A DNA stretch of 57,274 nucleotides, taken from positions 1 through 57,274 of the forward strand of contig CANQIX010000003.1 in the NCBI GenBank assembly GCA_947624105.1, in the 5' to 3' direction. Made by a program: the position numbers and the translations under genes. Positions 1 through 57,274 of this stretch are shown here, in pieces. Each line of letters begins with the position of its first letter. Position 1 is the stretch's first letter. Below the pieces are notes generated by a model. It was given only the letters and a program-made list of their open reading frames with translations. It was not told the DNA's origin and searched no databases. The stretch is from an uncultured Clostridia bacterium (GTDB taxonomy: Bacteria; Bacillota; Clostridia; Christensenellales; UBA1242).

Positions 1-2
1 GT

Positions 3-179
3 GCGATTTACATCATTGCATATATGACGACAATCGAAAATTACAGTGCACCATATCTAGCCCCCTTTGCGCCATTTATTTTGAAAGACAACAAAGATGG
101 AATATACAAAGCAAACATACTAAAAATGAAAGATCGGCCGTATTCCTTTAATCAAGAGAACAAAAGGAGGCAAAAATGA
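3..179 (+). CDS. gerAA: Spore germination protein GerAA-type, C-terminal fragment
   Basis: Only the last 58 residues are inside the window. Reading frame 3 gives a segment with IENYSAPYLAPFAPF followed by a short charged tail containing MKDRPYSF. This matches the conserved C-terminus of the GerA/SpoVAF A-subunit, where the last membrane segment runs into an 'APY/LAPFAP' motif and a basic cytoplasmic tail. The stop TGA overlaps the ATG of the next gene (ATGA), as expected for a translationally coupled gerAA-gerAB-gerAC operon. In the family the A subunit forms the germinant receptor channel in the spore inner membrane. The call rests on this short motif plus the two following genes. The 5' part lies outside the window, so whether the gene is intact is unknown. 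Confidence 0.85.
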   Translation, partial: AIYIIAYMTTIENYSAPYLAPFAPFILKDNKDGIYKANILKMKDRPYSFNQENKRRQK

Positions 180-1252
180 ACGAAAAATCGGTAAATATTT
201 GGCAAATTGGGATAATTTTGTTCATTGTTTTGCTTGCCAATAAAATTCTTCTGCTGCCATCACTCGTCTTTAAAGATGCAAATTTTGAAGGCCTAATCAC
301 AATAACAATTTTGTTTTTAATCGAAATAGGAATAATAACTTTGTTTATCTTTTTAAAAAGAAAATATAAAACACTGAGTTTTGCACAAATTTTGCGTGAA
401 AAATTTGGAAATTGGCTAAAAATAATCATATTTTTGCTGCTTGCGATATTTTTTGTCTGCAAAATATTGCTGTTGTATAACGTTACATATGCTTTTTTCA
501 ACGAACTTATCTACAAAGAGAGCAGTCCGCTTTTGTATCTTGTTTGCTTTGTTCCAATAATGACATATTTTGTGTTTTGTCCTCTTAGAACGATGGGAAG
601 AACACTGCAAATATTTTTTCCGGTTATCTTGGTGCTGACAATCTTTTGCACCTTTCTCCCATTTGTGGGACTTAATTCAACGCCGCTACTCTTTCAATCG
701 AGCGCAAGTGGAGTGTTTTTTTCAATCTTAAAGCACTCTGCTGCGTTTGGCGACAGCATAATTTTGCTTTTGTTTATCGATAAAATAGAGTATAAAGAAG
801 GAGATGGCAAAAAGATATATTTTATGGCGCTATTAGCAATCCTCTTTGTCTTTCTAATATTTTTATCATTTTATTTTTCTTACACATATACTGCATCGTT
901 TCATAGTTATGCGATTTTTGAAATACTTGGCAACATAAAAAGTTTTGGCGGAATCGGGAGAGTAGATGTTATTTCGCTTATTTTAGTGATGTTTTTGACA
1001 TATTTTCAGTTTGGAATTTTTTTCAAGGCATACACAAATTGTTTTTGTGAGGTTTTTACAAGAATAAATGCCAAATTTGCAGTGATTTTGTTTGACGTAT
1101 TGTTTGTTGTGCTAATAAATTTCGTCGTTCTAAACCTCGAAAAAGCGGTGATGTTTGCCGAAAACTTCTTTCCATACATTTCGATGCCAACGATAATTAT
1201 TGTTTTGCTTTTTGTCGCCATTTCACTGCTTAGGAGGCGAAAAAATGAATAA
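176..1252 (+). CDS. gerAB: Spore germination receptor subunit GerAB-like (APC-fold membrane protein)
   Basis: A 358-residue, almost entirely hydrophobic protein with about ten membrane segments, the usual size and topology of GerAB/Spore_permease proteins (APC superfamily). In the family it binds germinants such as amino acids within the spore inner-membrane receptor. The start follows a strong ribosome site (AAAGGAGGCAAAAATG) that lies inside the end of gerAA. The end overlaps the gerAC start by 8 bases. Sequence identity to GerAB cannot be measured here. The call is supported by topology, length and the position between the A and C subunit genes. Expression late in sporulation is expected from family knowledge, but the promoter is outside the window. 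Confidence 0.85.
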   Translation: MNEKSVNIWQIGIILFIVLLANKILLLPSLVFKDANFEGLITITILFLIEIGIITLFIFLKRKYKTLSFAQILREKFGNWLKIIIFLLLAIFFVCKILLLYNVTYAFFNELIYKESSPLLYLVCFVPIMTYFVFCPLRTMGRTLQIFFPVILVLTIFCTFLPFVGLNSTPLLFQSSASGVFFSILKHSAAFGDSIILLLFIDKIEYKEGDGKKIYFMALLAILFVFLIFLSFYFSYTYTASFHSYAIFEILGNIKSFGGIGRVDVISLILVMFLTYFQFGIFFKAYTNCFCEVFTRINAKFAVILFDVLFVVLINFVVLNLEKAVMFAENFFPYISMPTIIIVLLFVAISLLRRRKNE

Positions 1253-2477
1253 AGAACAGATAAAAAGGAGCATAAAAAAATTTTTTAAAGTTCCTATGCT
1301 TTGGGTGTTGCTTGTTATTGCGATTTGCTTTGGGAGTGTTTCGTTTGCAAAAAGTGCAGAGATAAACACCTATGCAATTGTTACCGCGCTTGGAATAGAC
1401 CAGGCTGACGATATGATAGAACTTTCGCTTTTAACCTTTGTGCCGATTGTGGAGCAGAACTTTAAGGACTCTTATAAGATAATCACTGCAAAAGGCAAGA
1501 CGATCAACGAGGCGCTAAATTATGCAAGCGTGCACGTGGGCAGAAGAATTGGGCTGTCGCATATAAAAACTTTGGTTGTAAATGTCGACATCTTTAAAAG
1601 CGGTGCTGCAAAAACGCTTGACTTTTTGGCGCGCAGCAAGGAACTTTCCCTTTCGACCTCTCTTATCTGCACCGATAAAAAGGCGCTTGATTTTTTAGAG
1701 GTGGTGCAACAACTTGACAATTCTGGCGCGCTAAAGATTGAAAATGTGGTCAATTTTAACAAAAAATACGTGGCAGCAGACGAAAGCACGATAGAAAGTT
1801 TTTTCAAAGGAGTAAACTCCAAAAGTAAGGCGTCAATCGTTTCGTTTATGACGCTAGACGAAAACGAGGGGCTTGACATCAGCGGACAAAGTGGCGGCGG
1901 AGACTCGTCGTCATCGCAGTCTTCTTCCAATTCGCCTGGCAAGATGATTAAAAATTCGGGCGACTGCATTTTGTGTAAGGACGGGAAGTTAGTTAAATAT
2001 GTAGCAAGCGAGGATGTCGAAAAAATAAACTACCTCAGGGGCGGATTTGAACAAGGGCAACTTGTGCTTGAAAATTGCGTAAGCGATATGTTTAAAGACA
2101 CAACTTTAACTTTTAAAATCTACAACAATTCGATTATGAAGGAGGCGAGATTTGTAAATGGCATACCACTAATTTATCTTGACGTAAAACTCAATGTTAA
2201 ACTTGTGGAGGTAAATTCCAACAAAGCAAATTACGACATCGAATTTGACGATTTGCCGGTGGAGATTATCAAGGATATTCGCTGTAAAGTCAAGGAGATG
2301 ATAACCGACGGACTTGCCATTCTGCGTGAAACGAAGTGCGATATAATTGGAGTATACGAATTTTTAAATAACAACAATTACGGCGAGTTTAAGCGCTTTT
2401 TAAATAAACTAGACGACAAAGACGACTATCTTTCAAAGGTTTTGTTTAAGGTGTCGCCAAATATTTACGCAAAATAA
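1245..2477 (+). CDS. gerAC: Spore germination protein GerAC-like, without a lipobox
   Basis: A 410-residue protein. The tracked ORF opens earlier, but the ATG at 1245 has a near-perfect SD (TTAGGAGGCGAAAAAATG) and overlaps gerAB, so it is taken as the start. An N-terminal hydrophobic segment (residues about 15-35) is followed by EINTYAIVTALGID, the diagnostic start of the Ger(x)C family. Normal GerAC proteins are lipoproteins with a GCWD-type lipobox just before this motif. Here the equivalent stretch is SVSFAKSAEIN and has no cysteine, so the protein is probably held by an uncleaved N-terminal helix. A low-complexity Gly/Ser linker (around residues 210-225) separates the N- and C-terminal domains. 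A terminator follows directly, closing the operon. Confidence 0.87.
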   Translation: MNKEQIKRSIKKFFKVPMLWVLLVIAICFGSVSFAKSAEINTYAIVTALGIDQADDMIELSLLTFVPIVEQNFKDSYKIITAKGKTINEALNYASVHVGRRIGLSHIKTLVVNVDIFKSGAAKTLDFLARSKELSLSTSLICTDKKALDFLEVVQQLDNSGALKIENVVNFNKKYVAADESTIESFFKGVNSKSKASIVSFMTLDENEGLDISGQSGGGDSSSSQSSSNSPGKMIKNSGDCILCKDGKLVKYVASEDVEKINYLRGGFEQGQLVLENCVSDMFKDTTLTFKIYNNSIMKEARFVNGIPLIYLDVKLNVKLVEVNSNKANYDIEFDDLPVEIIKDIRCKVKEMITDGLAILRETKCDIIGVYEFLNNNNYGEFKRFLNKLDDKDDYLSKVLFKVSPNIYAK

Positions 2478-2478
2478 A

Positions 2479-2515
2479 ACAAACTGCATAAATTTATATG
2501 CAGTTTTATCTTTTT
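2479..2515 (+). terminator. Rho-independent terminator of the gerA operon
   Basis: Inverted repeat AAACTGCATA / TATGCAGTTT with a short loop, followed by a T-rich run (TATCTTTTTT), directly after the gerAC stop. Confidence 0.85.
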
Positions 2516-2547
2516 TATGGTATGATTATATACGAAGGAGAGCGAAT

Positions 2548-3309
2548 ATGGAACACATTGCTATTTTAAGGCAACCATTTTACGATATGATTCTTAGCGG
2601 AGAAAAGACGATTGAAAGCCGATTTTCGATGAACAAGTGTGCACCATACAAAAGAGTGAGCGTAGGCGATGTTGTGTGGTTTAAAGAAACTGGTAAGCCA
2701 GTAACAGTTAGAGCGATTGTTAAGGACGTAAAATACTTTGAAACAACGCCAGAGATTATCGAAGAGATAAGAAAAACATATGGCAAAGAGATAGGAACTG
2801 ACCGATTTGAAGATTGGCAGGAAACTTGCAAGAAAAATTTTTGCACACTAGTGTGGATTAAAGACGTGAAAAGAGTGCTTCCAATAAACGTTCCAAGAAG
2901 CAATGGCGCAGGGTGGATTATCCTAAATGGCAGTTTAGGAAGTATAGAAGAAACAGGCGCAGAGATTGAAAGATGGAAGTTTGGAACGGACAATGCAAAA
3001 CTTATCGACCTTGTGCTGCGTGGTAAGAAGACGGCAACAACATATCTAACTGCTGACGAAAACGATGTGGTAGGCAAGCAGTCAATCATTGTTGATGACA
3101 ATGGCAAAGATGCGTGCCTTGTTGAAACGACTGCAATACACAAGATGAAGTTTTGCGATATGACGTGGGAACTAGCAAAGTTAGAGGGCGAAAACAAAAC
3201 ACTAAAAGAGTGGAAAGAAATTCACGAAAAATATTTCAAAAAAATAAATAAAAATTTTAATGAAAATACAAAAATTATTTTTGAAATATTTAAATTAGTA
3301 AAAAAATAA
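2548..3309 (+). CDS. Tandem ASCH-domain protein
   Basis: A 253-residue cytoplasmic protein that looks like two ASCH/PUA-like domains joined end to end. The first half (residues 1-120) has LRQPFYDMILSGEKTIESRF, the typical ASCH opening in which a loop Gly-x-Lys-x-x-Glu-x-Arg lines the RNA-binding cleft. The second half (from about 140) has the GTDNAKLIDLVLRGKKTATT pattern of stand-alone ASCH proteins and ends with a WKEIHEKYFKK motif. ASCH domains are thought to bind RNA or modified nucleosides; some related proteins hydrolyse N4-acetylcytidine. The start has a good SD (GAAGGAGAGCGAATATG). The last 25 codons are much more AT-rich than the rest. The exact function is unknown. Confidence 0.7.
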   Translation: MEHIAILRQPFYDMILSGEKTIESRFSMNKCAPYKRVSVGDVVWFKETGKPVTVRAIVKDVKYFETTPEIIEEIRKTYGKEIGTDRFEDWQETCKKNFCTLVWIKDVKRVLPINVPRSNGAGWIILNGSLGSIEETGAEIERWKFGTDNAKLIDLVLRGKKTATTYLTADENDVVGKQSIIVDDNGKDACLVETTAIHKMKFCDMTWELAKLEGENKTLKEWKEIHEKYFKKINKNFNENTKIIFEIFKLVKK

Positions 3310-3433
3310 TAAAAAATAGGAAAATACCATAATATAAGGCGAATAAATTGTTGAATAAATAATTATTTTTGAATTTTATTGTAATTTTTATCGAAAAAAT
3401 AAATTATTAAAAATAAAAAAATAGGAGGATAAA
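3310..3433. other. AT-rich intergenic spacer
   Basis: Very AT-rich and without a clear terminator hairpin. The only recognisable signal is the SD (ATAGGAGGATAAA) of the Nudix gene at its end. Confidence 0.5.
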
Positions 3434-3925
3434 ATGAAAGAAAAACTTGACATATATGACGAAAACAAAAATAGAACAGGAAAGGTTGTTTTTAGAGGAA
3501 CGGCACTGCCAGAAGGGGAGAAGATACTTTTGACGGTTGTTTGGCTTAAGAATGGCGATAAATACCTTGTTCAAAAGACCAGCGAGGCGAAGGGCGGAGA
3601 ATATGCCATCACAGGTGGGCATGTTCCAAGCGGAAAGACAAGCAAGGAGCAGGCGCTTGTTGAAGTGAAAGAGGAACTAGGATTAGACCTTCAAGAGAGT
3701 AAACTTCAATACCTTGGCGATGTTTCAAAGCCTAATGCGATTTTTGACGTCTATCAATATGAACTTACCGGCAAACTGCCAAAGATAGTTTTGCAGGAGA
3801 GTGAAGTGGAAGATGCATTATGGCTTACAAAAGGCGAGATTGAGGGCTTGATTGCAAAGGGCGTTTTTCGAAAGTCATCTGCTATGCACTATGAAAAATT
3901 TATAAAGGATCAAAAGGAACTTTAA
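3434..3925 (+). CDS. Nudix hydrolase, IDI-like subfamily, divergent Nudix box
   Basis: A 163-residue protein. It starts with KLDIYDENKNRTG and RGTALPEGE, the opening typical of the isopentenyl-diphosphate-isomerase-like Nudix group. The Nudix box lies near residues 61-83 and reads GHVPSGKTSKEQALVEVKEELGL. Against the consensus Gx5Ex7REUxEExGU, the first Glu is Lys and the Arg is Val, while the three metal-binding glutamates of the E-x-x-E-E core are kept. It probably hydrolyses a nucleoside diphosphate linked to another moiety, but the substrate cannot be told. It has a strong SD (ATAGGAGGATAAAATG) and looks monocistronic. Confidence 0.8.
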   Translation: MKEKLDIYDENKNRTGKVVFRGTALPEGEKILLTVVWLKNGDKYLVQKTSEAKGGEYAITGGHVPSGKTSKEQALVEVKEELGLDLQESKLQYLGDVSKPNAIFDVYQYELTGKLPKIVLQESEVEDALWLTKGEIEGLIAKGVFRKSSAMHYEKFIKDQKEL

Positions 3926-3961
3926 ACAAGGCATTTTGCATTGCGCCATATTGTCAAAAAT

Positions 3962-3990
3962 TTGACAAAATGATTATTATTTAGTATGAT
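3962..3990 (+). promoter_or_regulatory. Sigma-A promoter of the ABC exporter gene
   Basis: TTGACA at 3962-3967, a 17-bp spacer, and TATGAT at 3985-3990. Transcription would start near 3997. Confidence 0.8.
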
Positions 3991-4003
3991 ATATGATGCA
4001 AGA

Positions 4004-4027
4004 AAAGGGAGCAAATTTGCTTCCTTT
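4004..4027 (+). promoter_or_regulatory. 24-bp palindrome in the 5' leader of the ABC exporter
   Basis: AAAGGGAGCAAA is followed at once by TTTGCTTCCTTT, a 12+12 inverted repeat with one G-T mismatch and no loop. It begins about 7 nt after the predicted transcription start and ends before the SD. With no loop it fits a dimeric repressor operator better than an RNA hairpin, though this is an inference. Confidence 0.4.
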
Positions 4028-4046
4028 AAAAATAGGAGTTGCAGTT

Positions 4047-6761
4047 ATGATTCAGTTGGATAAGATTACGAAGATATACAAAGTTGCAGAGTCAGAAGTA
4101 GATGCGCTGCAGCAAGTTTCTATATCCTTTAGAGAGGCGGAGTTTGTTTCTATTTTAGGGCCATCTGGCTGCGGAAAGACAACTCTTCTTAATATCATTG
4201 GCGGACTTGACCACTATACAGAGGGCGATATGTTTATCGACGGCGTTTCCACGAAAGAATATAAGGATCGCGACTGGGATACATACCGAAATCACAGAGT
4301 TGGATTTGTTTTTCAAAGTTACAATCTTATTCCTCACCAAACGATACTTGAAAACGTCGAACTTGCACTAAACATCGCCGGAGTTAAAAAGGACGAACGA
4401 GTTGCAAGAGCGAAAAAGGCGTTAGATAAGGTTGGACTTGGAGGATTATATAACAAAAAGCCAAATCAACTTTCCGGTGGACAATGTCAAAGAGTGGCAA
4501 TCGCGAGAGCACTCGTAAATGAACCAGAAATTTTGCTTGCCGATGAACCTACCGGAGCGCTTGACACAGAAACATCTGTGCAGATTATGGATATTATCAA
4601 GGAAATTTCAAAAGACACCCTTGTTATTATGGTTACGCACAATCCAGACCTTGCAGAAAAATATTCGACAAGAATTATAAGACTTCTTGACGGCAAAGTT
4701 ATCTCCGATTCAAAGGAGTTTAATCCAAAGATAGAAAAGGTTGAAAAGGTGGAACACACCACAAAATCTAGAAAATCTAAACTTGGCTTTTGGTCCGCGT
4801 TTAGGTTGTCTGCGCGCAACCTGTGGTCGAAGATTAAAAGAACCCTTATGGTTTGCGTTGCAGGTTCGATAGGCGTCATCGGTGTTGCATCAGTTTTGGC
4901 TGTTTCAACCGGTATTCAATCGTATATCAACAATATGCAAAACGATATGTTGTCCGGAAACCCAATAACAATTTCGGAAACGGTGCTTAATATGTCGGGC
5001 ATTCTAAGCAGTATGGACAGAAATTCGCAGAACGAGGCGATTAAACAATCGGTTGAAGACGGCTATGTCAATGTTGACAAGGTTATGGATTACATCATCG
5101 ATATGGCGGGCAGAGTTGACAACCTTATGGTTCAAAACGAGATTGACGAAAATTATGTAAATTACGTTCTTCAAATGCCAAAAGAATATTACGCGGCTTT
5201 CAATTTGGATTATGGCATAAACGTTTTAAATAACATCTACACGCAAAGCCCATTCACAGGGCAAGAGGAGATGCAAATTTCGTTGCAGACAATTAGGCAG
5301 GTGTATACGCAGATACTTGCAGAAACAAATTTAAGCGAATATGCAAGTTTGATAACTACACTTGACAATCCATTTAAAAAATTGCCATCAAGCAAAGAAT
5401 TTGTGCTTTCGCAGTATGACATCATTGCTCCAAACGGCAACCTTGAATATCCAAAGAACAAAAATGAGATTGCGCTTGTTGTAAATGACGATACTGCACT
5501 TTCCGACCTTACACTCGCTCAACTTGGATATTACTCTCAGGATCAGTTTATCAATTTAATTTACAAGGCGCTGGAAGATGAGAGATATAACGAAGAGATT
5601 GACAATGTAACTCGCTTTAGTTATGAAGATTTGCTTGGCAGAACATTTGTTTGGTATCCAAATGACACTGTGTATAACGCAGGAAGCGGTTTAATTCCAT
5701 TCACTTACAATCCAACAGTTACGGAAGGCTTTGAAAATGGTGTAGAGTTTACAATCAGTTGTATTTTAAGACCAAAAGCAGGGCTTTCTTACGGAAGTTT
5801 AAGCACAGGGCTTTATTACACAGAAGAATTGACCAATTATATATTAGACACCGAATATAATTCTAGAATTGTTAAACTTTTAAGAGAAAACGAAAAAGAT
5901 TATTTCACAAACATTCCATCATCAATGGGGGCTGACCAAAATAGTAGTTATGCACCTCTTGAGTTTTCATTTAACTTTATATTTGATAGCGGAGATGGAG
6001 AAGGCCCAACCGAAAGAACTATGACGGGACATATTGGAAGCCAATCTGCTTTGTCAGGGATACTTAGCAGTATGCCAGGCTTTGGTGGAGGTAGTAGTGG
6101 CGGCGGAAGTTCGATGTATAATGGGATATACCAACTTTCACTTCGCGAACTTGGCGGAGAAAAATTGCCACAATCAATCAGCATTTATCCAGTTGACTTT
6201 GAGATAAAAGACCAACTTACAAGTTATCTTCAAAAGTGGAACGAAGATGGCGACATTGTGATTTTGGATAGCAACGGACAGCAAAAGACTTTAAAGAAAG
6301 AAGATAGACAAGAGATTCAATATTCCGACAATTTGGGGCTTGTTATCAGTATGATCAACGACTTGTTGTCGATCATAACAACCGCACTTGTTGCATTTAC
6401 TTCCCTTTCACTTGTTGTGTCGACGGTTATGATTGCAATTATCACCTACGTTTCAGTTATCGAAAGAATCAAAGAGATTGGCGTTATTAGATCTTTGGGT
6501 GGCAGAAAGAAAGACGTTTCAAGATTGTTCATAGCAGAAAGCATCATTATCGGCGGAACGAGTGGAATTATCGGGCTTGTTATCACATTTATAATAACAC
6601 TTATAATCAACGGACTTGCGGATCTCACAATCGCAACGCTGACATTCCCAATTTCGGCAATAATGTTCTTAATCAGCGTGCTACTTACTTTGATTTCTGG
6701 ATTGATTCCAGCACGTGCAGCAAGCAAAAAAGATCCAGTTGTTGCACTAAGAACAGAATAA
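4047..6761 (+). CDS. ABC transporter, fused ATPase and FtsX-like permease (MacB/BceAB type)
   Basis: A 904-residue fusion. Residues 1-225 form a MacB/LolD-type ATPase with Walker A GPSGCGKTT, signature LSGGQ, Walker B ILLADEPTGALD and switch His in THNPD. After a linker comes one membrane helix (starting RTLMVCVAGSIGVIGV), then roughly 430 residues outside the membrane, then three helices near the C-terminus with a conserved MacB/FtsX ending (SVIERIKEIGVIRSLGGRKK, LIPARAASKKDPVVALR). The four-helix permease with a large extracellular domain suggests mechanotransmission or peptide/lipid export. The ATPase is N-terminal, as in MacB. The tracked ORF starts 18 codons earlier, but the ATG at 4047 has the SD (ATAGGAGTTGCAGTTATG). 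A dimer would be the working form. The substrate is unknown. Confidence 0.88.
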   Translation: MIQLDKITKIYKVAESEVDALQQVSISFREAEFVSILGPSGCGKTTLLNIIGGLDHYTEGDMFIDGVSTKEYKDRDWDTYRNHRVGFVFQSYNLIPHQTILENVELALNIAGVKKDERVARAKKALDKVGLGGLYNKKPNQLSGGQCQRVAIARALVNEPEILLADEPTGALDTETSVQIMDIIKEISKDTLVIMVTHNPDLAEKYSTRIIRLLDGKVISDSKEFNPKIEKVEKVEHTTKSRKSKLGFWSAFRLSARNLWSKIKRTLMVCVAGSIGVIGVASVLAVSTGIQSYINNMQNDMLSGNPITISETVLNMSGILSSMDRNSQNEAIKQSVEDGYVNVDKVMDYIIDMAGRVDNLMVQNEIDENYVNYVLQMPKEYYAAFNLDYGINVLNNIYTQSPFTGQEEMQISLQTIRQVYTQILAETNLSEYASLITTLDNPFKKLPSSKEFVLSQYDIIAPNGNLEYPKNKNEIALVVNDDTALSDLTLAQLGYYSQDQFINLIYKALEDERYNEEIDNVTRFSYEDLLGRTFVWYPNDTVYNAGSGLIPFTYNPTVTEGFENGVEFTISCILRPKAGLSYGSLSTGLYYTEELTNYILDTEYNSRIVKLLRENEKDYFTNIPSSMGADQNSSYAPLEFSFNFIFDSGDGEGPTERTMTGHIGSQSALSGILSSMPGFGGGSSGGGSSMYNGIYQLSLRELGGEKLPQSISIYPVDFEIKDQLTSYLQKWNEDGDIVILDSNGQQKTLKKEDRQEIQYSDNLGLVISMINDLLSIITTALVAFTSLSLVVSTVMIAIITYVSVIERIKEIGVIRSLGGRKKDVSRLFIAESIIIGGTSGIIGLVITFIITLIINGLADLTIATLTFPISAIMFLISVLLTLISGLIPARAASKKDPVVALRTE

Positions 6762-6767
6762 AACATC

Positions 6768-6796
6768 AAAAAAGACCGATTATTCGGCCTTTTTTC
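6768..6796 (+). terminator. Rho-independent terminator after the ABC exporter
   Basis: AAAAAAGACCGA / TCGGCCTTTTTT hairpin with a TTAT loop and one mismatch, followed by a T-run. Confidence 0.8.
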
Positions 6797-6845
6797 GTAG
6801 TAGCAGTTGGCGACTTACAGAATTTAGGAAACAGAGAAAAATGTT

Positions 6846-6874
6846 TTGAAAATGTTTCTGTTTTATGATACAAT
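6846..6874 (+). promoter_or_regulatory. Sigma-A-like promoter of the 483-residue lipoprotein
   Basis: TTGAAA at 6846-6851, 17-bp spacer, TACAAT at 6869-6874. An SD (AGAGGAGAAAAATATG) follows shortly after. Confidence 0.65.
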
Positions 6875-6892
6875 AAAAAAGAGGAGAAAAAT

Positions 6893-8344
6893 ATGAAAAA
6901 GAAAATTATTTCGGCAATTTTTATGTTGTGCGCAATAGTTTGCCTGGGATTTGGACTGACAGCGTGCAACGGTAGTGAAGAATCAGACCCAATCAAATAT
7001 GCACAATCCGTTTTGTCTAATTATGGCGAAAACTATGACTACGTTTACACGTATGATGAGCAAAATTTGCAAGAAGCACAAGGATATACCGGCGGGTGGC
7101 ACACTTATTATTGCTATGTTTCAACAACTGCAAACAAAATAACTATTACAAAATTAACAGATGTTGAGTCGGACGATTCAAAGAATGCAAGAACCATTAT
7201 TGGCTATTTTGAACTTGTTTCAGATGGCGAAAATGTAAATGTTTCATACTATGATGTTCACAATTTAACTTACACAACCGACGTTTTGACACAGAGTGAG
7301 TATGAAGAGGAATATCCATTTCTTATCGAAAATATAGTCAATGCCTTTGTAAACTTTGACGTTGACAACCCTATTCCTGGCTCGCAAGAACAATATTATA
7401 AGAATGAAGAGTTAAGAACTTATCAAAAGAAAGTCGACGACAGTTTTATTACCCTCGAAAACACTTGCTCTTATTATGTTGGCGGGATTCCATCGGGAGA
7501 TGAGCGCGGCAAAGAAACCGACGATGGGATACAAACAGATCTTTGTGGCGTTGAAATAAGAATCGAAAGAAAGACTGGGCATATTGTAAGTGTTATAAAT
7601 CAAAACATAAACGGGCGAGAGGTTGAATACTCTTACAATAAAGGCAAAAAGAGTGTTGACACAAAATATTTTGGAGCAACCAAGTTGGAAGCACTTGGCA
7701 AGATTTTAAGCGATATGACACAAGAGCAACCTAATGGAAATTACAAGATGGACGGCTCAATCGTGCTTGGAAGTGGAGCACCACAAAATGTTACCATCGT
7801 TTATGATGCAGAAAAGGATATGACAAAGACCATAAGCGAAAGCGGTGTTGTATATCAAAAATTTGAATTTAACGAAGATGCAACTGAAACCGAAACATTT
7901 TTAACTTTGAAAAACTACACAGAAAACAATCACAGTGTAGATGTAAGAACATATACAAGAGAAGAATATCTCACAACCACTGACAGCAATTTAGCGTTAA
8001 GCGAGGCATTTAAGGGCATTAAAGTTGTTCTGCAAGACTACGACGAGGCTGGAGTTGAAATAGTGCACGACGAAGATGAGCACACAACACTTATAACTCT
8101 TACAAGTGGCGACAACACAATTACAATCAACTTCAAAAACGCAAACGACTACACCATAAAGAGCGAAACAGAAAACTTGTCTTACACATTCGACTACAAA
8201 AACCACAAATTTTCTTCGGCAGAGTTAATCATCGATGCAACATCGATGGGCGGTGTAAGGGAAATAGTTACCTTAACATACACCTACGAAAATGTTAGCG
8301 GATTTGATTTTGACGAAAGTTTGTATACAGGAAACGCAGGTTAA
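6893..8344 (+). CDS. Predicted lipoprotein of unknown function (483 aa)
   Basis: The N-terminus has two lysines, a hydrophobic stretch and the lipobox LTAC, so the mature protein should be lipid-anchored at Cys-25 and face outside. The rest has alternating charged and hydrophobic residues with many Thr, Tyr, Asp and Asn, including repeated patterns such as ITITKLTD, VTLTYTYENVSGF and ITLTSGDNTITINF. This composition suggests a beta-rich extracellular domain. No catalytic motif was recognised. It is monocistronic, with its own promoter, strong SD and terminator. It follows the ABC exporter on the same strand but is separated by a terminator, so a functional link is not shown. Confidence 0.8.
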   Translation: MKKKIISAIFMLCAIVCLGFGLTACNGSEESDPIKYAQSVLSNYGENYDYVYTYDEQNLQEAQGYTGGWHTYYCYVSTTANKITITKLTDVESDDSKNARTIIGYFELVSDGENVNVSYYDVHNLTYTTDVLTQSEYEEEYPFLIENIVNAFVNFDVDNPIPGSQEQYYKNEELRTYQKKVDDSFITLENTCSYYVGGIPSGDERGKETDDGIQTDLCGVEIRIERKTGHIVSVINQNINGREVEYSYNKGKKSVDTKYFGATKLEALGKILSDMTQEQPNGNYKMDGSIVLGSGAPQNVTIVYDAEKDMTKTISESGVVYQKFEFNEDATETETFLTLKNYTENNHSVDVRTYTREEYLTTTDSNLALSEAFKGIKVVLQDYDEAGVEIVHDEDEHTTLITLTSGDNTITINFKNANDYTIKSETENLSYTFDYKNHKFSSAELIIDATSMGGVREIVTLTYTYENVSGFDFDESLYTGNAG

Positions 8345-8351
8345 TAAAAAC

Positions 8352-8386
8352 AAAAAAGGATTGATTAAAGTCAGTCCTTTTTTATT
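8352..8386 (+). terminator. Rho-independent terminator
   Basis: AAAAAAGGATTGA / TCAGTCCTTTTTT with a TTAAAG loop, one G-T pair, and a T-run. Confidence 0.88.
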
Positions 8387-8414
8387 TTCAAAACATTGTC
8401 CGTTTTAAGATTGT

Positions 8415-8444
8415 TTGACAAAATTTTTTGTTCCGTGCTACACT
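8415..8444 (+). promoter_or_regulatory. Sigma-A-like promoter of the metallophosphoesterase gene
   Basis: TTGACA at 8415-8420, 18-bp spacer, TACACT at 8439-8444, just upstream of an AGAGGG SD and ATG. Confidence 0.65.
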
Positions 8445-8461
8445 TAAAATGAAGAGGGAAA

Positions 8462-9436
8462 ATGAAAAGAAAGTTTTTGATACAACCAATAATGTTTATT
8501 TTGGCAATTTTTATGGTTGTTCCACTTGTTTTTGCAGGTTGCGGAACTACCAAGGACTATATTTTTAGCCTTAAATATGTCGAAAACTTCAAAATTATGC
8601 AGTTGGCAGATGTTCAGGCGTCTTCTGTTGAAAAATGCGAAGAGGCGTTTGTTGATATCAAAAAAATGGTAGAAAAAGAAAAGCCAAACTTAATAGTTTT
8701 GTCTGGCGATAATATCGATGTTCCGGAGAATGAAGATGTTTTTAACTGCCTTGTTGAAAGTATGGAGAGTTTAAACACTCCGTGGGCGCCGGTTTTTGGC
8801 AATCACGATGCCGAAGGCGTGCTTACAAAAGAGTTTATGGCAGAACGCTTTAAACAGGCAAAAAATTGCTACTTTGCAAGTGGCGAGGAAGGTGTTGACG
8901 GAGTTGGGAATTATGTAATCAACATAATGGACAAAAAAGAAGTTGTTTGCAGCGTCTTTCTTATTGACAGCAATATGTATTACGACGAAGAAAAAACAGA
9001 ATATGACTCGATACACCCAAATCAAATTGAATGGTATGAAGAGACGGTTAATTTTATAAAAGAAAGCAACCACAACAAAACTCCAAAATCGTTGGCGTTT
9101 TTCCACATTCCACTCCACGAATATCGCGATGCAAAGGAATCCTTTGAAAGAGGGGAGAGCGAAGGGCGTGCAGAATTTAATGAGGGAATATACAGCGGTT
9201 ATGAAAACACCGGATTTTTTGAAAAAGTTAAGGAACTGCAAAGCACCAAGGCGATTTTCTGTGGGCACGACCACGCAAACACTTGCGACATAAACTATCA
9301 AGGCGTGCATCTTGTGTATGGCTTAAAGTCATCAAGAGATTCCTATTACAACGAATCTTTGCTTGGAACGACAATAGTAACGCTTTCAAAAACCGAGATA
9401 AAGATTGAAAATAAGTTTTTTAGAGATTTGGATTAA
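8462..9436 (+). CDS. Lipoprotein calcineurin-like metallophosphoesterase
   Basis: A 324-residue protein with an N-terminal signal and lipobox VFAGC, so probably anchored outside the membrane. It carries the ordered metallophosphoesterase motifs: MQLADVQ (first metal motif, with Gln in place of the usual His of D-x-H), SGDN, GNHD, HIPLHE and GHDH. The order and spacing fit the Dcr2/purple-acid-like branch of this superfamily. It probably hydrolyses a phosphomonoester or diester at the cell surface; the substrate is unknown. Its promoter and terminator indicate a single-gene unit. Confidence 0.85.
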   Translation: MKRKFLIQPIMFILAIFMVVPLVFAGCGTTKDYIFSLKYVENFKIMQLADVQASSVEKCEEAFVDIKKMVEKEKPNLIVLSGDNIDVPENEDVFNCLVESMESLNTPWAPVFGNHDAEGVLTKEFMAERFKQAKNCYFASGEEGVDGVGNYVINIMDKKEVVCSVFLIDSNMYYDEEKTEYDSIHPNQIEWYEETVNFIKESNHNKTPKSLAFFHIPLHEYRDAKESFERGESEGRAEFNEGIYSGYENTGFFEKVKELQSTKAIFCGHDHANTCDINYQGVHLVYGLKSSRDSYYNESLLGTTIVTLSKTEIKIENKFFRDLD

Positions 9437-9488
9437 AAAATTATGAAATTCATACCAAAGGTGTAAATTAAACGACCTAGTTAAAAAT

Positions 9489-9520
9489 TAAAAGCCACAT
9501 ACTATTGTGGTTTTATTTTT
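9489..9520 (+). terminator. Rho-independent terminator after the metallophosphoesterase
   Basis: AAAAGCCACA / TGTGGTTTT hairpin with a TACTAT loop and trailing T-rich tract. Confidence 0.85.
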
Positions 9521-9595
9521 ATTGGACAGCCCTTGAAACATAAAAAATTCCAATAAGTTGTGAGGGGGAAACGGACTTATCTGGAAACTAATAGA

Positions 9596-9676
9596 GCAGT
9601 TGCTTGATAGAATCAAGCCGAGCCCACGGCAATAAAAAAAGACCTAAAAAGGTCTAGTTTGGTGGACTGCCGGGGG
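9596..9676 (-). repeat. Direct repeat, copy A: displaced copy of the tRNA-Lys 3' end and terminator
   Basis: This 81-bp block matches 9772-9851 with one substitution and one extra A. Read on the minus strand it contains the last 13 bases of tRNA-Lys plus the encoded CCA, the terminator hairpin AGACC/GGTCT and the flank behind it. Upstream of these tRNA bases the sequence is unrelated to a full tRNA, so this copy cannot make a working tRNA. Confidence 0.85.
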
Positions 9677-9771
9677 AACGTTATGAAACTTGCTTAGGAG
9701 CAAGTTGAATGGCCGACCACGAAAACTTACTTGACCGGTCCGACCCGGACTTGTCCGGGGTTAACTGCAGG
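9677..9771. other. Sequence between the tRNA-Lys repeats with several small hairpins
   Basis: It holds a perfect 7-bp hairpin ACTTGCT-TAGG-AGCAAGT, the palindrome CCCGGAC-TT-GTCCGGG, and a 10-base inverted match (GTCCGGGGTT) to the tRNA-Lys T-arm. No coding capacity was seen. Confidence 0.6.
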
Positions 9772-9851
9772 GCAGTTGCTTGATAAAATCAAGCCGAGCC
9801 CACGGCAATAAAAAAAGACCTAAAAGGTCTAGTTTGGTGGACTGCCGGGGG
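9772..9851 (-). repeat. Direct repeat, copy B: overlaps the real tRNA-Lys 3' end
   Basis: Partner of the block at 9596-9676. It includes the 3' end of the intact tRNA-Lys gene and its terminator. Confidence 0.85.
9807..9831 (-). terminator. Terminator of tRNA-Lys
   Basis: On the minus strand, AGACC TTTTA GGTCT is followed by TTTTTTTATT a few bases after the encoded CCA. Confidence 0.85.
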
Positions 9852-9910
9852 CTCGAACCCCGGACCCTTCGATTAAGAGTCGAATGCTCTACCAACTGAG
9901 CTAGCAGTCC
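9835..9910 (-). tRNA. tRNA-Lys (anticodon CTT), CCA encoded
   Basis: On the minus strand the gene begins GGACTGC and ends GCAGTCC-A-CCA, giving a perfect 7-bp acceptor stem. The D-arm (TAGCTCAGTTGGTAGAGC), the anticodon stem TTCGA/TCGAA around loop CTCTTAA (anticodon CTT), and a T-arm with GGTTCGAGCC are all present. A hairpin-plus-U-run terminator follows. Confidence 0.97.
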
Positions 9911-9989
9911 AAATTTGGTATACCACCGCAACAAAAAACTATGTGTATTATACAACACATTTTTTTAATTGTCAATCATTTTACAACAA

Positions 9990-10175
9990 TTACGCGTCAA
10001 AATTTGCGTCTGGGTCAATTACTCCGTGTAGACTTTCAAAATCTTGAAGATAGCGCTTAATTGCCATTTCAATTTCTTTATTTTTGGAACGACCATTGTA
10101 TTTTGCTGTGTAATCTATTTTTTTGTGCAATTTTTGTGAAATTCTAAGCGTATATCGTGGAAAATTGTATTCCAT
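9990..10175 (-). CDS. Small ribbon-helix-helix (Arc/CopG-type) DNA-binding protein
   Basis: A 61-residue protein. The start is set at the ATG at 10175 because GGAGGAAGAAAATCTATG gives it a strong SD; the longer tracked ORF has none. RYTLRISQKLHKKIDYTAKYNGRSKNKEIEMAIKRYL is a beta-strand followed by two helices with a Gly-Arg-Ser turn, the layout of ribbon-helix-helix repressors that dimerise through the strand and bind DNA with it. The gene is divergent from alr. The shared region holds three TTCGACA iterons in 10-bp phase, a likely operator. The regulatory target is inferred and could include its own gene and alr. Confidence 0.75.
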   Translation of the reverse strand: MEYNFPRYTLRISQKLHKKIDYTAKYNGRSKNKEIEMAIKRYLQDFESLHGVIDPDANFDA

Positions 10176-10255
10176 AGATTTTCTTCCTCCATTGAGAAAT
10201 TTTACTAAATATTTAAAATAATTACACAACTTTGACGGCAGCGTGATGTCATATT

Positions 10256-10282
10256 TTCGACATATTTCGACACAATTCGACA
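10256..10282 (+). promoter_or_regulatory. Three TTCGACA iterons with 10-bp periodicity
   Basis: TTCGACA occurs at 10256-10262, 10266-10272 and 10276-10282, separated by TAT and CAA. The array lies in the divergent region between the ribbon-helix-helix gene and alr. Tandem direct sites one helical turn apart are a known binding mode for ribbon-helix-helix repressors, so this is a candidate operator. Confidence 0.65.
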
Positions 10283-10318
10283 TATAACAATTTGGAAAAA
10301 AGATTGATATATATTATT

Positions 10319-11311
10319 ATGGGAAACACAAATTTAAAGGTTATATCAAAATCCGCTTTGCTAAATAATTTAAGCCGATTTGCATCTAAAAAAATATGCC
10401 TAATGGTCAAGGCAAACGCCTATGGGCACGGAGTGGCGGAAATTGTTAGGGCGAGCGATGATGTTGTCTATGCTTATGGCGTTGCAACAGAAAGAGAGGC
10501 GGTGGAACTTAGAAAGTTGACCCGAAGAAAGGTTATCGTCTTTGGGAAGGTGCAAGATTTTCATAATTGCGTTAAAAACAACATTGAATTTATGGTGGAC
10601 GAACTAGAAGACTTGTGGCTTGCAATAAAAAGCGGCGCAAAACACCTTATGCATCTTGCCATAAATGTTGGAATGAACAGATATGGATTTAAGAATAATT
10701 TTGATAAAATATTGCAAATTGTGGACAAAAATGAGGTAAAATTTTGTTCAATTTACACGCATTTCCCAAATACGAGCGATAAAAAACAGACGGAATATGA
10801 GTATAAAAAGTTTGTGGAAATTTCAAATAACTTTTTAAGCACTCCAAAGTGTTTGGGCGGCAGCGAGGTTTATGCCTATAACTTTGACTACGACATCTTG
10901 CGACTTGGAATATGCGCTTATGGATATGGCGATGGTGTGAAACCGATTATGAGAATAGAGTCTAAGATAGTGAAAGTTTTAAAGTTAAAACGCGGCGAAT
11001 TTATCGGCTACGGAAGGGAATATATGGCAAAGGAAGATGGACTTTTTGGAGTTGTGCCGATTGGATATTTTGACGGACTGAGAAGGGGACTATCTTCCAA
11101 TTTTGAAGTTACTATCGGCGGAAAGAAATATCACTCGGTTGGCAACATCTGTATGGATTGCTTTTTTGTTAAGATTGACAAGAATGTAAAGTTGTTTGAC
11201 AAAGTTGTCGTTATGGACGATGCCGATTATTTTGCGAAAAAGTTAGGCACGATTTCGTATGAAGTTTTAACAGGATTCAATTCGCTGCGCGCAAACACTA
11301 TAATAGAGTAG
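10319..11311 (+). CDS. alr: Alanine racemase
   Basis: A 330-residue PLP enzyme that interconverts L- and D-alanine for peptidoglycan. The PLP lysine is in MVKANAYGHG near residue 31, and the second active-site region has GYFDGLRRG and VGNICMDCFF. The protein is somewhat shorter than the usual 360-380 residues. The tracked ORF starts at a TTG 9 codons upstream, but the ATG at 10319 aligns better with the family N-terminus. Neither start has an SD. TTGATATATATTATT lies directly before the ATG and could hold a -10 element, so a leaderless mRNA is possible. The gene diverges from the ribbon-helix-helix gene. Confidence 0.9.
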   Translation: MGNTNLKVISKSALLNNLSRFASKKICLMVKANAYGHGVAEIVRASDDVVYAYGVATEREAVELRKLTRRKVIVFGKVQDFHNCVKNNIEFMVDELEDLWLAIKSGAKHLMHLAINVGMNRYGFKNNFDKILQIVDKNEVKFCSIYTHFPNTSDKKQTEYEYKKFVEISNNFLSTPKCLGGSEVYAYNFDYDILRLGICAYGYGDGVKPIMRIESKIVKVLKLKRGEFIGYGREYMAKEDGLFGVVPIGYFDGLRRGLSSNFEVTIGGKKYHSVGNICMDCFFVKIDKNVKLFDKVVVMDDADYFAKKLGTISYEVLTGFNSLRANTIIE

Positions 11312-11316
11312 TTTAG

Positions 11317-11345
11317 TTGATATTTTTTTAGCATTTTGATATAAT
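11317..11345 (+). promoter_or_regulatory. Sigma-A promoter of rsmD placed for a leaderless transcript
   Basis: TTGATA at 11317-11322, 17-bp spacer, TATAAT at 11340-11345. Only 6 nt separate the -10 element from the ATG at 11352, so the transcription start should fall on or next to the A of the start codon. Confidence 0.75.
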
Positions 11346-11351
11346 TTTGCT

Positions 11352-11876
11352 ATGAAAGTTAGTTCTGGAACGCTAAAAGGGAAAAATTTAATAGAAAATA
11401 AGTTTGATCACATAAGGCCAACAACCGACAAAGTTAAGCAGGCGTTATTTACAAAACTGCAATTTTTTTTGCCGGGAAAGGCAGTTTTGGATTTGTTTTG
11501 CGGAACGGGCGCGCTTGGAATCGAAGCGCTAAGCCGTGGGGCAGGAAGCGTAATTTTTGTCGATAAAGATGCAAGAAGTTGCAATATGACAAGTCAAAAT
11601 CTTAAAAACCTAAAATTAGACGCCAAAGTTGTGAAAATCGACTCGGTCGAATTTGTTAAGATTTGCAAAGAAAGTTACGACCTTATTATTTTAGATCCGC
11701 CATACAAAAGCGGGCTATATGAGAAGGTTGTGCCAAATCTCCCAAAAATTTTGAACGATGACGGGATTGTTGTGTGCGAGCACGCAAAAAATGACACCTT
11801 TTGTTATGAACCTTTCGAGATTTTTGACGAAAAAACGTATGGAAATATTATGCTGACATATTTGATGAAAAAATAA
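11352..11876 (+). CDS. rsmD: 16S rRNA (guanine966-N2)-methyltransferase RsmD
   Basis: A 174-residue Rossmann-fold SAM methyltransferase. Residues 2-35 carry the RsmD opening (SSGTLKGKNL, IRPTTDKVKQALF). The SAM motif is VLDLFCGTGALGIEALSRGA, and the catalytic N6/N2-methyltransferase motif is DPPY. It modifies G966 of 16S rRNA during 30S assembly. Length and motif order are normal. The gene has no SD and a promoter placed for a leaderless mRNA. It overlaps neither alr nor glmS; glmS follows after 41 bp on the same strand. Confidence 0.94.
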   Translation: MKVSSGTLKGKNLIENKFDHIRPTTDKVKQALFTKLQFFLPGKAVLDLFCGTGALGIEALSRGAGSVIFVDKDARSCNMTSQNLKNLKLDAKVVKIDSVEFVKICKESYDLIILDPPYKSGLYEKVVPNLPKILNDDGIVVCEHAKNDTFCYEPFEIFDEKTYGNIMLTYLMKK

Positions 11877-11917
11877 ACAATTTTTTGCAGCAAACATATA
11901 TATTCTTAGAGGTATAT

Positions 11918-13633
11918 ATGTGCGGAATTTGTGCTTGTATTGGAAATTTTTTATGTAAAGATTTTATTATTGATGGTTTAAAGAAATTGGAATACCGCGG
12001 ATACGATTCTGCTGGTATTTCTTTTATTGACAATAATGCGCTGAAAGTGATAAAAACTGTGGGAGATATTGATGCGCTAAGCAAACTTGCAGAAGGCGTA
12101 AAGGCCGATGCGATTATTGGGCACACTCGTTGGGCAACTCACGGTGGCGTTACAGTGGAAAATGCTCACCCACACCTATCGAAAAGTGGCAAACTTGCAA
12201 TCGTTCACAATGGTGTGATTGAAAATTATAAAGACTTAAAAGCACAGATGGATGTAGAGTGGAAATCGTCGACTGATAGCGAAGTTTTTGTAAATTTAAT
12301 CGAGCGGCAAAAAGAGGATTGCTTGATAAGAAAAGTTATCTCGGCTTCTAAAAAAGTTGAGGGGAGTTTTGCAATTGCACTGCTCTCTGCCGATGGAGAA
12401 ATTGTTGCTGGCAGAAGAGAAAATCCGCTATACATAGCAGAGGTTGATGGTGGCTTTGTTGCGACAAGCGACCTATACGTTTTAAGTGAAAAAACAGAAA
12501 ATTATTTTGCTCTTGAAAACGATGAGTTTGCAGTTTTGAAAAAGTCAGGTGTGGAATTTTATGATAAAAATGGCGAAAAAATAGCAAAAAAACAGCAAAA
12601 AATTGAAAAATTTAATAAAATTTCTGCAAAATTTAAAAATACGCATATGGAAAGCGAAATTTTTGAAGCAAAAGATGTGCTAGAAAAAACATTGGATTTT
12701 TATCTAAAATATGGATTTTCAACTATCAAAATTCCAAAGAACTTGCAGGAGATAAATTTCATTGCGTGCGGAACGGCATACCACAGCGGGCTTGTCGCAG
12801 CAGAATATTTTAAGAAGATTGGCTTGCCATCTCACACCTACATTGCAAGCGAATTTAGATATGGAAATGAGGTGCTAAACTTAAACGCACTCTATGTGTT
12901 TATTAGTCAAAGTGGAGAAACCGCCGACACCATTGCATCTGCAAAACTCATTAAAGAGAGTGGGTGCAAAATGCTGGCAGTTACAAACACACAAAATTGC
13001 TTTTTAAATCAGATTTGTCAAAATGTGCTGCCTACCTTTGCCGGCAAAGAGATTGCAGTTGCTTCAACAAAAGCGTATCTTGCGCAAGTGTTTTCGCTCT
13101 ATCTTTTTGCTTGTTTTTTGGGTGGAAGAGATGTCAAAGAGGCGAGTGATGCTGTTTCAAAGTTTGAGATTGTTGACTTTCCAGATTCGCTAACGCAATA
13201 TGCCTTAAAATTTAAAAAAATAATATTTGTCGGCAGGGGACTAGACTATATAACCGCCCTTGAAGCGAGTTTGAAGTTGAAGGAAATTTCTTACATTAAT
13301 TCAATCGCCATTGCAAGTGGGGAACTTAAACACGGAACTCTTGCCCTTGTTGACAATGAAACGCTTGTTGTTGGAATCCTTACTCAGCAGAAGACGAGAG
13401 AAAAATTTTTGACAAATTTAGAAGAAGTAAAGGCGCGTGGCGGAGAGATTTTGCTTGTTTCAAATTGCATCGAAGAGGGATACAACTGTTTGACTCTGCC
13501 TAATTGCGCCGAAGACCTTATGCCAATCTATTCTGTCGTTCCTTTGCAGATATTTGCCTTAAAAATGTGCAAAAAATTGGGATTTAACCCCGATAAACCG
13601 CGAAATCTTGCAAAATCGGTTACAGTGGAGTAG
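11918..13633 (+). CDS. glmS: Glucosamine-6-phosphate synthase (isomerizing glutaminase)
   Basis: A 571-residue enzyme making glucosamine-6-phosphate from fructose-6-phosphate and glutamine, the first step to UDP-GlcNAc. The start is set at 11918 because the catalytic Cys must follow the initiator Met (MCGIC). The tracked ORF starts 11 codons too early. The glutaminase domain (1-215) has YRGYDSAGI, HTRWATHG and HNGVIENY. The two SIS domains carry ACGTAYHSGLVA, SQSGETADT and the C-terminal PRNLAKSVTVE. No glmS ribozyme can fit in the 41-bp gap before it, so the common Firmicutes riboswitch control is absent here. Confidence 0.97.
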   Translation: MCGICACIGNFLCKDFIIDGLKKLEYRGYDSAGISFIDNNALKVIKTVGDIDALSKLAEGVKADAIIGHTRWATHGGVTVENAHPHLSKSGKLAIVHNGVIENYKDLKAQMDVEWKSSTDSEVFVNLIERQKEDCLIRKVISASKKVEGSFAIALLSADGEIVAGRRENPLYIAEVDGGFVATSDLYVLSEKTENYFALENDEFAVLKKSGVEFYDKNGEKIAKKQQKIEKFNKISAKFKNTHMESEIFEAKDVLEKTLDFYLKYGFSTIKIPKNLQEINFIACGTAYHSGLVAAEYFKKIGLPSHTYIASEFRYGNEVLNLNALYVFISQSGETADTIASAKLIKESGCKMLAVTNTQNCFLNQICQNVLPTFAGKEIAVASTKAYLAQVFSLYLFACFLGGRDVKEASDAVSKFEIVDFPDSLTQYALKFKKIIFVGRGLDYITALEASLKLKEISYINSIAIASGELKHGTLALVDNETLVVGILTQQKTREKFLTNLEEVKARGGEILLVSNCIEEGYNCLTLPNCAEDLMPIYSVVPLQIFALKMCKKLGFNPDKPRNLAKSVTVE

Positions 13634-13702
13634 TTTTTGTTATTTTTTTCGCCCTCACCTCATATCGTTTACTAAGTATACATTTTTAGGAGGGAGGTAA
13701 TA

Positions 13703-14107
13703 ATGAAAGGTAAAGCAGGGGCTTCTGCCGCCGAAAAGAAACCAATATTTAAAGTGCTGTTAAAGGGAGTTGTTGTAAGTTTGTGTGTGGCATTTGTGCT
13801 TGTGCTTCTGTTTGCCTTCATACTGAGGTTCACAACAATCTCCGACAGCATCATTGCACCGGTAAACGAAGTGATAAAGGGTGTGTCGATATTTTTAGGC
13901 GTTTTTATCGGTATGCGAAAAGTTAAAAGCAACGGCATAATTTCTGGGATTCTCATAGGATTTTTCTTTACCATACTTGCTTTTTTGATTTTTTCGCTGC
14001 TAGATGGACATATTGTGTTTGACAAGACTCTTATCTTTGATTTGATTTTTGGAACTATCATTGGCGGTATATGTGGAATTATCTCCGTCAACCTAAAAAA
14101 AATTTAA
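13703..14107 (+). CDS. Small membrane protein, TIGR04086/YrzE-like
   Basis: A 134-residue protein with a short charged N-terminus and four predicted membrane helices, ending in basic residues. Size, topology and position directly upstream of secDF match the TIGR04086 family of Firmicutes membrane proteins of unknown function. GVSIFLGVFIGMRKVKSNGI between helices two and three resembles the family core. It has a very strong SD (AGGAGGGAGGTAATAATG). A role linked to protein export is suggested only by the neighbourhood. Confidence 0.7.
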   Translation: MKGKAGASAAEKKPIFKVLLKGVVVSLCVAFVLVLLFAFILRFTTISDSIIAPVNEVIKGVSIFLGVFIGMRKVKSNGIISGILIGFFFTILAFLIFSLLDGHIVFDKTLIFDLIFGTIIGGICGIISVNLKKI

Positions 14108-14115
14108 CTATTTGA

Positions 14116-14144
14116 TTGACAATAGCCCCGTTTTGTATTATACT
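14116..14144 (+). promoter_or_regulatory. Sigma-A promoter of secDF
   Basis: TTGACA at 14116-14121, 17-bp spacer, TATACT at 14139-14144. Confidence 0.85.
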
Positions 14145-14179
14145 TATCAAAGTATTTTAACGACATTTTAAGGGGCACT

Positions 14180-15544
14180 ATGGCACGTAAACTAAATCGA
14201 TCACAAAAAAATTCAATCCGTAACTTTGTTGCTATGGCACTTCTCACAGTTATAGGATTGTTTTTTACATTTTGCAGTATTCCAGTTCCATTTTCATCAA
14301 CAGGGGAAATCTTTAATGGTTTTGCCGGTTCTGTTTCTGTTGGTATGGACCTTTCTGGCGGAGTTTCTGCCGTATATGACTGCGCATTACCAGAGGGGAG
14401 TGAAAAATCACTTGACAGCGCAATAAGATCAACTGTAAATCGCGTTTCGGATCTTCTTAACAGAGAATACAGCGAGGCTGTTGTAACAAGCCTTGGAAGT
14501 TCTCAAATTCTTGTTGAAGTATCCGGAGCAGAAGACAACGACTCTGTCTTTTCAAATATAGGACAAGGTAAAACACTATACCTAACCTATGAAGAGCACG
14601 GAAAAGTGTATGTTGATGGAAGCAAAGATATCAAAAATATGAAAGCACTCTTTCAATCATATTGGGGAGTTTTAATTGAATTTACCGAAGAAGGACAAGC
14701 ACACTTTGCTGAATTAACAAGACTTGCCGGTGAATCTAGCGACCAAAAAATTCACTTCTATCTTGGAGATGTTGAAGGCGAAGAATTAACATATATGCAA
14801 TGCACTTCCGAAATCAACGAGGCAAGCACATTCATAGGAAACAGCGATTGGTCGGAAGATAACGCAATAACATACATCTACCAAATCGTTGGCGGAACTT
14901 TTGAATCAACACTTACACTAAAAGAAATTACAACTGTTTCTGCAACACTTGGCGACAACACGCTCACTCTTGTTATGATTGCTCTTGCAGTTGCACTTTT
15001 GCTTGTTATGATTTTGATGTGGGTTAGATATGGCGCACTTGGACTTCTTGCCGACTTTGCTATGCTTATCTACACAGTTCTGTTTGTCTTCTTGATGCAG
15101 GCTGTTACACTTATTCAACTTACAATGTCAGGCATCGGGGCAATATTATTAAGTTATCTATTCTTAATCGATGGAATGATCATCACATTTGAAAAGATTA
15201 GAAATGAATATCGACTTGGAAAGAAGATTCCTCTTTCTGTTAAAAACGGAATCAATGGTTCTTTCTGGACGATATTTGACACATCGATTGCTGGACTTTT
15301 GCTTAGCGTTGTTCTCTGCATTGCGGGAACACCAAAAGTTTTAAGTTTTGGACTTATCCTTGTTGTTGGAATCGCTTTGTCGTTCTTTGTAAACCAAGTT
15401 TTACTTCGTGGATTTGCAAAGTGGTATGTTGCATTAAACGGCACAAAACCAAAATCTTTGCATTTTCCAAAACAAGTTAAGCACGAAAAGGCAACAGATG
15501 AGATTGTTGTTGAATACGAAGGAGGTGATGTGAATGAAAAATAA
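14180..15544 (+). CDS. secD: Protein translocase subunit SecD
   Basis: A 454-residue RND-fold membrane protein that uses proton flow to help pull proteins out of the SecYEG channel. Helix 1 is followed by SVGMDLSGGVSAVYD, the SecD family opening, a P1 ectodomain to about residue 240, and five C-terminal helices. The conserved segment near MSGIGAILLSYLFLIDGMII keeps one Asp (IDG), but the usual DANVIIFERIREE reads DGMIITFEKIRNE. The last helices end in a charged tail. It overlaps secF by 11 bp. It has its own promoter, so it can be expressed apart from glmS. Confidence 0.92.
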   Translation: MARKLNRSQKNSIRNFVAMALLTVIGLFFTFCSIPVPFSSTGEIFNGFAGSVSVGMDLSGGVSAVYDCALPEGSEKSLDSAIRSTVNRVSDLLNREYSEAVVTSLGSSQILVEVSGAEDNDSVFSNIGQGKTLYLTYEEHGKVYVDGSKDIKNMKALFQSYWGVLIEFTEEGQAHFAELTRLAGESSDQKIHFYLGDVEGEELTYMQCTSEINEASTFIGNSDWSEDNAITYIYQIVGGTFESTLTLKEITTVSATLGDNTLTLVMIALAVALLLVMILMWVRYGALGLLADFAMLIYTVLFVFLMQAVTLIQLTMSGIGAILLSYLFLIDGMIITFEKIRNEYRLGKKIPLSVKNGINGSFWTIFDTSIAGLLLSVVLCIAGTPKVLSFGLILVVGIALSFFVNQVLLRGFAKWYVALNGTKPKSLHFPKQVKHEKATDEIVVEYEGGDVNEK

Positions 15545-16622
15545 TCGCCTATCGTTTGATGAAAAACTTGAAAGCACAAAGGTTAATTTTAATAGACGCA
15601 CACTTCTTTACCTCATCGCACCAGTAATAATAATTCTTGTTGGCATCGTGCTGGTATGCTCGATAAATTTCAATCTTGGAATCGACTTTACTGGGGGATC
15701 GACCCTTACTGTATATACAAACTCTGCAAAAGATGAAGGCTTTTCTGAAAAAGGCTATGACTTAAGCATCAACAAAGAGTATAACGAAGTAAAGAAAATT
15801 CTTAAAAACACACTTAAAAAGTTTGACGTTTCGGTTGCATCGTATCAAAAGATTGGAATTACCATAAATGACTATGCCGTAGTTCCAGCAAGTGGCGAAA
15901 AAAATGCCGTAATCGTCAAATATCAAAACTCTAAAGAAGATGTTGACGCCGAAAACAGAGAGATTCGACTTGCTGTTTTGGAAGCACTTGGATATGACGT
16001 CGAATTTGATGAAGTATTTGTTATAAGTGGAGCGGTTAATCCATCTGTAAACGCGGAATACTTTATGCGTATGGCAATTGCACTTGCAGTTTGCATCGTT
16101 TTGACCTTTGTTTATGTTTGGATTAGATTCAACATTCAGGGCGCTTTTGCCGCGCTTTTGACCGCAATGATTGACGTGTTTGTTGCAGCAGGACTTGTTG
16201 CTATATTTAGAATTAAAGTTGGCACTGCTTTTGTAACGGCACTGTTTGGAGTGTTAATCTTCTCAGTTATCTCAACTTTTGTTGTGGTAAGCAAAATGAA
16301 ACAACACCTAAAGGTTGGGTTGTCGCTCGCTAAGGTTGAAAACGAGGAGATAGTTAACAGAGCGGTTGTTTCAAACCTTGTTAGAACGATTTTGATGTCT
16401 ATCACATTTGTAGTTGCCGGTGTTGTTGTTATGGCATTTGGCGGCTTGACAGTTACCGAATTTTTGTTGACAATCGTGTTTGGAGCACTTTCTTCCTTCT
16501 ATACATCAACATTTATAACTCCAGCGCTTTGGGCTGCAGTTTACAAACCATCAAAACGTAAACTTGAAAAATACAAAGAAAAAGCAGAAAAGAGGGACAA
16601 AAAAGAGGAATATCAAGTTTAA
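15534..16622 (+). CDS. secF: Protein translocase subunit SecF, divergent
   Basis: A 362-residue partner of SecD. Helix 1 is followed by FNLGIDFTGGSTLTVY, diagnostic for SecF, a P1-like ectodomain, then YVWIRFNIQGAFAALLTAMIDV and further helices. The family motif near the fourth helix (GYSINDTIVVFDRIRE) is not kept; here it reads LIFSVISTFVVVSKMKQH. The C-terminal helices and a Lys/Glu-rich tail are present. The SD (GAAGGAGGTGATGTGAATG) lies inside secD, so the pair is translationally coupled. A terminator follows. Confidence 0.9.
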   Translation: MKNNRLSFDEKLESTKVNFNRRTLLYLIAPVIIILVGIVLVCSINFNLGIDFTGGSTLTVYTNSAKDEGFSEKGYDLSINKEYNEVKKILKNTLKKFDVSVASYQKIGITINDYAVVPASGEKNAVIVKYQNSKEDVDAENREIRLAVLEALGYDVEFDEVFVISGAVNPSVNAEYFMRMAIALAVCIVLTFVYVWIRFNIQGAFAALLTAMIDVFVAAGLVAIFRIKVGTAFVTALFGVLIFSVISTFVVVSKMKQHLKVGLSLAKVENEEIVNRAVVSNLVRTILMSITFVVAGVVVMAFGGLTVTEFLLTIVFGALSSFYTSTFITPALWAAVYKPSKRKLEKYKEKAEKRDKKEEYQV

Positions 16623-16626
16623 TATT

Positions 16627-16653
16627 AAGACTGCTGTTTGGCAGTCTTTTTTA
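16627..16653 (+). terminator. Rho-independent terminator of secDF
   Basis: AAGACTGC / GCAGTCTT hairpin with a TGTTTG loop and a T-run. Confidence 0.92.
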
Positions 16654-16759
16654 TTGCATAAATTTTTAAGATAGTTGCCTTGCATAACCTACCTTTCGTT
16701 TGACTTTTTAGCCTAAAATTAGGTATTATTTTATATATATCAATGATAACGGAGAGGCT

Positions 16760-17989
16760 ATGAGTATACTATATAAAAATGCTCTTCTTGTCGACTTTGA
16801 AACAGGGGATAGTTCTAAGGTTGACATACTTGTTGAGGAAAATAAAATTGTCGAAATTGCAAGCAAAATCAAGGCAGATGCCGAGGTTGTTGACCTCGAT
16901 GGAAACATCGTTATGCCTGCCTTTTGCAACTGCTATTTTAAGTCTGGCGAGGCGTTTTATAACTCTTATCTAAACGCACAAAATTCTTATTGTAACGGAC
17001 TTCAAAGTGCCGATGGCGAGTTTACGCAAAACATCTACTTCGGCGGAAGAACTTTGACTGCGGAAGAGAAAAACTGCGTCCGTGATTTCTTGACCTACAA
17101 AAATCTGCTTGCCGGTGCAGTGTATTTCTTTGATTTTTCTAATGTCGAGAATCTGTCTAATGTCGACATAATTTCTTTATGGAAAAACAAGTTAAATGCG
17201 GTTACGAACAGGCAGTTAAGTATGTTTGCAAGCGCCGGCGCTTTAGAAACAGACGATGAGGAGAAAGAGAATTTTTCTTACATCGAAGATATCGCACAAC
17301 TAGAAGAAAAACAACTAGACAATTTCTGCGTTGACTTAAAAGAAAATGTCATAGTAAAAGTTGGGCAGAATCTTGAAGAGATGGGCAAGATAAACTCCAA
17401 AACCAAGAGTATGCCAAGTGAATATATCGAAAGTTTTGGCATCTTAGATAATCACGCAATTATCGTTGGGAGCAACTGCTTTGAAAAAGATGAAATTTCG
17501 CTGTTTTCTGGCTATGACACCGATTTTGTGCTGTTACCAAATGATGATGCAAGAAGTGGCAGACGCTTTGCAAACTTAAACCTTTTAAAAGAACTCAATC
17601 TTGGCATCGGGAGTGGAAGTTTTGCGGAAATTGACTTTTTTGCGTTTATGAGACAAATTCTCTCTTACAACTCGTTTGTTATGGAGTCTTCAAACCTTAT
17701 GGACGAAAGAAAAGTGCTTAGAATGGCAACGATTGACGGCGCAAAGATTATGGGCGTTGACTCGAAAGTAAAGGTTGGAAATCCTGCCAACTTTTTGGTG
17801 CTAAATTATAAAAACATCTTTAGCAACGACATCTTCAAAGGTATTATCTATGAACTTTCAAAAGAGGACATAGTTTACAGCGTTGTGAACGGAAAAATTA
17901 TTTGCAAAAATGGTGTTTTTGTTATGGAAAACCAAGCGAAATATGATAAAATAAAAGAGTGCATAAGAAGCATATTAAGGAGTAATTAA
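16760..17989 (+). CDS. Amidohydrolase-fold protein lacking metal ligands (probable pseudoenzyme)
   Basis: A 409-residue protein with the layout of the SsnA/ATZ-TRZ amidohydrolases. It has an N-terminal beta-sandwich (NALLVDFETG, VDILVEENKIVEIAS), a barrel, and a C-terminal return to the sandwich (ATIDGAKIMGVDSKVKVGNPANFLVLN). The residues that should bind zinc or iron are gone. HxH after MPGF is replaced in MPAFCNCYFKSGEAF. The His-Glu pair region reads GKINSKTKSMPSE. The barrel His motif reads IIVGSNCF. The final GTDG Asp reads GIGSGSF. It is not frameshifted and has a good SD (GGAGAGGCTATG). It abuts tex without a gap, so co-expression is likely. Its function is unknown, perhaps binding or regulatory. 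Confidence 0.75.
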   Translation: MSILYKNALLVDFETGDSSKVDILVEENKIVEIASKIKADAEVVDLDGNIVMPAFCNCYFKSGEAFYNSYLNAQNSYCNGLQSADGEFTQNIYFGGRTLTAEEKNCVRDFLTYKNLLAGAVYFFDFSNVENLSNVDIISLWKNKLNAVTNRQLSMFASAGALETDDEEKENFSYIEDIAQLEEKQLDNFCVDLKENVIVKVGQNLEEMGKINSKTKSMPSEYIESFGILDNHAIIVGSNCFEKDEISLFSGYDTDFVLLPNDDARSGRRFANLNLLKELNLGIGSGSFAEIDFFAFMRQILSYNSFVMESSNLMDERKVLRMATIDGAKIMGVDSKVKVGNPANFLVLNYKNIFSNDIFKGIIYELSKEDIVYSVVNGKIICKNGVFVMENQAKYDKIKECIRSILRSN

Positions 17990-20146
17990 ATGGATATACA
18001 ACAACAATTATCAAGCGAATTTGGTCTTAGAATGGACTACACACAAAACATTATCAATCTTATCGATGAGGGAAACACAATCCCTTTCATTGCGAGATAT
18101 AGAAAGGAAATGCACGGTTCGTGCGATGACCAAGTGTTAAGAAATTTTGCAGACCGCTTGAAATATATAAGAAACTTGAACGAAGAAAAAGAGAAAGTTC
18201 AAAAGGTAATCACTGAGCAAGGCAAATGGACAGACGAACTTGCTGCCGCTCTTGACCAGGCGATGACACTTACCGAAGTTGAAGATATTTACAGACCATA
18301 TAAGCCTAAGCGTAAAACAAGAGCATCGGTTGCTATTGCAAAGGGACTTGAAGGACTTGCCGATGTTTTGCAGGCGCAGAGTAAGTCGTTCGTTTTAAAT
18401 GATGAGGCACAGAAGTATATCACCGAGGAAGTTCCAACGATAGAAGAGGCAATCCAAGGGGCGAAAGACATCGTTGCAGAGCGCATATCTGACAGCGCAG
18501 AACTTAGAAAGGAACTTAGAGAAATTATCTCCGAAAAGGGATTTATCGTTTGCTCGTTGCTTGAAAATGAAAACAATTTGACATACGAAACATATTCAAA
18601 CTTTAAGCAAGAGCTTAAAAATCTTCCAAGCCACAGAATTTTGGCAATAAATCGCGGAGAAAAAGAAAAATGCTTAAAGGTTGACATAACAATAGAAGAA
18701 AAACTTGTTTTTGACGTTATCAACAGATACTTCAAAAAGAACAATCCAGACACCGATGCTGTTATGGAAGAGGTTATAAGAGATAGTTATGATCGTTTGC
18801 TCTTCCCATCTCTTGAAAGAGAATGCAGAAACAGCCTTACAGATGTTGCAAACGAGCAAGCAATCAAAATGTTTGAAGTTAACCTCAAACCTCTTCTTAT
18901 GGAAGCACCACTTAAAAACAACATCATTTTAGGCTTCGACCCAGCATATAGAACGGGTTGCAAGATTGCTGTTATCGACAAGAACGGGGCTGTGCTAGAC
19001 ACAACAGTTGTTTATCCAACTCCACCACAATCCAAAACGGAAGAAAGTATCGAAAAACTTACTGCACTTATCGAAAAGGATAAAGTTGACATAATCTCTA
19101 TTGGAAACGGAACGGCATCAAAGGAATCTGAAATATTTGTTTCGGAACTTATAAAGCACTGCTCTAGACCGGTAAGTTATGCAGTTGTAAGCGAAGCAGG
19201 GGCATCAGTTTATTCGGCATCAAAACTTGGTGCGGAGGAATTTCCAGACTTTGATGTTTCGCTGCGTTCGGCAGTTTCGATTGCAAGACGTCTTCAAGAC
19301 CCTCTTGCTGAACTTATTAAGATTGATGTTAAGTCGATTGGCGTAGGGCAATATCAACACGATATGCCACAGAACAGACTTAGCGAAGTTTTAAACGGCG
19401 TTGTTGAAGATTGTGTAAACAGCGTTGGAGTTGACCTCAACACAGCATCTCCAAGTCTGCTTTCTTACGTGTCTGGGCTTAATATGAGCATCGCTAAAAA
19501 TATCGTTGCATATCGAACAAAAATTAAAGGATTTAAGAACAGAGAGGAACTCTTGTCAGTTCCAAAACTTGGACCAAAAGCATACGAGCAGTGTGCAGGC
19601 TTCTTGCGTGTTGTTGGCGGAGAAAATATCTTAGATAACACCGCTGTTCACCCAGAAAGTTACGATGCCACACGCAAACTTTTGAAACTTTTTGATATGT
19701 CTGAAGAAGATGTTAAGAACAACAACCTTACACTCCTTCCAAAACTTATCGAAAAGGCAGGAGAGGCAAAGGTTGCAGAAAAATGTGGGGTTGGAGTTCC
19801 AACTCTTGCGGATATCACTGCCGAACTTCAAAGACCAGGACGCGACGTGCGTGAAAGTATGCCAAAGCCAGTTTTAAGAAGTGATGTTATTCATCTTGAA
19901 GATTTGAAAGAGGGAATGACATTCTCTGGCGTTGTTCGTAACGTTGTTGACTTTGGTGCGTTTGTGGATATTGGTGTGCATCAAGATGGACTTGTGCATA
20001 TATCACAACTATCTGACCAATACGTAAAGCACCCAAGTGAAGTTGTTAAGGTGGGCGACCGCGTAGATGTAAAAGTTTTGTCAGTTGACGTAAACAAAAA
20101 GCGTATTTCTCTTACTATGAAAGGTTTGGAAAAGGCGGAAGAATAA
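17990..20146 (+). CDS. tex: Tex-family transcription accessory / RNA-binding protein
   Basis: A 718-residue protein of normal length for the family. Motifs in order: an N-terminal helical domain with NTIPFIARYRKEMHG; a YqgF/RNase H-like domain with LGFDPAYRTGCKIAV; helix-hairpin-helix repeats around NTASPSLLSYVSGLN and KLGPKAYEQCAGF; and a C-terminal S1 domain starting GMTFSGVVRNVVDFGAFVDIG. Tex is thought to act on RNA or stalled transcription complexes. The SD (AAGGAGTAATTAAATG) overlaps the end of the amidohydrolase-like gene. Its stop codon shares one base with the mcsA-like start, placing it at the head of an mcsA-mcsB-clpC run. Confidence 0.95.
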   Translation: MDIQQQLSSEFGLRMDYTQNIINLIDEGNTIPFIARYRKEMHGSCDDQVLRNFADRLKYIRNLNEEKEKVQKVITEQGKWTDELAAALDQAMTLTEVEDIYRPYKPKRKTRASVAIAKGLEGLADVLQAQSKSFVLNDEAQKYITEEVPTIEEAIQGAKDIVAERISDSAELRKELREIISEKGFIVCSLLENENNLTYETYSNFKQELKNLPSHRILAINRGEKEKCLKVDITIEEKLVFDVINRYFKKNNPDTDAVMEEVIRDSYDRLLFPSLERECRNSLTDVANEQAIKMFEVNLKPLLMEAPLKNNIILGFDPAYRTGCKIAVIDKNGAVLDTTVVYPTPPQSKTEESIEKLTALIEKDKVDIISIGNGTASKESEIFVSELIKHCSRPVSYAVVSEAGASVYSASKLGAEEFPDFDVSLRSAVSIARRLQDPLAELIKIDVKSIGVGQYQHDMPQNRLSEVLNGVVEDCVNSVGVDLNTASPSLLSYVSGLNMSIAKNIVAYRTKIKGFKNREELLSVPKLGPKAYEQCAGFLRVVGGENILDNTAVHPESYDATRKLLKLFDMSEEDVKNNNLTLLPKLIEKAGEAKVAEKCGVGVPTLADITAELQRPGRDVRESMPKPVLRSDVIHLEDLKEGMTFSGVVRNVVDFGAFVDIGVHQDGLVHISQLSDQYVKHPSEVVKVGDRVDVKVLSVDVNKKRISLTMKGLEKAEE

Positions 20147-20292
20147 TGACAAGATGTCCAAAATGTAACACAAGCGTTGACGAGATTTTGGAAAGCGGAT
20201 TTGTAGGCTGCGAAAAGTGCTATGAGATTCCAGAGATTCGCGATGCTGTTAAAAAAATGTATAAAGGGAAGAAGCATAAAGAAACACTATGA
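20146..20292 (+). CDS. mcsA: Very short McsA-like zinc-finger protein (48 aa)
   Basis: This ORF is too short for the supplied track. It reads MTRCPKCNTSV, then GFVGCEKCYEI, then a basic helix ending KHKETL. Two CxxC pairs and the GCEKCYE sequence match the first zinc finger of McsA, the adaptor and activator of the arginine kinase McsB. Known McsA proteins are about 170-190 residues with a second zinc finger and a UVR domain; both are missing here. The ATG shares its A with the tex stop codon, and its own stop overlaps the mcsB ATG (ATGA), so it is translated within the operon. The close packing and Cys conservation make it a real gene rather than a remnant. Confidence 0.82.
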   Translation: MTRCPKCNTSVDEILESGFVGCEKCYEIPEIRDAVKKMYKGKKHKETL

Positions 20293-21290
20293 ACGAATTT
20301 GAAAAAGTAGCAATTTCTTCAAGAATTCGATTAGCACGTAATCTTAGCGGCTTTAATTTCTTTACGAAGTTAAATGAGCAAGATGCTGAGTATATTGTTT
20401 CCACGATCTCCGATATCCTTAAAAATTTTGGGCAAATTGACATAATTAAGTTAAAAAATTTATCTCTAAACGAGTGCAATTCTCTTTTAGAGCGACACAT
20501 AATCAGCAAAGAACTCATCGAAAACAAAGACATCTCTGCCTTTGCAATAAGCGAAGACGAGCATCTTATTGTTATGATGAATGAAGAGGACCATATAAGG
20601 CTACAATGTATATATGATGGCCTAAATTTATATCGCCCTTATCGAAGAATCAAAGAGGTTGACGAGAGAATACTCAGCGAGGTTGACATAGCGTATAACG
20701 ATGAGTTCGGCTTTATCACGTCAAGCCCTTCAAATTTAGGCACTGGTATGAGGGCGTCTGTTATGTTGTTCTTGCCGGCGATTGAAAGGCGAGGGGAGTT
20801 TGACTTTGTTAAAAAGGAACTACTTTCAAAGGGGTTTACTCTGCGAGGACTCTATGGAGAGGGAAGCGGAGAATATGGCGGATTCTATCAAATCTCCAAT
20901 CAAAATTCTTTGGGCGAAAACGAAAAAGAGATATTAGATAAGGTGCTTGACGAAGTTTACGGCATCTGCGAGATGGAAATATCCGCGCGTGAAGATTTGC
21001 TTGCAACCGACCATCTAAAACTTAAGGACGAGATCTTTAGGGCGTATGGCGTGCTTAAGGAGTGTGCAAGTATCTCTGATGCGGAGATGATTAAACTACT
21101 TTCGCTCATCAAATTTGGCGGTGCGCTCGGCTTTTTTGAAATAAAAGAGCGTGAATTTGAACGACTTTTTACAGAAGGTTCTTCTGCAAACCTAAAAGAA
21201 TTAAATAATTTTGATACGCGAGAGGAAAACATAATAAGAGCGGAGTATATAAATAGGAAGATTAGAGATTGCGTTTCTAAGGGGGTGTAG
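20289..21290 (+). CDS. mcsB: Protein arginine kinase McsB
   Basis: A 333-residue member of the guanido-kinase fold family that phosphorylates arginines on proteins, marking them for ClpC-ClpP degradation. Motifs seen: SSRIRLARNLSGF near the N-terminus, the catalytic acidic pair in NEEDHIRLQ, TSSPSNLGTGMRASVM, and GEGSGEYGGFYQISNQNSLG. Length is slightly below the usual 350. It overlaps the mcsA-like gene by 4 bp and is followed after 2 bp by clpC. In B. subtilis the operon is ctsR-mcsA-mcsB-clpC; here ctsR is not in the run. Confidence 0.95.
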   Translation: MNEFEKVAISSRIRLARNLSGFNFFTKLNEQDAEYIVSTISDILKNFGQIDIIKLKNLSLNECNSLLERHIISKELIENKDISAFAISEDEHLIVMMNEEDHIRLQCIYDGLNLYRPYRRIKEVDERILSEVDIAYNDEFGFITSSPSNLGTGMRASVMLFLPAIERRGEFDFVKKELLSKGFTLRGLYGEGSGEYGGFYQISNQNSLGENEKEILDKVLDEVYGICEMEISAREDLLATDHLKLKDEIFRAYGVLKECASISDAEMIKLLSLIKFGGALGFFEIKEREFERLFTEGSSANLKELNNFDTREENIIRAEYINRKIRDCVSKGV

Positions 21291-21292
21291 AA

Positions 21293-23710
21293 ATGGATTA
21301 TAACAACAATATTCAATTTTCTGACAACATAGAAAAAGTTATCAAAAATGCCAGCAAAATAGCGTTGCGTTTTGGCAGTCAACTTGTTGGAACGGAACAT
21401 ATACTTTATGGCATTGTAAGTGTTACAGACTGCCTTTCGGCACAACTTTTAAGGGAGTATGGCGTAACGGAGAGTGAACTGTTTGATTTGTTTGAGCAGT
21501 CATTTTCGGGAATCTCTCTGTTTGGAAATGTCGAACTAACTCCTCGCACAAAGGAACTTTTTAAGCAGGCACAACAGACTGCCATTCAATTTAACCATTC
21601 GTTTATTGGAACGGAACATCTTTTGCTTACGATTCTTTCGAACAAATCGTGCTATGCAACAAAGATTCTTTCGGGGTTTTTCAATGTCGATGTCGACGAA
21701 CTGAGAAACAAACTTATGTCTAATATGCAAACTCCGGCAGCATCTGCTCAGGCCGACAAAAACAAGCAGGCGGGCAGCACCTTGCCAGAAAAGTTGCTTG
21801 AAATGGGAAGTGATATCACTCTTAAAGCAAGACAACATAAACTTGACCCAGTTATTGGCAGAGAGGAAGAAATCCAAAGAATCGTTGAAATTTTGTGTAG
21901 AAAAACTAAAAATAATCCAGTGCTAATTGGTGAAGCGGGCGTTGGTAAGACGGCTGTTGTTGAAGGACTTGCACAGGCGATTGTTGCAGGCGATGTTCCA
22001 GAGGAACTTAAAGACAAAATTGTCTACTCGCTTGAGATTGGCGGACTTATGGCAGGCACAAAATATCGTGGGCAGATGGAAGAAAAATTAAAAGATGTTA
22101 TTGAAACGATTATTCAAAGCAAAAACATCATTGTTTTCATCGATGAAATTCACACACTTGCACAAGCAGGCAGTGAGAAGGGAGAAACAAGCCCATCGGA
22201 TATGCTTAAACCATATCTTGCTCGTGGCGAACTGCAAACAATCGGCGCAACAACAACTGACGAATATCGCAAGTTTATCGAAAAAGATAGGGCACTAGAA
22301 CGTAGATTCCAGCCGGTTATGGTAAATCCACCATCTGTCGAGCAAACTATTGAGATATTAAAGGGCTTAAAGGATACTTACGAGGCATACCACAAGATTA
22401 TCATAACAGACGAGGCAATTGAGGCGGCTGCCAACCTTTCGGACAGATACATTATGGATAGAAGTCTGCCAGATAAGGCGATTGACCTTATCGATGAGGC
22501 TTGTTCGCGTGCAAAGGTAAATTTTACTCTTAAGCCACAAAAAGTGAGAGAATTAGAGGAAAAAATTAGAGTTTTGTCTGCAAACAGAGATGAGGCATCT
22601 ATTCAACGTTACTATGAAAAAGCGGCAAAAATGCAGTCGGAAATTGTTAAACTTGAAGAAGAATTGAACAAATTTCAAGTTACAAAGAAGGCGTCAACCG
22701 GGCAAATTGGCGCAAACGAAATTGCCGAAGTTGTTGCAAAGTGGACGGGCATTCCAGTAACAAAAATCACAGAGGGAGAGAAAGAAAAACTTATTCACCT
22801 CGAAGAGATATTGCATAAGCGTGTTATTGGACAATCGCAAGCAGTTGATGCCGTTTCTAAGGCTATTAGAAGGGCAAGAGTTGGACTTCAAGACAGCAAG
22901 CGCCCAATCGGGTCGTTCTTGTTTATGGGACCTACCGGCGTAGGGAAGACCGAACTTTCTAAGGCTATTGCGGAGGCGATGTTTGACAACGAAAACAACA
23001 TCATAAGAATCGATATGAGTGAATATATGGAAGGGCACACCGTGTCAAAACTTATCGGTTCTCCTCCAGGATATGTTGGATTTGACGATGGTGGTCAACT
23101 TACCGAGCAGGTAAGACGCAAACCTTACAGTGTTGTTCTTTTCGATGAGATTGAAAAGGCGCATCCAGACGTTTTAAATGCACTCTTGCAGATTCTTGAT
23201 GATGGAAGGCTTACCGACAGCAGAGGTAGAACGGTTAGTTTTAAAAACACTATCATAATTATGACCAGCAACATCGGGGCAAATGAAATCAAACAGCACA
23301 AAAAACTCGGTTTTGGCGATGCTGAAGAGGAAAGACGCAGCGAAAAAGAAATATATATGGATTCTCTTAAACGCCGCTTTAAGCCAGAACTTATCAACCG
23401 TATTGATGTTATCTGCATATTTGAACCTCTGTCAAAACAGAACCTTGTCGATATCACAAATGTTATGTTAAATAATGTTTGCAAGCGTCTTTCTGCAAAG
23501 GGAATAAACCTTGAAATTGGCGACGACGTGATTGAATATATCGTGGGCAAAGGCTCTAACTTAGAATATGGCGCAAGACCTCTTAGAAGATTTATCGAGC
23601 AAGAAATTGAAGATAAGATTGCAGAGAAGTTGCTGCTTGGAGAATTAGATGACCACGGAACAATTTCCATTACCTTGAAAAATAACGAACTATATTTTGA
23701 AATGGTATAA
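21293..23710 (+). CDS. clpC: ATP-dependent Clp protease ATP-binding subunit ClpC
   Basis: An 805-residue Hsp100 unfoldase that feeds proteins to ClpP. Residues 1-145 form the double Clp-N repeat (GTEHILYGIVS and GTEHLLLTILS). The first AAA+ module has GEAGVGKTAVVEGLA and a Walker B in VFIDEIHTL. A short coiled M-domain follows (RELEEKIRVLSANRDEA). The second AAA+ module has GPTGVGKTELSKA and VVLFDEIEKAH. No obvious ClpP-loop sequence was checked residue by residue. It has an SD (AGGGGGTGTAGAAATG) inside the mcsB end. No CtsR-type operator was seen upstream of the operon. Confidence 0.97.
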   Translation: MDYNNNIQFSDNIEKVIKNASKIALRFGSQLVGTEHILYGIVSVTDCLSAQLLREYGVTESELFDLFEQSFSGISLFGNVELTPRTKELFKQAQQTAIQFNHSFIGTEHLLLTILSNKSCYATKILSGFFNVDVDELRNKLMSNMQTPAASAQADKNKQAGSTLPEKLLEMGSDITLKARQHKLDPVIGREEEIQRIVEILCRKTKNNPVLIGEAGVGKTAVVEGLAQAIVAGDVPEELKDKIVYSLEIGGLMAGTKYRGQMEEKLKDVIETIIQSKNIIVFIDEIHTLAQAGSEKGETSPSDMLKPYLARGELQTIGATTTDEYRKFIEKDRALERRFQPVMVNPPSVEQTIEILKGLKDTYEAYHKIIITDEAIEAAANLSDRYIMDRSLPDKAIDLIDEACSRAKVNFTLKPQKVRELEEKIRVLSANRDEASIQRYYEKAAKMQSEIVKLEEELNKFQVTKKASTGQIGANEIAEVVAKWTGIPVTKITEGEKEKLIHLEEILHKRVIGQSQAVDAVSKAIRRARVGLQDSKRPIGSFLFMGPTGVGKTELSKAIAEAMFDNENNIIRIDMSEYMEGHTVSKLIGSPPGYVGFDDGGQLTEQVRRKPYSVVLFDEIEKAHPDVLNALLQILDDGRLTDSRGRTVSFKNTIIIMTSNIGANEIKQHKKLGFGDAEEERRSEKEIYMDSLKRRFKPELINRIDVICIFEPLSKQNLVDITNVMLNNVCKRLSAKGINLEIGDDVIEYIVGKGSNLEYGARPLRRFIEQEIEDKIAEKLLLGELDDHGTISITLKNNELYFEMV

Positions 23711-23716
23711 ATTTGT

Positions 23717-23745
23717 TTGGAAGTTTTTAACGATTTTGATATAAT
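23717..23745 (+). promoter_or_regulatory. Sigma-A promoter of hpf
   Basis: TTGGAA at 23717-23722, 17-bp spacer, TATAAT at 23740-23745. Confidence 0.8.
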
Positions 23746-23767
23746 AAATCTTGATAAGGAGATGTAT

Positions 23768-24295
23768 ATGAAAATTAAATTCACAGAGAAAAAATATAAA
23801 ATTAGCGATAAATTAAAGCAAATTATCACATCAAAACTCTCAAAATTAGAGAAATATTTTGATGAAGATGTTTCTGCAACAGTAGTTTGCAGCGAACAAA
23901 ACAAAATTCAAAAACTTGAAATCACCGTTCTTGGTAAAGGAGCAATGTATCGTTCCGAAGTAAGCAGCGGAAATATGTATGACAACATCGACCTTGCACT
24001 TCCAAAACTTGAACGCCAAGTTGTTAGAGTGGGGCAGAAACGTGTTGACAGAAGAAAGCGCGCTCCAGTTAATCTTGGATTTGAATTTATCGAAGAATTG
24101 CCAGAAAAGAAACTTCCAGGAATCTACAGAAGAAAATCTGTTGACCTTGAACCAATCACAGTTGAAGAGGCAAAAGATGCCATTGAAAGACTTGACCATT
24201 CGTTCTTCATTTTCTACAACAAAGACACCGACAAGATAAACGTGCTTTACCGCAGAAATGAAGCAGGTTATGGACTTATCGAAGTAAACTACTAA
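23768..24295 (+). CDS. hpf: Ribosome hibernation promoting factor, long form
   Basis: A 175-residue long HPF. Residues 1-100 form the S30AE domain that enters the 30S decoding region (LKQIITSKLSKLEKYF, SSGNMYDNIDLALPKLERQV). After a linker the C-terminal domain (VDLEPITVEEAKDAIERLDHSFFIFYNKDTD) drives 100S ribosome dimers. The tracked ORF starts 17 codons earlier; the ATG at 23768 has the SD AAGGAG at proper distance, and MKIKFTEKKYKIS matches the family start. It has its own promoter after clpC and a strong terminator. Stationary-phase or stress control is likely from the family but is not visible here. Confidence 0.96.
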   Translation: MKIKFTEKKYKISDKLKQIITSKLSKLEKYFDEDVSATVVCSEQNKIQKLEITVLGKGAMYRSEVSSGNMYDNIDLALPKLERQVVRVGQKRVDRRKRAPVNLGFEFIEELPEKKLPGIYRRKSVDLEPITVEEAKDAIERLDHSFFIFYNKDTDKINVLYRRNEAGYGLIEVNY

Positions 24296-24304
24296 TAAAA
24301 ATAC

Positions 24305-24332
24305 AAAAACCTATCGAAAGATAGGTTTTTTC
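24305..24332 (+). terminator. Rho-independent terminator of hpf
   Basis: AAAACCTATC-GAAA-GATAGGTTTT perfect hairpin with a GNRA-type loop and a T-run. Confidence 0.93.
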
Positions 24333-24368
24333 ATACATAAAACACAAAATTTTTCACAAAATAGTGCT

Positions 24369-24863
24369 ATGAAAAAGTTAATTCCACTTTTGTTAGTTTT
24401 TGCCGTTTTGCTTGCTAGTTGCAATGGGCCGGTTATGGCGGCACATCTAAGTGAGGGCACGCAGGCACTAAGCAGTCAATACGTTGTTCGAGTTGTAACA
24501 GACAAAGACGATCGATTTAAAGATAAAGGCGTTGATGTGCAAGTTATGTCGTCTAAGCCGGTGAACTTAAACATCGCCGAAGAGGGAGAAGATGCAGTTG
24601 AAATTTGCATAGAAGAGGCAGATGTTTGGTATAACTTGACTGTTTTGCTAGCAGATGCCAACCAAAAGAGCGGACAAGAAACATACGTCAAGTTTGAAGA
24701 ATATGGCAGTAGAAACTTTATATTTACAACCGAAGAGGAGTGCTGTTTAAAGTTTAGGGCAGTTGCCGGAAATATAACAGAAAATCAAGATAAAACAGGA
24801 CAAATTTTAACATCTAGTGAAGAAATTTCAAACGAACTTGAAATAAAAACAAAATCTAAATAA
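24369..24863 (+). CDS. Small predicted lipoprotein of unknown function (164 aa)
   Basis: The N-terminus MKKLIPLLLVFAVLLASC is a signal peptide with lipobox LASC, so the mature part should be lipid-anchored outside. The mature domain is acidic with alternating strands (SQYVVRVVTDKDD, VDVQVMSSKPVNLNI, NFIFTTEEECCLKFRAV) and one Cys pair. No family was recognised. There is no clear SD before the ATG and no clear promoter. The short distance to the hpf terminator argues that transcription starts within about 35 bp of the ATG. Confidence 0.7.
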   Translation: MKKLIPLLLVFAVLLASCNGPVMAAHLSEGTQALSSQYVVRVVTDKDDRFKDKGVDVQVMSSKPVNLNIAEEGEDAVEICIEEADVWYNLTVLLADANQKSGQETYVKFEEYGSRNFIFTTEEECCLKFRAVAGNITENQDKTGQILTSSEEISNELEIKTKSK

Positions 24864-24971
24864 AAATCTACGTAAAAGCATCGCCGCAAAAGTTTTTGAT
24901 TTTTGCTTAAAATGCTTTTATTTTTTTCGAATTTATAGTAAGATATTATTATATTTAGTTGGGAGATTGAT

Positions 24972-25616
24972 ATGTTATCTATTCAAAATTTGTCGCTGAA
25001 ATATACAAAAGAATATTACGCCTTAAACAAGATATCTTTCAAAGTTGACGCCGGCGAAAGTGTTGCAATTATGGGCGAGGAAAACAGCGGAAAAACCACC
25101 CTGCTTCGAGTTATTTGCAAACTTGAAGACTATGACAGTGGCGAAGTTTATATCAATAAGATTCCTCTTAAACGTGTAGATTTTAAAACGGACGTAAGTG
25201 TTGGCTATGTGCCATATTGCCCAGTATTTTTGGAAAATAAAACAGTTTACGAAAATTTTAAGTATATTCTTAAAAAGAAAGGCGAAAAACCAGCCGAGGC
25301 AGAAAAACTTATAAACAACGCAATCATTGAGTATTCGCTTGAAAAGATAAGAGATGAAAAAGTAAAGAATATTCGCAAAGAGGATAAATACATCTTGTCG
25401 CTAATTCGCCTTACCTTTAGGCCACTTGATTTGCTCCTTATCGACAACATCTTTGATGACATCTCTGATGTGTATGTTGAGGCGATAATCGACCTTATCA
25501 AGCACCTAAAAACACCTGAAACAACTCTTATTGTGGCTTGCACCAATCCAACTTATGCCGACAAAATCTGCAAGCGCAAGATATTCTTAGAAAACGGCGA
25601 GGTTGTTGAAGACTAA
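24972..25616 (+). CDS. ABC-type ATPase homologue with degenerate catalytic motifs
   Basis: A 214-residue single-domain protein with the outline of an ABC ATPase. Walker A is kept (GEENSGKTTLLR). The other active-site motifs are altered. The Q-loop reads VGYVPYCPVF (Tyr instead of Gln). The LSGGQ signature is absent, with NIRKEDKYILSLIRL in its place. Walker B reads LLLIDNIF (catalytic Glu replaced by Asn). The switch-His region reads IVACTNPTYAD (no His). The reading frame is intact and AT use is like the neighbours, so this looks like a maintained ATP-binding but non-hydrolysing protein. No permease gene is adjacent. SD: TTGGGAGATTGATATG. A partial resemblance to FtsE-like ATPases is possible. 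Confidence 0.75.
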   Translation: MLSIQNLSLKYTKEYYALNKISFKVDAGESVAIMGEENSGKTTLLRVICKLEDYDSGEVYINKIPLKRVDFKTDVSVGYVPYCPVFLENKTVYENFKYILKKKGEKPAEAEKLINNAIIEYSLEKIRDEKVKNIRKEDKYILSLIRLTFRPLDLLLIDNIFDDISDVYVEAIIDLIKHLKTPETTLIVACTNPTYADKICKRKIFLENGEVVED

Positions 25617-25852
25617 TATTCGTCGATATGTTTTTGAAAAGTAGGAGGTTTTGCCTCCTCTTTTTTTTGTAAGTTTTGCATAACAGAAGCAAGAATCTCC
25701 GGAGAACTCTTCCCGCTGAGCAGCGAAAAAATGTTTTGTATGTCCTTGTTCTTTGCAAGTAGGGGCATAACAAGATTAAAAAGAGGATTTTGTGGCTTTG
25801 GCGATTCTCTACTGTTGGTGTTGATATCTTCTGGATAATACGGATTTTGCAT
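25613..25852 (-). CDS. Small protein of unknown function (79 aa)
   Basis: A 79-residue minus-strand ORF with no overlapping plus-strand gene apart from 4 bases. It has a Pro/Asn-rich start (NPYYPEDIN), a hydrophobic middle with NPLFNLVMPLLAKNKDIQNIFSLLSG, and a charged C-terminus (NLQKKEEAKPPTFQ). The pattern of short amphipathic Leu/Asn/Gly segments resembles small uncharacterised Clostridia proteins, but no family name is certain. A weak SD (GAGG) lies about 14 bp upstream. A hairpin that serves as plus-strand terminator for the ABC-like gene lies within the last third of the coding region. It is divergent from the next gene. Confidence 0.55.
   Translation of the reverse strand: MQNPYYPEDINTNSRESPKPQNPLFNLVMPLLAKNKDIQNIFSLLSGKSSPEILASVMQNLQKKEEAKPPTFQKHIDEY
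25641..25669 (+). terminator. Terminator of the ABC-like gene, inside the opposing small ORF
   Basis: AGGAGG-TTTTG-CCTCCT followed by CTTTTTTTT, 27 bp after the ABC-like stop codon. Confidence 0.8.
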
Positions 25853-25929
25853 ATTTTTATATATACCTCAGAACAAAATATTGTGAAGTTTTTTAAATAA
25901 CTTCATATATTTTATATATGAGAGGGTGT

Positions 25930-26193
25930 ATGAAATTTAGTGAATTTGTAGACGAAAACAAGCAGCAAAACACTTCAAAAGAGGACTTTTCAAAAAGGTA
26001 TGAAGAACTTAAAGATTTAAGCGAAAATCAACTTATGGAAAGGCTACAGAGGGAGATTGCTCGGCAAAAGGAAAGTGGAGAGTTTAACTATGGAGCGCTG
26101 ATGGACAGTTTGGAAGTTGTTAAAAATTTTGTAAGTTACGAGCAGTATGAAAATATGAAAAAGATATTAAGTGGGCTAAATGAACAAAAATAA
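25930..26193 (+). CDS. Small helical protein of unknown function (87 aa)
   Basis: The start is placed at the ATG at 25930 (GAGAGGGTGTATGAAATT), which has the SD; the tracked ORF begins four codons earlier. The protein is highly charged and predicted all-helical: KRYEELKDLSENQLMERLQREIARQKESGEF and YEQYENMKKILSGL. It resembles small cytoplasmic Clostridia proteins of unknown function. It overlaps the S8 protease gene by 14 bp, so the two are probably co-translated. The region before it (25853-25929) holds AT-rich promoter-like sequence shared with the divergent 79-residue gene. Confidence 0.65.
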   Translation: MKFSEFVDENKQQNTSKEDFSKRYEELKDLSENQLMERLQREIARQKESGEFNYGALMDSLEVVKNFVSYEQYENMKKILSGLNEQK

Positions 26194-27331
26194 AATTGAT
26201 GAAAGATTGCTAAAACAGGTTGCGTGTTTAAGCACAGATGCAATAGCGGAATGTCTTGTTTACTATGATGATAGAAAAAAATTAGAGAAACTTTTAAGTT
26301 TAAGTGGTGCTGAAAAAATGTATGATTATTCATTTATAAACGTCTTGCACTGCAAACTTAAGAGAGAAAATTTATACAAAATCGCAGAAGATAGTTCGGT
26401 GAAATACATATCATCAATAAGTTTTGCTTGCTGCCAGATGGACATTTCAAAGAGAATATTGAAAAGCAAAAATGTAAAACTAAGCGGGCAAGATGTTGGA
26501 GTTGCTTTTATCGACACAGGAGTGGGTGCACACTGTGATTTTTTGATAGGCGAAAATCGAATAAAAACCTTTAAAGATTTCATACAAAACAAAAAGAACT
26601 TTTATGACGACAATGGACACGGCACATTTGTTGCTGGCGTGTGTGCGGGAAATGGCGTTCTGTCAAAATTCAAATATAGTGGAATAGCGCCAAAAGCAAA
26701 TTTGCATATTCTTAAAGCGCTGAACAAAGATGGGGAGGCGACTGCCAACAAAATTTTGGACGCGATGGAGTGGGTGTATGACAATCACATAAAGGAGGGG
26801 ATAAAGGTTGTTTGTATGAGTTTTGGAAGTGAGCCGGTGGGAATAAATGACCCGATTATGCAAGGTGCAAATGCACTTTGGAGAGATGGTGTTGTTGTGA
26901 TTGCTGCGGCAGGAAACAGTGGCCCAAATTTTGGCACAATAAAATCTCCGGGCATAAGCGCGGAGATAATCACAGTGGGTGGATTTGACGACAATCGTTT
27001 CGACAGAAATTCTTACAACAAAAACTTTTTTGAAATGGCAAACTTTTCCTCTCGTGGACCAGTATTTTCCTATACCAAGCCCGACTTAATTGCGCCAAGT
27101 GTCGAAATCAAGTCGTGCGGAACAGACACCTTTTACACAAGACTCAGCGGAACGAGTGTGGCAACACCTATGATCGCCGGAGTGGTGTGTTTGATGCTAG
27201 AAAAGAATCAAAATCTTCTTCCAAAGCAGATTAAACAAAAACTGCTTATGGGCTGTATGAGTTTGGGTTTTGATTTAAACAGCGAAGGATATGGCTTCCC
27301 AGACGTCGAAAAAATATTATCAAGTATTTAG
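26180..27331 (+). CDS. Intracellular subtilisin-like serine peptidase (S8, AprX/Isp type)
   Basis: A 383-residue S8 peptidase with no signal peptide, so probably cytoplasmic or spore-internal. The catalytic triad is visible: Asp in VAFIDTGVG, His in NGHGTFVAGVCAG, Ser in LSGTSVATPMIAG. The oxyanion Asn is in AAAGNSGPNFG. About 110 residues precede the Asp motif and may act as a propeptide-like domain. Substrate unknown. The gene starts within the preceding small helical gene (14-bp overlap) and its 3' end overlaps the opposing murG by 12 bp. Confidence 0.9.
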   Translation: MNKNKIDERLLKQVACLSTDAIAECLVYYDDRKKLEKLLSLSGAEKMYDYSFINVLHCKLKRENLYKIAEDSSVKYISSISFACCQMDISKRILKSKNVKLSGQDVGVAFIDTGVGAHCDFLIGENRIKTFKDFIQNKKNFYDDNGHGTFVAGVCAGNGVLSKFKYSGIAPKANLHILKALNKDGEATANKILDAMEWVYDNHIKEGIKVVCMSFGSEPVGINDPIMQGANALWRDGVVVIAAAGNSGPNFGTIKSPGISAEIITVGGFDDNRFDRNSYNKNFFEMANFSSRGPVFSYTKPDLIAPSVEIKSCGTDTFYTRLSGTSVATPMIAGVVCLMLEKNQNLLPKQIKQKLLMGCMSLGFDLNSEGYGFPDVEKILSSI

Positions 27332-28354
27332 TTCATACTTTTTAATTATTTCAAAAATCTGCTTATTTGCAGTGTTTTTTGCTATTTTTTTCATCTTTTT
27401 TAGGTATTTTTCTTTATTTTTTAATAAATATTTAATTTTTGCTAGTATTTTGCTGAAGGTAACTTCTTCTTCCTCTACGCATTCAGCAATGCCAAGTTCT
27501 TTAAAGTAATGCGCGTTTTCGATTTGATCTCCACGCGATGCTTTTTTGGAAAGTGGAATAAGCAGCATAAGTTTGTTAAGTGCAAGAAGTTCGTTGATAA
27601 CTCCGCTGCCGGCTCGTGAGATAACAACATCGGCGCGCGCATAAAAGTCTTCAATATTGTCGGCATATTCAACTGCAAGATAATTTTTGTATTTAGGTGT
27701 TGGATTGTTTTTTCCGCAGATATGTAGCACATTGAAATTTTCGGTTAGTTCGTCCAAGTTGTCATAGACAAGTTTGTTTAAAAACTTTGCGCCGGTGCTT
27801 CCGCCAAGAACTAAAAGATATGGTTTAGGACTCTCTAGTCGCAATCTTGCTTTGTTTCCGGCAAATATTTTTTCTCTTATCGGCTGACCGGTGTAAACAC
27901 ATTTTTTGCTTGTTTTTGCTGTCTTTAAAAAGGCAGTGCACATCACTTTGCAGTAGTGTAAAATTATTTTGTTTGCAAGGCCGAGCGATAAATCACTCTC
28001 GTGGCTTATTAGGGGAGTGTGAGTTTTTCTTGTTGCTATTGCCACCGGAACGGCGACAAATCCGCCCTTTGAAAAGACGACGTTTGGCTGAATTTCTTTT
28101 AAGATTTCTTTGCAAATTTTAATCGACTTTGAAAGTTTGAATGGTATAAGCAGATTTTTTAGCGTCAAACGCCTTTCAAGTTTTACCGTTGGAATTTCGT
28201 GATAAATGATTTTTGGATATTGTTTTAATATATCTTTCTCCATTCCGCTTCCGCCGATGTAGTGAATTTCATAGTCTTTAAAGTTGTCTATTAACGCAAG
28301 TGCTGGATAGACGTGGCCTGCCGTTCCGCCTCCAGTAAATACAATCTTTTTCAT
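27320..28354 (-). CDS. murG: UDP-N-acetylglucosamine transferase MurG
   Basis: A 344-residue GT28 glycosyltransferase converting lipid I to lipid II at the inner face of the membrane. Motifs: TGGGTAGHVYPALAL at the N-terminus, HESDLSLGLANK, LVLGGSTGAKFLN and SRAGSGVINELLALNKLMLLIPL, ending in a KEKY-type tail. Length is normal. It stands alone on the minus strand, apart from any mur/fts cluster in the window. It is divergent from the gyrase/topoisomerase B gene. Confidence 0.95.
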   Translation of the reverse strand: MKKIVFTGGGTAGHVYPALALIDNFKDYEIHYIGGSGMEKDILKQYPKIIYHEIPTVKLERRLTLKNLLIPFKLSKSIKICKEILKEIQPNVVFSKGGFVAVPVAIATRKTHTPLISHESDLSLGLANKIILHYCKVMCTAFLKTAKTSKKCVYTGQPIREKIFAGNKARLRLESPKPYLLVLGGSTGAKFLNKLVYDNLDELTENFNVLHICGKNNPTPKYKNYLAVEYADNIEDFYARADVVISRAGSGVINELLALNKLMLLIPLSKKASRGDQIENAHYFKELGIAECVEEEEVTFSKILAKIKYLLKNKEKYLKKMKKIAKNTANKQIFEIIKKYELNT

Positions 28355-28549
28355 ATATACCTTTATTATGTTTTTTGTCTGTCTTTTGCTATTTTGATAG
28401 TTTGTTAAATATGTATATTATTTCTATTTTCTGCATAAATATGCACGCATTAACCTCGCTTTAAACTTTAAGCAAATCGGCAAAATCATTTTTTTATTTT
28501 TTTTGTTTATGATATAATCTTAAAGTAAATTAATATATTTGAGGGCTCT
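28355..28549. other. Divergent intergenic region between murG and the topoisomerase genes
   Basis: A TATAAT -10 element is visible at 28513-28518 for the plus-strand operon, but the -35 region is only a T-run. No operator was recognised. Confidence 0.4.
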
Positions 28550-30502
28550 ATGAAAGAAAAGACTTATGGATCAAAAGATATCGTTGTGCTTGAAGGACTT
28601 GAGGCAGTTCGTCTGCGTCCTGGTATGTATATTGGAACGACAAGTTCGCGCGGATATCACCACATACTTTGGGAGATTGTCGACAACTCCATCGATGAGA
28701 TATCAAATGGCTACGGCGATACCATTAAAATAACCCTAAACAAAGACGGAAGTGCCACCGTTGAAGATAACGGAAGAGGTATTCCTGTTGATATGCACCC
28801 AACACTTAAAAAGAGTGGTGTTGAAGTTGTTTATACCACCCTTCACGCAGGCGGAAAATTTGACACAAACAACTATAAGTTTTCCGGCGGACTTCACGGC
28901 GTTGGAGCGTCTGTTACAAACGCTTTGTCAAAGTGGTGTAATGTTACTGTGTGTAGAGGAAAGAAAAAGTATTACATCGAATTTCATTCCTATCAAGACG
29001 AAAGCGGAAAATGGCATAGCGGTGTGCCTGTTGCACCATTAAAAGAGATTGGCCCAGCAACCACAACCGGAACAAGTGTAACATTCTTGCCAGACCCAGC
29101 GGTGTTTGGTGAGCAGAGTTTTAGTTATGATGTTGTTACAAGGCGTGCAAGAGAACTTGCCTTTTTAAATAAAGGACTTAGAATCATTGTGCGCGATGAA
29201 CTCACAGACGAAACAACCGAATATCACTATGAGGGTGGAATCAGCGACTTTGCAAAATATCTTGTAGAAGGGAAGAATCCTCTCTACAAAGAACCAGTAT
29301 ACTTTAAGGCAGAAAGCAAGATTTTGTCGGTTGAGGTAAGTTTTATTCACACAGACTCCTACACCGAAAGCACTTTCTCCTTTGTAAACAACATTCCAAC
29401 CACTGAGGGCGGAATGCACGAAACCGGATTTAAGTCTGCTTTTACAAAAGTGTTTAACGACTATGCGCGTCAAAACAATATGCTTAAAGACAAAGAAGTC
29501 AACCTTATGGGCGAGGACTTTAGAGAAGGCATCATTGCGATAATCAACTTAAAAATGAACAATGTGCAGTTTGAAGGGCAGACAAAGACAAAACTTGGCA
29601 ATATAGAAGCAAAAACCGAAGTTGAAAACCTATCCACCATTGAACTAAGCAAGATACTAGCAGACAAGAAGAATACAACAATTGCAGAGATTGTTATTAA
29701 CAAGGCTAAGCAGGCGGCAAAAGTAAGACTTGCAGCGAAGAAGGCAAAAGAACTTACTAGAGCAAAATCAAATGCTGAAAACTTTAACCTTGTTGGAAAA
29801 CTTGCAGCATCAACTTCGAGAAACAGCGAAAAGAACGAACTCTTTATCGTAGAGGGCGATAGTGCGGGCGGAAGCGCTAAGCAAGGACGTAATCGTATGT
29901 TCCAAGCAGTGCTTCCATTAAGAGGTAAACCATTAAACGCAGAGAAAAAGCGTGTCGATCAGGTGCTTGCAAACGAGGAAATAAGAACGATTATTTCGGC
30001 TCTTGACACCGGCTTTGGCGAGGACTTTGACTTATCCTCATTGAAATATAACAAGGTGATTATCTTGTCCGATGCCGACCAAGATGGTGCGCACATAAGG
30101 GCGATCCTGCTTACATTCTTCTTTAGATATATGAGAGAACTGATAACAGACGGACACGTCTATATTGGACTTCCACCACTTTATAAGGTGTATAAGAAGG
30201 ACTATGAAAAATACGTATACAGCGACTATGAACTTGCTGATGCAGTTAAAGCAGCAGGGAAAGGCTATATGATTCAAAGATACAAAGGGCTTGGAGAGAT
30301 GAATCCAGAGCAACTTTGGGAAACTACTATGGACCCAGATAAGCGAACGCTGATTCAAGTTACCCTTGAAGACGCAGCGGAGGCGGAAAAGTTAATAACG
30401 ATTCTTATGGGCGATGCAATAGAAGACAGAAAGGCGTATATCAACGAACACGCCAACTTCGACAGAGAAGATACCTTTATGAAGGAGTATAAGAACATCT
30501 AA
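28550..30502 (+). CDS. parE: Type IIA topoisomerase subunit B (ParE/GyrB-like)
   Basis: A 650-residue ATPase subunit. The GHKL domain has [35 protein letters not shown] and [18 protein letters not shown]. The transducer and TOPRIM parts have [19 protein letters not shown] and [21 protein letters not shown]; the C-terminus has [23 protein letters not shown]. Gyrase B and topo IV B are hard to separate by eye. ParE is favoured because the partner A subunit lacks a canonical GyrA box. SD: TTGAGGGCTCTATG. The partner gene follows after 14 bp. Confidence 0.85.
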
Positions 30503-30516
30503 AAGGCGAGAGGTTT

Positions 30517-33333
30517 ATGGACGATAGAGAAGACGAGGAACTTAATAAACCACTGCCAGGGCAAATGCGATATGATGAACTTCTTTTTCAAGAAACAAAT
30601 GAGGAAGAAGAGGAAGATAAGCATACCGTTGCACCCGGGCAACTTGATCTATGGTCGATAGAAAAACCTAAGGAAAATAAACCTCCCCAAAAGGAAGAAA
30701 AAACAAAGCCACCTAAAGAAATAGAAGAAAAGGTTAGAAAAGAGAATACAAAAGAATTAGAGCCGCCTAAGACAAAAATTTTAAACCGAGTTACACCTAA
30801 AAAGGCGGAAGAGAAAGAAAGCGTTAAAGAGGCAGAAGAGCCGACTTTAAGCGCAGAAGAAAATATTTTAGACGAAGAAGAAACGACAACTTACGAAACA
30901 GACAAAGTTGAAAACGAAAACAACAGAAAAGAAGAGAGATTTATGGGAAACAATACAGGATTTTATGGAGATGGCGGAAGCGGAATACTTACAAAAACAT
31001 TGGGCGAAGTTTTACACGACTCAATGATTCCATACACCGAAATGGTCGTTATGGACAGAGCGTTGCCAAGAGTGGAAGATGGACTTAAACCGGTTCAACG
31101 CCGTATCTTATATTCGATGCTTGAACTTGGACTTTCTCCAGACAAGCCATACAGAAAATCGGCAAGAATTGTCGGCGATTGTATGGGTAAATATCACCCA
31201 CACGGCGACTCTTCAGTTTATGATGCAATGGTTAGACTTTCGCAAGATTTCGTTTTAAGAGCGCCACTTGTTGACGGACACGGAAACTTTGGTTCGGTCG
31301 ATGGCGACAGTGCTGCTGCTATGCGTTACACCGAGGCAAGACTTACCCCTCTTGCAATGGAAATGCTAAGGGATCTTGAAAAAGATACGGTAAGATGGGG
31401 ATTAAACTTTGATGACACCTTAAAAGAACCAGAACTTCTTCCAGGGCGCTTTCCAAACCTCTTAGTCAACGGAACGTCTGGTATTGCAGTTGGCGTTGCA
31501 ACAAACATTCCTCCTCACAACTTAGGGGAGACGATAGACGGCGTTGTGGCATACATCAACAACGAAAAAATCACTCTTGATGAGATGATGAAAATTATAA
31601 AAGGACCAGACTTTCCAACAGGAGGAGAGCTTATTTTGTCTGGACTTCGCAGTGCGTATGAAACCGGGAAGGGCAAGATTATCATAAGAGCGAAAGCGAA
31701 GATTGAAGATGTGGGAGATAGACAAAATTTGGTTATTACCGAACTTCCATATCAAGTAAATAAATCACAACTTTTGCAAAAAATTGCCGAATTAAAGGAA
31801 AAAGAAAAGGATAAATACTCTGATATCAGTGAAATTCGTGATGAAAGCGACAGAAGTGGTATGCGTGCTGTTATCAAACTTAAAAAGGGTGCAAAGGCAA
31901 AGAAAATCTTTGATATGCTGTGCAAAAACACCAATTTAGAGGTTTCATTCAGCATAAATATGGTTGCTATTGCCGGCGGAAAGCCAAGACTTATGGGATT
32001 GCTTGATATCATATCTTATTACGCAAACTTCCAAAGAGAAGTGATTGTAAGAAGAACTAAGTTTGATTTAGATGTTGCAAAAGATAGAGCGCACATCATT
32101 GAAGGGCTTTTGATTGCGATAAAAAATATCGATGCTGTTATTAAGATAATCAAAACATCACAAAGCGTAGGCGAGGCAAAGACAAGATTAAGAGAGAAAT
32201 TTAACCTCTCCGAAAAACAGGCTCAGGCGATTTTGGATATGAGGCTTGCGCGCCTTGTAAATCTTGAAGTAAACAAACTTGAAGAAGAATTAAAAGAACT
32301 TAAAGCAAAAATTAAAGAACTTGAGGCGATACTTGGCTCTAAAAAACTTCAATACGAAGTTGTAAAGAAAGAAATGCTTGAAATTAAAAAATGCTATGCA
32401 ACTCCTAGACGCAGTTTTGAAACGAGCGAAGAAATCGTTTTAAAGAAGGCAGACGAAGTTGAAGAGGCAAAGGAATATTACGTTTTGATTTCTGCCGGAA
32501 AGACAATCAAAAGAGTAAATATGACCAACTACTCTAAGTCGACAAGAACGATTGGTGATGGCTCGACTCTGCTTGATGTTATCACAACAAAGTTCAAACT
32601 AAAATCGACCGACAACATACTTATTATCACCGAAAAAGGTATGTGCATAAAGACGACTGTCGACAAGATTCCAGAGTGCAAGTGGAGAGAAAAGGGCGCA
32701 GCACTTAAACAAATTGACAAAAATGTCGATATTATGGACGCTCCAGTTGCCATTGTTGCTCTGCCAGCACAAGAAATCTTTATATACACCGAACAGGGAA
32801 ATGTAAAGCGTTCTACCGGCGAAAATATGGTTGTTGCAAAGTCATATTATCAAGTGATAAAACTTGCCGAAAACGACAAAGTTATCGGTGCAGAGGCCGA
32901 CATCAAAGGAACGAGAATTTTGATGTTTAGCAAGAGCGGAAGTTGCGTCAACTTTGAAAAGAGCGAAGTTTCCGTTCAAGGCAGAATCGCCGCCGGAGTA
33001 AAGGGCATCAACATTGACGCAAAAGATGTTGTTGTGTTTGCCGGACAAAGCGACTTTGAAAATGCAACTGTTGTTACTGACAATGGCTACATCAAGAAGT
33101 TTGCAGTCAGCGAGATTGCACCTACCGGAAGAAACAAGAAGGGGTTAAAATATATCAACTTTGAAGGCGGAAAGGCGGTCAAATTTGTTGGAAAAGAAGA
33201 TAAAGTTGCAATCGACTTAGGACTTAAATTTAAACTTGTCGAAACGAAAAAACTTGCCGTTTCAAAGAGATTGGCAACAGGCGAACAGGAAGTTAAAGGA
33301 AAGATTTTAGGCGTTTATCCATTTGAAGACTGA
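30517..33333 (+). CDS. parC: Type IIA topoisomerase subunit A (ParC-like) with a long charged N-terminal extension
   Basis: A 938-residue protein. The core begins near residue 150. Motifs: [32 protein letters not shown], the active-site Tyr in [12 protein letters not shown], and [13 protein letters not shown], followed by a coiled coil and a C-terminal beta-pinwheel. The GyrA box is not canonical ([11 protein letters not shown] instead of QRRGGKG), favouring topo IV. Residues 1-143 are an unusual Glu/Lys/Pro-rich extension with two similar motifs, [12 protein letters not shown] and APGQLDLW; the second resembles sliding-clamp-binding QLxLF peptides. The first ATG has an SD (GCGAGAGGTTTATG). 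A second SD-preceded ATG at 30943 would give the core alone. Confidence 0.88.
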
Positions 33334-33343
33334 GATAAAAATT

Positions 33344-33375
33344 AAGGAGGTGCTTTTAAAGGCATCTCTTTTTTT
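33344..33375 (+). terminator. Rho-independent terminator of the topoisomerase operon
   Basis: GGAGGTGC / GCATCTCT hairpin with a wobble pair, followed by TTTTTTT. Confidence 0.8.
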
Positions 33376-33505
33376 GTTCTAATTTTTTAGTTGCAAAAAT
33401 AGGTTATATTGTGATTCGACAAAAGAGTATATACTTCGTAACTTTTAAAAACGATTTTCTTTTGCCGAAATTTTAATATTTAGTAATATTTTTAGTGAGG
33501 TTTGT

Positions 33506-34267
33506 ATGCATTTTTGCGTTCTCAAATCTAAAACAATCAAATTTGTTTTGTGCATCGCTTTGGTCGTTTTGCTTTTAAGTCTGTCGATAGACGGTTCAAC
33601 TTCTGCGCAGGTTTATCTTGGTTATGCTCCACGTCGAGTGCCAATATACGGAGTTGATACGGCGGAAAAGCAAGTTGCAATTTCATTTGATGCCGCTTGG
33701 GGTGCTGATAAAACGGAGAAAATTTTGGATATCTTAGATGAATTTGATGTGGGTGCAACTTTCTTTTTGGTTGGCATTTGGATAGACGAATATCCTGACC
33801 TTGTAAAGGAGATTGATGCGCGCGGATATGAGATTGGAACACACTCAAATTCGCACCCGGATATGTCTAAGATAGATAAAGACACAATGAAAAAGGAACT
33901 TCAAACATCGATTTCCAAACTCGAAAACATCACAGGTAAAAAAGTTAAACTCTTTAGGCCTCCATTTGGCGCATATAACAATGCACTTATTGATGTTGCG
34001 GACAATTTGGGACTTAAAACGATACAGTGGTCGATTGACACGCTGGATTGGAAAGGAATAAGCGCCAAAGAGATATGTTCAAGAGTGGAAAGCAAATTGC
34101 ACAGCGGAGCAATCATCTTGATGCACAACAACAGCGACAACATCTTAGACGGCTTAAGGCTTGTGCTTACAACGATACAAAACAAGGGTTATAGGGTTAC
34201 AAGCATAGGAGACCTTGTCTACGAAACGAATTACACGATAGATCAAAATGGCATACAGCACCAATAA
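33506..34267 (+). CDS. Polysaccharide deacetylase, PdaB-like
   Basis: A 253-residue CE4-family protein with an N-terminal signal anchor. After the anchor: VPIYGVDTAEKQVAISFDAAWG (motif 1, with Ala in place of the second Asp, as in PdaB-type sporulation deacetylases), THSNSHPDMSK (zinc His pair), RPPFGAYNNALIDVA and ILMHNNSDN. It probably acts on peptidoglycan or another glycan outside the membrane. The PdaB resemblance and the germination genes suggest a spore-cortex role, but this is inference. SD: GTGAGGTTTGTATG. Gene 34285 follows closely. Confidence 0.85.
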   Translation: MHFCVLKSKTIKFVLCIALVVLLLSLSIDGSTSAQVYLGYAPRRVPIYGVDTAEKQVAISFDAAWGADKTEKILDILDEFDVGATFFLVGIWIDEYPDLVKEIDARGYEIGTHSNSHPDMSKIDKDTMKKELQTSISKLENITGKKVKLFRPPFGAYNNALIDVADNLGLKTIQWSIDTLDWKGISAKEICSRVESKLHSGAIILMHNNSDNILDGLRLVLTTIQNKGYRVTSIGDLVYETNYTIDQNGIQHQ

Positions 34268-34284
34268 AATATAAGGAGAAATTT

Positions 34285-34926
34285 ATGGAATACAACAATA
34301 ACGAGCAAAACAACACTGCAACAATAGCAGGAACGGTCGCATCGCTTCCAAAACTATCGCACCAGACAGAGGGAGAAAACTTTTTGGAATTTCAAGTTGG
34401 CGTTGAAAGGTTGTCAAAGACGCAAGATTTGATACCGGTTATGGTGAGCGAACGTTCGATAATCGATGGAGGAATCAATATAGGCGACAAACTGCTTTTA
34501 AAGGGACAATATCGAAGTCATAACAAAAGCACAGAGTTTAAAAGCAAACTTCTTCTGCACTTTTTTGCAAAAGATATTTATAGGGCAACAGATGAGCAGA
34601 TAAACGAAGTTAAACTCACCGGATTTATATGCAAAACGCCGATCTACCGAAAGACTCCTTTTGACAGAGAGATTTGTGATGTGCTACTTGCCGTTAACAG
34701 AGCAAAATATCATCGCTCAGACTATATTCCGTGCATACTTTGGGGAAGAAACGCCCGATTTGTTTCCACTTTGCCGGTTGGAAGCAAGTTGACTTTGGAG
34801 GGAAGAATACAGTCGAGAATATACACAAAAACGCTCGACTCTGGAGAAACTGAAGAGCGAACTGCGTATGAGGTGTCGTGCCACAAAGTCGTTCAACAAG
34901 AAGATCAGCAAGACGCTGCACTGTAA
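34285..34926 (+). CDS. Single-stranded-DNA-binding-like protein with two OB folds
   Basis: A 213-residue protein that looks like two SSB-type OB folds in tandem. The first (residues 10-100) has NTATIAGTVASLPKLSHQ and LLLKGQYRSHNKSTEF. The second (105-205) has NEVKLTGFICKTPIYRKTP, IPCILWGRNARFV, GSKLTLEGRIQSRIYTK and ERTAYEVSCHKV, the last parts being characteristic of SSB-like proteins. The tail is Gln/Asp-rich but lacks the DDDIPF-type tip of replication SSB. Normal Ssb has one OB fold per subunit. A role in recombination or repair, or as a modified SSB, is possible. SD: ATAAGGAGAAATTTATG. Confidence 0.75.
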   Translation: MEYNNNEQNNTATIAGTVASLPKLSHQTEGENFLEFQVGVERLSKTQDLIPVMVSERSIIDGGINIGDKLLLKGQYRSHNKSTEFKSKLLLHFFAKDIYRATDEQINEVKLTGFICKTPIYRKTPFDREICDVLLAVNRAKYHRSDYIPCILWGRNARFVSTLPVGSKLTLEGRIQSRIYTKTLDSGETEERTAYEVSCHKVVQQEDQQDAAL

Positions 34927-34952
34927 TTATTTTTATTAAGATAAATTAGCAT

Positions 34953-34990
34953 AAAAATTGTATCATTTTTTGTGATGCAATTTTTTATTT
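34953..34990 (+). terminator. Rho-independent terminator
   Basis: AAAATTGTATCA / TGATGCAATTTTTT hairpin with one wobble pair, in the gap between the SSB-like gene and the PAP2 gene. Confidence 0.75.
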
Positions 34991-35041
34991 AAGGATAACT
35001 AACGAAATTTGTCGAAAATATGCGAAATTTTCCATTATTGT

Positions 35042-35070
35042 TTGTCTTTTTTCTATATATTTGATAAAAT
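35042..35070 (+). promoter_or_regulatory. Promoter of the PAP2 gene, placed for a leaderless transcript
   Basis: TTGTCT at 35042-35047, 17-bp spacer, TAAAAT at 35065-35070. The ATG at 35077 lies 6 nt after the -10 element and has no SD. Confidence 0.65.
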
Positions 35071-35076
35071 ACAACT

Positions 35077-35658
35077 ATGGGATTTGAAATTAAAATTATA
35101 GAATTTTTGCAAGGTGGAAGAACTCCATTCTTCGATATGTCGTTCCAAGTGATATCACTTTTGGGGTCTTATATGGGCGTGATACTTGCGCTTGGAATTT
35201 TTCTTTTGTTTAAGCCAAAACTTGCACTATGGTATTCCGGCACTTACGCAGTTACCTTCTTGCTGTATAACATAATAAAGGAGTTGGTTGAAAGGGTAAG
35301 ACCTTACAATGCAACCGACACAATAATAAGCATAGGCGACAAAGTTACGTCGTTTAGTATGCCAAGTGGCCACGCGGTTACGGCGTGTATGACTGCAATA
35401 TTTATGGGAGTGTTCTTGTTTTCAATGTATAAAGGAAAGTTTGCAAGAACAATCGTTACACTTTCGATGATTATGTATGTCTTTTTAGTAGGTTTGTCGC
35501 GTATGTATCTTGGCAAACATTACTTAACTGATGTTCTAGCAGGAATCCTTCTTGCTAGTGCGATTTCTGTTATATTTATTTTGATTATGAAAGCATACAA
35601 CAAAAGGAGAGCCAAATATGAAGATCAAAACAGAGACACACAGCCTAGAGGAGACTGA
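35077..35658 (+). CDS. PAP2-family membrane phosphatase
   Basis: A 193-residue membrane protein with about six helices. The three acid-phosphatase motifs are present in order: KELVERVRP, MPSGHAVTA and GLSRMYLGKHYLTDVLAG. The family includes undecaprenyl-diphosphate phosphatases (BcrC type) and phosphatidylglycerol-phosphate phosphatases, and the substrate here is unclear. Expression probably uses a leaderless mRNA (no SD). The gene overlaps tsaE by 41 bp, so tsaE translation initiates inside it. Confidence 0.85.
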   Translation: MGFEIKIIEFLQGGRTPFFDMSFQVISLLGSYMGVILALGIFLLFKPKLALWYSGTYAVTFLLYNIIKELVERVRPYNATDTIISIGDKVTSFSMPSGHAVTACMTAIFMGVFLFSMYKGKFARTIVTLSMIMYVFLVGLSRMYLGKHYLTDVLAGILLASAISVIFILIMKAYNKRRAKYEDQNRDTQPRGD

Positions 35659-36052
35659 TTCCCTTGCAAAAGCGTTTAGCAAGGTTGTTTCTGCGCCAAT
35701 GGTAATTCTTTTGAATGGCGACTTAGGAAGTGGGAAAACGACCTTTGTTAAAAGTCTAGCAAAATATCTTGGAAGTGGCGACCTTGTAACAAGCCCAACT
35801 TTCACCCTTTTAAACATCTATAACGCCAGCGTGCCAATTTATCATTTTGATATGTATCGTTTGTCGTCTATGGAAGAGGCGTATGCTGTTGGTTTTGAAG
35901 AGTATTTTGATAAGTCAAAGTTAGATGGTGTGTGCCTTGTTGAATGGGCAGAAAATGTTGACGGACTTATAAAAGATGTAGATTATGTAATAAATATCAC
36001 AAAAAAAGATGATTTTACACGTATATTTGAAATTTTAGAGGAGAAAAAATAA
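35618..36052 (+). CDS. tsaE: tRNA t6A biosynthesis ATPase TsaE
   Basis: A 144-residue P-loop ATPase of the t6A37 tRNA modification complex. Motifs: LNGDLGSGKTTFVKSLAKYLG, TSPTFTLLNIY, HFDMYRL and LVEWAENVDG. The ATG at 35618 has an SD (AAAAGGAGAGCCAAATATG) that lies inside the PAP2 gene. The 3' end shares one base with tsaB. TsaD, the catalytic partner, is encoded at 53786. Confidence 0.95.
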   Translation: MKIKTETHSLEETDSLAKAFSKVVSAPMVILLNGDLGSGKTTFVKSLAKYLGSGDLVTSPTFTLLNIYNASVPIYHFDMYRLSSMEEAYAVGFEEYFDKSKLDGVCLVEWAENVDGLIKDVDYVINITKKDDFTRIFEILEEKK

Positions 36053-36681
36053 TGTTGCTTGCAATAAACACTGCCTTTCTTTCTGCCAATGTTGGAATGT
36101 GTGTTGACGGAAAGGACTATGCCAAAACAGTTGATGCAAAAAGTAAGCACGCCGAAATTGTTTTAAAAACGATTGATGAATTGTGCGAAGAAAGTAAGAC
36201 TCCTATCAGTCAATTAAAGAAACTTTACGTTGTTGTTGGGCCGGGTTCTTTCACAGGAATAAGAATAGGCGTTTCGATTGCCAAAGGGCTTGGGGCGGTA
36301 AATAAAAATTTAATGGTGTATCCAGTATCTTCTCTTGACCTTATTGCATATATTTATCAAAGCAAGAAGAAAGAAGATATAACCGTTGTTTTAGATGCGC
36401 ATTCAAATTTGTTTTTCGTTGCAGACTATGACAAAAACGGCAAAAAAATCACCGAAGAAAAACTTGTTGAAAGAGAATATTTGGATTCTATCAAAAATAA
36501 AATTGTTTGCTTAAATGGCGATTTTTCACTAAAAAATGCAGAAAATATCGATATTTCGACCGAAAATTTGCTAAATTTTGCAAAAAACAGCAAAATCGAA
36601 GGAATTGCAGCAGAGAAAGTTGTTCCGGTTTACATTCGTCCATCGCAAGCAGATCCAATTTTAAAGGCAAATAAAAACTAA
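36052..36681 (+). CDS. tsaB: tRNA t6A biosynthesis protein TsaB
   Basis: A 209-residue ASKHA-fold scaffold that pairs with TsaD to transfer threonylcarbamoyl to A37 of ANN-decoding tRNAs. Motifs: LAINTAFLSANVGM at the N-terminus, KHAEIVLKTIDEL and VVGPGSFTGIRIGVSIAKGLG. The ATG overlaps the tsaE stop by one base. In many Firmicutes rimI and tsaD follow here; both are absent from this site. Confidence 0.93.
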   Translation: MLLAINTAFLSANVGMCVDGKDYAKTVDAKSKHAEIVLKTIDELCEESKTPISQLKKLYVVVGPGSFTGIRIGVSIAKGLGAVNKNLMVYPVSSLDLIAYIYQSKKKEDITVVLDAHSNLFFVADYDKNGKKITEEKLVEREYLDSIKNKIVCLNGDFSLKNAENIDISTENLLNFAKNSKIEGIAAEKVVPVYIRPSQADPILKANKN

Positions 36682-36733
36682 TTTTCCGCTTTAAAATATT
36701 TGATGAATAATTCAATTTTTTTAAGAAAAATAG

Positions 36734-36762
36734 TTGACAACGATTTTTAGAATATGTAGAAT
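36734..36762 (+). promoter_or_regulatory. Sigma-A-like promoter of the acidic zinc-ribbon gene
   Basis: TTGACA at 36734-36739, 17-bp spacer, TAGAAT at 36757-36762. Confidence 0.8.
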
Positions 36763-36788
36763 ATTAGCAGTTTTTAAACGGAGGATAT

Positions 36789-37295
36789 ATGAAAAAACCT
36801 GTTTATATAAGATGCCCAAGATGTGAACTTAATTACATCGAAAAGAAAGAAAAACTTTGCAGTGTTTGTAAAGCAGAACTTTCTGCAAAGAAAGAAGAGT
36901 ATACAAGCGACTTAGATCTTGAACTTTGCCCTATCTGCAAAACAAATTATATAACTGCTGACGAAATTATGTGCGCAACTTGTTTAAAAGAACATCAAAC
37001 GGAAGATGGCGAACTTAATGCCGACTGGGAAGATTATGTTAACCGCGATGAAGAGGAGATTGTTGATGACGATGAAGAAACTGGCGATATGGTAAGTATC
37101 ACAGATATCGACCACGCTGATTCTCTTGACGATGACATTGATTCGGAGATTGGCTTTGACGCCTCGCTTGATGACGATCTTGACGAAGAACTCGACGGAC
37201 TTGATTTTGAAGACGATCTTGATGAGGACGACTTAGACGAAGATGAAGAAGATGATGAAGAATCTGATGATGAGGACGATGACGACGATTTCTAA
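36789..37295 (+). CDS. Twin zinc-ribbon protein with a poly-acidic tail
   Basis: A 168-residue protein. Two Cys4 zinc ribbons lie in residues 8-70: RCPRCELNY/CSVCKAEL and LCPICKTNY/CATCLKEH. From about residue 80 the chain is nearly all Asp and Glu (DLDEDDLDEDEEDDEESDDEDDDDDF). The poly-acidic tail recalls RNA polymerase delta or nucleic-acid mimics, but the delta winged-helix domain is absent. It may bind RNA polymerase, ribosomal proteins or basic proteins; this is inference. It has a strong promoter and SD (CGGAGGATATATG), so it is probably well expressed. Confidence 0.7.
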   Translation: MKKPVYIRCPRCELNYIEKKEKLCSVCKAELSAKKEEYTSDLDLELCPICKTNYITADEIMCATCLKEHQTEDGELNADWEDYVNRDEEEIVDDDEETGDMVSITDIDHADSLDDDIDSEIGFDASLDDDLDEELDGLDFEDDLDEDDLDEDEEDDEESDDEDDDDDF

Positions 37296-37316
37296 TTTTT
37301 GCTAATTCACTTTAAC

Positions 37317-37346
37317 ATAAATAGGGAGCGAGGCTTCCTATTTTTT
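37317..37346 (+). terminator. Rho-independent terminator of the zinc-ribbon gene
   Basis: AATAGGGAGC / GCTTCCTATTTTTT hairpin with a GAG loop. Confidence 0.85.
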
Positions 37347-37369
37347 GTTGATATAAGATATATAATCAC

Positions 37370-37398
37370 TTGCGTTTTTTAAATGAGTTTGTTAAAAT
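37370..37398 (+). promoter_or_regulatory. Sigma-A-like promoter of alaS
   Basis: TTGCGT at 37370-37375, 17-bp spacer, TAAAAT at 37393-37398. No T-box leader fits in the remaining 20 bp before the ATG. Confidence 0.6.
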
Positions 37399-37418
37399 AT
37401 TACGTATTAGGAGATAAA

Positions 37419-39227
37419 ATGACAACAGAGAAACAACTTAAGGAATTATGGTTTAAATTTTTCAAAGAGCACGGCTTTAAGCAAATCGATTCTTCTTCTA
37501 TCATACCAGAGAACGATGCAACTGTGCTGTTTACAACTGCAGGTATGCACCCACTTGTGCCATACCTTATTGGAGAAAAACACCCAGCAGGCAACAGAAT
37601 TTGCGATTATCAAAGATGCATAAGAACAACCGATATCGACAACGTTGGCGACAACAGCCACCTTACCTTTTTTGAAATGCTTGGAAACTGGTATTTAGGT
37701 GCTTGCCCAAAGGACGAAATGATTAGACTTTCTTGTGAATTTTTGACAAGCGAAAAATATCTTGGTATACCAAAGAACAGACTTGCCGTAACAGTGTTTG
37801 AGGGCGATGAGGTTGCTCCTCGTGATGAACTTAGTTACAAAACCTGGAAAGAGTGCGGAATCGAAGAGGTGTTTTACAAGGGCAAGGAAGACAACTGGTG
37901 GGCTCTTGGTGGTGGCGTAGGACCTTGCGGGCCAGACACCGAAATGTTCTATGACACCGGAAAGCCAAAATGTAGCAAAGATTGTTCTCCATCGTGCGAT
38001 TGTGGAAAATACATCGAAATTTGGAACGACGTTTTTATGCAATATGTCGTTGAAAAAGAGGGAGAAAAGGTAAGACTTCTTTCAAAGCCTAACATCGACA
38101 CTGGTATGGGACTTGAAAGAACGGTTATGATTTTGAATGGCGAAAAGAGTATTTACGACTTTGGAATTTTGCATAAAGTTATCGAGTTTATCGATTCAAA
38201 GGCAAAAGTTAAGTATGCAGAGAATATGCGCCCATACAGAATTATTGCCGACCACTTGCGCTCTTCGATGTTTATTTTAGGCGACGAAAAGGGAGTTGTT
38301 CCTTCAAACGTAGGACAAGGCTATGTTCTTAGAAGATTCATTCGTCGTGCAGTCAACTGCGCAAGAACTATATCGCTTGATGTGAAGTATTTTATGGATA
38401 TAATCGACATTTACACCGCTCACCACGGCGAAGATTATCCAGATATTAAGAAAAACAACCAATTTGTTAAAGACGAACTTTCTAAAGAAGTTGAAAAGTT
38501 TTCAAAGGCAATCGAAGAGGGACACAAGGAATTTGAAAAAGTTATAAGTGGCATCGAAAGACACAAAGAGTTTGCAAAAGCAAGCGGACAAGAGGTTGCA
38601 AGCGAACTTTCTGGCAAGGCTTGTTTTAGACTTTACGACACCTTCGGTTTTCCTTTTGAACTTACTAAGGAACTTGCCGCAGAACGCGGATACACTGTCG
38701 ACGAAGAGGGCTTTAATAAGGCATTTGCAGAGCATCAAGAAAAGAGTAGAACAGCATCTGCAGGAACATTTAAGGGCGGACTTGCTGACACATCAAATGA
38801 AAGCGCAAGATTGCACACAGCAACGCATCTACTTATGGCAGGACTTAGAAAGATGTTTGGACCACAAGTTATGCAAAAAGGTTCAAACATAACTCCAGAA
38901 AGATTGCGTCTTGACTTCAACGTAGACCACAAACTCACCGAAGAGGAAATTAAAAAACTTGAAGAGTTTGTAAATGATGCAATTTCGCAGGCTGTTCCAG
39001 TTACCTTTGAAGAACTTCCAATCGAGGAAGCGAAAAAGAGTGGGGCAGTGGGCGTGTTTGAAAGTAAATACGGCGAAAAGGTAAAAGTATACACAATTGG
39101 AAGCATTTCAAAAGAGATATGTGGCGGACCACACGCAAAAAACACCGCAGATTTGCATCACTTTAAAATATTAAAAGAAGAAAGTTCTTCTGCAGGTATA
39201 AGAAGAATTAAAGCGATACTTGACTAA
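37419..39227 (+). CDS. alaS: Alanyl-tRNA synthetase, short form lacking the DHHA1/C-Ala domain
   Basis: A 602-residue synthetase. The start at 37419 has the SD TTAGGAGATAAAATG; the tracked ORF starts 12 codons early. The catalytic core has TTAGMHPLVPYL, GNWYLGACPK, GVGPCGPDTEMFYD and NIDTGMGLERTVMI. The editing domain has RLHTATHLLMAGLRK and ICGGPHAKNTADLHHFKI. The protein ends right after the editing domain (SSAGIRRIKAILD). Typical AlaRS (about 870 residues) continues with DHHA1 and C-Ala, which help bind tRNA. Short AlaRS forms are known in some reduced lineages. The frame is intact to a natural stop, so this is not a truncation by mutation. Confidence 0.92.
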   Translation: MTTEKQLKELWFKFFKEHGFKQIDSSSIIPENDATVLFTTAGMHPLVPYLIGEKHPAGNRICDYQRCIRTTDIDNVGDNSHLTFFEMLGNWYLGACPKDEMIRLSCEFLTSEKYLGIPKNRLAVTVFEGDEVAPRDELSYKTWKECGIEEVFYKGKEDNWWALGGGVGPCGPDTEMFYDTGKPKCSKDCSPSCDCGKYIEIWNDVFMQYVVEKEGEKVRLLSKPNIDTGMGLERTVMILNGEKSIYDFGILHKVIEFIDSKAKVKYAENMRPYRIIADHLRSSMFILGDEKGVVPSNVGQGYVLRRFIRRAVNCARTISLDVKYFMDIIDIYTAHHGEDYPDIKKNNQFVKDELSKEVEKFSKAIEEGHKEFEKVISGIERHKEFAKASGQEVASELSGKACFRLYDTFGFPFELTKELAAERGYTVDEEGFNKAFAEHQEKSRTASAGTFKGGLADTSNESARLHTATHLLMAGLRKMFGPQVMQKGSNITPERLRLDFNVDHKLTEEEIKKLEEFVNDAISQAVPVTFEELPIEEAKKSGAVGVFESKYGEKVKVYTIGSISKEICGGPHAKNTADLHHFKILKEESSSAGIRRIKAILD

Positions 39228-39243
39228 TTTTGCCGGTTAGTTA

Positions 39244-39272
39244 TTGACATAATGGCAGAAAAATGATATAAT
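39244..39272 (+). promoter_or_regulatory. Consensus sigma-A promoter (TTGACA-17-TATAAT)
   Basis: TTGACA at 39244-39249, 17-bp spacer, TATAAT at 39267-39272, both hexamers a perfect match. The SD that follows (AAGGAGGGAGATATG) is also near-perfect. Confidence 0.93.
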
Positions 39273-39293
39273 ATAGTCAATAAGGAGGGAGAT

Positions 39294-40835
39294 ATGGCAC
39301 AAACAGGAATAAGAAAAGGGTTTTTCTTTTACTTCGGTTTGCTTGTTCTAGTTGTAATTGCAGTTGTGCTAGTTTGTATGACAGTTATGATTTTTTTACC
39401 TGGCACACCAGTTCTTTGGATGCAATACTTCACTAACAACAAAACTTACACAACAGTAAAACAGGACAGTGATAATGGTGAAAAAATTGACCTTGATTGG
39501 AGTAAGGTAAATAAAATTGTTGTAAATGCAGAAAATTATGCACACGTTGTCGTTAAAAACGACACAACTCCAAACTTGCCTAAAGTTGCAATCGTAAATA
39601 AGGCAAAGGGATTTGCACTTGCAAAAGATAAAGTAGATTCTACTTACAGCATCGTTCTTAAAGATGGGGTTCTTACAATCAGCGTAGATGTTCCATCAGG
39701 ATTTTTGAACATATCAAAAGACTACGACATCGTTATCAATGGAGTAAGTGAAAATACACAGGTATTTGATGGTAAAGAATTTATAATCACTACAGGTTCA
39801 GGAACTGTAGACTTTGGTGGAAGAGAGGAAACAATTTTCTATAAAAAACTTTCCGCTAAAAGCATCGATGTAACCACAACATCTGGTGAAATTCTATTCT
39901 CAGGACGCAACTTCAGCGACACTGCATTAGAGTCTTTGACAATTAAAACAGAATCTGGCAAAGTTGATATGAAAGTTCCAGGAAGTGCAGAGGTTAAAAT
40001 TAATGTTGACGGAAATGCAGAGCCAGAAACAGTAAAATTCTTTGGAGTAAAAAATAGTGTAAACCTTACAACTACTAAAGGTGGAATCAAATTTGAAACT
40101 TTAAAGACTGGCAATTTAACTATCACAAATGGCACAGGAACAATCAGCATTGGTTCAGTTGTAGCAGATGGCATCAAAATGGACGACTGCGAATCTGGAA
40201 TTTACGAATTCAACAAAATTATATTGAACAACAATGGTGAAATGAATTGGGCAGGTTCTGAAGACCACTTAGGATATGCAATTTTCAACGTTAAAGAAAG
40301 CCTTGAAGGAAATGTAAACATCTCTTCAAGTAAAAATTCTGATATGAAAGTTACAATTGCAAAACTTGCTGGAAACCTTAACATCGTTGGGGTAAACAGT
40401 GAAAACAACGGAACATCAGTTGACTTAACTGTTAATTCTGTTGTAAAAGGACAACTTAATGTTGAAGTTAATTCGGCAAACATCACCTATGCAAAAAATT
40501 CTGAAGCAGCAACCGACAGCATCACAGCAAAAGATGATTCTGTTATAACATTCAAAGGTGCAACAACAAGAAAAGTTACACTTCGTTGCAGCAAAGAAGT
40601 GCTTGTAAATGTTGTTTCTTCACTTAACTTCACATCAACTGCTTACACATCATACAAGGCTGATGAACCTGAAACAAATCAACTTAAAGGCGACGATAAG
40701 ATTAACGTATCAATTGATAACGCTCCACAAAACAAGAACCCATTAGTAATTGGAGAAAATGGAGCAGAGTTGATTATCGTAACAGGCGACACATTAACTT
40801 ATAGAACTATTGCTGAAGAACAAGAAGCAGCCTAA
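39294..40835 (+). CDS. Membrane-anchored beta-repeat protein (DUF4097-like), unknown function
   Basis: A 513-residue protein. One N-terminal membrane helix (residues 10-38) is followed by a long Thr/Val/Asn/Lys-rich region built of short alternating strands such as KIVVNAENYAHVVVKN, DITTT-like repeats (IDVTTTSGEILFSG, LTIKTESGKVDMKV, LTITNGTGTISIGS). This is the look of the DUF4097/auto-transporter-adhesin-head beta-solenoid fold. It probably projects outside the membrane. Consensus promoter plus consensus SD suggest high abundance. A terminator follows. No enzyme motif is visible; a structural or surface-signalling role is possible. Confidence 0.75.
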   Translation: MAQTGIRKGFFFYFGLLVLVVIAVVLVCMTVMIFLPGTPVLWMQYFTNNKTYTTVKQDSDNGEKIDLDWSKVNKIVVNAENYAHVVVKNDTTPNLPKVAIVNKAKGFALAKDKVDSTYSIVLKDGVLTISVDVPSGFLNISKDYDIVINGVSENTQVFDGKEFIITTGSGTVDFGGREETIFYKKLSAKSIDVTTTSGEILFSGRNFSDTALESLTIKTESGKVDMKVPGSAEVKINVDGNAEPETVKFFGVKNSVNLTTTKGGIKFETLKTGNLTITNGTGTISIGSVVADGIKMDDCESGIYEFNKIILNNNGEMNWAGSEDHLGYAIFNVKESLEGNVNISSSKNSDMKVTIAKLAGNLNIVGVNSENNGTSVDLTVNSVVKGQLNVEVNSANITYAKNSEAATDSITAKDDSVITFKGATTRKVTLRCSKEVLVNVVSSLNFTSTAYTSYKADEPETNQLKGDDKINVSIDNAPQNKNPLVIGENGAELIIVTGDTLTYRTIAEEQEAA

Positions 40836-40848
40836 GATAAAAATAGAA

Positions 40849-40878
40849 AGGTGGATTGATTGTCAATCCACTTTTTTA
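40849..40878 (+). terminator. Rho-independent terminator
   Basis: GTGGATTGA-TTG-TCAATCCAC perfect hairpin with TTTTTT. Confidence 0.93.
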
Positions 40879-40968
40879 TTTCTAAAAGTTGTTTGTTGGC
40901 GATGTAAACGCATAGTTTTGTTTTGATTTTTTTCTTCGATTTGTTATAATTTTGAGGTGGAGGTCGAG

Positions 40969-42501
40969 ATGAAGAAGATAAATTTAATTGCAAAAAAACT
41001 TAACTTGAAAAAAGAAAATCTCGAAACCTATGGAGATTATAAGGCGAAGATAAAAAATTATAGTCAAAATCCAAAAGGCAAACTGATTCTTGTAACGGCG
41101 ATCACACCAACCAAAAGCGGAGAGGGAAAGACAACTGTGTCTATTGGGCTTGCTGATGGACTTAATTTATTAAACAAAAACGTCTGTCTTGCCTTGCGAG
41201 AACCATCACTTGGGCCAGTTTTTGGAATGAAAGGTGGTGCGGTTGGTGGAGGTAAGTCGTTAGTTGTGCCAAGCGATGACATAAACTTGCACTTTACAGG
41301 CGATATGCATGCAATAACGGCAGCAAACAACCTTCTGTGTGCGCTTATCGACAATCACATTTTCCAAGGAAATGACCTAGATTTCCAAACAGTTGTATTT
41401 AATCGCTGTATGGATATGAACGACAGAAGCCTTAGGATTATTACGATAAATCAAGAGAAACTTAAAAACAACAAAGAGCGCAAGGAAAGTTTTGTTATTA
41501 CACCAGCGAGTGAAATTATGGCAATTCTCTGCTTGCACACCAGCGAAGAGGATTTAAGAGATAGGCTAGATAACATAATTGTTGGCTATAACTCTAAAAA
41601 GCAACCAATTTACGCAAAACAACTTTGCTCCACAGATGCACTTTTGATTTTGCTTAAAGAGGCGATAAAACCAAACCTAGTTCAAACGACAATAGGAACG
41701 CCAGCGATAATTCACGGTGGACCTTTTGCAAATATTGCACACGGTTGCAACAGCATTGTGGCAACAAAAACCGCGCTTTCACTTGCCGACTATGTTGTTA
41801 CTGAGGCGGGTTTTGGTTCTGACCTTGGTGCAGAAAAGTTTTTCGACTTAAAGTGCAGAGTGGGAAAACTTGACCCATCTGTTGTTGTGGTTGTTGCAAC
41901 TGTTAGGGCGATAAAGCAAAATGGCGTTCAAAATGGACTTGAAAACTTAAAAAGGCATATACAAAATATAACAAAACTGTTCAACAAAAAGTGCGTTGTG
42001 GCAATCAATCATTTTGAAGGCGACAGTGAGGAAGATATCGAGATGATAAAGCGCAGTTGCAAATGTCCTTGTGTAGTTTGCTATCCATTTACTGAGGGTG
42101 GCAAGGGTTGTGTTGCTTTGGCGCAAGCAGTTTTAGATAATATCGACAATACAAACAAACTTAAATTTGCATACAACCTAAAGGACGGCATAAAGCAGAA
42201 GATATTTGACATTGCAAGCAAAGTTTATGGCGCAGTTGATGTTGAATATGAAAGTGGCGTAGAAGAGAAAATTGCACAGTATGAAGATATTGCAAAGGGC
42301 TATCCGGTTGTGATAGCAAAAACACAATATTCCTTCTCCGATGATGACAATCTTGTTGGTGCTCCAAAATTTACACTTAAGATTAGAGATGTCGAGGTTA
42401 AGAATGGGGCGAGATTTGTTGTTGCGATTGCAGGGAAAATCAACTTGATGCCAGGACTTCCAAAAGTTCCTAACAGCGTCAATATGAAATATAAAAATTG
42501 A
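40969..42501 (+). CDS. fhs: Formate-tetrahydrofolate ligase
   Basis: A 510-residue enzyme joining formate to tetrahydrofolate with ATP, giving 10-formyl-THF for one-carbon metabolism. The ATG at 40969 has the SD GGTGGAGGTCGAGATG; the tracked ORF starts at a GTG upstream. Motifs: KKLNLKKENLETYGDYKAKI, the P-loop TPTKSGEGKTTVSIGLADGL, LREPSLGPVFGMKGGAVGGG, INLHFTGDMHAITAANNLL, and a C-terminal GKINLMPGLPKVPNS. It is about 45 residues shorter than the usual 556, partly because the tail after MPGLPKVP is missing. Six bases separate it from the next gene. Confidence 0.95.
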   Translation: MKKINLIAKKLNLKKENLETYGDYKAKIKNYSQNPKGKLILVTAITPTKSGEGKTTVSIGLADGLNLLNKNVCLALREPSLGPVFGMKGGAVGGGKSLVVPSDDINLHFTGDMHAITAANNLLCALIDNHIFQGNDLDFQTVVFNRCMDMNDRSLRIITINQEKLKNNKERKESFVITPASEIMAILCLHTSEEDLRDRLDNIIVGYNSKKQPIYAKQLCSTDALLILLKEAIKPNLVQTTIGTPAIIHGGPFANIAHGCNSIVATKTALSLADYVVTEAGFGSDLGAEKFFDLKCRVGKLDPSVVVVVATVRAIKQNGVQNGLENLKRHIQNITKLFNKKCVVAINHFEGDSEEDIEMIKRSCKCPCVVCYPFTEGGKGCVALAQAVLDNIDNTNKLKFAYNLKDGIKQKIFDIASKVYGAVDVEYESGVEEKIAQYEDIAKGYPVVIAKTQYSFSDDDNLVGAPKFTLKIRDVEVKNGARFVVAIAGKINLMPGLPKVPNSVNMKYKN

Positions 42502-42507
42502 GAAAAT

Positions 42508-43596
42508 ATGGCAAAAAGAAGAGAAAAAGTTAAAATTAGGATAAGAAATTATTGGATATTTGCGCTAGTATTGGTGATAGTGCTAGTTGGCGTTTTTATT
42601 TGCTATGATCCGTTCAACTGGTTTACGCCAAAAGCAACTGCCGATATTTCAATTCATTTTTTGGAACTCGGCAACAAAAACGCTGGCGATTGCATCTACA
42701 TCAAATGTAGAGAAAATGACATACTTGTTGACGCCGGTTCGAAGCGCACTTCCGCTTCAACAATAGCAAACTATTTAAAAAATTATGTAACAGACAACAA
42801 ACTTGAATATGTGATTGCAACTCACGCCGATCAAGATCATATCTCTGCCTTTGCCGGAAGTAGTAGCGTTCAGGGGATTTTTGACAGGTATGACACAGAT
42901 ATAATTATTGATTTTCCTAAGACCAACAAAAACACACAAATTTTGCAAGATTACTATGCAAAGCGCGATGCCGAAGTGCAGAAAGGTGCAAAGCATTATT
43001 CTGCGCTAGAGTGCTATAACAATGAAAATGGTGCTCAGCGGGTTTGGTCGATAAGCGATGGCATTCAACTTGAAATCCTTTACAACTACTATTATGAAAA
43101 CTATTCGGCGGACGAAAACAACTATTCAGTTTGCTTCATTATAAACAATGGCGACCAACACTACCTTTTCACAGGCGACTTAGAGGAATCTGGAGAGACA
43201 AAATTGGTGGAGAATAACAATCTTCCAAGATGCGAATTGTTCAAGGCCGGACATCACGGCTCTAAAACCTCTTCAAATACTGTGCTGCTTGATGTGATAA
43301 GGCCAAAATATTCTGTTGTGTGTTGCTGCGCCGGAAGTGATGAATATACTTCCACCCCAAGCAATCAATTTCCAACTCAGGCATATATCGACCGAATTTC
43401 AAAATACACAAGCAACGTTTATGTTACAACCGTTGTCGATGGAAATTCTTACACTTCGATGAACGGCAACGTTGTGTTTAAGGTGGACAAGGGAAATATC
43501 ACTGTAACTGGGTCAAATAACACAACTCCACTTAAAGACACTCAGTGGTTTAAAGAAAACAGAACTTGTCCGCAAGAATGGAAGAGTGCTGCATAA
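42508..43596 (+). CDS. ComEC-like metallo-beta-lactamase-fold hydrolase, membrane-anchored
   Basis: A 362-residue protein with a basic N-terminus and one membrane helix (residues 15-33). The mature domain is metallo-beta-lactamase fold: ISIHFLELGNKNAGDCIYI, the metal motif THADQDHIS, YLFTGDLEESGE, and FKAGHHGSKTSSNT. These match the C-terminal nuclease-like domain of ComEC/Rec2 and related stand-alone surface hydrolases. Substrate unknown; DNA or a nucleotide is possible. No ComEC channel domain is encoded. It is in operon-like order with fhs. Confidence 0.85.
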   Translation: MAKRREKVKIRIRNYWIFALVLVIVLVGVFICYDPFNWFTPKATADISIHFLELGNKNAGDCIYIKCRENDILVDAGSKRTSASTIANYLKNYVTDNKLEYVIATHADQDHISAFAGSSSVQGIFDRYDTDIIIDFPKTNKNTQILQDYYAKRDAEVQKGAKHYSALECYNNENGAQRVWSISDGIQLEILYNYYYENYSADENNYSVCFIINNGDQHYLFTGDLEESGETKLVENNNLPRCELFKAGHHGSKTSSNTVLLDVIRPKYSVVCCCAGSDEYTSTPSNQFPTQAYIDRISKYTSNVYVTTVVDGNSYTSMNGNVVFKVDKGNITVTGSNNTTPLKDTQWFKENRTCPQEWKSAA

Positions 43597-43598
43597 AA

Positions 43599-43629
43599 AA
43601 AGCATATCAATCGATATGCTTATTTTTTT
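43599..43629. terminator. Bidirectional terminator between the MBL gene and tlyA
   Basis: AAGCATATC-AATC-GATATGCTT has an A-run before it and a T-run after it, so it can end transcripts from both sides. The stop codon of tlyA lies in the downstream arm flank. Confidence 0.85.
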
Positions 43630-44330
43630 AAATATATCAAAAATTCGGTATTTCCAGAGCCACCTTTGATGGGCGATTCGATAAGTCCACACACCGAAAA
43701 ACCTTCGTTTTTGAAGCAAAATTCGATGTTTTTTATGATTTTTTCGTGCATTTTTGTATCTTTTACAATTCCTTTGTGTTTTCTGGCATATTCAGGCCCG
43801 CACTCAAATTGTGGTTTTATTAGGGCGACTATCTCAATGTTTTTAAAGTCGCTTCCAAGTTTTTTGGCGAGTTTTGTTAGGCTTATAAACGATACGTCGA
43901 TAACGACAAAATTTACATCACTCTCTACCTTATAGTCTAGATAGTTGTGTTTTGAAAGGTCGACAACTTTTTTATCAGTTTTGATTTTTTCGTGGAGTTG
44001 ATTTTCTCCAGTGTCAATGGCATACACCTTTTTTGCTCCGTTTTGCAAGGCGACATCACTAAATCCGCCAGTCGAAGCGCCAATGTCTAAAACTGTTTTG
44101 CCGTTAAGGTCGATGCCAAACTCTTCGATTGCCTTTTGGAGTTTGAATCCACCACGGGAAACAAATTCAAATGGGAGAGTATCAAAAGTTGCGCTTTCAT
44201 CACATAAGGTTGCTGGTTTTGTAATAGTTACTCCGTTTACCTTCACTCTTGAAGAGGCGATTGCTTGCCGTGCTTTTTCGCGCGTTGGGTATAAGGCCTT
44301 TTCCTTTAAGATTATGTCTAGTCGTTGCAT
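43620..44330 (-). CDS. tlyA: TlyA-family rRNA (cytidine-2'-O)-methyltransferase
   Basis: A 236-residue protein with an N-terminal S4 RNA-binding domain (MQRLDIILKEKALYPTREKARQAIASSRVKVNG) and a FtsJ/RrmJ-type SAM methyltransferase domain (GGFKLQKAIEEFGI, VLDIGASTGGFSDVALQNGA, FVVIDVSFISLTKL, LIKPQFECGPEYARKHKGIVKD). TlyA proteins methylate cytidines in rRNA; the Firmicutes member is also annotated as a hemolysin-like protein. The ATG directly follows the pyk stop codon on the same strand, so the pair is an operon. Confidence 0.93.
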   Translation of the reverse strand: MQRLDIILKEKALYPTREKARQAIASSRVKVNGVTITKPATLCDESATFDTLPFEFVSRGGFKLQKAIEEFGIDLNGKTVLDIGASTGGFSDVALQNGAKKVYAIDTGENQLHEKIKTDKKVVDLSKHNYLDYKVESDVNFVVIDVSFISLTKLAKKLGSDFKNIEIVALIKPQFECGPEYARKHKGIVKDTKMHEKIIKNIEFCFKNEGFSVCGLIESPIKGGSGNTEFLIYLKK

Positions 44331-45731
44331 TTACTTTATCTTCTCAACCCTTAAAAGATTGCTGCCGCTTTTGCCAGCCTTCATTCCGCCAGTCTGCACA
44401 ATCTTATCGCCTTTTTTAACAAGCCCTGTTTCTTTTGTTCTCTCTATTCCGCTCTTTAAGACTTCCTCAGTAGTGGCGTATTTCTTCTCCAAAACTGGAA
44501 TAACGCCATAGAGCATACTCATCTGGTGAAAGGCTTTTACGTTAGGGGTGCAGGCGACAATTGGAATGTTTGGTCTAAATCTACTTACATATTTTGCTGT
44601 GTCGCCGGTTTGTGTAACAACATTGATTGCTTTTACGTTTTCTGTCTGTGCAAGGCTACATACTGCATAGCCGATACTCGAAGTTGTGTTGTGCGTTTTG
44701 AAGTCGACCAGTTTGTTGCTGACATATTTTTCAACTTCTTCGGCGATGTTTTTCATTGCTTGGGTTGCTTCAACAGGATATTTTCCTGACGCAGTTTCGC
44801 CAGAGAGCATTATTGCAGTTGCGTGGTCGTATATTGCGTTTGCAACGTCGGAAATCTCAGCACGGGTTGGACGCTTGTTGGAAATCATACTTTCAAGCAT
44901 CTGGGTGGCTATTATGGAAATTTTGCCGTTTTCATTCAATTTTTTGATAAATTGTTTCTGCAAAATTGGAAGTTTTACATAATCTACTTCCACACCAAGG
45001 TCGCCACGGGCAACCATAACGCCATCGGAAACAGTCATAATTTCATCAAAATTTTGCACTCCTTGTGCACTTTCAATCTTTGAAATTATCTTTATGTTTT
45101 CAAAATGAATCTCTTTTAAATATCTCTTTATATCCATTACATCTTTCTTTGAATTTACAAAAGAAAGGGCAAGATAGTCGACATTCATTTCCTTTGCAAA
45201 GGCGATATCGCTTTTATCTTGTGCGCTTAGATATTCAATGCCGGTTTCGATGCCCGGAACGTTAATACTCTTGTGGTTCGATAGTTCTCCGGCAGAGGTT
45301 ACAACGCAGTGAACATCGGTTTTTGTAAGTGATTCCACTTCAAGTTCAACGATGCCATCGTTAAGCAAAATTTTATTTCCTTTTTCAAGTTTTTGTGGAA
45401 GTTGTTTGTATGTTACAGAAACGATACTTTGGTCGCCAAGCACATCTCTTGTTGTAAGGGTGAATTTGTCGCCAAGGTTAAGATAGATGTTTCTGTTTTT
45501 GAAGTCTTTTATTCTAATTTCTGGACCTCTGGTGTCAACCATAAGGGCGATTGCTTTGTTTAATCTTTTTCTAACAGCCTTGATTGCGTCAATAAGTTTT
45601 TTGTGCGATTCGTGTGTGCCGTGGCTCATATTGAATCGCGAAACGCTCATTCCGGCAAGCGCCAATTTTTCAATCATCTCTTCGGTTTCGCAAGATGGAC
45701 CGATGGAACAAATTATTTTTGTTTTATTCAT
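44331..45731 (-). CDS. pyk: Pyruvate kinase
   Basis: A 466-residue glycolytic enzyme producing pyruvate and ATP from PEP and ADP. Motifs: KIICSIGPSCETEEMIEKL, SRFNMSHGTHESHK, DTRGPEIRI, the catalytic Lys region ISKIESAQGVQNFDEI, VMVARGDLGVEV and TQMLESMISNKRPTRAEISDVANAI. It ends after the alpha-beta regulatory domain and lacks the extra PEP-utiliser-like C-domain seen in some Firmicutes enzymes. SD: AAGGAGTGATATATG on the minus strand. First gene of pyk-tlyA. Confidence 0.97.
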   Translation of the reverse strand: MNKTKIICSIGPSCETEEMIEKLALAGMSVSRFNMSHGTHESHKKLIDAIKAVRKRLNKAIALMVDTRGPEIRIKDFKNRNIYLNLGDKFTLTTRDVLGDQSIVSVTYKQLPQKLEKGNKILLNDGIVELEVESLTKTDVHCVVTSAGELSNHKSINVPGIETGIEYLSAQDKSDIAFAKEMNVDYLALSFVNSKKDVMDIKRYLKEIHFENIKIISKIESAQGVQNFDEIMTVSDGVMVARGDLGVEVDYVKLPILQKQFIKKLNENGKISIIATQMLESMISNKRPTRAEISDVANAIYDHATAIMLSGETASGKYPVEATQAMKNIAEEVEKYVSNKLVDFKTHNTTSSIGYAVCSLAQTENVKAINVVTQTGDTAKYVSRFRPNIPIVACTPNVKAFHQMSMLYGVIPVLEKKYATTEEVLKSGIERTKETGLVKKGDKIVQTGGMKAGKSGSNLLRVEKIK

Positions 45732-45749
45732 ATATCACTCCTTATAAAA

Positions 45750-45778
45750 ATTTTATCAAACAATCTAAAAAATTGCAA
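45750..45778 (-). promoter_or_regulatory. Sigma-A-like promoter of pyk-tlyA
   Basis: On the minus strand: TTGCAA (45773-45778), 17-bp spacer, TAAAAT (45750-45755). Confidence 0.7.
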
Positions 45779-45879
45779 ACAAATTAAGTTATTAGCAAGT
45801 TATTTTGACTGTTTTTGGCGATTAAGCCGTTTTGCCCTTTGATTTTATCTCGAATTTGCAACTTTTTGCACAAAAATAG

Positions 45880-45908
45880 TTGTTTTATGATTTCTATTGT
45901 GTTAAAAT
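45880..45908 (+). promoter_or_regulatory. Sigma-A-like promoter of the small membrane protein-secG-rnr run
   Basis: TTGTTT at 45880-45885, 17-bp spacer, TAAAAT at 45903-45908, followed by SD ATAGGAGAAAATCTATG. Confidence 0.65.
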
Positions 45909-45929
45909 AACACATATAGGAGAAAATCT

Positions 45930-46163
45930 ATGGAAAAATTATGGCTTAAAATTTGCGAGTGGGTTATGTCTTGGCCACAAACAGTATTTGTGCTTGTAAC
46001 AATCGCAGCAATCGCTTTAGGGCTTCTTTGCATTATGGGCTTTGTAAAAGATTCATACACAGCAAAGAAAGATAAAAAACTTAAATGGGGAAAACTTGTG
46101 CTGTTTATCCTTTTTGCAATTATTGTTGTGCTAGTTTGCTGTGCTAGATTTGCTCAAATCTAA
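45930..46163 (+). CDS. Small two-helix membrane protein of unknown function (77 aa)
   Basis: A 77-residue protein with two membrane helices (residues about 16-38 and 53-73) joined by a basic loop (KDSYTAKKDKKLKWGK). It has a clear SD and promoter and lies 27 bp upstream of secG on the same strand. Gene position suggests a membrane or export link, but no family was recognised. Confidence 0.7.
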   Translation: MEKLWLKICEWVMSWPQTVFVLVTIAAIALGLLCIMGFVKDSYTAKKDKKLKWGKLVLFILFAIIVVLVCCARFAQI

Positions 46164-46190
46164 TTTACAACTAAATTTAAAGGAGAGATC

Positions 46191-46535
46191 ATGAATCATT
46201 TACTTGCATTAGGGACAAAAACAGTTAAGGCTTTTGCTGAAAACGAAGTTGCTATTCCAACTTGGGTTTCGGCATCTTTTCCTATCATTAGGATTGTTTT
46301 GTTTTGTATAATTGCTGTTGCTGCTATCATTATGATAGTTGCAGTGCTTTTCCAATCGGAAGATGCGGGAAACACAACAGCAATTACTGGCGGACAAGAT
46401 ACTTACTATTCTCAAAACCGCAACACATCGAAAGATGGAAGACTTAAAATAATCACTATTGTAATGGGAATCACAATTTTTGTTTGTGCCATCTTGTATT
46501 TCATCACTATTTTACCATTTGGCGGATTGGAATAA
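46191..46535 (+). CDS. secG: Protein translocase subunit SecG
   Basis: A 114-residue auxiliary subunit of the SecYEG channel. Two membrane helices enclose the diagnostic loop: IMIVAVLFQSEDAGNTTAITGG, then KIITIVMGITIFVCAILY. About 30 extra residues precede the first helix compared with short SecG proteins. SD: AAAGGAGAGATCATG. The stop shares one base with the rnr start. The order secG-rnr-smpB-ssrA is the classic Firmicutes arrangement. Confidence 0.92.
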   Translation: MNHLLALGTKTVKAFAENEVAIPTWVSASFPIIRIVLFCIIAVAAIIMIVAVLFQSEDAGNTTAITGGQDTYYSQNRNTSKDGRLKIITIVMGITIFVCAILYFITILPFGGLE

Positions 46536-48616
46536 TGAACAAAAGAGAGCGAATATTAGAGTTAGTCGCTAAAAATAGTTTGGTCTATAATAATGTAGAC
46601 AAACTTTTTTTATTTCTGTCAACTGCTCTTGACACCTCTGTCGAGGAAGTTAAGCAGATCTTTTATCAACTCGTTGGAAACGGCGATATATATGAACTTA
46701 GAAAGAACAAGTTTATCGTCATTCCATCGTGCGGACACGTTAAGGGAGAGTATTGCGGCTCTGCAAAGGGCTTCGGCTTTGTTAAGGTAAGAGGATACGA
46801 AGACGACATCTTCATTCCTGCAAACAAAACTATGAACGCGATTGACGGAGAAAAAGTTATCGTCAATGTGCTTTCTCACACCAGCGAGGGCTCTTCTGGT
46901 GAGGTTGTTTCTATCTATCAACCACTTCAAAACATTGTTGGGCTTGTTAAGATAGTTGCAAATAACTTCTTCCTTGACCCAGACAATAAACATATAAACG
47001 AGGATTTTCCAATTGTAAAAACCGGCTTGAAACTGAAAAAAGATATGAAGGTTCTTGCAAAGGTTATAAGAACGGAAAAGGGCAAAGTTAAATGCGTTGT
47101 TGACGAAATTTTGGGAATGAATGACGACATAAAGACATTGGAACTTTCTATCATTCGTGAATATAACGTGTTTGAAAACTTCCCAGATGTCGTTTTGCAG
47201 GCGGAAAAAAGTGTTCCAAAGACAGTTAGTGCAAAGCAGAAAAAGGGCAGACTTGATCTAACAAATGAAGTTATATTTACTATTGACGGAGCAGATGCAA
47301 AGGACTTAGATGATGCTATTTCCATCAAAAAACAAGGCGAATTTTATGAGGTTGGCGTTCATATTGCCGATGTTGGAGAGTATGTAAAGCGCGATTCTGT
47401 CATCGACGAAGAGGCTTACAGAAGAGGCACAAGTGTATATTTTCCTACCTCTGTTATTCCAATGCTTCCAGTTGCGCTTTCTAACGGGATATGTTCGCTT
47501 AACGAGGGCGTTGAACGTCTTACACTTTCGTGCATTATGAAACTCGACAAAGATGCAAATGTTGTCGACTATAAGATTTGCGAAAGCGTAATCAAAAGCA
47601 AAGCAAGGCTTACTTATAAAGAAGTTTATGCCGCATTAAACGGCGAATTAAATGAAAAAACTAAAGATTTGGTATCACATTTCAAACTTATGAGAGAAGT
47701 TTGTGATGTTCTAGAGCAGAAACAAGCGGAAAGAGGGGCGCTCGACCTTGAAATTCCAGAAGTTCAATTTGTGTTTGACGAAAACGGAATGGCTGTTGAC
47801 CTTACACGAAGAGAACGCAATGAAGCGCACAGACTTATCGAGGATTTTATGGTGCTTGCAAACAGAGTTGTTGCAAAACACTTTAACGACCTTAAGATTC
47901 CTTTTGTTTATCGTGTTCACGAAGCGCCAACCAAAGAAAAAGTATACGCTTTGTGCGACTTCTTGAAGGGGCTTGGCGTAAGATATCCACAAGTTCCAGA
48001 TAAGATTGAACCATCTTATTTTCAAAAGATTCTTGCAGATGTCGAAGATTTAAACAGCAAAGACATCATAAACAAAGTTATCTTAAGAACGATGCAAAAG
48101 GCAAAGTATGCCAACGAAGATTTGGGGCACTTTGGACTTGCGCTTGTTGACTACTGCCACTTCACTTCACCTATTAGGCGTTATCCAGACTTAACGATTC
48201 ACAGAATCATAAAGATGTATTTGCACAATCAAATTGACGATGCAGCAAAGGAAGATTTGGATATATTCACTTTCGATTCTTCGGAGCAATCGAGCGAAAG
48301 AGAAAGAAATGCCGATGTTGCAGAGCGTGAAGTTGACGACTTGTGGAAGGCATACCTTATGAAAGATAGGATTGGTGAAACTTTTGACGCAACCGTTTCT
48401 TCGGTAACAAACTTTGGTATTTTTGTTGCCCTTGAGAACACCTGTGAGGGCTTAGTTCGCATCGAATCGCTTCCACTTGACACCTACATATTCTTTGAAA
48501 AACAACTTCAACTTAAAGGTGCAAGCCACATATACGCGATAGGCGATAAGGTTAAAGTTGAACTTATGAATGTAAATCTTTACAGCAGAGAGATAGATTT
48601 TAAGGTTGTTGAATAA
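46535..48616 (+). CDS. rnr: Ribonuclease R
   Basis: A 693-residue 3'-to-5' exoribonuclease. The start is set at 46535, overlapping the secG stop; the tracked ORF opens 17 codons earlier. Order of domains: an N-terminal helix-turn-helix (RERILELVAKNSLVYNNVDKL), cold-shock domains (GSAKGFGFVKVRGYEDDIFIP), the RNB catalytic domain with IDGADAKDLDDAISI and YFPTSVIPMLP, HFTSPIRRYPDLTIHRI, and a C-terminal S1 domain (SSVTNFGIFVALENTCEGLV). RNase R degrades structured RNA and, with SmpB-tmRNA, non-stop messages. A terminator follows; smpB has its own promoter. Confidence 0.96.
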   Translation: MNKRERILELVAKNSLVYNNVDKLFLFLSTALDTSVEEVKQIFYQLVGNGDIYELRKNKFIVIPSCGHVKGEYCGSAKGFGFVKVRGYEDDIFIPANKTMNAIDGEKVIVNVLSHTSEGSSGEVVSIYQPLQNIVGLVKIVANNFFLDPDNKHINEDFPIVKTGLKLKKDMKVLAKVIRTEKGKVKCVVDEILGMNDDIKTLELSIIREYNVFENFPDVVLQAEKSVPKTVSAKQKKGRLDLTNEVIFTIDGADAKDLDDAISIKKQGEFYEVGVHIADVGEYVKRDSVIDEEAYRRGTSVYFPTSVIPMLPVALSNGICSLNEGVERLTLSCIMKLDKDANVVDYKICESVIKSKARLTYKEVYAALNGELNEKTKDLVSHFKLMREVCDVLEQKQAERGALDLEIPEVQFVFDENGMAVDLTRRERNEAHRLIEDFMVLANRVVAKHFNDLKIPFVYRVHEAPTKEKVYALCDFLKGLGVRYPQVPDKIEPSYFQKILADVEDLNSKDIINKVILRTMQKAKYANEDLGHFGLALVDYCHFTSPIRRYPDLTIHRIIKMYLHNQIDDAAKEDLDIFTFDSSEQSSERERNADVAEREVDDLWKAYLMKDRIGETFDATVSSVTNFGIFVALENTCEGLVRIESLPLDTYIFFEKQLQLKGASHIYAIGDKVKVELMNVNLYSREIDFKVVE

Positions 48617-48619
48617 TGT

Positions 48620-48649
48620 AAACTGGCAGAGCAATCTGTCAGTTTTTTA
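48620..48649 (+). terminator. Rho-independent terminator after rnr
   Basis: AACTGGCAGA-GCAA-TCTGTCAGTTTTTT hairpin with one wobble. Confidence 0.88.
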
Positions 48650-48700
48650 TTAAAATGACGGGTAAAAGCGCGGAAATAGTGTAAAAATAGATACACTTTC

Positions 48701-48729
48701 TTGATTTTTGCCAGGGTCTGTGATATACT
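48701..48729 (+). promoter_or_regulatory. Sigma-A-like promoter of smpB
   Basis: TTGATT at 48701-48706, 17-bp spacer, TATACT at 48724-48729. Confidence 0.75.
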
Positions 48730-48749
48730 AAATATGAGGAGATGGAAGA

Positions 48750-49205
48750 GTGGAAATCAAGGCAAACAACAAAAAAGCGTATTTTAATTATTTCATTTCC
48801 GATTGTGTAGAGGCTGGTATCGAACTTAAAGGCAGCGAAGTGAAGTCGGTAAGAGCGGGCGGCGTAAGCATTTTGGATAGTTTTGTCGACATAAAAAACG
48901 GCGAGATGTATCTTAAAAATGCCTATATAAAACCTTACGAAAAGACAACAGCGTTTAAGGTTGAAGAGCGCCGAAACAGAAAACTTTTACTTCACAAAGA
49001 GCAAATTTTGAAGTTTGAACGTGCCACAAAGGAAAAGGGGCTTACCATTGTTCCAACAAAAGTCTATATAAACAAGGCAGGAAAAGTTAAGGTTGAAGTT
49101 GGACTTGCAAGAGGTAAAAAGTTGTATGATAAGCGCCAAACCCTTAAGGATAGACAAGTGAAACGAGATATCGAGCGCTATCCAATCCGTCATGGGGGTG
49201 ATTAA
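48750..49205 (+). CDS. smpB: SsrA-binding protein SmpB
   Basis: A 151-residue OB-fold protein that binds tmRNA and places it in the ribosomal A site. Motifs: NNKKAYFNYFISDCVEAGIELKGSEVKS, NAYIKPYEK, RRNRKLLLHKEQI, VYINKAGKVKVEVGLARGKKLYDKR and the basic C-terminal tail. The start is GTG with an SD (ATGAGGAGATGGAAGAGTG). The final codons GGG GGT GAT TAA are also the first bases of mature tmRNA. Cleavage at the tmRNA 5' end would leave smpB mRNA ending after His-148 without a stop codon. Confidence 0.96.
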   Translation: MEIKANNKKAYFNYFISDCVEAGIELKGSEVKSVRAGGVSILDSFVDIKNGEMYLKNAYIKPYEKTTAFKVEERRNRKLLLHKEQILKFERATKEKGLTIVPTKVYINKAGKVKVEVGLARGKKLYDKRQTLKDRQVKRDIERYPIRHGGD

Positions 49206-49588
49206 GTTTCGACACAGTTAATTTCGCAAAACACAAAGCATGTGGCGTCTTTCGCCTAAAACAAGAAAACAAATAAACGCAGAAGAAAATTCTAATGCAA
49301 CAACTCTTGCTTATGCTTATGCTTATGCTGCCTAAGTTAGGAGTTACTTGCGCCTGATTAGAGCATATCTAATCCATCGTCATTTTGGTATGCCTACAAA
49401 ATGTTAGGTGTCAGACTAGGCAAAAATTTTATGCAAAGTTGTCCTTGTATGCGTAAAAAATTTTAAGGAATTGTTTTAGAAGTTTGTTTGCGGACCACTC
49501 TAAAATGAAACAAAAACACAAACTAAACATGTAGAAAAGTTTTGTTAAGTAACTATGGACTCGGGAGCGTAACCCGACACCTCCACCA
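49194..49588 (+). ncRNA. ssrA: Transfer-messenger RNA (tmRNA)
   Basis: One-piece tmRNA of about 395 nt. The 5' end GGGGGTGATTAAGTTTCGACA and the 3' end CACCTCC-ACCA form a 7-bp acceptor stem. It includes a G-U pair at position 3, the alanine identity element. The T-arm lies in CGGGAGCGTAACCCG-type sequence near the 3' end. The tag ORF starts at GCA (49279) after AAATAAAC and runs to TAA at 49333-49335, encoding AEENSNATTLAYAYAYAA. The RNA releases ribosomes stuck on non-stop mRNA and tags the product for proteolysis. It overlaps the smpB stop by 12 nt. Confidence 0.97.
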
Positions 49589-49589
49589 A

Positions 49590-49621
49590 AAAAGAACCAC
49601 AAAATTGTGGCTCTTTTTTTT
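49590..49621 (+). terminator. Terminator of ssrA
   Basis: AAAGAACCACAAAATTGTGGCTCTTTTTTTT: CCACAA/TTGTGG hairpin with a T-run straight after the CCA. Confidence 0.92.
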
Positions 49622-49654
49622 ATAGAATATATAGTTTGAATCTTGCATATTATA

Positions 49655-49720
49655 TATAGAAAAAAGAATACCACGGGTTATTATTACTGCCCCGTGGCAA
49701 AAGAAATATTTTTCTTTAAT
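49655..49720 (-). ncRNA. Candidate small RNA, two hairpins, own promoter and terminator
   Basis: On the minus strand a good promoter (TTGACT-17-TATAAT) is followed by about 65 nt with no ORF. This contains a 7-bp hairpin (AAAGAAA/TTTCTTT) and then a GC-rich hairpin (CCACGGG/CCCGTGG) that ends in TATTCTTTTTTC. The second hairpin plus T-run fits an intrinsic terminator on this strand only. Nothing in the region encodes a protein. The identity of the RNA is unknown. Confidence 0.5.
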
Positions 49721-49726
49721 ACAATT

Positions 49727-49755
49727 ATTATATATTAAAGAGATCAAAAAGTCAA
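49727..49755 (-). promoter_or_regulatory. Promoter of the candidate small RNA
   Basis: Minus strand TTGACT (49750-49755), 17-bp spacer, TATAAT (49727-49732). Confidence 0.65.
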
Positions 49756-49817
49756 TCTGTTTCGGCAAAAAACATTTGCATCGGCGAGCGTAAAGAGGAG
49801 GCAAAGTTTGTTAAAAA

Positions 49818-49854
49818 CACCTCAAAATTTTAACTTCTTTAAGAAGTTTTGGTG
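49818..49854. other. Interrupted inverted repeat in the long gap
   Basis: CACC and AACTTC pair with GAAGTT and GGTG around a short TTTAA centre. It could be a weak hairpin or protein site; no T-run follows. Confidence 0.3.
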
Positions 49855-49879
49855 AGAGGGCAATTTAGCAAATTTGGGC

Positions 49880-49953
49880 AAAAATCGCAAAAAATCACTA
49901 AAAAATCGCAAAAAAACTCAAAAAAAGTTAAAAAAATTGCAATTTTTTAAAAA
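49880..49953 (+). promoter_or_regulatory. Helically phased A-tracts upstream of the coiled-coil gene
   Basis: Six runs of 5-7 A are centred near 49882, 49892, 49903, 49913, 49923 and 49933, and an A/T stretch continues to 49953. A 10-11 bp repeat of A-tracts causes marked DNA curvature, and the block ends just before the -35 box. It may act as an UP element or architectural promoter element. Confidence 0.7.
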
Positions 49954-49960
49954 TTTGCTA

Positions 49961-49989
49961 TTGACTTATAGGGAGTAGTGTGTTAAAAT
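49961..49989 (+). promoter_or_regulatory. Sigma-A-like promoter of the coiled-coil gene
   Basis: TTGACT at 49961-49966, 17-bp spacer, TAAAAT at 49984-49989. Confidence 0.8.
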
Positions 49990-50045
49990 ACAAGCGATGT
50001 AAATCTTGATACAAGATTAAAAAATTATTAAAGGAAGGTGGGTAT

Positions 50046-51152
50046 ATGAAAGGAATGCTTTTAGACGCTATTGGATTTGACTCTGTTATTTTGCAAATCT
50101 GCATCATTCTTGGAGTTGTAATTGCAGCAAGTTTGATCATCTATTTTATCTGGGAAGGTATCGCTGTTGCACTTGCAAAGAAGAAGGCAGCGCAAAAACA
50201 AGATGTTGCTCCAGTTGCTGCTAAGGAAGAAGACTCTGAAGAACTTCAACACTATTCATTAAACAATGAGGAGGCTGCAGTTGCTGCTGCTCCAGTTGTA
50301 GAAGAAACTACAGTTGTTGAAGAAGAGGAAGACGAAGAAACTAGAGAAGAAAGAGAAACTAGGGAACAACGTGAAGGACTTGAAAGAAGAAGACGTGAAC
50401 TTCTCTCTAGACTCCGTGAAGATGACGTAGAAGATTTGGAAGAAGTTGAAGAACCTGAAGACGTCGAAGAAGAAGTTGAAGAAGAACCACAAGAGATTGA
50501 AGAAGTAGAAGAAGAGGAAGACGAAGATGACGAAGTTATCCCTTCTGCATACGAAGAAGAATACAATCAACTTCAAGAGGAGAGAGAAAATCTCCAAAGA
50601 GAAAAAGAAAAGTATGAACAAATGGCTCAAGAACTTGAACTTGCTAAGGCTAAGTTGCTTGAAAAAGTTCAACCAGCAGAACCAGCCGTTCCAGTTCTTA
50701 CTCTTGATGACCTTAAAGAAAGACTTGCTGATGCACAAGAAAGATTAAAGTTAAACGAAAAAGACTTGAAACTTTGCAAGAAAGATTACATTCCTCTTAA
50801 CAAAGTTTGGAGAACTCACGAAAACGATGAAAAGAAACTTCGTAGAAAAGAGGCTCTTGTTGCTAAGCAAAAAGTTGTTCTTTATGGTGTAAACAACTAT
50901 GCAGACATCGATGAAGAAAAAGCAAAGAAATTAGCAGAAGACTTAGACTTACTTGATGGACTTAAACTTTCTGTTCAACATTGCGAAGAAGTTATGGCTA
51001 AGAACGAAGAAAGATATCCACTTTTGAAACGTATGTATGAATTGCTCACAAGTCAACACGACAGACTTAAAGAAGAAGTGGCAACACTTGAAGCCCAAAT
51101 TGCAAGAATTGAAAACAAAGATTCAAGCGAAGAAGAAGACGAGCAAGAATAA
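50046..51152 (+). CDS. Membrane-anchored acidic coiled-coil protein of unknown function
   Basis: A 368-residue protein with an outside N-terminus, one membrane helix (residues about 14-40) and a cytoplasmic chain. Residues 85-180 are dominated by Glu (VEEPEDVEEEVEEEPQEIEEVEEEE), followed by long heptad-like helices (QEERENLQREKEKYEQMAQELELAKAKLLEKV, and from residue 225 to the end). No known family was recognised; a membrane-tethered structural or cell-division role like EzrA is possible by analogy only. Promoter with phased A-tracts, strong SD (AAGGAAGGTGGGTATATG) and a stable terminator suggest high expression. Confidence 0.7.
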   Translation: MKGMLLDAIGFDSVILQICIILGVVIAASLIIYFIWEGIAVALAKKKAAQKQDVAPVAAKEEDSEELQHYSLNNEEAAVAAAPVVEETTVVEEEEDEETREERETREQREGLERRRRELLSRLREDDVEDLEEVEEPEDVEEEVEEEPQEIEEVEEEEDEDDEVIPSAYEEEYNQLQEERENLQREKEKYEQMAQELELAKAKLLEKVQPAEPAVPVLTLDDLKERLADAQERLKLNEKDLKLCKKDYIPLNKVWRTHENDEKKLRRKEALVAKQKVVLYGVNNYADIDEEKAKKLAEDLDLLDGLKLSVQHCEEVMAKNEERYPLLKRMYELLTSQHDRLKEEVATLEAQIARIENKDSSEEEDEQE

Positions 51153-51154
51153 CA

Positions 51155-51184
51155 AAAGGACCTGCAACTGCAGGTCTTTTTTTA
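51155..51184 (+). terminator. Rho-independent terminator of the coiled-coil gene
   Basis: AGGACCTGCA-ACTG-CAGGTCTTTTTTT hairpin with a T-run. Confidence 0.92.
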
Positions 51185-51247
51185 TGCAATAAATGAAAGG
51201 TATTTAATAAATAAAGTGATATTATTATATAAAAGAGCGAAAATGTT

Positions 51248-51275
51248 TTGCAAAAAAAGTTATTTTTGATATACT
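51248..51275 (+). promoter_or_regulatory. Promoter of the MFS gene
   Basis: TTGCAA at 51248-51253, 16-bp spacer, TATACT at 51270-51275. Confidence 0.55.
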
Positions 51276-51279
51276 AATA

Positions 51280-51300
51280 TTTGTGAGAATTGCTCACAAA
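51280..51300 (+). promoter_or_regulatory. Palindromic operator candidate at the MFS promoter
   Basis: TTTGTGAG-AATTG-CTCACAAA, an 8+8 perfect palindrome, covers the predicted transcription start. The arms resemble LacI-type half-sites (TTGTGAG...CTCACAA). It would also form an RNA hairpin if transcribed. Confidence 0.5.
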
Positions 51301-51323
51301 TTTATCTTTTCTGTGCGGAGTGA

Positions 51324-52628
51324 ATGATGAAAGAAAAAAAAGAGCACAAGATTTTTAATTTAAGTTCAATATCAATCATTGTATGCGATTGCTTGCAGTC
51401 GATAGTGTCTATCTTTTTCGATTTGTTTGTGGTTGCAAACATTTTGCAATACGACAACAAGCCTGCTTACAACATTATGAACATTGGGTTATTCTATCTT
51501 CTAGAATATGTAACTCTTGCACTTATGTATTTTGGCACGGGCTACTTCCTTAAAAAGCACAACAAAAGCATATTTGTTTCAATCGGCTCTGTGATGCTGA
51601 CGGTTACCGTGCTTGTTGTATATCTACTTGGAAATCATCTATACACATTCTTGCCACTTGTTGGTATGATATATGGAGTCAGTTGGGGATTCTTCTCTTC
51701 TGGATTCTACAACCTCACAACCGAAACAATCTCAAGCAAGCACCAAGTAAGGTTTTTTGCGGCTAAGCGTATCGCTTTCCAACTTACAAGCGTAATCTTC
51801 CCTATCATACTTGGCTATATTGTTGAATACATAAACTTCTCAATTTTGGCACTTATTATGCTTGTTTTGTGCCTTGCACTTATAACATTTTCCTTCCTCA
51901 TTAGACCAAAACAACACTACGAACTCACATTTAACGTCAAAGCCTTTGTTAAATATCTAAAAGAGCACAAAGAGGAAGTTAAACCGCTGAAAAAGATGTA
52001 TGTTGCAATGTTATTCCGTGGGGCAATCTATGACTGCATAGGAACGTTCATTACCATACTTGTTTACACCTCATTGCGCTCAAATGCGATGCTTGGAACA
52101 CTTCAATCGGTGTTTACTGTGCTTTCGCTTGTAACGATGTTCCTATACCTTAAATTCTACCGCAAAAAGAGAGCGAAAGGATTTATTATTCCAATCATCA
52201 CCTTAGTGCCTCTGGCTATTGTTGGAATTGTTGCAACGGCAGGCACAAATGTTGTGTTTATAATACTGTTCTATGCGTTCTATGTTACATTAAACGTCGT
52301 TTTGACATCAATCACAGACAGCAGAAGAAGCAGTGTTATTCGCACACTGTCGCTGCATAAAAACATACTTGAAAGCACCGTTATTATGGAACAATATCTC
52401 GGTGTTGGGCGTTGTGCCGTAACGGGACTTCTTATTTTGTCGGGCTTCCTTGACTCGTTAATGGGAGATAATTCTACACTTTTCCTCCTTATAGCACTTG
52501 CAATCGTGGGAGTTATATACGTTTTGTATGGAATTTCGGTAATACAAATGGAAAAGAGTTTGATAGAGCAAGACAAGGCATTTACTGAGGCTCACGTTGG
52601 CAAGGCCTTTGAAAAGAACGAAGATTAG
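51324..52628 (+). CDS. Major facilitator superfamily-like transporter
   Basis: A 434-residue membrane protein with about twelve helices in two halves, separated by a cytoplasmic loop (RPKQHYELTFNVKAFVKYLKEHKEEVKPLKK). A GYFLKKHNKS segment after the second helix resembles the MFS helix 2-3 loop. Substrate unknown. SD: GCGGAGTGAATG; two tandem ATG codons could both serve. Not in an obvious operon with prfB, which has its own SD 40 bp later. Confidence 0.75.
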   Translation: MMKEKKEHKIFNLSSISIIVCDCLQSIVSIFFDLFVVANILQYDNKPAYNIMNIGLFYLLEYVTLALMYFGTGYFLKKHNKSIFVSIGSVMLTVTVLVVYLLGNHLYTFLPLVGMIYGVSWGFFSSGFYNLTTETISSKHQVRFFAAKRIAFQLTSVIFPIILGYIVEYINFSILALIMLVLCLALITFSFLIRPKQHYELTFNVKAFVKYLKEHKEEVKPLKKMYVAMLFRGAIYDCIGTFITILVYTSLRSNAMLGTLQSVFTVLSLVTMFLYLKFYRKKRAKGFIIPIITLVPLAIVGIVATAGTNVVFIILFYAFYVTLNVVLTSITDSRRSSVIRTLSLHKNILESTVIMEQYLGVGRCAVTGLLILSGFLDSLMGDNSTLFLLIALAIVGVIYVLYGISVIQMEKSLIEQDKAFTEAHVGKAFEKNED

Positions 52629-52667
52629 CGTATCTTCTTGTTTTTAGGCTTAAAAAAGGAGAAAAAG

Positions 52668-53784
52668 ATGGTAGTATTAGATTTACAAAAAGAAAAACTT
52701 AAAGAACTTACAAACGAATTCTATTTCGTTAAGGAGTGTCTTTGACCAAGAAAAATTAGAAAAAGACTTAGAAAATCTTAAAAAAATTCAACTTTCTGAC
52801 GGCTTTTATAACGACCCAAGCGCCGTTTCTAAGGTTGGAAGAGAGATTAAAATATGCGAAAGCAAACTAAACAAAATTAAAGGCTTGAAGGCAGATATAG
52901 ACAATTTGTCGGCAATAATTGAACTTTTGGACGAGGCGGAAGATAAGGCACTTGAAGAGGAACTTGATGCCTCGTTGAAGGAGTTAGAAAACAAACTTGC
53001 AGTTGCAAAACTTGAAACACTGCTCTCTGGAAAGTATGATGGATACAACGCTATCCTCACTCTGCACGCAGGGGCCGGTGGGACGGAGGCGCAAGATTGG
53101 GCGTCTATGCTCTATCGTATGTATTGTATGTATGCTGATAGGCAGGGATTTAAAACAAAGGTGCTTGACATACTCGATGGCGACGAGGCGGGAATCAAAT
53201 CGATTTCGTTCTTGGTTTCTGGCGAAAATGCTTACGGCTATTTAAAGGCAGAAAAAGGGGTGCATAGGCTTGTTAGAATATCGCCATTTGACGCCAATGC
53301 ACGCAGACACACAAGTTTTGCTTCGCTTGAAGTTATGCCAGAAATCGATGAAGCGCCAGATATTGTGATAAGACCGGAAGACTTAAAAATCGACACCTAC
53401 AGAAGTTCGGGCGCAGGCGGACAGCACGTAAACAAAACGGAGAGCGCCGTTAGAATCACCCACATTCCATCTGGAATAATTGTGGCGTGTCAAACAGAGA
53501 GATCGCAACTTCAAAACAAAGAAACTGCAATGAAGATGCTTTATAGTAAACTTGTTGAAAAGCAAGAAACAGAGGAGTTAGAAAAACTTGCCTCAATTCG
53601 CGGAACAATCAAAAAAATAGAATGGGGAAGTCAAATCCGCTCTTATGTGTTCTGCCCTTACACTTTGGTAAAAGACCACAGAACAAACTATGAGAAAACC
53701 GATATTCAAGCGGTTATGGACGGAGATATTCAAGAATTTATCAACGAATATCTAAAACAGATAAATACAACAGTAGGAGAGTAA
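52668..53784 (+). CDS. prfB: Peptide chain release factor 2, with programmed +1 frameshift
   Basis: The ATG at 52668 opens a 25-codon ORF that stops at TGA (52743-52745); the main part is in the +1 frame. The site AAGGAG-TGT-CTT-TGA-C has the internal SD-like hexamer, the slippery CTT and the TGA-C context of classic prfB autoregulation, where low RF2 favours the shift. The complete product is about 371 residues. In the +1 frame: RISPFDANARRHTSFASLEV (the SPF anticodon motif) and SSGAGGQHVNKTESAVRI (GGQ catalytic motif). The tracked ORF at 52885 starts at an internal Met and misses the N-terminus. tsaD follows after 1 bp. Confidence 0.95.
52731..52746 (+). promoter_or_regulatory. Programmed +1 frameshift site of prfB
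   Basis: AAGGAG TGT CTT TGA C: SD-like stimulator, slippery Leu codon, in-frame stop, as in known prfB genes. Confidence 0.95.
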
Positions 53785-53785
53785 G

Positions 53786-54853
53786 ATGTCATATATCGAT
53801 GATGCAAAACGTAAATTTGATGCACTGAAAGACAAGAAAGATGTCATTATTTTATCTATCGAATCGTCTTGCGATGAAACCGCTTGTGCCGTTGTTAAGA
53901 ATGGAAGAGAGGTGCTGTCGAACGTTGTTGCATCACAGATTGAAATCCACAAACTCTACGGCGGAGTTGTGCCAGAAGTTGCATCGCGAAATCATATTTT
54001 GGCAATATCGGAGTGCTACGAAAAGGCATTAAAAGAGGCAAATATCACACAAGATTCTCTTGATGCCATCGCAGTTACCTATGGTGCTGGGCTTATGGGA
54101 GCGCTGCTTGTTGGCATAAATTTTGCAAAAAGTGTTGCGTATGCGCTGAATGTGCCACTTATTGCTGTCAGCCACGTGCACGGACATATAAGTGCAAACT
54201 ACATCTCTCATCAAGACCTCACGCCGCCATTTGTCTGTCTTATGGTAAGTGGTGGACATACTGCACTTTTAAACGTCGAAGATTATTGCAAAATCAAGAT
54301 GATTGGCTCGACTGTTGACGACTCAGTCGGAGAGTGTTTTGACAAGGTTGCAAGGGTGCTTGGATTATCGTATCCGGGAGGTCCAAACATTGACAGACTT
54401 GCAAAATTGGGCAAAAATAACATAAAATTTAACTATCATTTGCCACTTAAAGACACTTTTAACTTCTCATTCAGCGGATTAAAGACGGCGGTTATTAACT
54501 ATGTTCATAACATTCAACAAAAGGGAGAAGAGGTTTGCACTGAAGATGTTGCTTGCTCCTTTCAAGAACTTGTTACAGACGAACTAACTGAAAAGGCAGT
54601 GAAACTTTTGGAGGAAAATAACGCCAAAAAACTCGTCGTTGCAGGAGGAGTTGGAGCAAATTCAAGACTGCGCGAAAAACTTGAGTTGGCATGCAAAAAA
54701 ATTGGCGTAGATGTCTATCTTCCAGTGCTAAAATATTGCACAGACAACGCGGCAATGATAGGCTCTATGGCGTATTATTATATGAAAAATGGAATAGGAC
54801 TTGCAGATTTAACTTTGACTGCAAAGCCTAATGTCGATATCACAATCGGTTAA
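53786..54853 (+). CDS. tsaD: tRNA N6-adenosine threonylcarbamoyltransferase TsaD
   Basis: A 355-residue ASKHA-fold enzyme catalysing t6A formation together with TsaB and TsaE. About 20 extra residues precede ILSIESSCDETACAVV. Metal and substrate motifs: VSHVHGHISANYI, VSGGHTALL and SFSGLKTAVINY. SD: GGAGAGTAAGATG, overlapping the end of prfB. In the window it is separated by about 17 kb from its partners tsaE-tsaB. Confidence 0.96.
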   Translation: MSYIDDAKRKFDALKDKKDVIILSIESSCDETACAVVKNGREVLSNVVASQIEIHKLYGGVVPEVASRNHILAISECYEKALKEANITQDSLDAIAVTYGAGLMGALLVGINFAKSVAYALNVPLIAVSHVHGHISANYISHQDLTPPFVCLMVSGGHTALLNVEDYCKIKMIGSTVDDSVGECFDKVARVLGLSYPGGPNIDRLAKLGKNNIKFNYHLPLKDTFNFSFSGLKTAVINYVHNIQQKGEEVCTEDVACSFQELVTDELTEKAVKLLEENNAKKLVVAGGVGANSRLREKLELACKKIGVDVYLPVLKYCTDNAAMIGSMAYYYMKNGIGLADLTLTAKPNVDITIG

Positions 54854-54862
54854 GAGGGGAAT

Positions 54863-56065
54863 ATGGAACTTTTATCACCAGCAGGCAATTTTGAAAAATT
54901 TTTAACTGCACTCCACTTTGGTGCTGATGCGGTTTATCTTGCAGGAAGAAGTTTTGGACTTCGTGCTTTTGCAGGAAATTTTTCTGACGAAGAAATCGTC
55001 GAAGCGGTCAAAATTGCACACAAATTAGGTAAAAAAGTGTATATTACGATAAATATTATTGCAAAAGATGAAGATTTTGTTGGTCTAGACAAATATCTTC
55101 TTTTCTTACACGATGTTGCAAAAGTTGATGCGGTTATCGTTGCTGACGTGGGCGTTTTGCAATATGTAAGGCAGATTGTGCCAGATCTTGAAGTGCACGT
55201 AAGCACACAAGCGAACATAATCAACTCATATTCGGCAAAGTTATTTGTAAGTTTGGGCGCAAAAAGATTGATTTTGGCACGCGAACTTTCGCTTGAACAG
55301 ATAAAAAACATACGAAAAAACATTCCAGATGACGTCGAACTTGAAGTTTTTGTGCACGGCGCAATGTGTATGGCATACTCTGGGAGATGCTTGCTTTCAA
55401 ACTATCTAACCGGCAGAGATTCCAATCACGGCGAATGTGTGCAGGCTTGCAGATGGAAATATATGGTGAGAGAAGTTTCGAGAGATGATGAACTTGAAGT
55501 GCAAGAAGATGAGCACGGTTGCTATATTTTCAACTCCAAAGACCTCAATATGCTTGAACATTTGCAAGAACTTAAAGATGCCGGTGTAAACAGCATAAAA
55601 ATCGAAGGGAGAATGAAGTCTGCTTATTACGTTGCAACTGTTACAAATGCCTATCGTATGGCACTTGATATGCTTCCAAATAAGCCTACTGAAGAACTTA
55701 AAAACGAACTTACAAAAACAAGCCACAGAAGATATACAACAGGGTTCTATTTTGGCGAAAAAGATAAGCAATTTAGAGAGGATTCTATGCCAATTCAAGA
55801 CAGCGATTTTGTTGCTGTTGTGAGTGAAGATAGCAACGGAAAGACTTGCGAAGTTGAAATGCGCAACAAATTTTCTGTGGGCGACACACTTGAAATTTTA
55901 TCTCCAAATAAGGACCTTTTGAATAAGAAATTGACGATCACAGAGATTGTATCTTCAAATGGAGAAAATGTTGAAAGTGCCAAAAATGTGCAGGAAAAAG
56001 TGCGAACTAACTGCAATTTTGACCTAAAAATTGGCGATATTTTAAGAACTATACCAAAAAAATAG
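54863..56065 (+). CDS. U32-family peptidase-like RNA hydroxylase (TrhP/RlhA family)
   Basis: A 400-residue protein. The N-terminus MELLSPAGNFEKFLTALHFGADAVYLAG is diagnostic of U32 proteins. The U32 signature follows: ELEVFVHGAMCMAYSGRCLLSNYLTGRDSNHGECVQACRW holds four cysteines for a probable Fe-S cluster, and NSIKIEGRMKSAYYVATVTNAYR lies downstream. Several family members (TrhP, RlhA) hydroxylate tRNA or 23S rRNA bases with prephenate as oxygen donor source. A tRNA role is favoured because tsaD is upstream, but the choice is not certain. Length is normal for YrrO-like proteins. Confidence 0.9.
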   Translation: MELLSPAGNFEKFLTALHFGADAVYLAGRSFGLRAFAGNFSDEEIVEAVKIAHKLGKKVYITINIIAKDEDFVGLDKYLLFLHDVAKVDAVIVADVGVLQYVRQIVPDLEVHVSTQANIINSYSAKLFVSLGAKRLILARELSLEQIKNIRKNIPDDVELEVFVHGAMCMAYSGRCLLSNYLTGRDSNHGECVQACRWKYMVREVSRDDELEVQEDEHGCYIFNSKDLNMLEHLQELKDAGVNSIKIEGRMKSAYYVATVTNAYRMALDMLPNKPTEELKNELTKTSHRRYTTGFYFGEKDKQFREDSMPIQDSDFVAVVSEDSNGKTCEVEMRNKFSVGDTLEILSPNKDLLNKKLTITEIVSSNGENVESAKNVQEKVRTNCNFDLKIGDILRTIPKK

Positions 56066-56081
56066 AAAAATAAGGGCGGAT

Positions 56082-56741
56082 ATGATAAGAATAACAAAGG
56101 ACTGGGCAAACCGTTTAAGAGGGGAATTTGACAAGGAATATTTCAAAAATTTGCAAAAGTTTTTGGAAGATGAATACTCGCGCTATGATATTTATCCTAA
56201 AATGGAAAACATCTTCAATGCGTTAAATTCTTGCAAGTTTGATGATGTAAAAGTGGTGATAATTGGGCAAGACCCTTATCACGAACCTCATCAGGCGCAC
56301 GGACTTTCGTTTTCGGTGGAAGAAGGAGTTGATTTTCCTCCATCGCTTGTAAACATCTTTAAGGAGATTGAAGACGACTTAAAGATAAAAGTTCAACCAT
56401 CTGGAAATTTATCGCGTTGGGCAAGACAAGGAGTTATGCTTTTAAACACCACACTTACCGTTAGACGCGGACAGGCAAATTCGCACCGCGGGCACGGGTG
56501 GGAAACTTTTACAAACGAAGTTATCAGGCAACTGTCTGTGAGAAAAGATCCGCTCGTCTTTTTGCTTTGGGGAAGCAATGCGCAAAGTTTTGAACCTATT
56601 ATCGAAAAACAGCACTTAGTTTTAAAAGCCCCTCATCCAAGCCCACTTTCTGCATACAGAGGGTTCTTTGGTTGCAAACATTTTTCAAAGGCTAATGAGT
56701 TTTTAATCAAAAACGGAAAGACACCAATCGATTGGAGTTAA
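56082..56741 (+). CDS. ung: Uracil-DNA glycosylase, family 1
   Basis: A 219-residue base-excision repair enzyme. Motif A with the catalytic Asp is IGQDPYHEPHQAHGLSFSV; motif B is HPSPLSAYRGFFGCKHF. The middle holds GVMLLNTTLTVRRGQANSH. Length is normal. SD: TAAGGGCGGATATG. It ends the prfB-tsaD-U32 run. Confidence 0.97.
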   Translation: MIRITKDWANRLRGEFDKEYFKNLQKFLEDEYSRYDIYPKMENIFNALNSCKFDDVKVVIIGQDPYHEPHQAHGLSFSVEEGVDFPPSLVNIFKEIEDDLKIKVQPSGNLSRWARQGVMLLNTTLTVRRGQANSHRGHGWETFTNEVIRQLSVRKDPLVFLLWGSNAQSFEPIIEKQHLVLKAPHPSPLSAYRGFFGCKHFSKANEFLIKNGKTPIDWS

Positions 56742-56773
56742 TTACGCAATTTTGAAAAATTTTCATAAATTGC

Positions 56774-56802
56774 TTGATTTTTAGTCTGGTATTTGGTATA
56801 TT
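56774..56802 (+). promoter_or_regulatory. Promoter of the tRNA cluster
   Basis: TTGATT at 56774-56779, 17-bp spacer, TATATT at 56797-56802. Confidence 0.6.
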
Positions 56803-56858
56803 AATAGAGCAAGTTGTCAAAAAGTTCTTTATTTGAATATAACTTATTGACATTGTGT

Positions 56859-56933
56859 GCGGGAGTGGCTCAGTGGTAGAGCGTTGCCTTGCCAAGGCAA
56901 ATGTCGCGAGTTCGAATCTCGTCTTCCGCTCCA
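56859..56933 (+). tRNA. tRNA-Gly (anticodon GCC), CCA encoded
   Basis: Acceptor stem GCGGGAG/CTTCCGC, D-arm with GGCTCAGTGGTAGAGC, anticodon stem TTGCC/GGCAA around TTGCCAA (anticodon GCC), and a T-arm with GAGTTCGAATCTC. Confidence 0.97.
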
Positions 56934-56987
56934 ATCTATGAAGTGGCGGGTTTGTATAATTTCTCAAATTCGCCATTTTTGTTAGAT

Positions 56988-57062
56988 GGTACCATGGCCA
57001 AGTGGTAAGGCAAAGGTCTGCAAAACCTTTATTCCCCAGTTCGAATCTGGGTGGTACCTCCA
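56988..57062 (+). tRNA. tRNA-Cys (anticodon GCA), CCA encoded
   Basis: Acceptor stem GGTACCA/TGGTACC, D-arm with GGCCAAGTGGTAAGGC, anticodon stem AAGGT/ACCTT around CTGCAAA (anticodon GCA), and a T-arm CCCAGTTCGAATCTGGG. Confidence 0.97.
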
Positions 57063-57066
57063 AAAA

Positions 57067-57096
57067 AATGCCCCAAAGTTTCTTTGGGGCATTTAA
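57067..57096 (+). terminator. Hairpin between tRNA-Cys and tRNA-Leu
   Basis: ATGCCCCAAAG-TTT-CTTTGGGGCAT perfect hairpin with a short TTTAATTA tail; a weak or attenuating terminator. Confidence 0.75.
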
Positions 57097-57100
57097 TTAG

Positions 57101-57186
57101 GCCGGTGTGGCGGAATGGCAGACGCATGGGACTTAAAATCCCAAGTTCGAAAGGACGTGTGGGTTCGACCCCCACCACCGGCACCA
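57101..57186 (+). tRNA. tRNA-Leu (anticodon TAA), CCA encoded
   Basis: Acceptor GCCGGTG/CACCGGC, long variable arm (class II), anticodon stem TGGGA/TCCCA around CTTAAAA (anticodon TAA), and T-arm GTGGGTTCGACCCCCAC. Confidence 0.97.
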
Positions 57187-57210
57187 ACAAAAAAATTGCA
57201 AACGATTTTT

Positions 57211-57268
57211 GGTGGGGGTTAAAAAGCTTCGCTTTTTTAGCAAAACTTTGTTTTGCACGAACCCACAC
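57211..57268 (-). repeat. Inverted, interrupted copy of the tRNA-Leu T-arm
   Basis: The plus strand reads GGTGGGGGT, then about 38 nt with two hairpins, then CGAACCCACAC. Joined, the ends equal the reverse complement of the tRNA-Leu T-arm region. So the fragment is a minus-strand partial tRNA-Leu copy split in its T-loop. The window ends 6 bp later, so its full extent is unknown. Confidence 0.6.
57220..57239 (+). terminator. Terminator-like hairpin after tRNA-Leu
   Basis: AAAAAGC-TTC-GCTTTTTT hairpin. A second hairpin (GCAAAAC-TTT-GTTTTGC) follows at once. Confidence 0.65.
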
Positions 57269-57274
57269 TGTGTG

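Follow-up and report, generated by a model that had tools for sequence, protein, structure and literature searches.

Overlap of smpB with the tmRNA gene in Clostridia and in another class of the phylum, and its possible effect on SmpB synthesis

In the 57,274-nucleotide stretch of DNA from an uncultured Clostridia bacterium analysed here (the window), the smpB gene runs into ssrA, the gene for tmRNA, and ends inside the mature RNA. Wherever the two genes share a transcript, maturation of tmRNA necessarily strips the stop codon from smpB, as an earlier note on this DNA had pointed out. Overlaps of 10 nt or more are present in at least 29 species from at least four lineages, with complete SmpB proteins, and amount to a natural experiment, repeated several times, in balancing the protein and RNA partners of the main ribosome-rescue system. 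This recurrence, together with the stability of the overlap within clades, is the new result. The best explanation of the overlap, to which we assign a probability of roughly one half, is a transcript with two possible fates, in which SmpB output would be capped for each tmRNA made. If the overlap is regulatory, it would form a self-referential non-stop circuit; if it is neutral, it shows bacteria tolerating the loss of the stop from an important rescue-gene message at each tmRNA maturation.

The smpB–ssrA junction in the window

The smpB product scores 188.1 bits against TIGR00086 (E 7.8e-56; curated cut-off 119.1 bits) and also matches NF003843 (E 4.7e-57). Its residues 2-144 match known SmpB structures, and the YDKR motif is followed by 19 residues before the first nucleotide of tmRNA (G1). 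The nearest named matches (tblastn) are uncultured Clostridia, including Candidatus Caccovivens faecavium, with 68.7% identity to the window SmpB. The ssrA gene gives a complete match to the Rfam covariance model RF00023 (121.3 bits, E 6.6e-47, model positions 1-374), with a CCA end, a 7-bp acceptor stem and a tag frame ending in AA-stop, and is the only tmRNA above threshold in the whole 0.96-Mb genome. Coordinates are given in Table 1.

Table 1. Features of the secG–ssrA region of the window
Feature	Position	Strand	Basis or detail
secG, before rnr	46191-46535	+	TIGR00810, 2.7e-9
rnr (RNase R), upstream of smpB	46535-48616	+	NCBIfam TIGR02063, 1.6e-210
Terminator-like hairpin between rnr and smpB	48620-48645	+	11 bp, T-rich tail; consensus match only
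Probable smpB-ssrA promoter	48701-48729	+	Scan; TTGATT-17-TATACT, TG before -10
smpB	48750-49205	+	ORF; GTG start, 151 aa, TAA stop 49203-49205
Predicted RNase P cut site	49191-49194	+	49193/49194; Rfam 5' end and acceptor pairing
smpB/ssrA overlap	49194-49205	+	Last 3 smpB codons and stop = tmRNA nt 1-12
ssrA (tmRNA), mature form with encoded CCA	49194-49588	+	Rfam RF00023
Tag reading frame, AEENSNATTLAYAYAYAA-stop	49279-49335	+	Translation; resume codon by alignment to Rfam consensus
Acceptor stem, 3' strand CACCTCC	49578-49584	+	Pairs with 49194-49200 (GGGGGUG)
Terminator-like hairpin 3' of ssrA	49597-49610	+	Followed by T run; consensus match only

The location of the smpB stop inside mature tmRNA, noticed earlier from the sequence, was confirmed by the open reading frame, by the acceptor pairing and by the Rfam model, which places tmRNA nucleotide 1 at 49194. 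The overlap, GGGGGTGATTAA, is 12 nt long, exact and read directly, with smpB ending in GGG GGT GAT TAA. With smpB upstream of ssrA on the same strand and its stop within the mature RNA, the arrangement is of the type described in Carsonella (see below). Base 49193 closes the His148 codon CAT and 49194 is G1, and we infer that RNase P cleavage between them would remove the smpB stop.

The acceptor pairing is intact in all 97 congeners in which tmRNA adjoins smpB, with variants at pair 5 (G-C, A-U or G-U), pair 6 (C-G or U-A) and pair 7 (G-C or A-U). At position 6 the window has U-A where its relatives have C-G, a compensated change whose 5' side is synonymous in SmpB (GGC to GGT). Given this change, and the same 12-nt overlap in two congeners (L252 and L253), chance or an assembly artefact was rejected as the source of the overlap. 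In the window a codon ends precisely at the RNase P cut, as the earlier note had remarked, but this is not conserved: in other lineages the cut splits a codon, leaving one or two of its bases upstream. Since the reading phase at the cut varies between lineages, the alignment seen in the window is incidental, and it was discarded as a meaningful feature.

Distribution and origin of the overlap

The comparison of smpB-ssrA spacing in relatives proposed in the earlier note was carried out, and the overlap recurs within the genus and beyond. We searched 112 species of the genus and read 101 smpB loci, four genus loci being outside automatic parsing; nearly all genomes compared are metagenome assemblies. 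The tmRNA gene adjoins smpB in 97 of the 101 loci, with a stop-to-G1 distance of -12 in three species (the window, L252 and L253), -11 in 14, -1 in one, 0 to 19 in 73 and more than 50 in six. The idea of the window as a lone case was rejected by this whole-genus survey, and the overlap is absent in about 80% of congeners. For the overlapping loci examined, the Rfam 5' ends agree with our reading of the junction. Three relatives give no smpB match, one in the same genus (G217, 99% complete) and two in the same family (G077 and G108, 97-98% complete), where either loss or an assembly gap is possible.

In a tree of the congeners built without the overlap columns, the 14 species with an 11-nt overlap form a single clade (support 100/99), with no exception or reversal and an unchanged tail length. 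The three species with a 12-nt overlap form one clade in the best tree, weakly supported (76/76), and a grouping of the window with the non-overlapping L015/L244 was not rejected (p-AU 0.318). Taken together, the sequences indicate at least two origins of the overlap within the genus.

To look further afield, we matched a junction pattern against 391 genomes from the class and 398 from the phylum; it covers junctions 40-70 nt after [YH][DE]KR and misses FDKR proteins such as that of G016, so the resulting counts are lower bounds. Three matches were false (L325-L327) and two others came without a locus. In genus g107 (family f64), another genus of Clostridia, a 10-nt overlap (..G GGG GCG TAA) is present in all four species, and all eight species of family f127, which belongs to a different class of the phylum and is represented by four genera, have a 13-nt overlap (..G GGG GCG ATT TAG). 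One f127 genome (G713) is complete on a single contig, so a cultured member may exist. Thirteen nucleotides was the longest overlap in the genus and in the class and phylum junction surveys. At five loci (L224, L247, L310, L314 and L338) the overlap is a single base, the TAG stop using G1 of tmRNA as its last G, and an RNase P cut would leave ..TA, likewise a non-stop message. Where the gap is 0-7 nt, the cut message would keep its stop, but very close to its 3' terminus, where slight exonuclease trimming would be expected to render it non-stop.

Sister species suggest how such overlaps come about. In these, a leader of a few bases separates the smpB stop from G1 and often ends in CAT (L024, L027), so that the triplet that is untranslated leader in several non-overlapping sisters is the His148 codon in the window; likewise, the TAA at tmRNA nucleotides 10-12 is already present in the non-overlapping L033, L034 and L131. 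A short indel that shifts or deletes the old stop is enough to create the overlap. These facts fit a nearly neutral process of compaction, in which indels that lose the stop are tolerated, the new frame meets TAA or TAG at tmRNA nucleotides 8-13, and most SmpB is made before the cut, the fragment then being degraded. We consider this quite possible, if short of an even chance. On such a history the stop inside tmRNA predates the overlap, and the last codon upstream of the cut was once leader; moreover, every overlap of 10 nt or more ends at the first stop available in frame, most loci of the genus have gaps of 0-19 nt, and tight smpB-ssrA gaps are common in other Clostridia. Against it, no reversal is seen in clades of 14, 8 and 4 species, nor over the four genera of one such lineage, where one nonsense mutation a codon or two earlier could undo the overlap, and the register was preserved between the window and L252 despite an in-frame codon indel. 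The stability within clades could also reflect a constraint on the length of the SmpB tail, since tails are near-constant without the overlap too (3 changes in 42 species).

The SmpB tail is required for activity (reviewed in PMC8012679). The distance from the DKR motif to G1 is 18.3-19 codons in overlapping congeners, and the SmpB of non-overlapping ones usually stops 19 residues past the motif (the mode). As the tails of non-overlapping relatives end where the overlap begins, the residues encoded by tmRNA are extra, and a SmpB ending at G1 would, judging by these lengths, keep a tail of normal size. It is extremely improbable that the overlap is kept for the sake of these C-terminal residues (GGD or GGR): they are retained in all overlapping species, but they are set by the tmRNA sequence, vary by lineage (GGD, GGR, TGA/LGA/MGA, LGAI/TGAI/MGAI) and are absent from the relatives.

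Transcription and fate of the shared transcript

In the window secG, rnr, smpB and ssrA all lie on one strand. Directly 5' of smpB a promoter resembling TTGAAA-17-TATAAT scores 13/14 in 77 of 96 congeners, with a mean of 12.5/14 over the 96 species. In contrast, the highest-scoring sites within 160 nt upstream of G1 in the congeners average 8.77, against 8.95 for synonymous-codon shuffles, and a promoter for ssrA inside smpB was therefore rejected. The conserved promoter before smpB and the lack of a detectable one before ssrA support co-transcription, and the simplest reading is that the two genes probably form one unit, ssrA relying on the smpB promoter. If ssrA were instead transcribed mainly from its own promoter within smpB, most smpB mRNA would remain uncut and there would be no loop. 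The ssrA of B. subtilis is thought also to have its own promoter, and weak promoter-like sites do occur within smpB, as they do anywhere; yet those sites are no better than the shuffles, and the promoter before smpB is near-consensus and fixed in position, which makes this alternative very unlikely.

In most congeners (e.g. L005, L037 and L239) only about 10 nt separate the end of the strong promoter from the smpB start. Such spacing implies a 5' leader of about 3 nt, though an SD-like AGGAG is present there, and tmRNA is possibly made from a poorly translated smpB transcript. In four species of the 11-nt clade (L023, L025, L155 and L257) ATA stands in place of the usual smpB ATG, and an ATG in frame with the gene is found within the -10 box (TATAATG), behind AAGGTG, such that start codon and promoter seem to overlap.

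RNase P makes tmRNA 5' ends (PMC3985003), and RNase P RNA is present in the genome. In the two-fate reading that we favour, an uncut smpB-ssrA transcript would yield full-length SmpB, terminating at the TAA in its tmRNA part. When the tmRNA portion is complete and folded, RNase P would cut at the predicted site and free it, leaving an smpB mRNA that ends on the His148 sense codon with an empty A site. This would be the preferred kind of substrate, as tagging declines once the mRNA extends more than 9 nt beyond the P site (PMC8012679). If the genes are co-transcribed, a non-stop smpB mRNA is likely to be made. Ribosomes reaching the cut end would then be freed only by SmpB-tmRNA, the nascent SmpB would be tagged for proteolysis, and the stalled mRNA would go to decay via RNase R, encoded next door. 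Each tmRNA made would end productive SmpB synthesis from its transcript, and so cap SmpB per tmRNA. The co-transcription, the RNase P cut, the tagging of SmpB and the effect on its level are all steps that we infer.

A search for other rescue factors covered ArfB and RqcH. In the genome, which is 98% complete, no ArfB was found (its two RF-1-domain proteins are both of full-length release-factor size), nor any NFACT/RqcH match. As neither factor was detected, trans-translation is the only rescue route found, and stalled SmpB would be tagged.

Timing bears on how much could be regulated. RNA polymerase reaches the 3' half of the acceptor stem, at the tmRNA 3' end, some 380 nt beyond the smpB stop; because of this lag the earliest rounds of translation are probably completed normally, and little may be left to regulate. 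The cut-off 5' fragment may also be degraded before further translation. The amount of SmpB made after the cut decides between regulation and by-product. A stronger proposal, that the overlap is a selected homeostatic device which originated independently at least four times in the phylum, fixes SmpB per tmRNA and derepresses SmpB when rescue is saturated, seems to us rather doubtful.

Related systems and features of the tmRNA

The overlap may exert feedback control on SmpB. This idea, put forward in the earlier note, retains its structural basis in the window but is not new: Hudson, Lau and Williams 2014 (PMC4131195) described the smpB-ssrA overlap of Carsonella, which they credit to Mao et al. 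2009, and proposed the same feedback for it. That survey of about 2,000 genomes reported the overlap in Carsonella only, regarding it as a curiosity of genome decay (PMC4131195), and we found no other report in the literature searched, including the 2025 tmRNA database paper. In Carsonella ruddii, as in the window, the 3' end of smpB overlaps ssrA, with both genes on one strand, and tmRNA maturation is expected to give a non-stop smpB mRNA. However, Carsonella is an insect symbiont of extremely reduced kind, and its SmpB has neither the central loop nor the C-terminal tail, whereas the SmpB proteins of the lineages described here are complete. Furthermore, only half of the Carsonella strains have the overlap, with varying extents, while those reported here measure 10-13 nt and are constant within clades in at least four lineages.

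Two rescue factors offer a partial parallel. For E. coli arfA an RNA-processing enzyme likewise makes the mRNA non-stop and trans-translation limits the product, but the enzyme is RNase III and not RNase P, and ArfA is a backup rescue factor, expressed upon tmRNA failure, which gives the loop the opposite logic. B. subtilis brfA similarly has a stop-less mRNA and is kept low by trans-translation (PMC8012679), but its stop is removed by an intragenic terminator and not by processing of a structural RNA. In the window the product is not an alternative rescue factor but SmpB itself. In overlaps of protein genes with tRNA genes (PMC4131195, Table 4), such as tRNA-Ile with FtsW/RodA genes in Helicobacter, maturation also removes the upstream stop; there, in contrast, the product stands outside the rescue system and there is no self-reference.

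The tag had earlier been given as AEENSNATTL. A tag frame does exist, but that version was cut short, the full frame being the one listed in Table 1. The window tag ends in AYAYAYAA, encoded by a GCTTAT repeat, and the tags of relatives end in ..AMPCAA or ..AAA. ARAGORN did not detect the window tmRNA, probably on account of its T-loop, AGCGUAA. In 15 sister species including the window (49551-49588), the T-loop is AGCGUAA or AGCAUAA and not the usual UUCRANN; the carriers besides the window are L015, L024, L027, L123, L131, L244, L252, L253, L256, L258, L261-L263 and L265. With this loop, the 54/58 pair would turn from U-A to A-U. Family f127 (L353-L360) also departs from UUCRANN, with a UGCAAUU-like T-loop in the species parsed.
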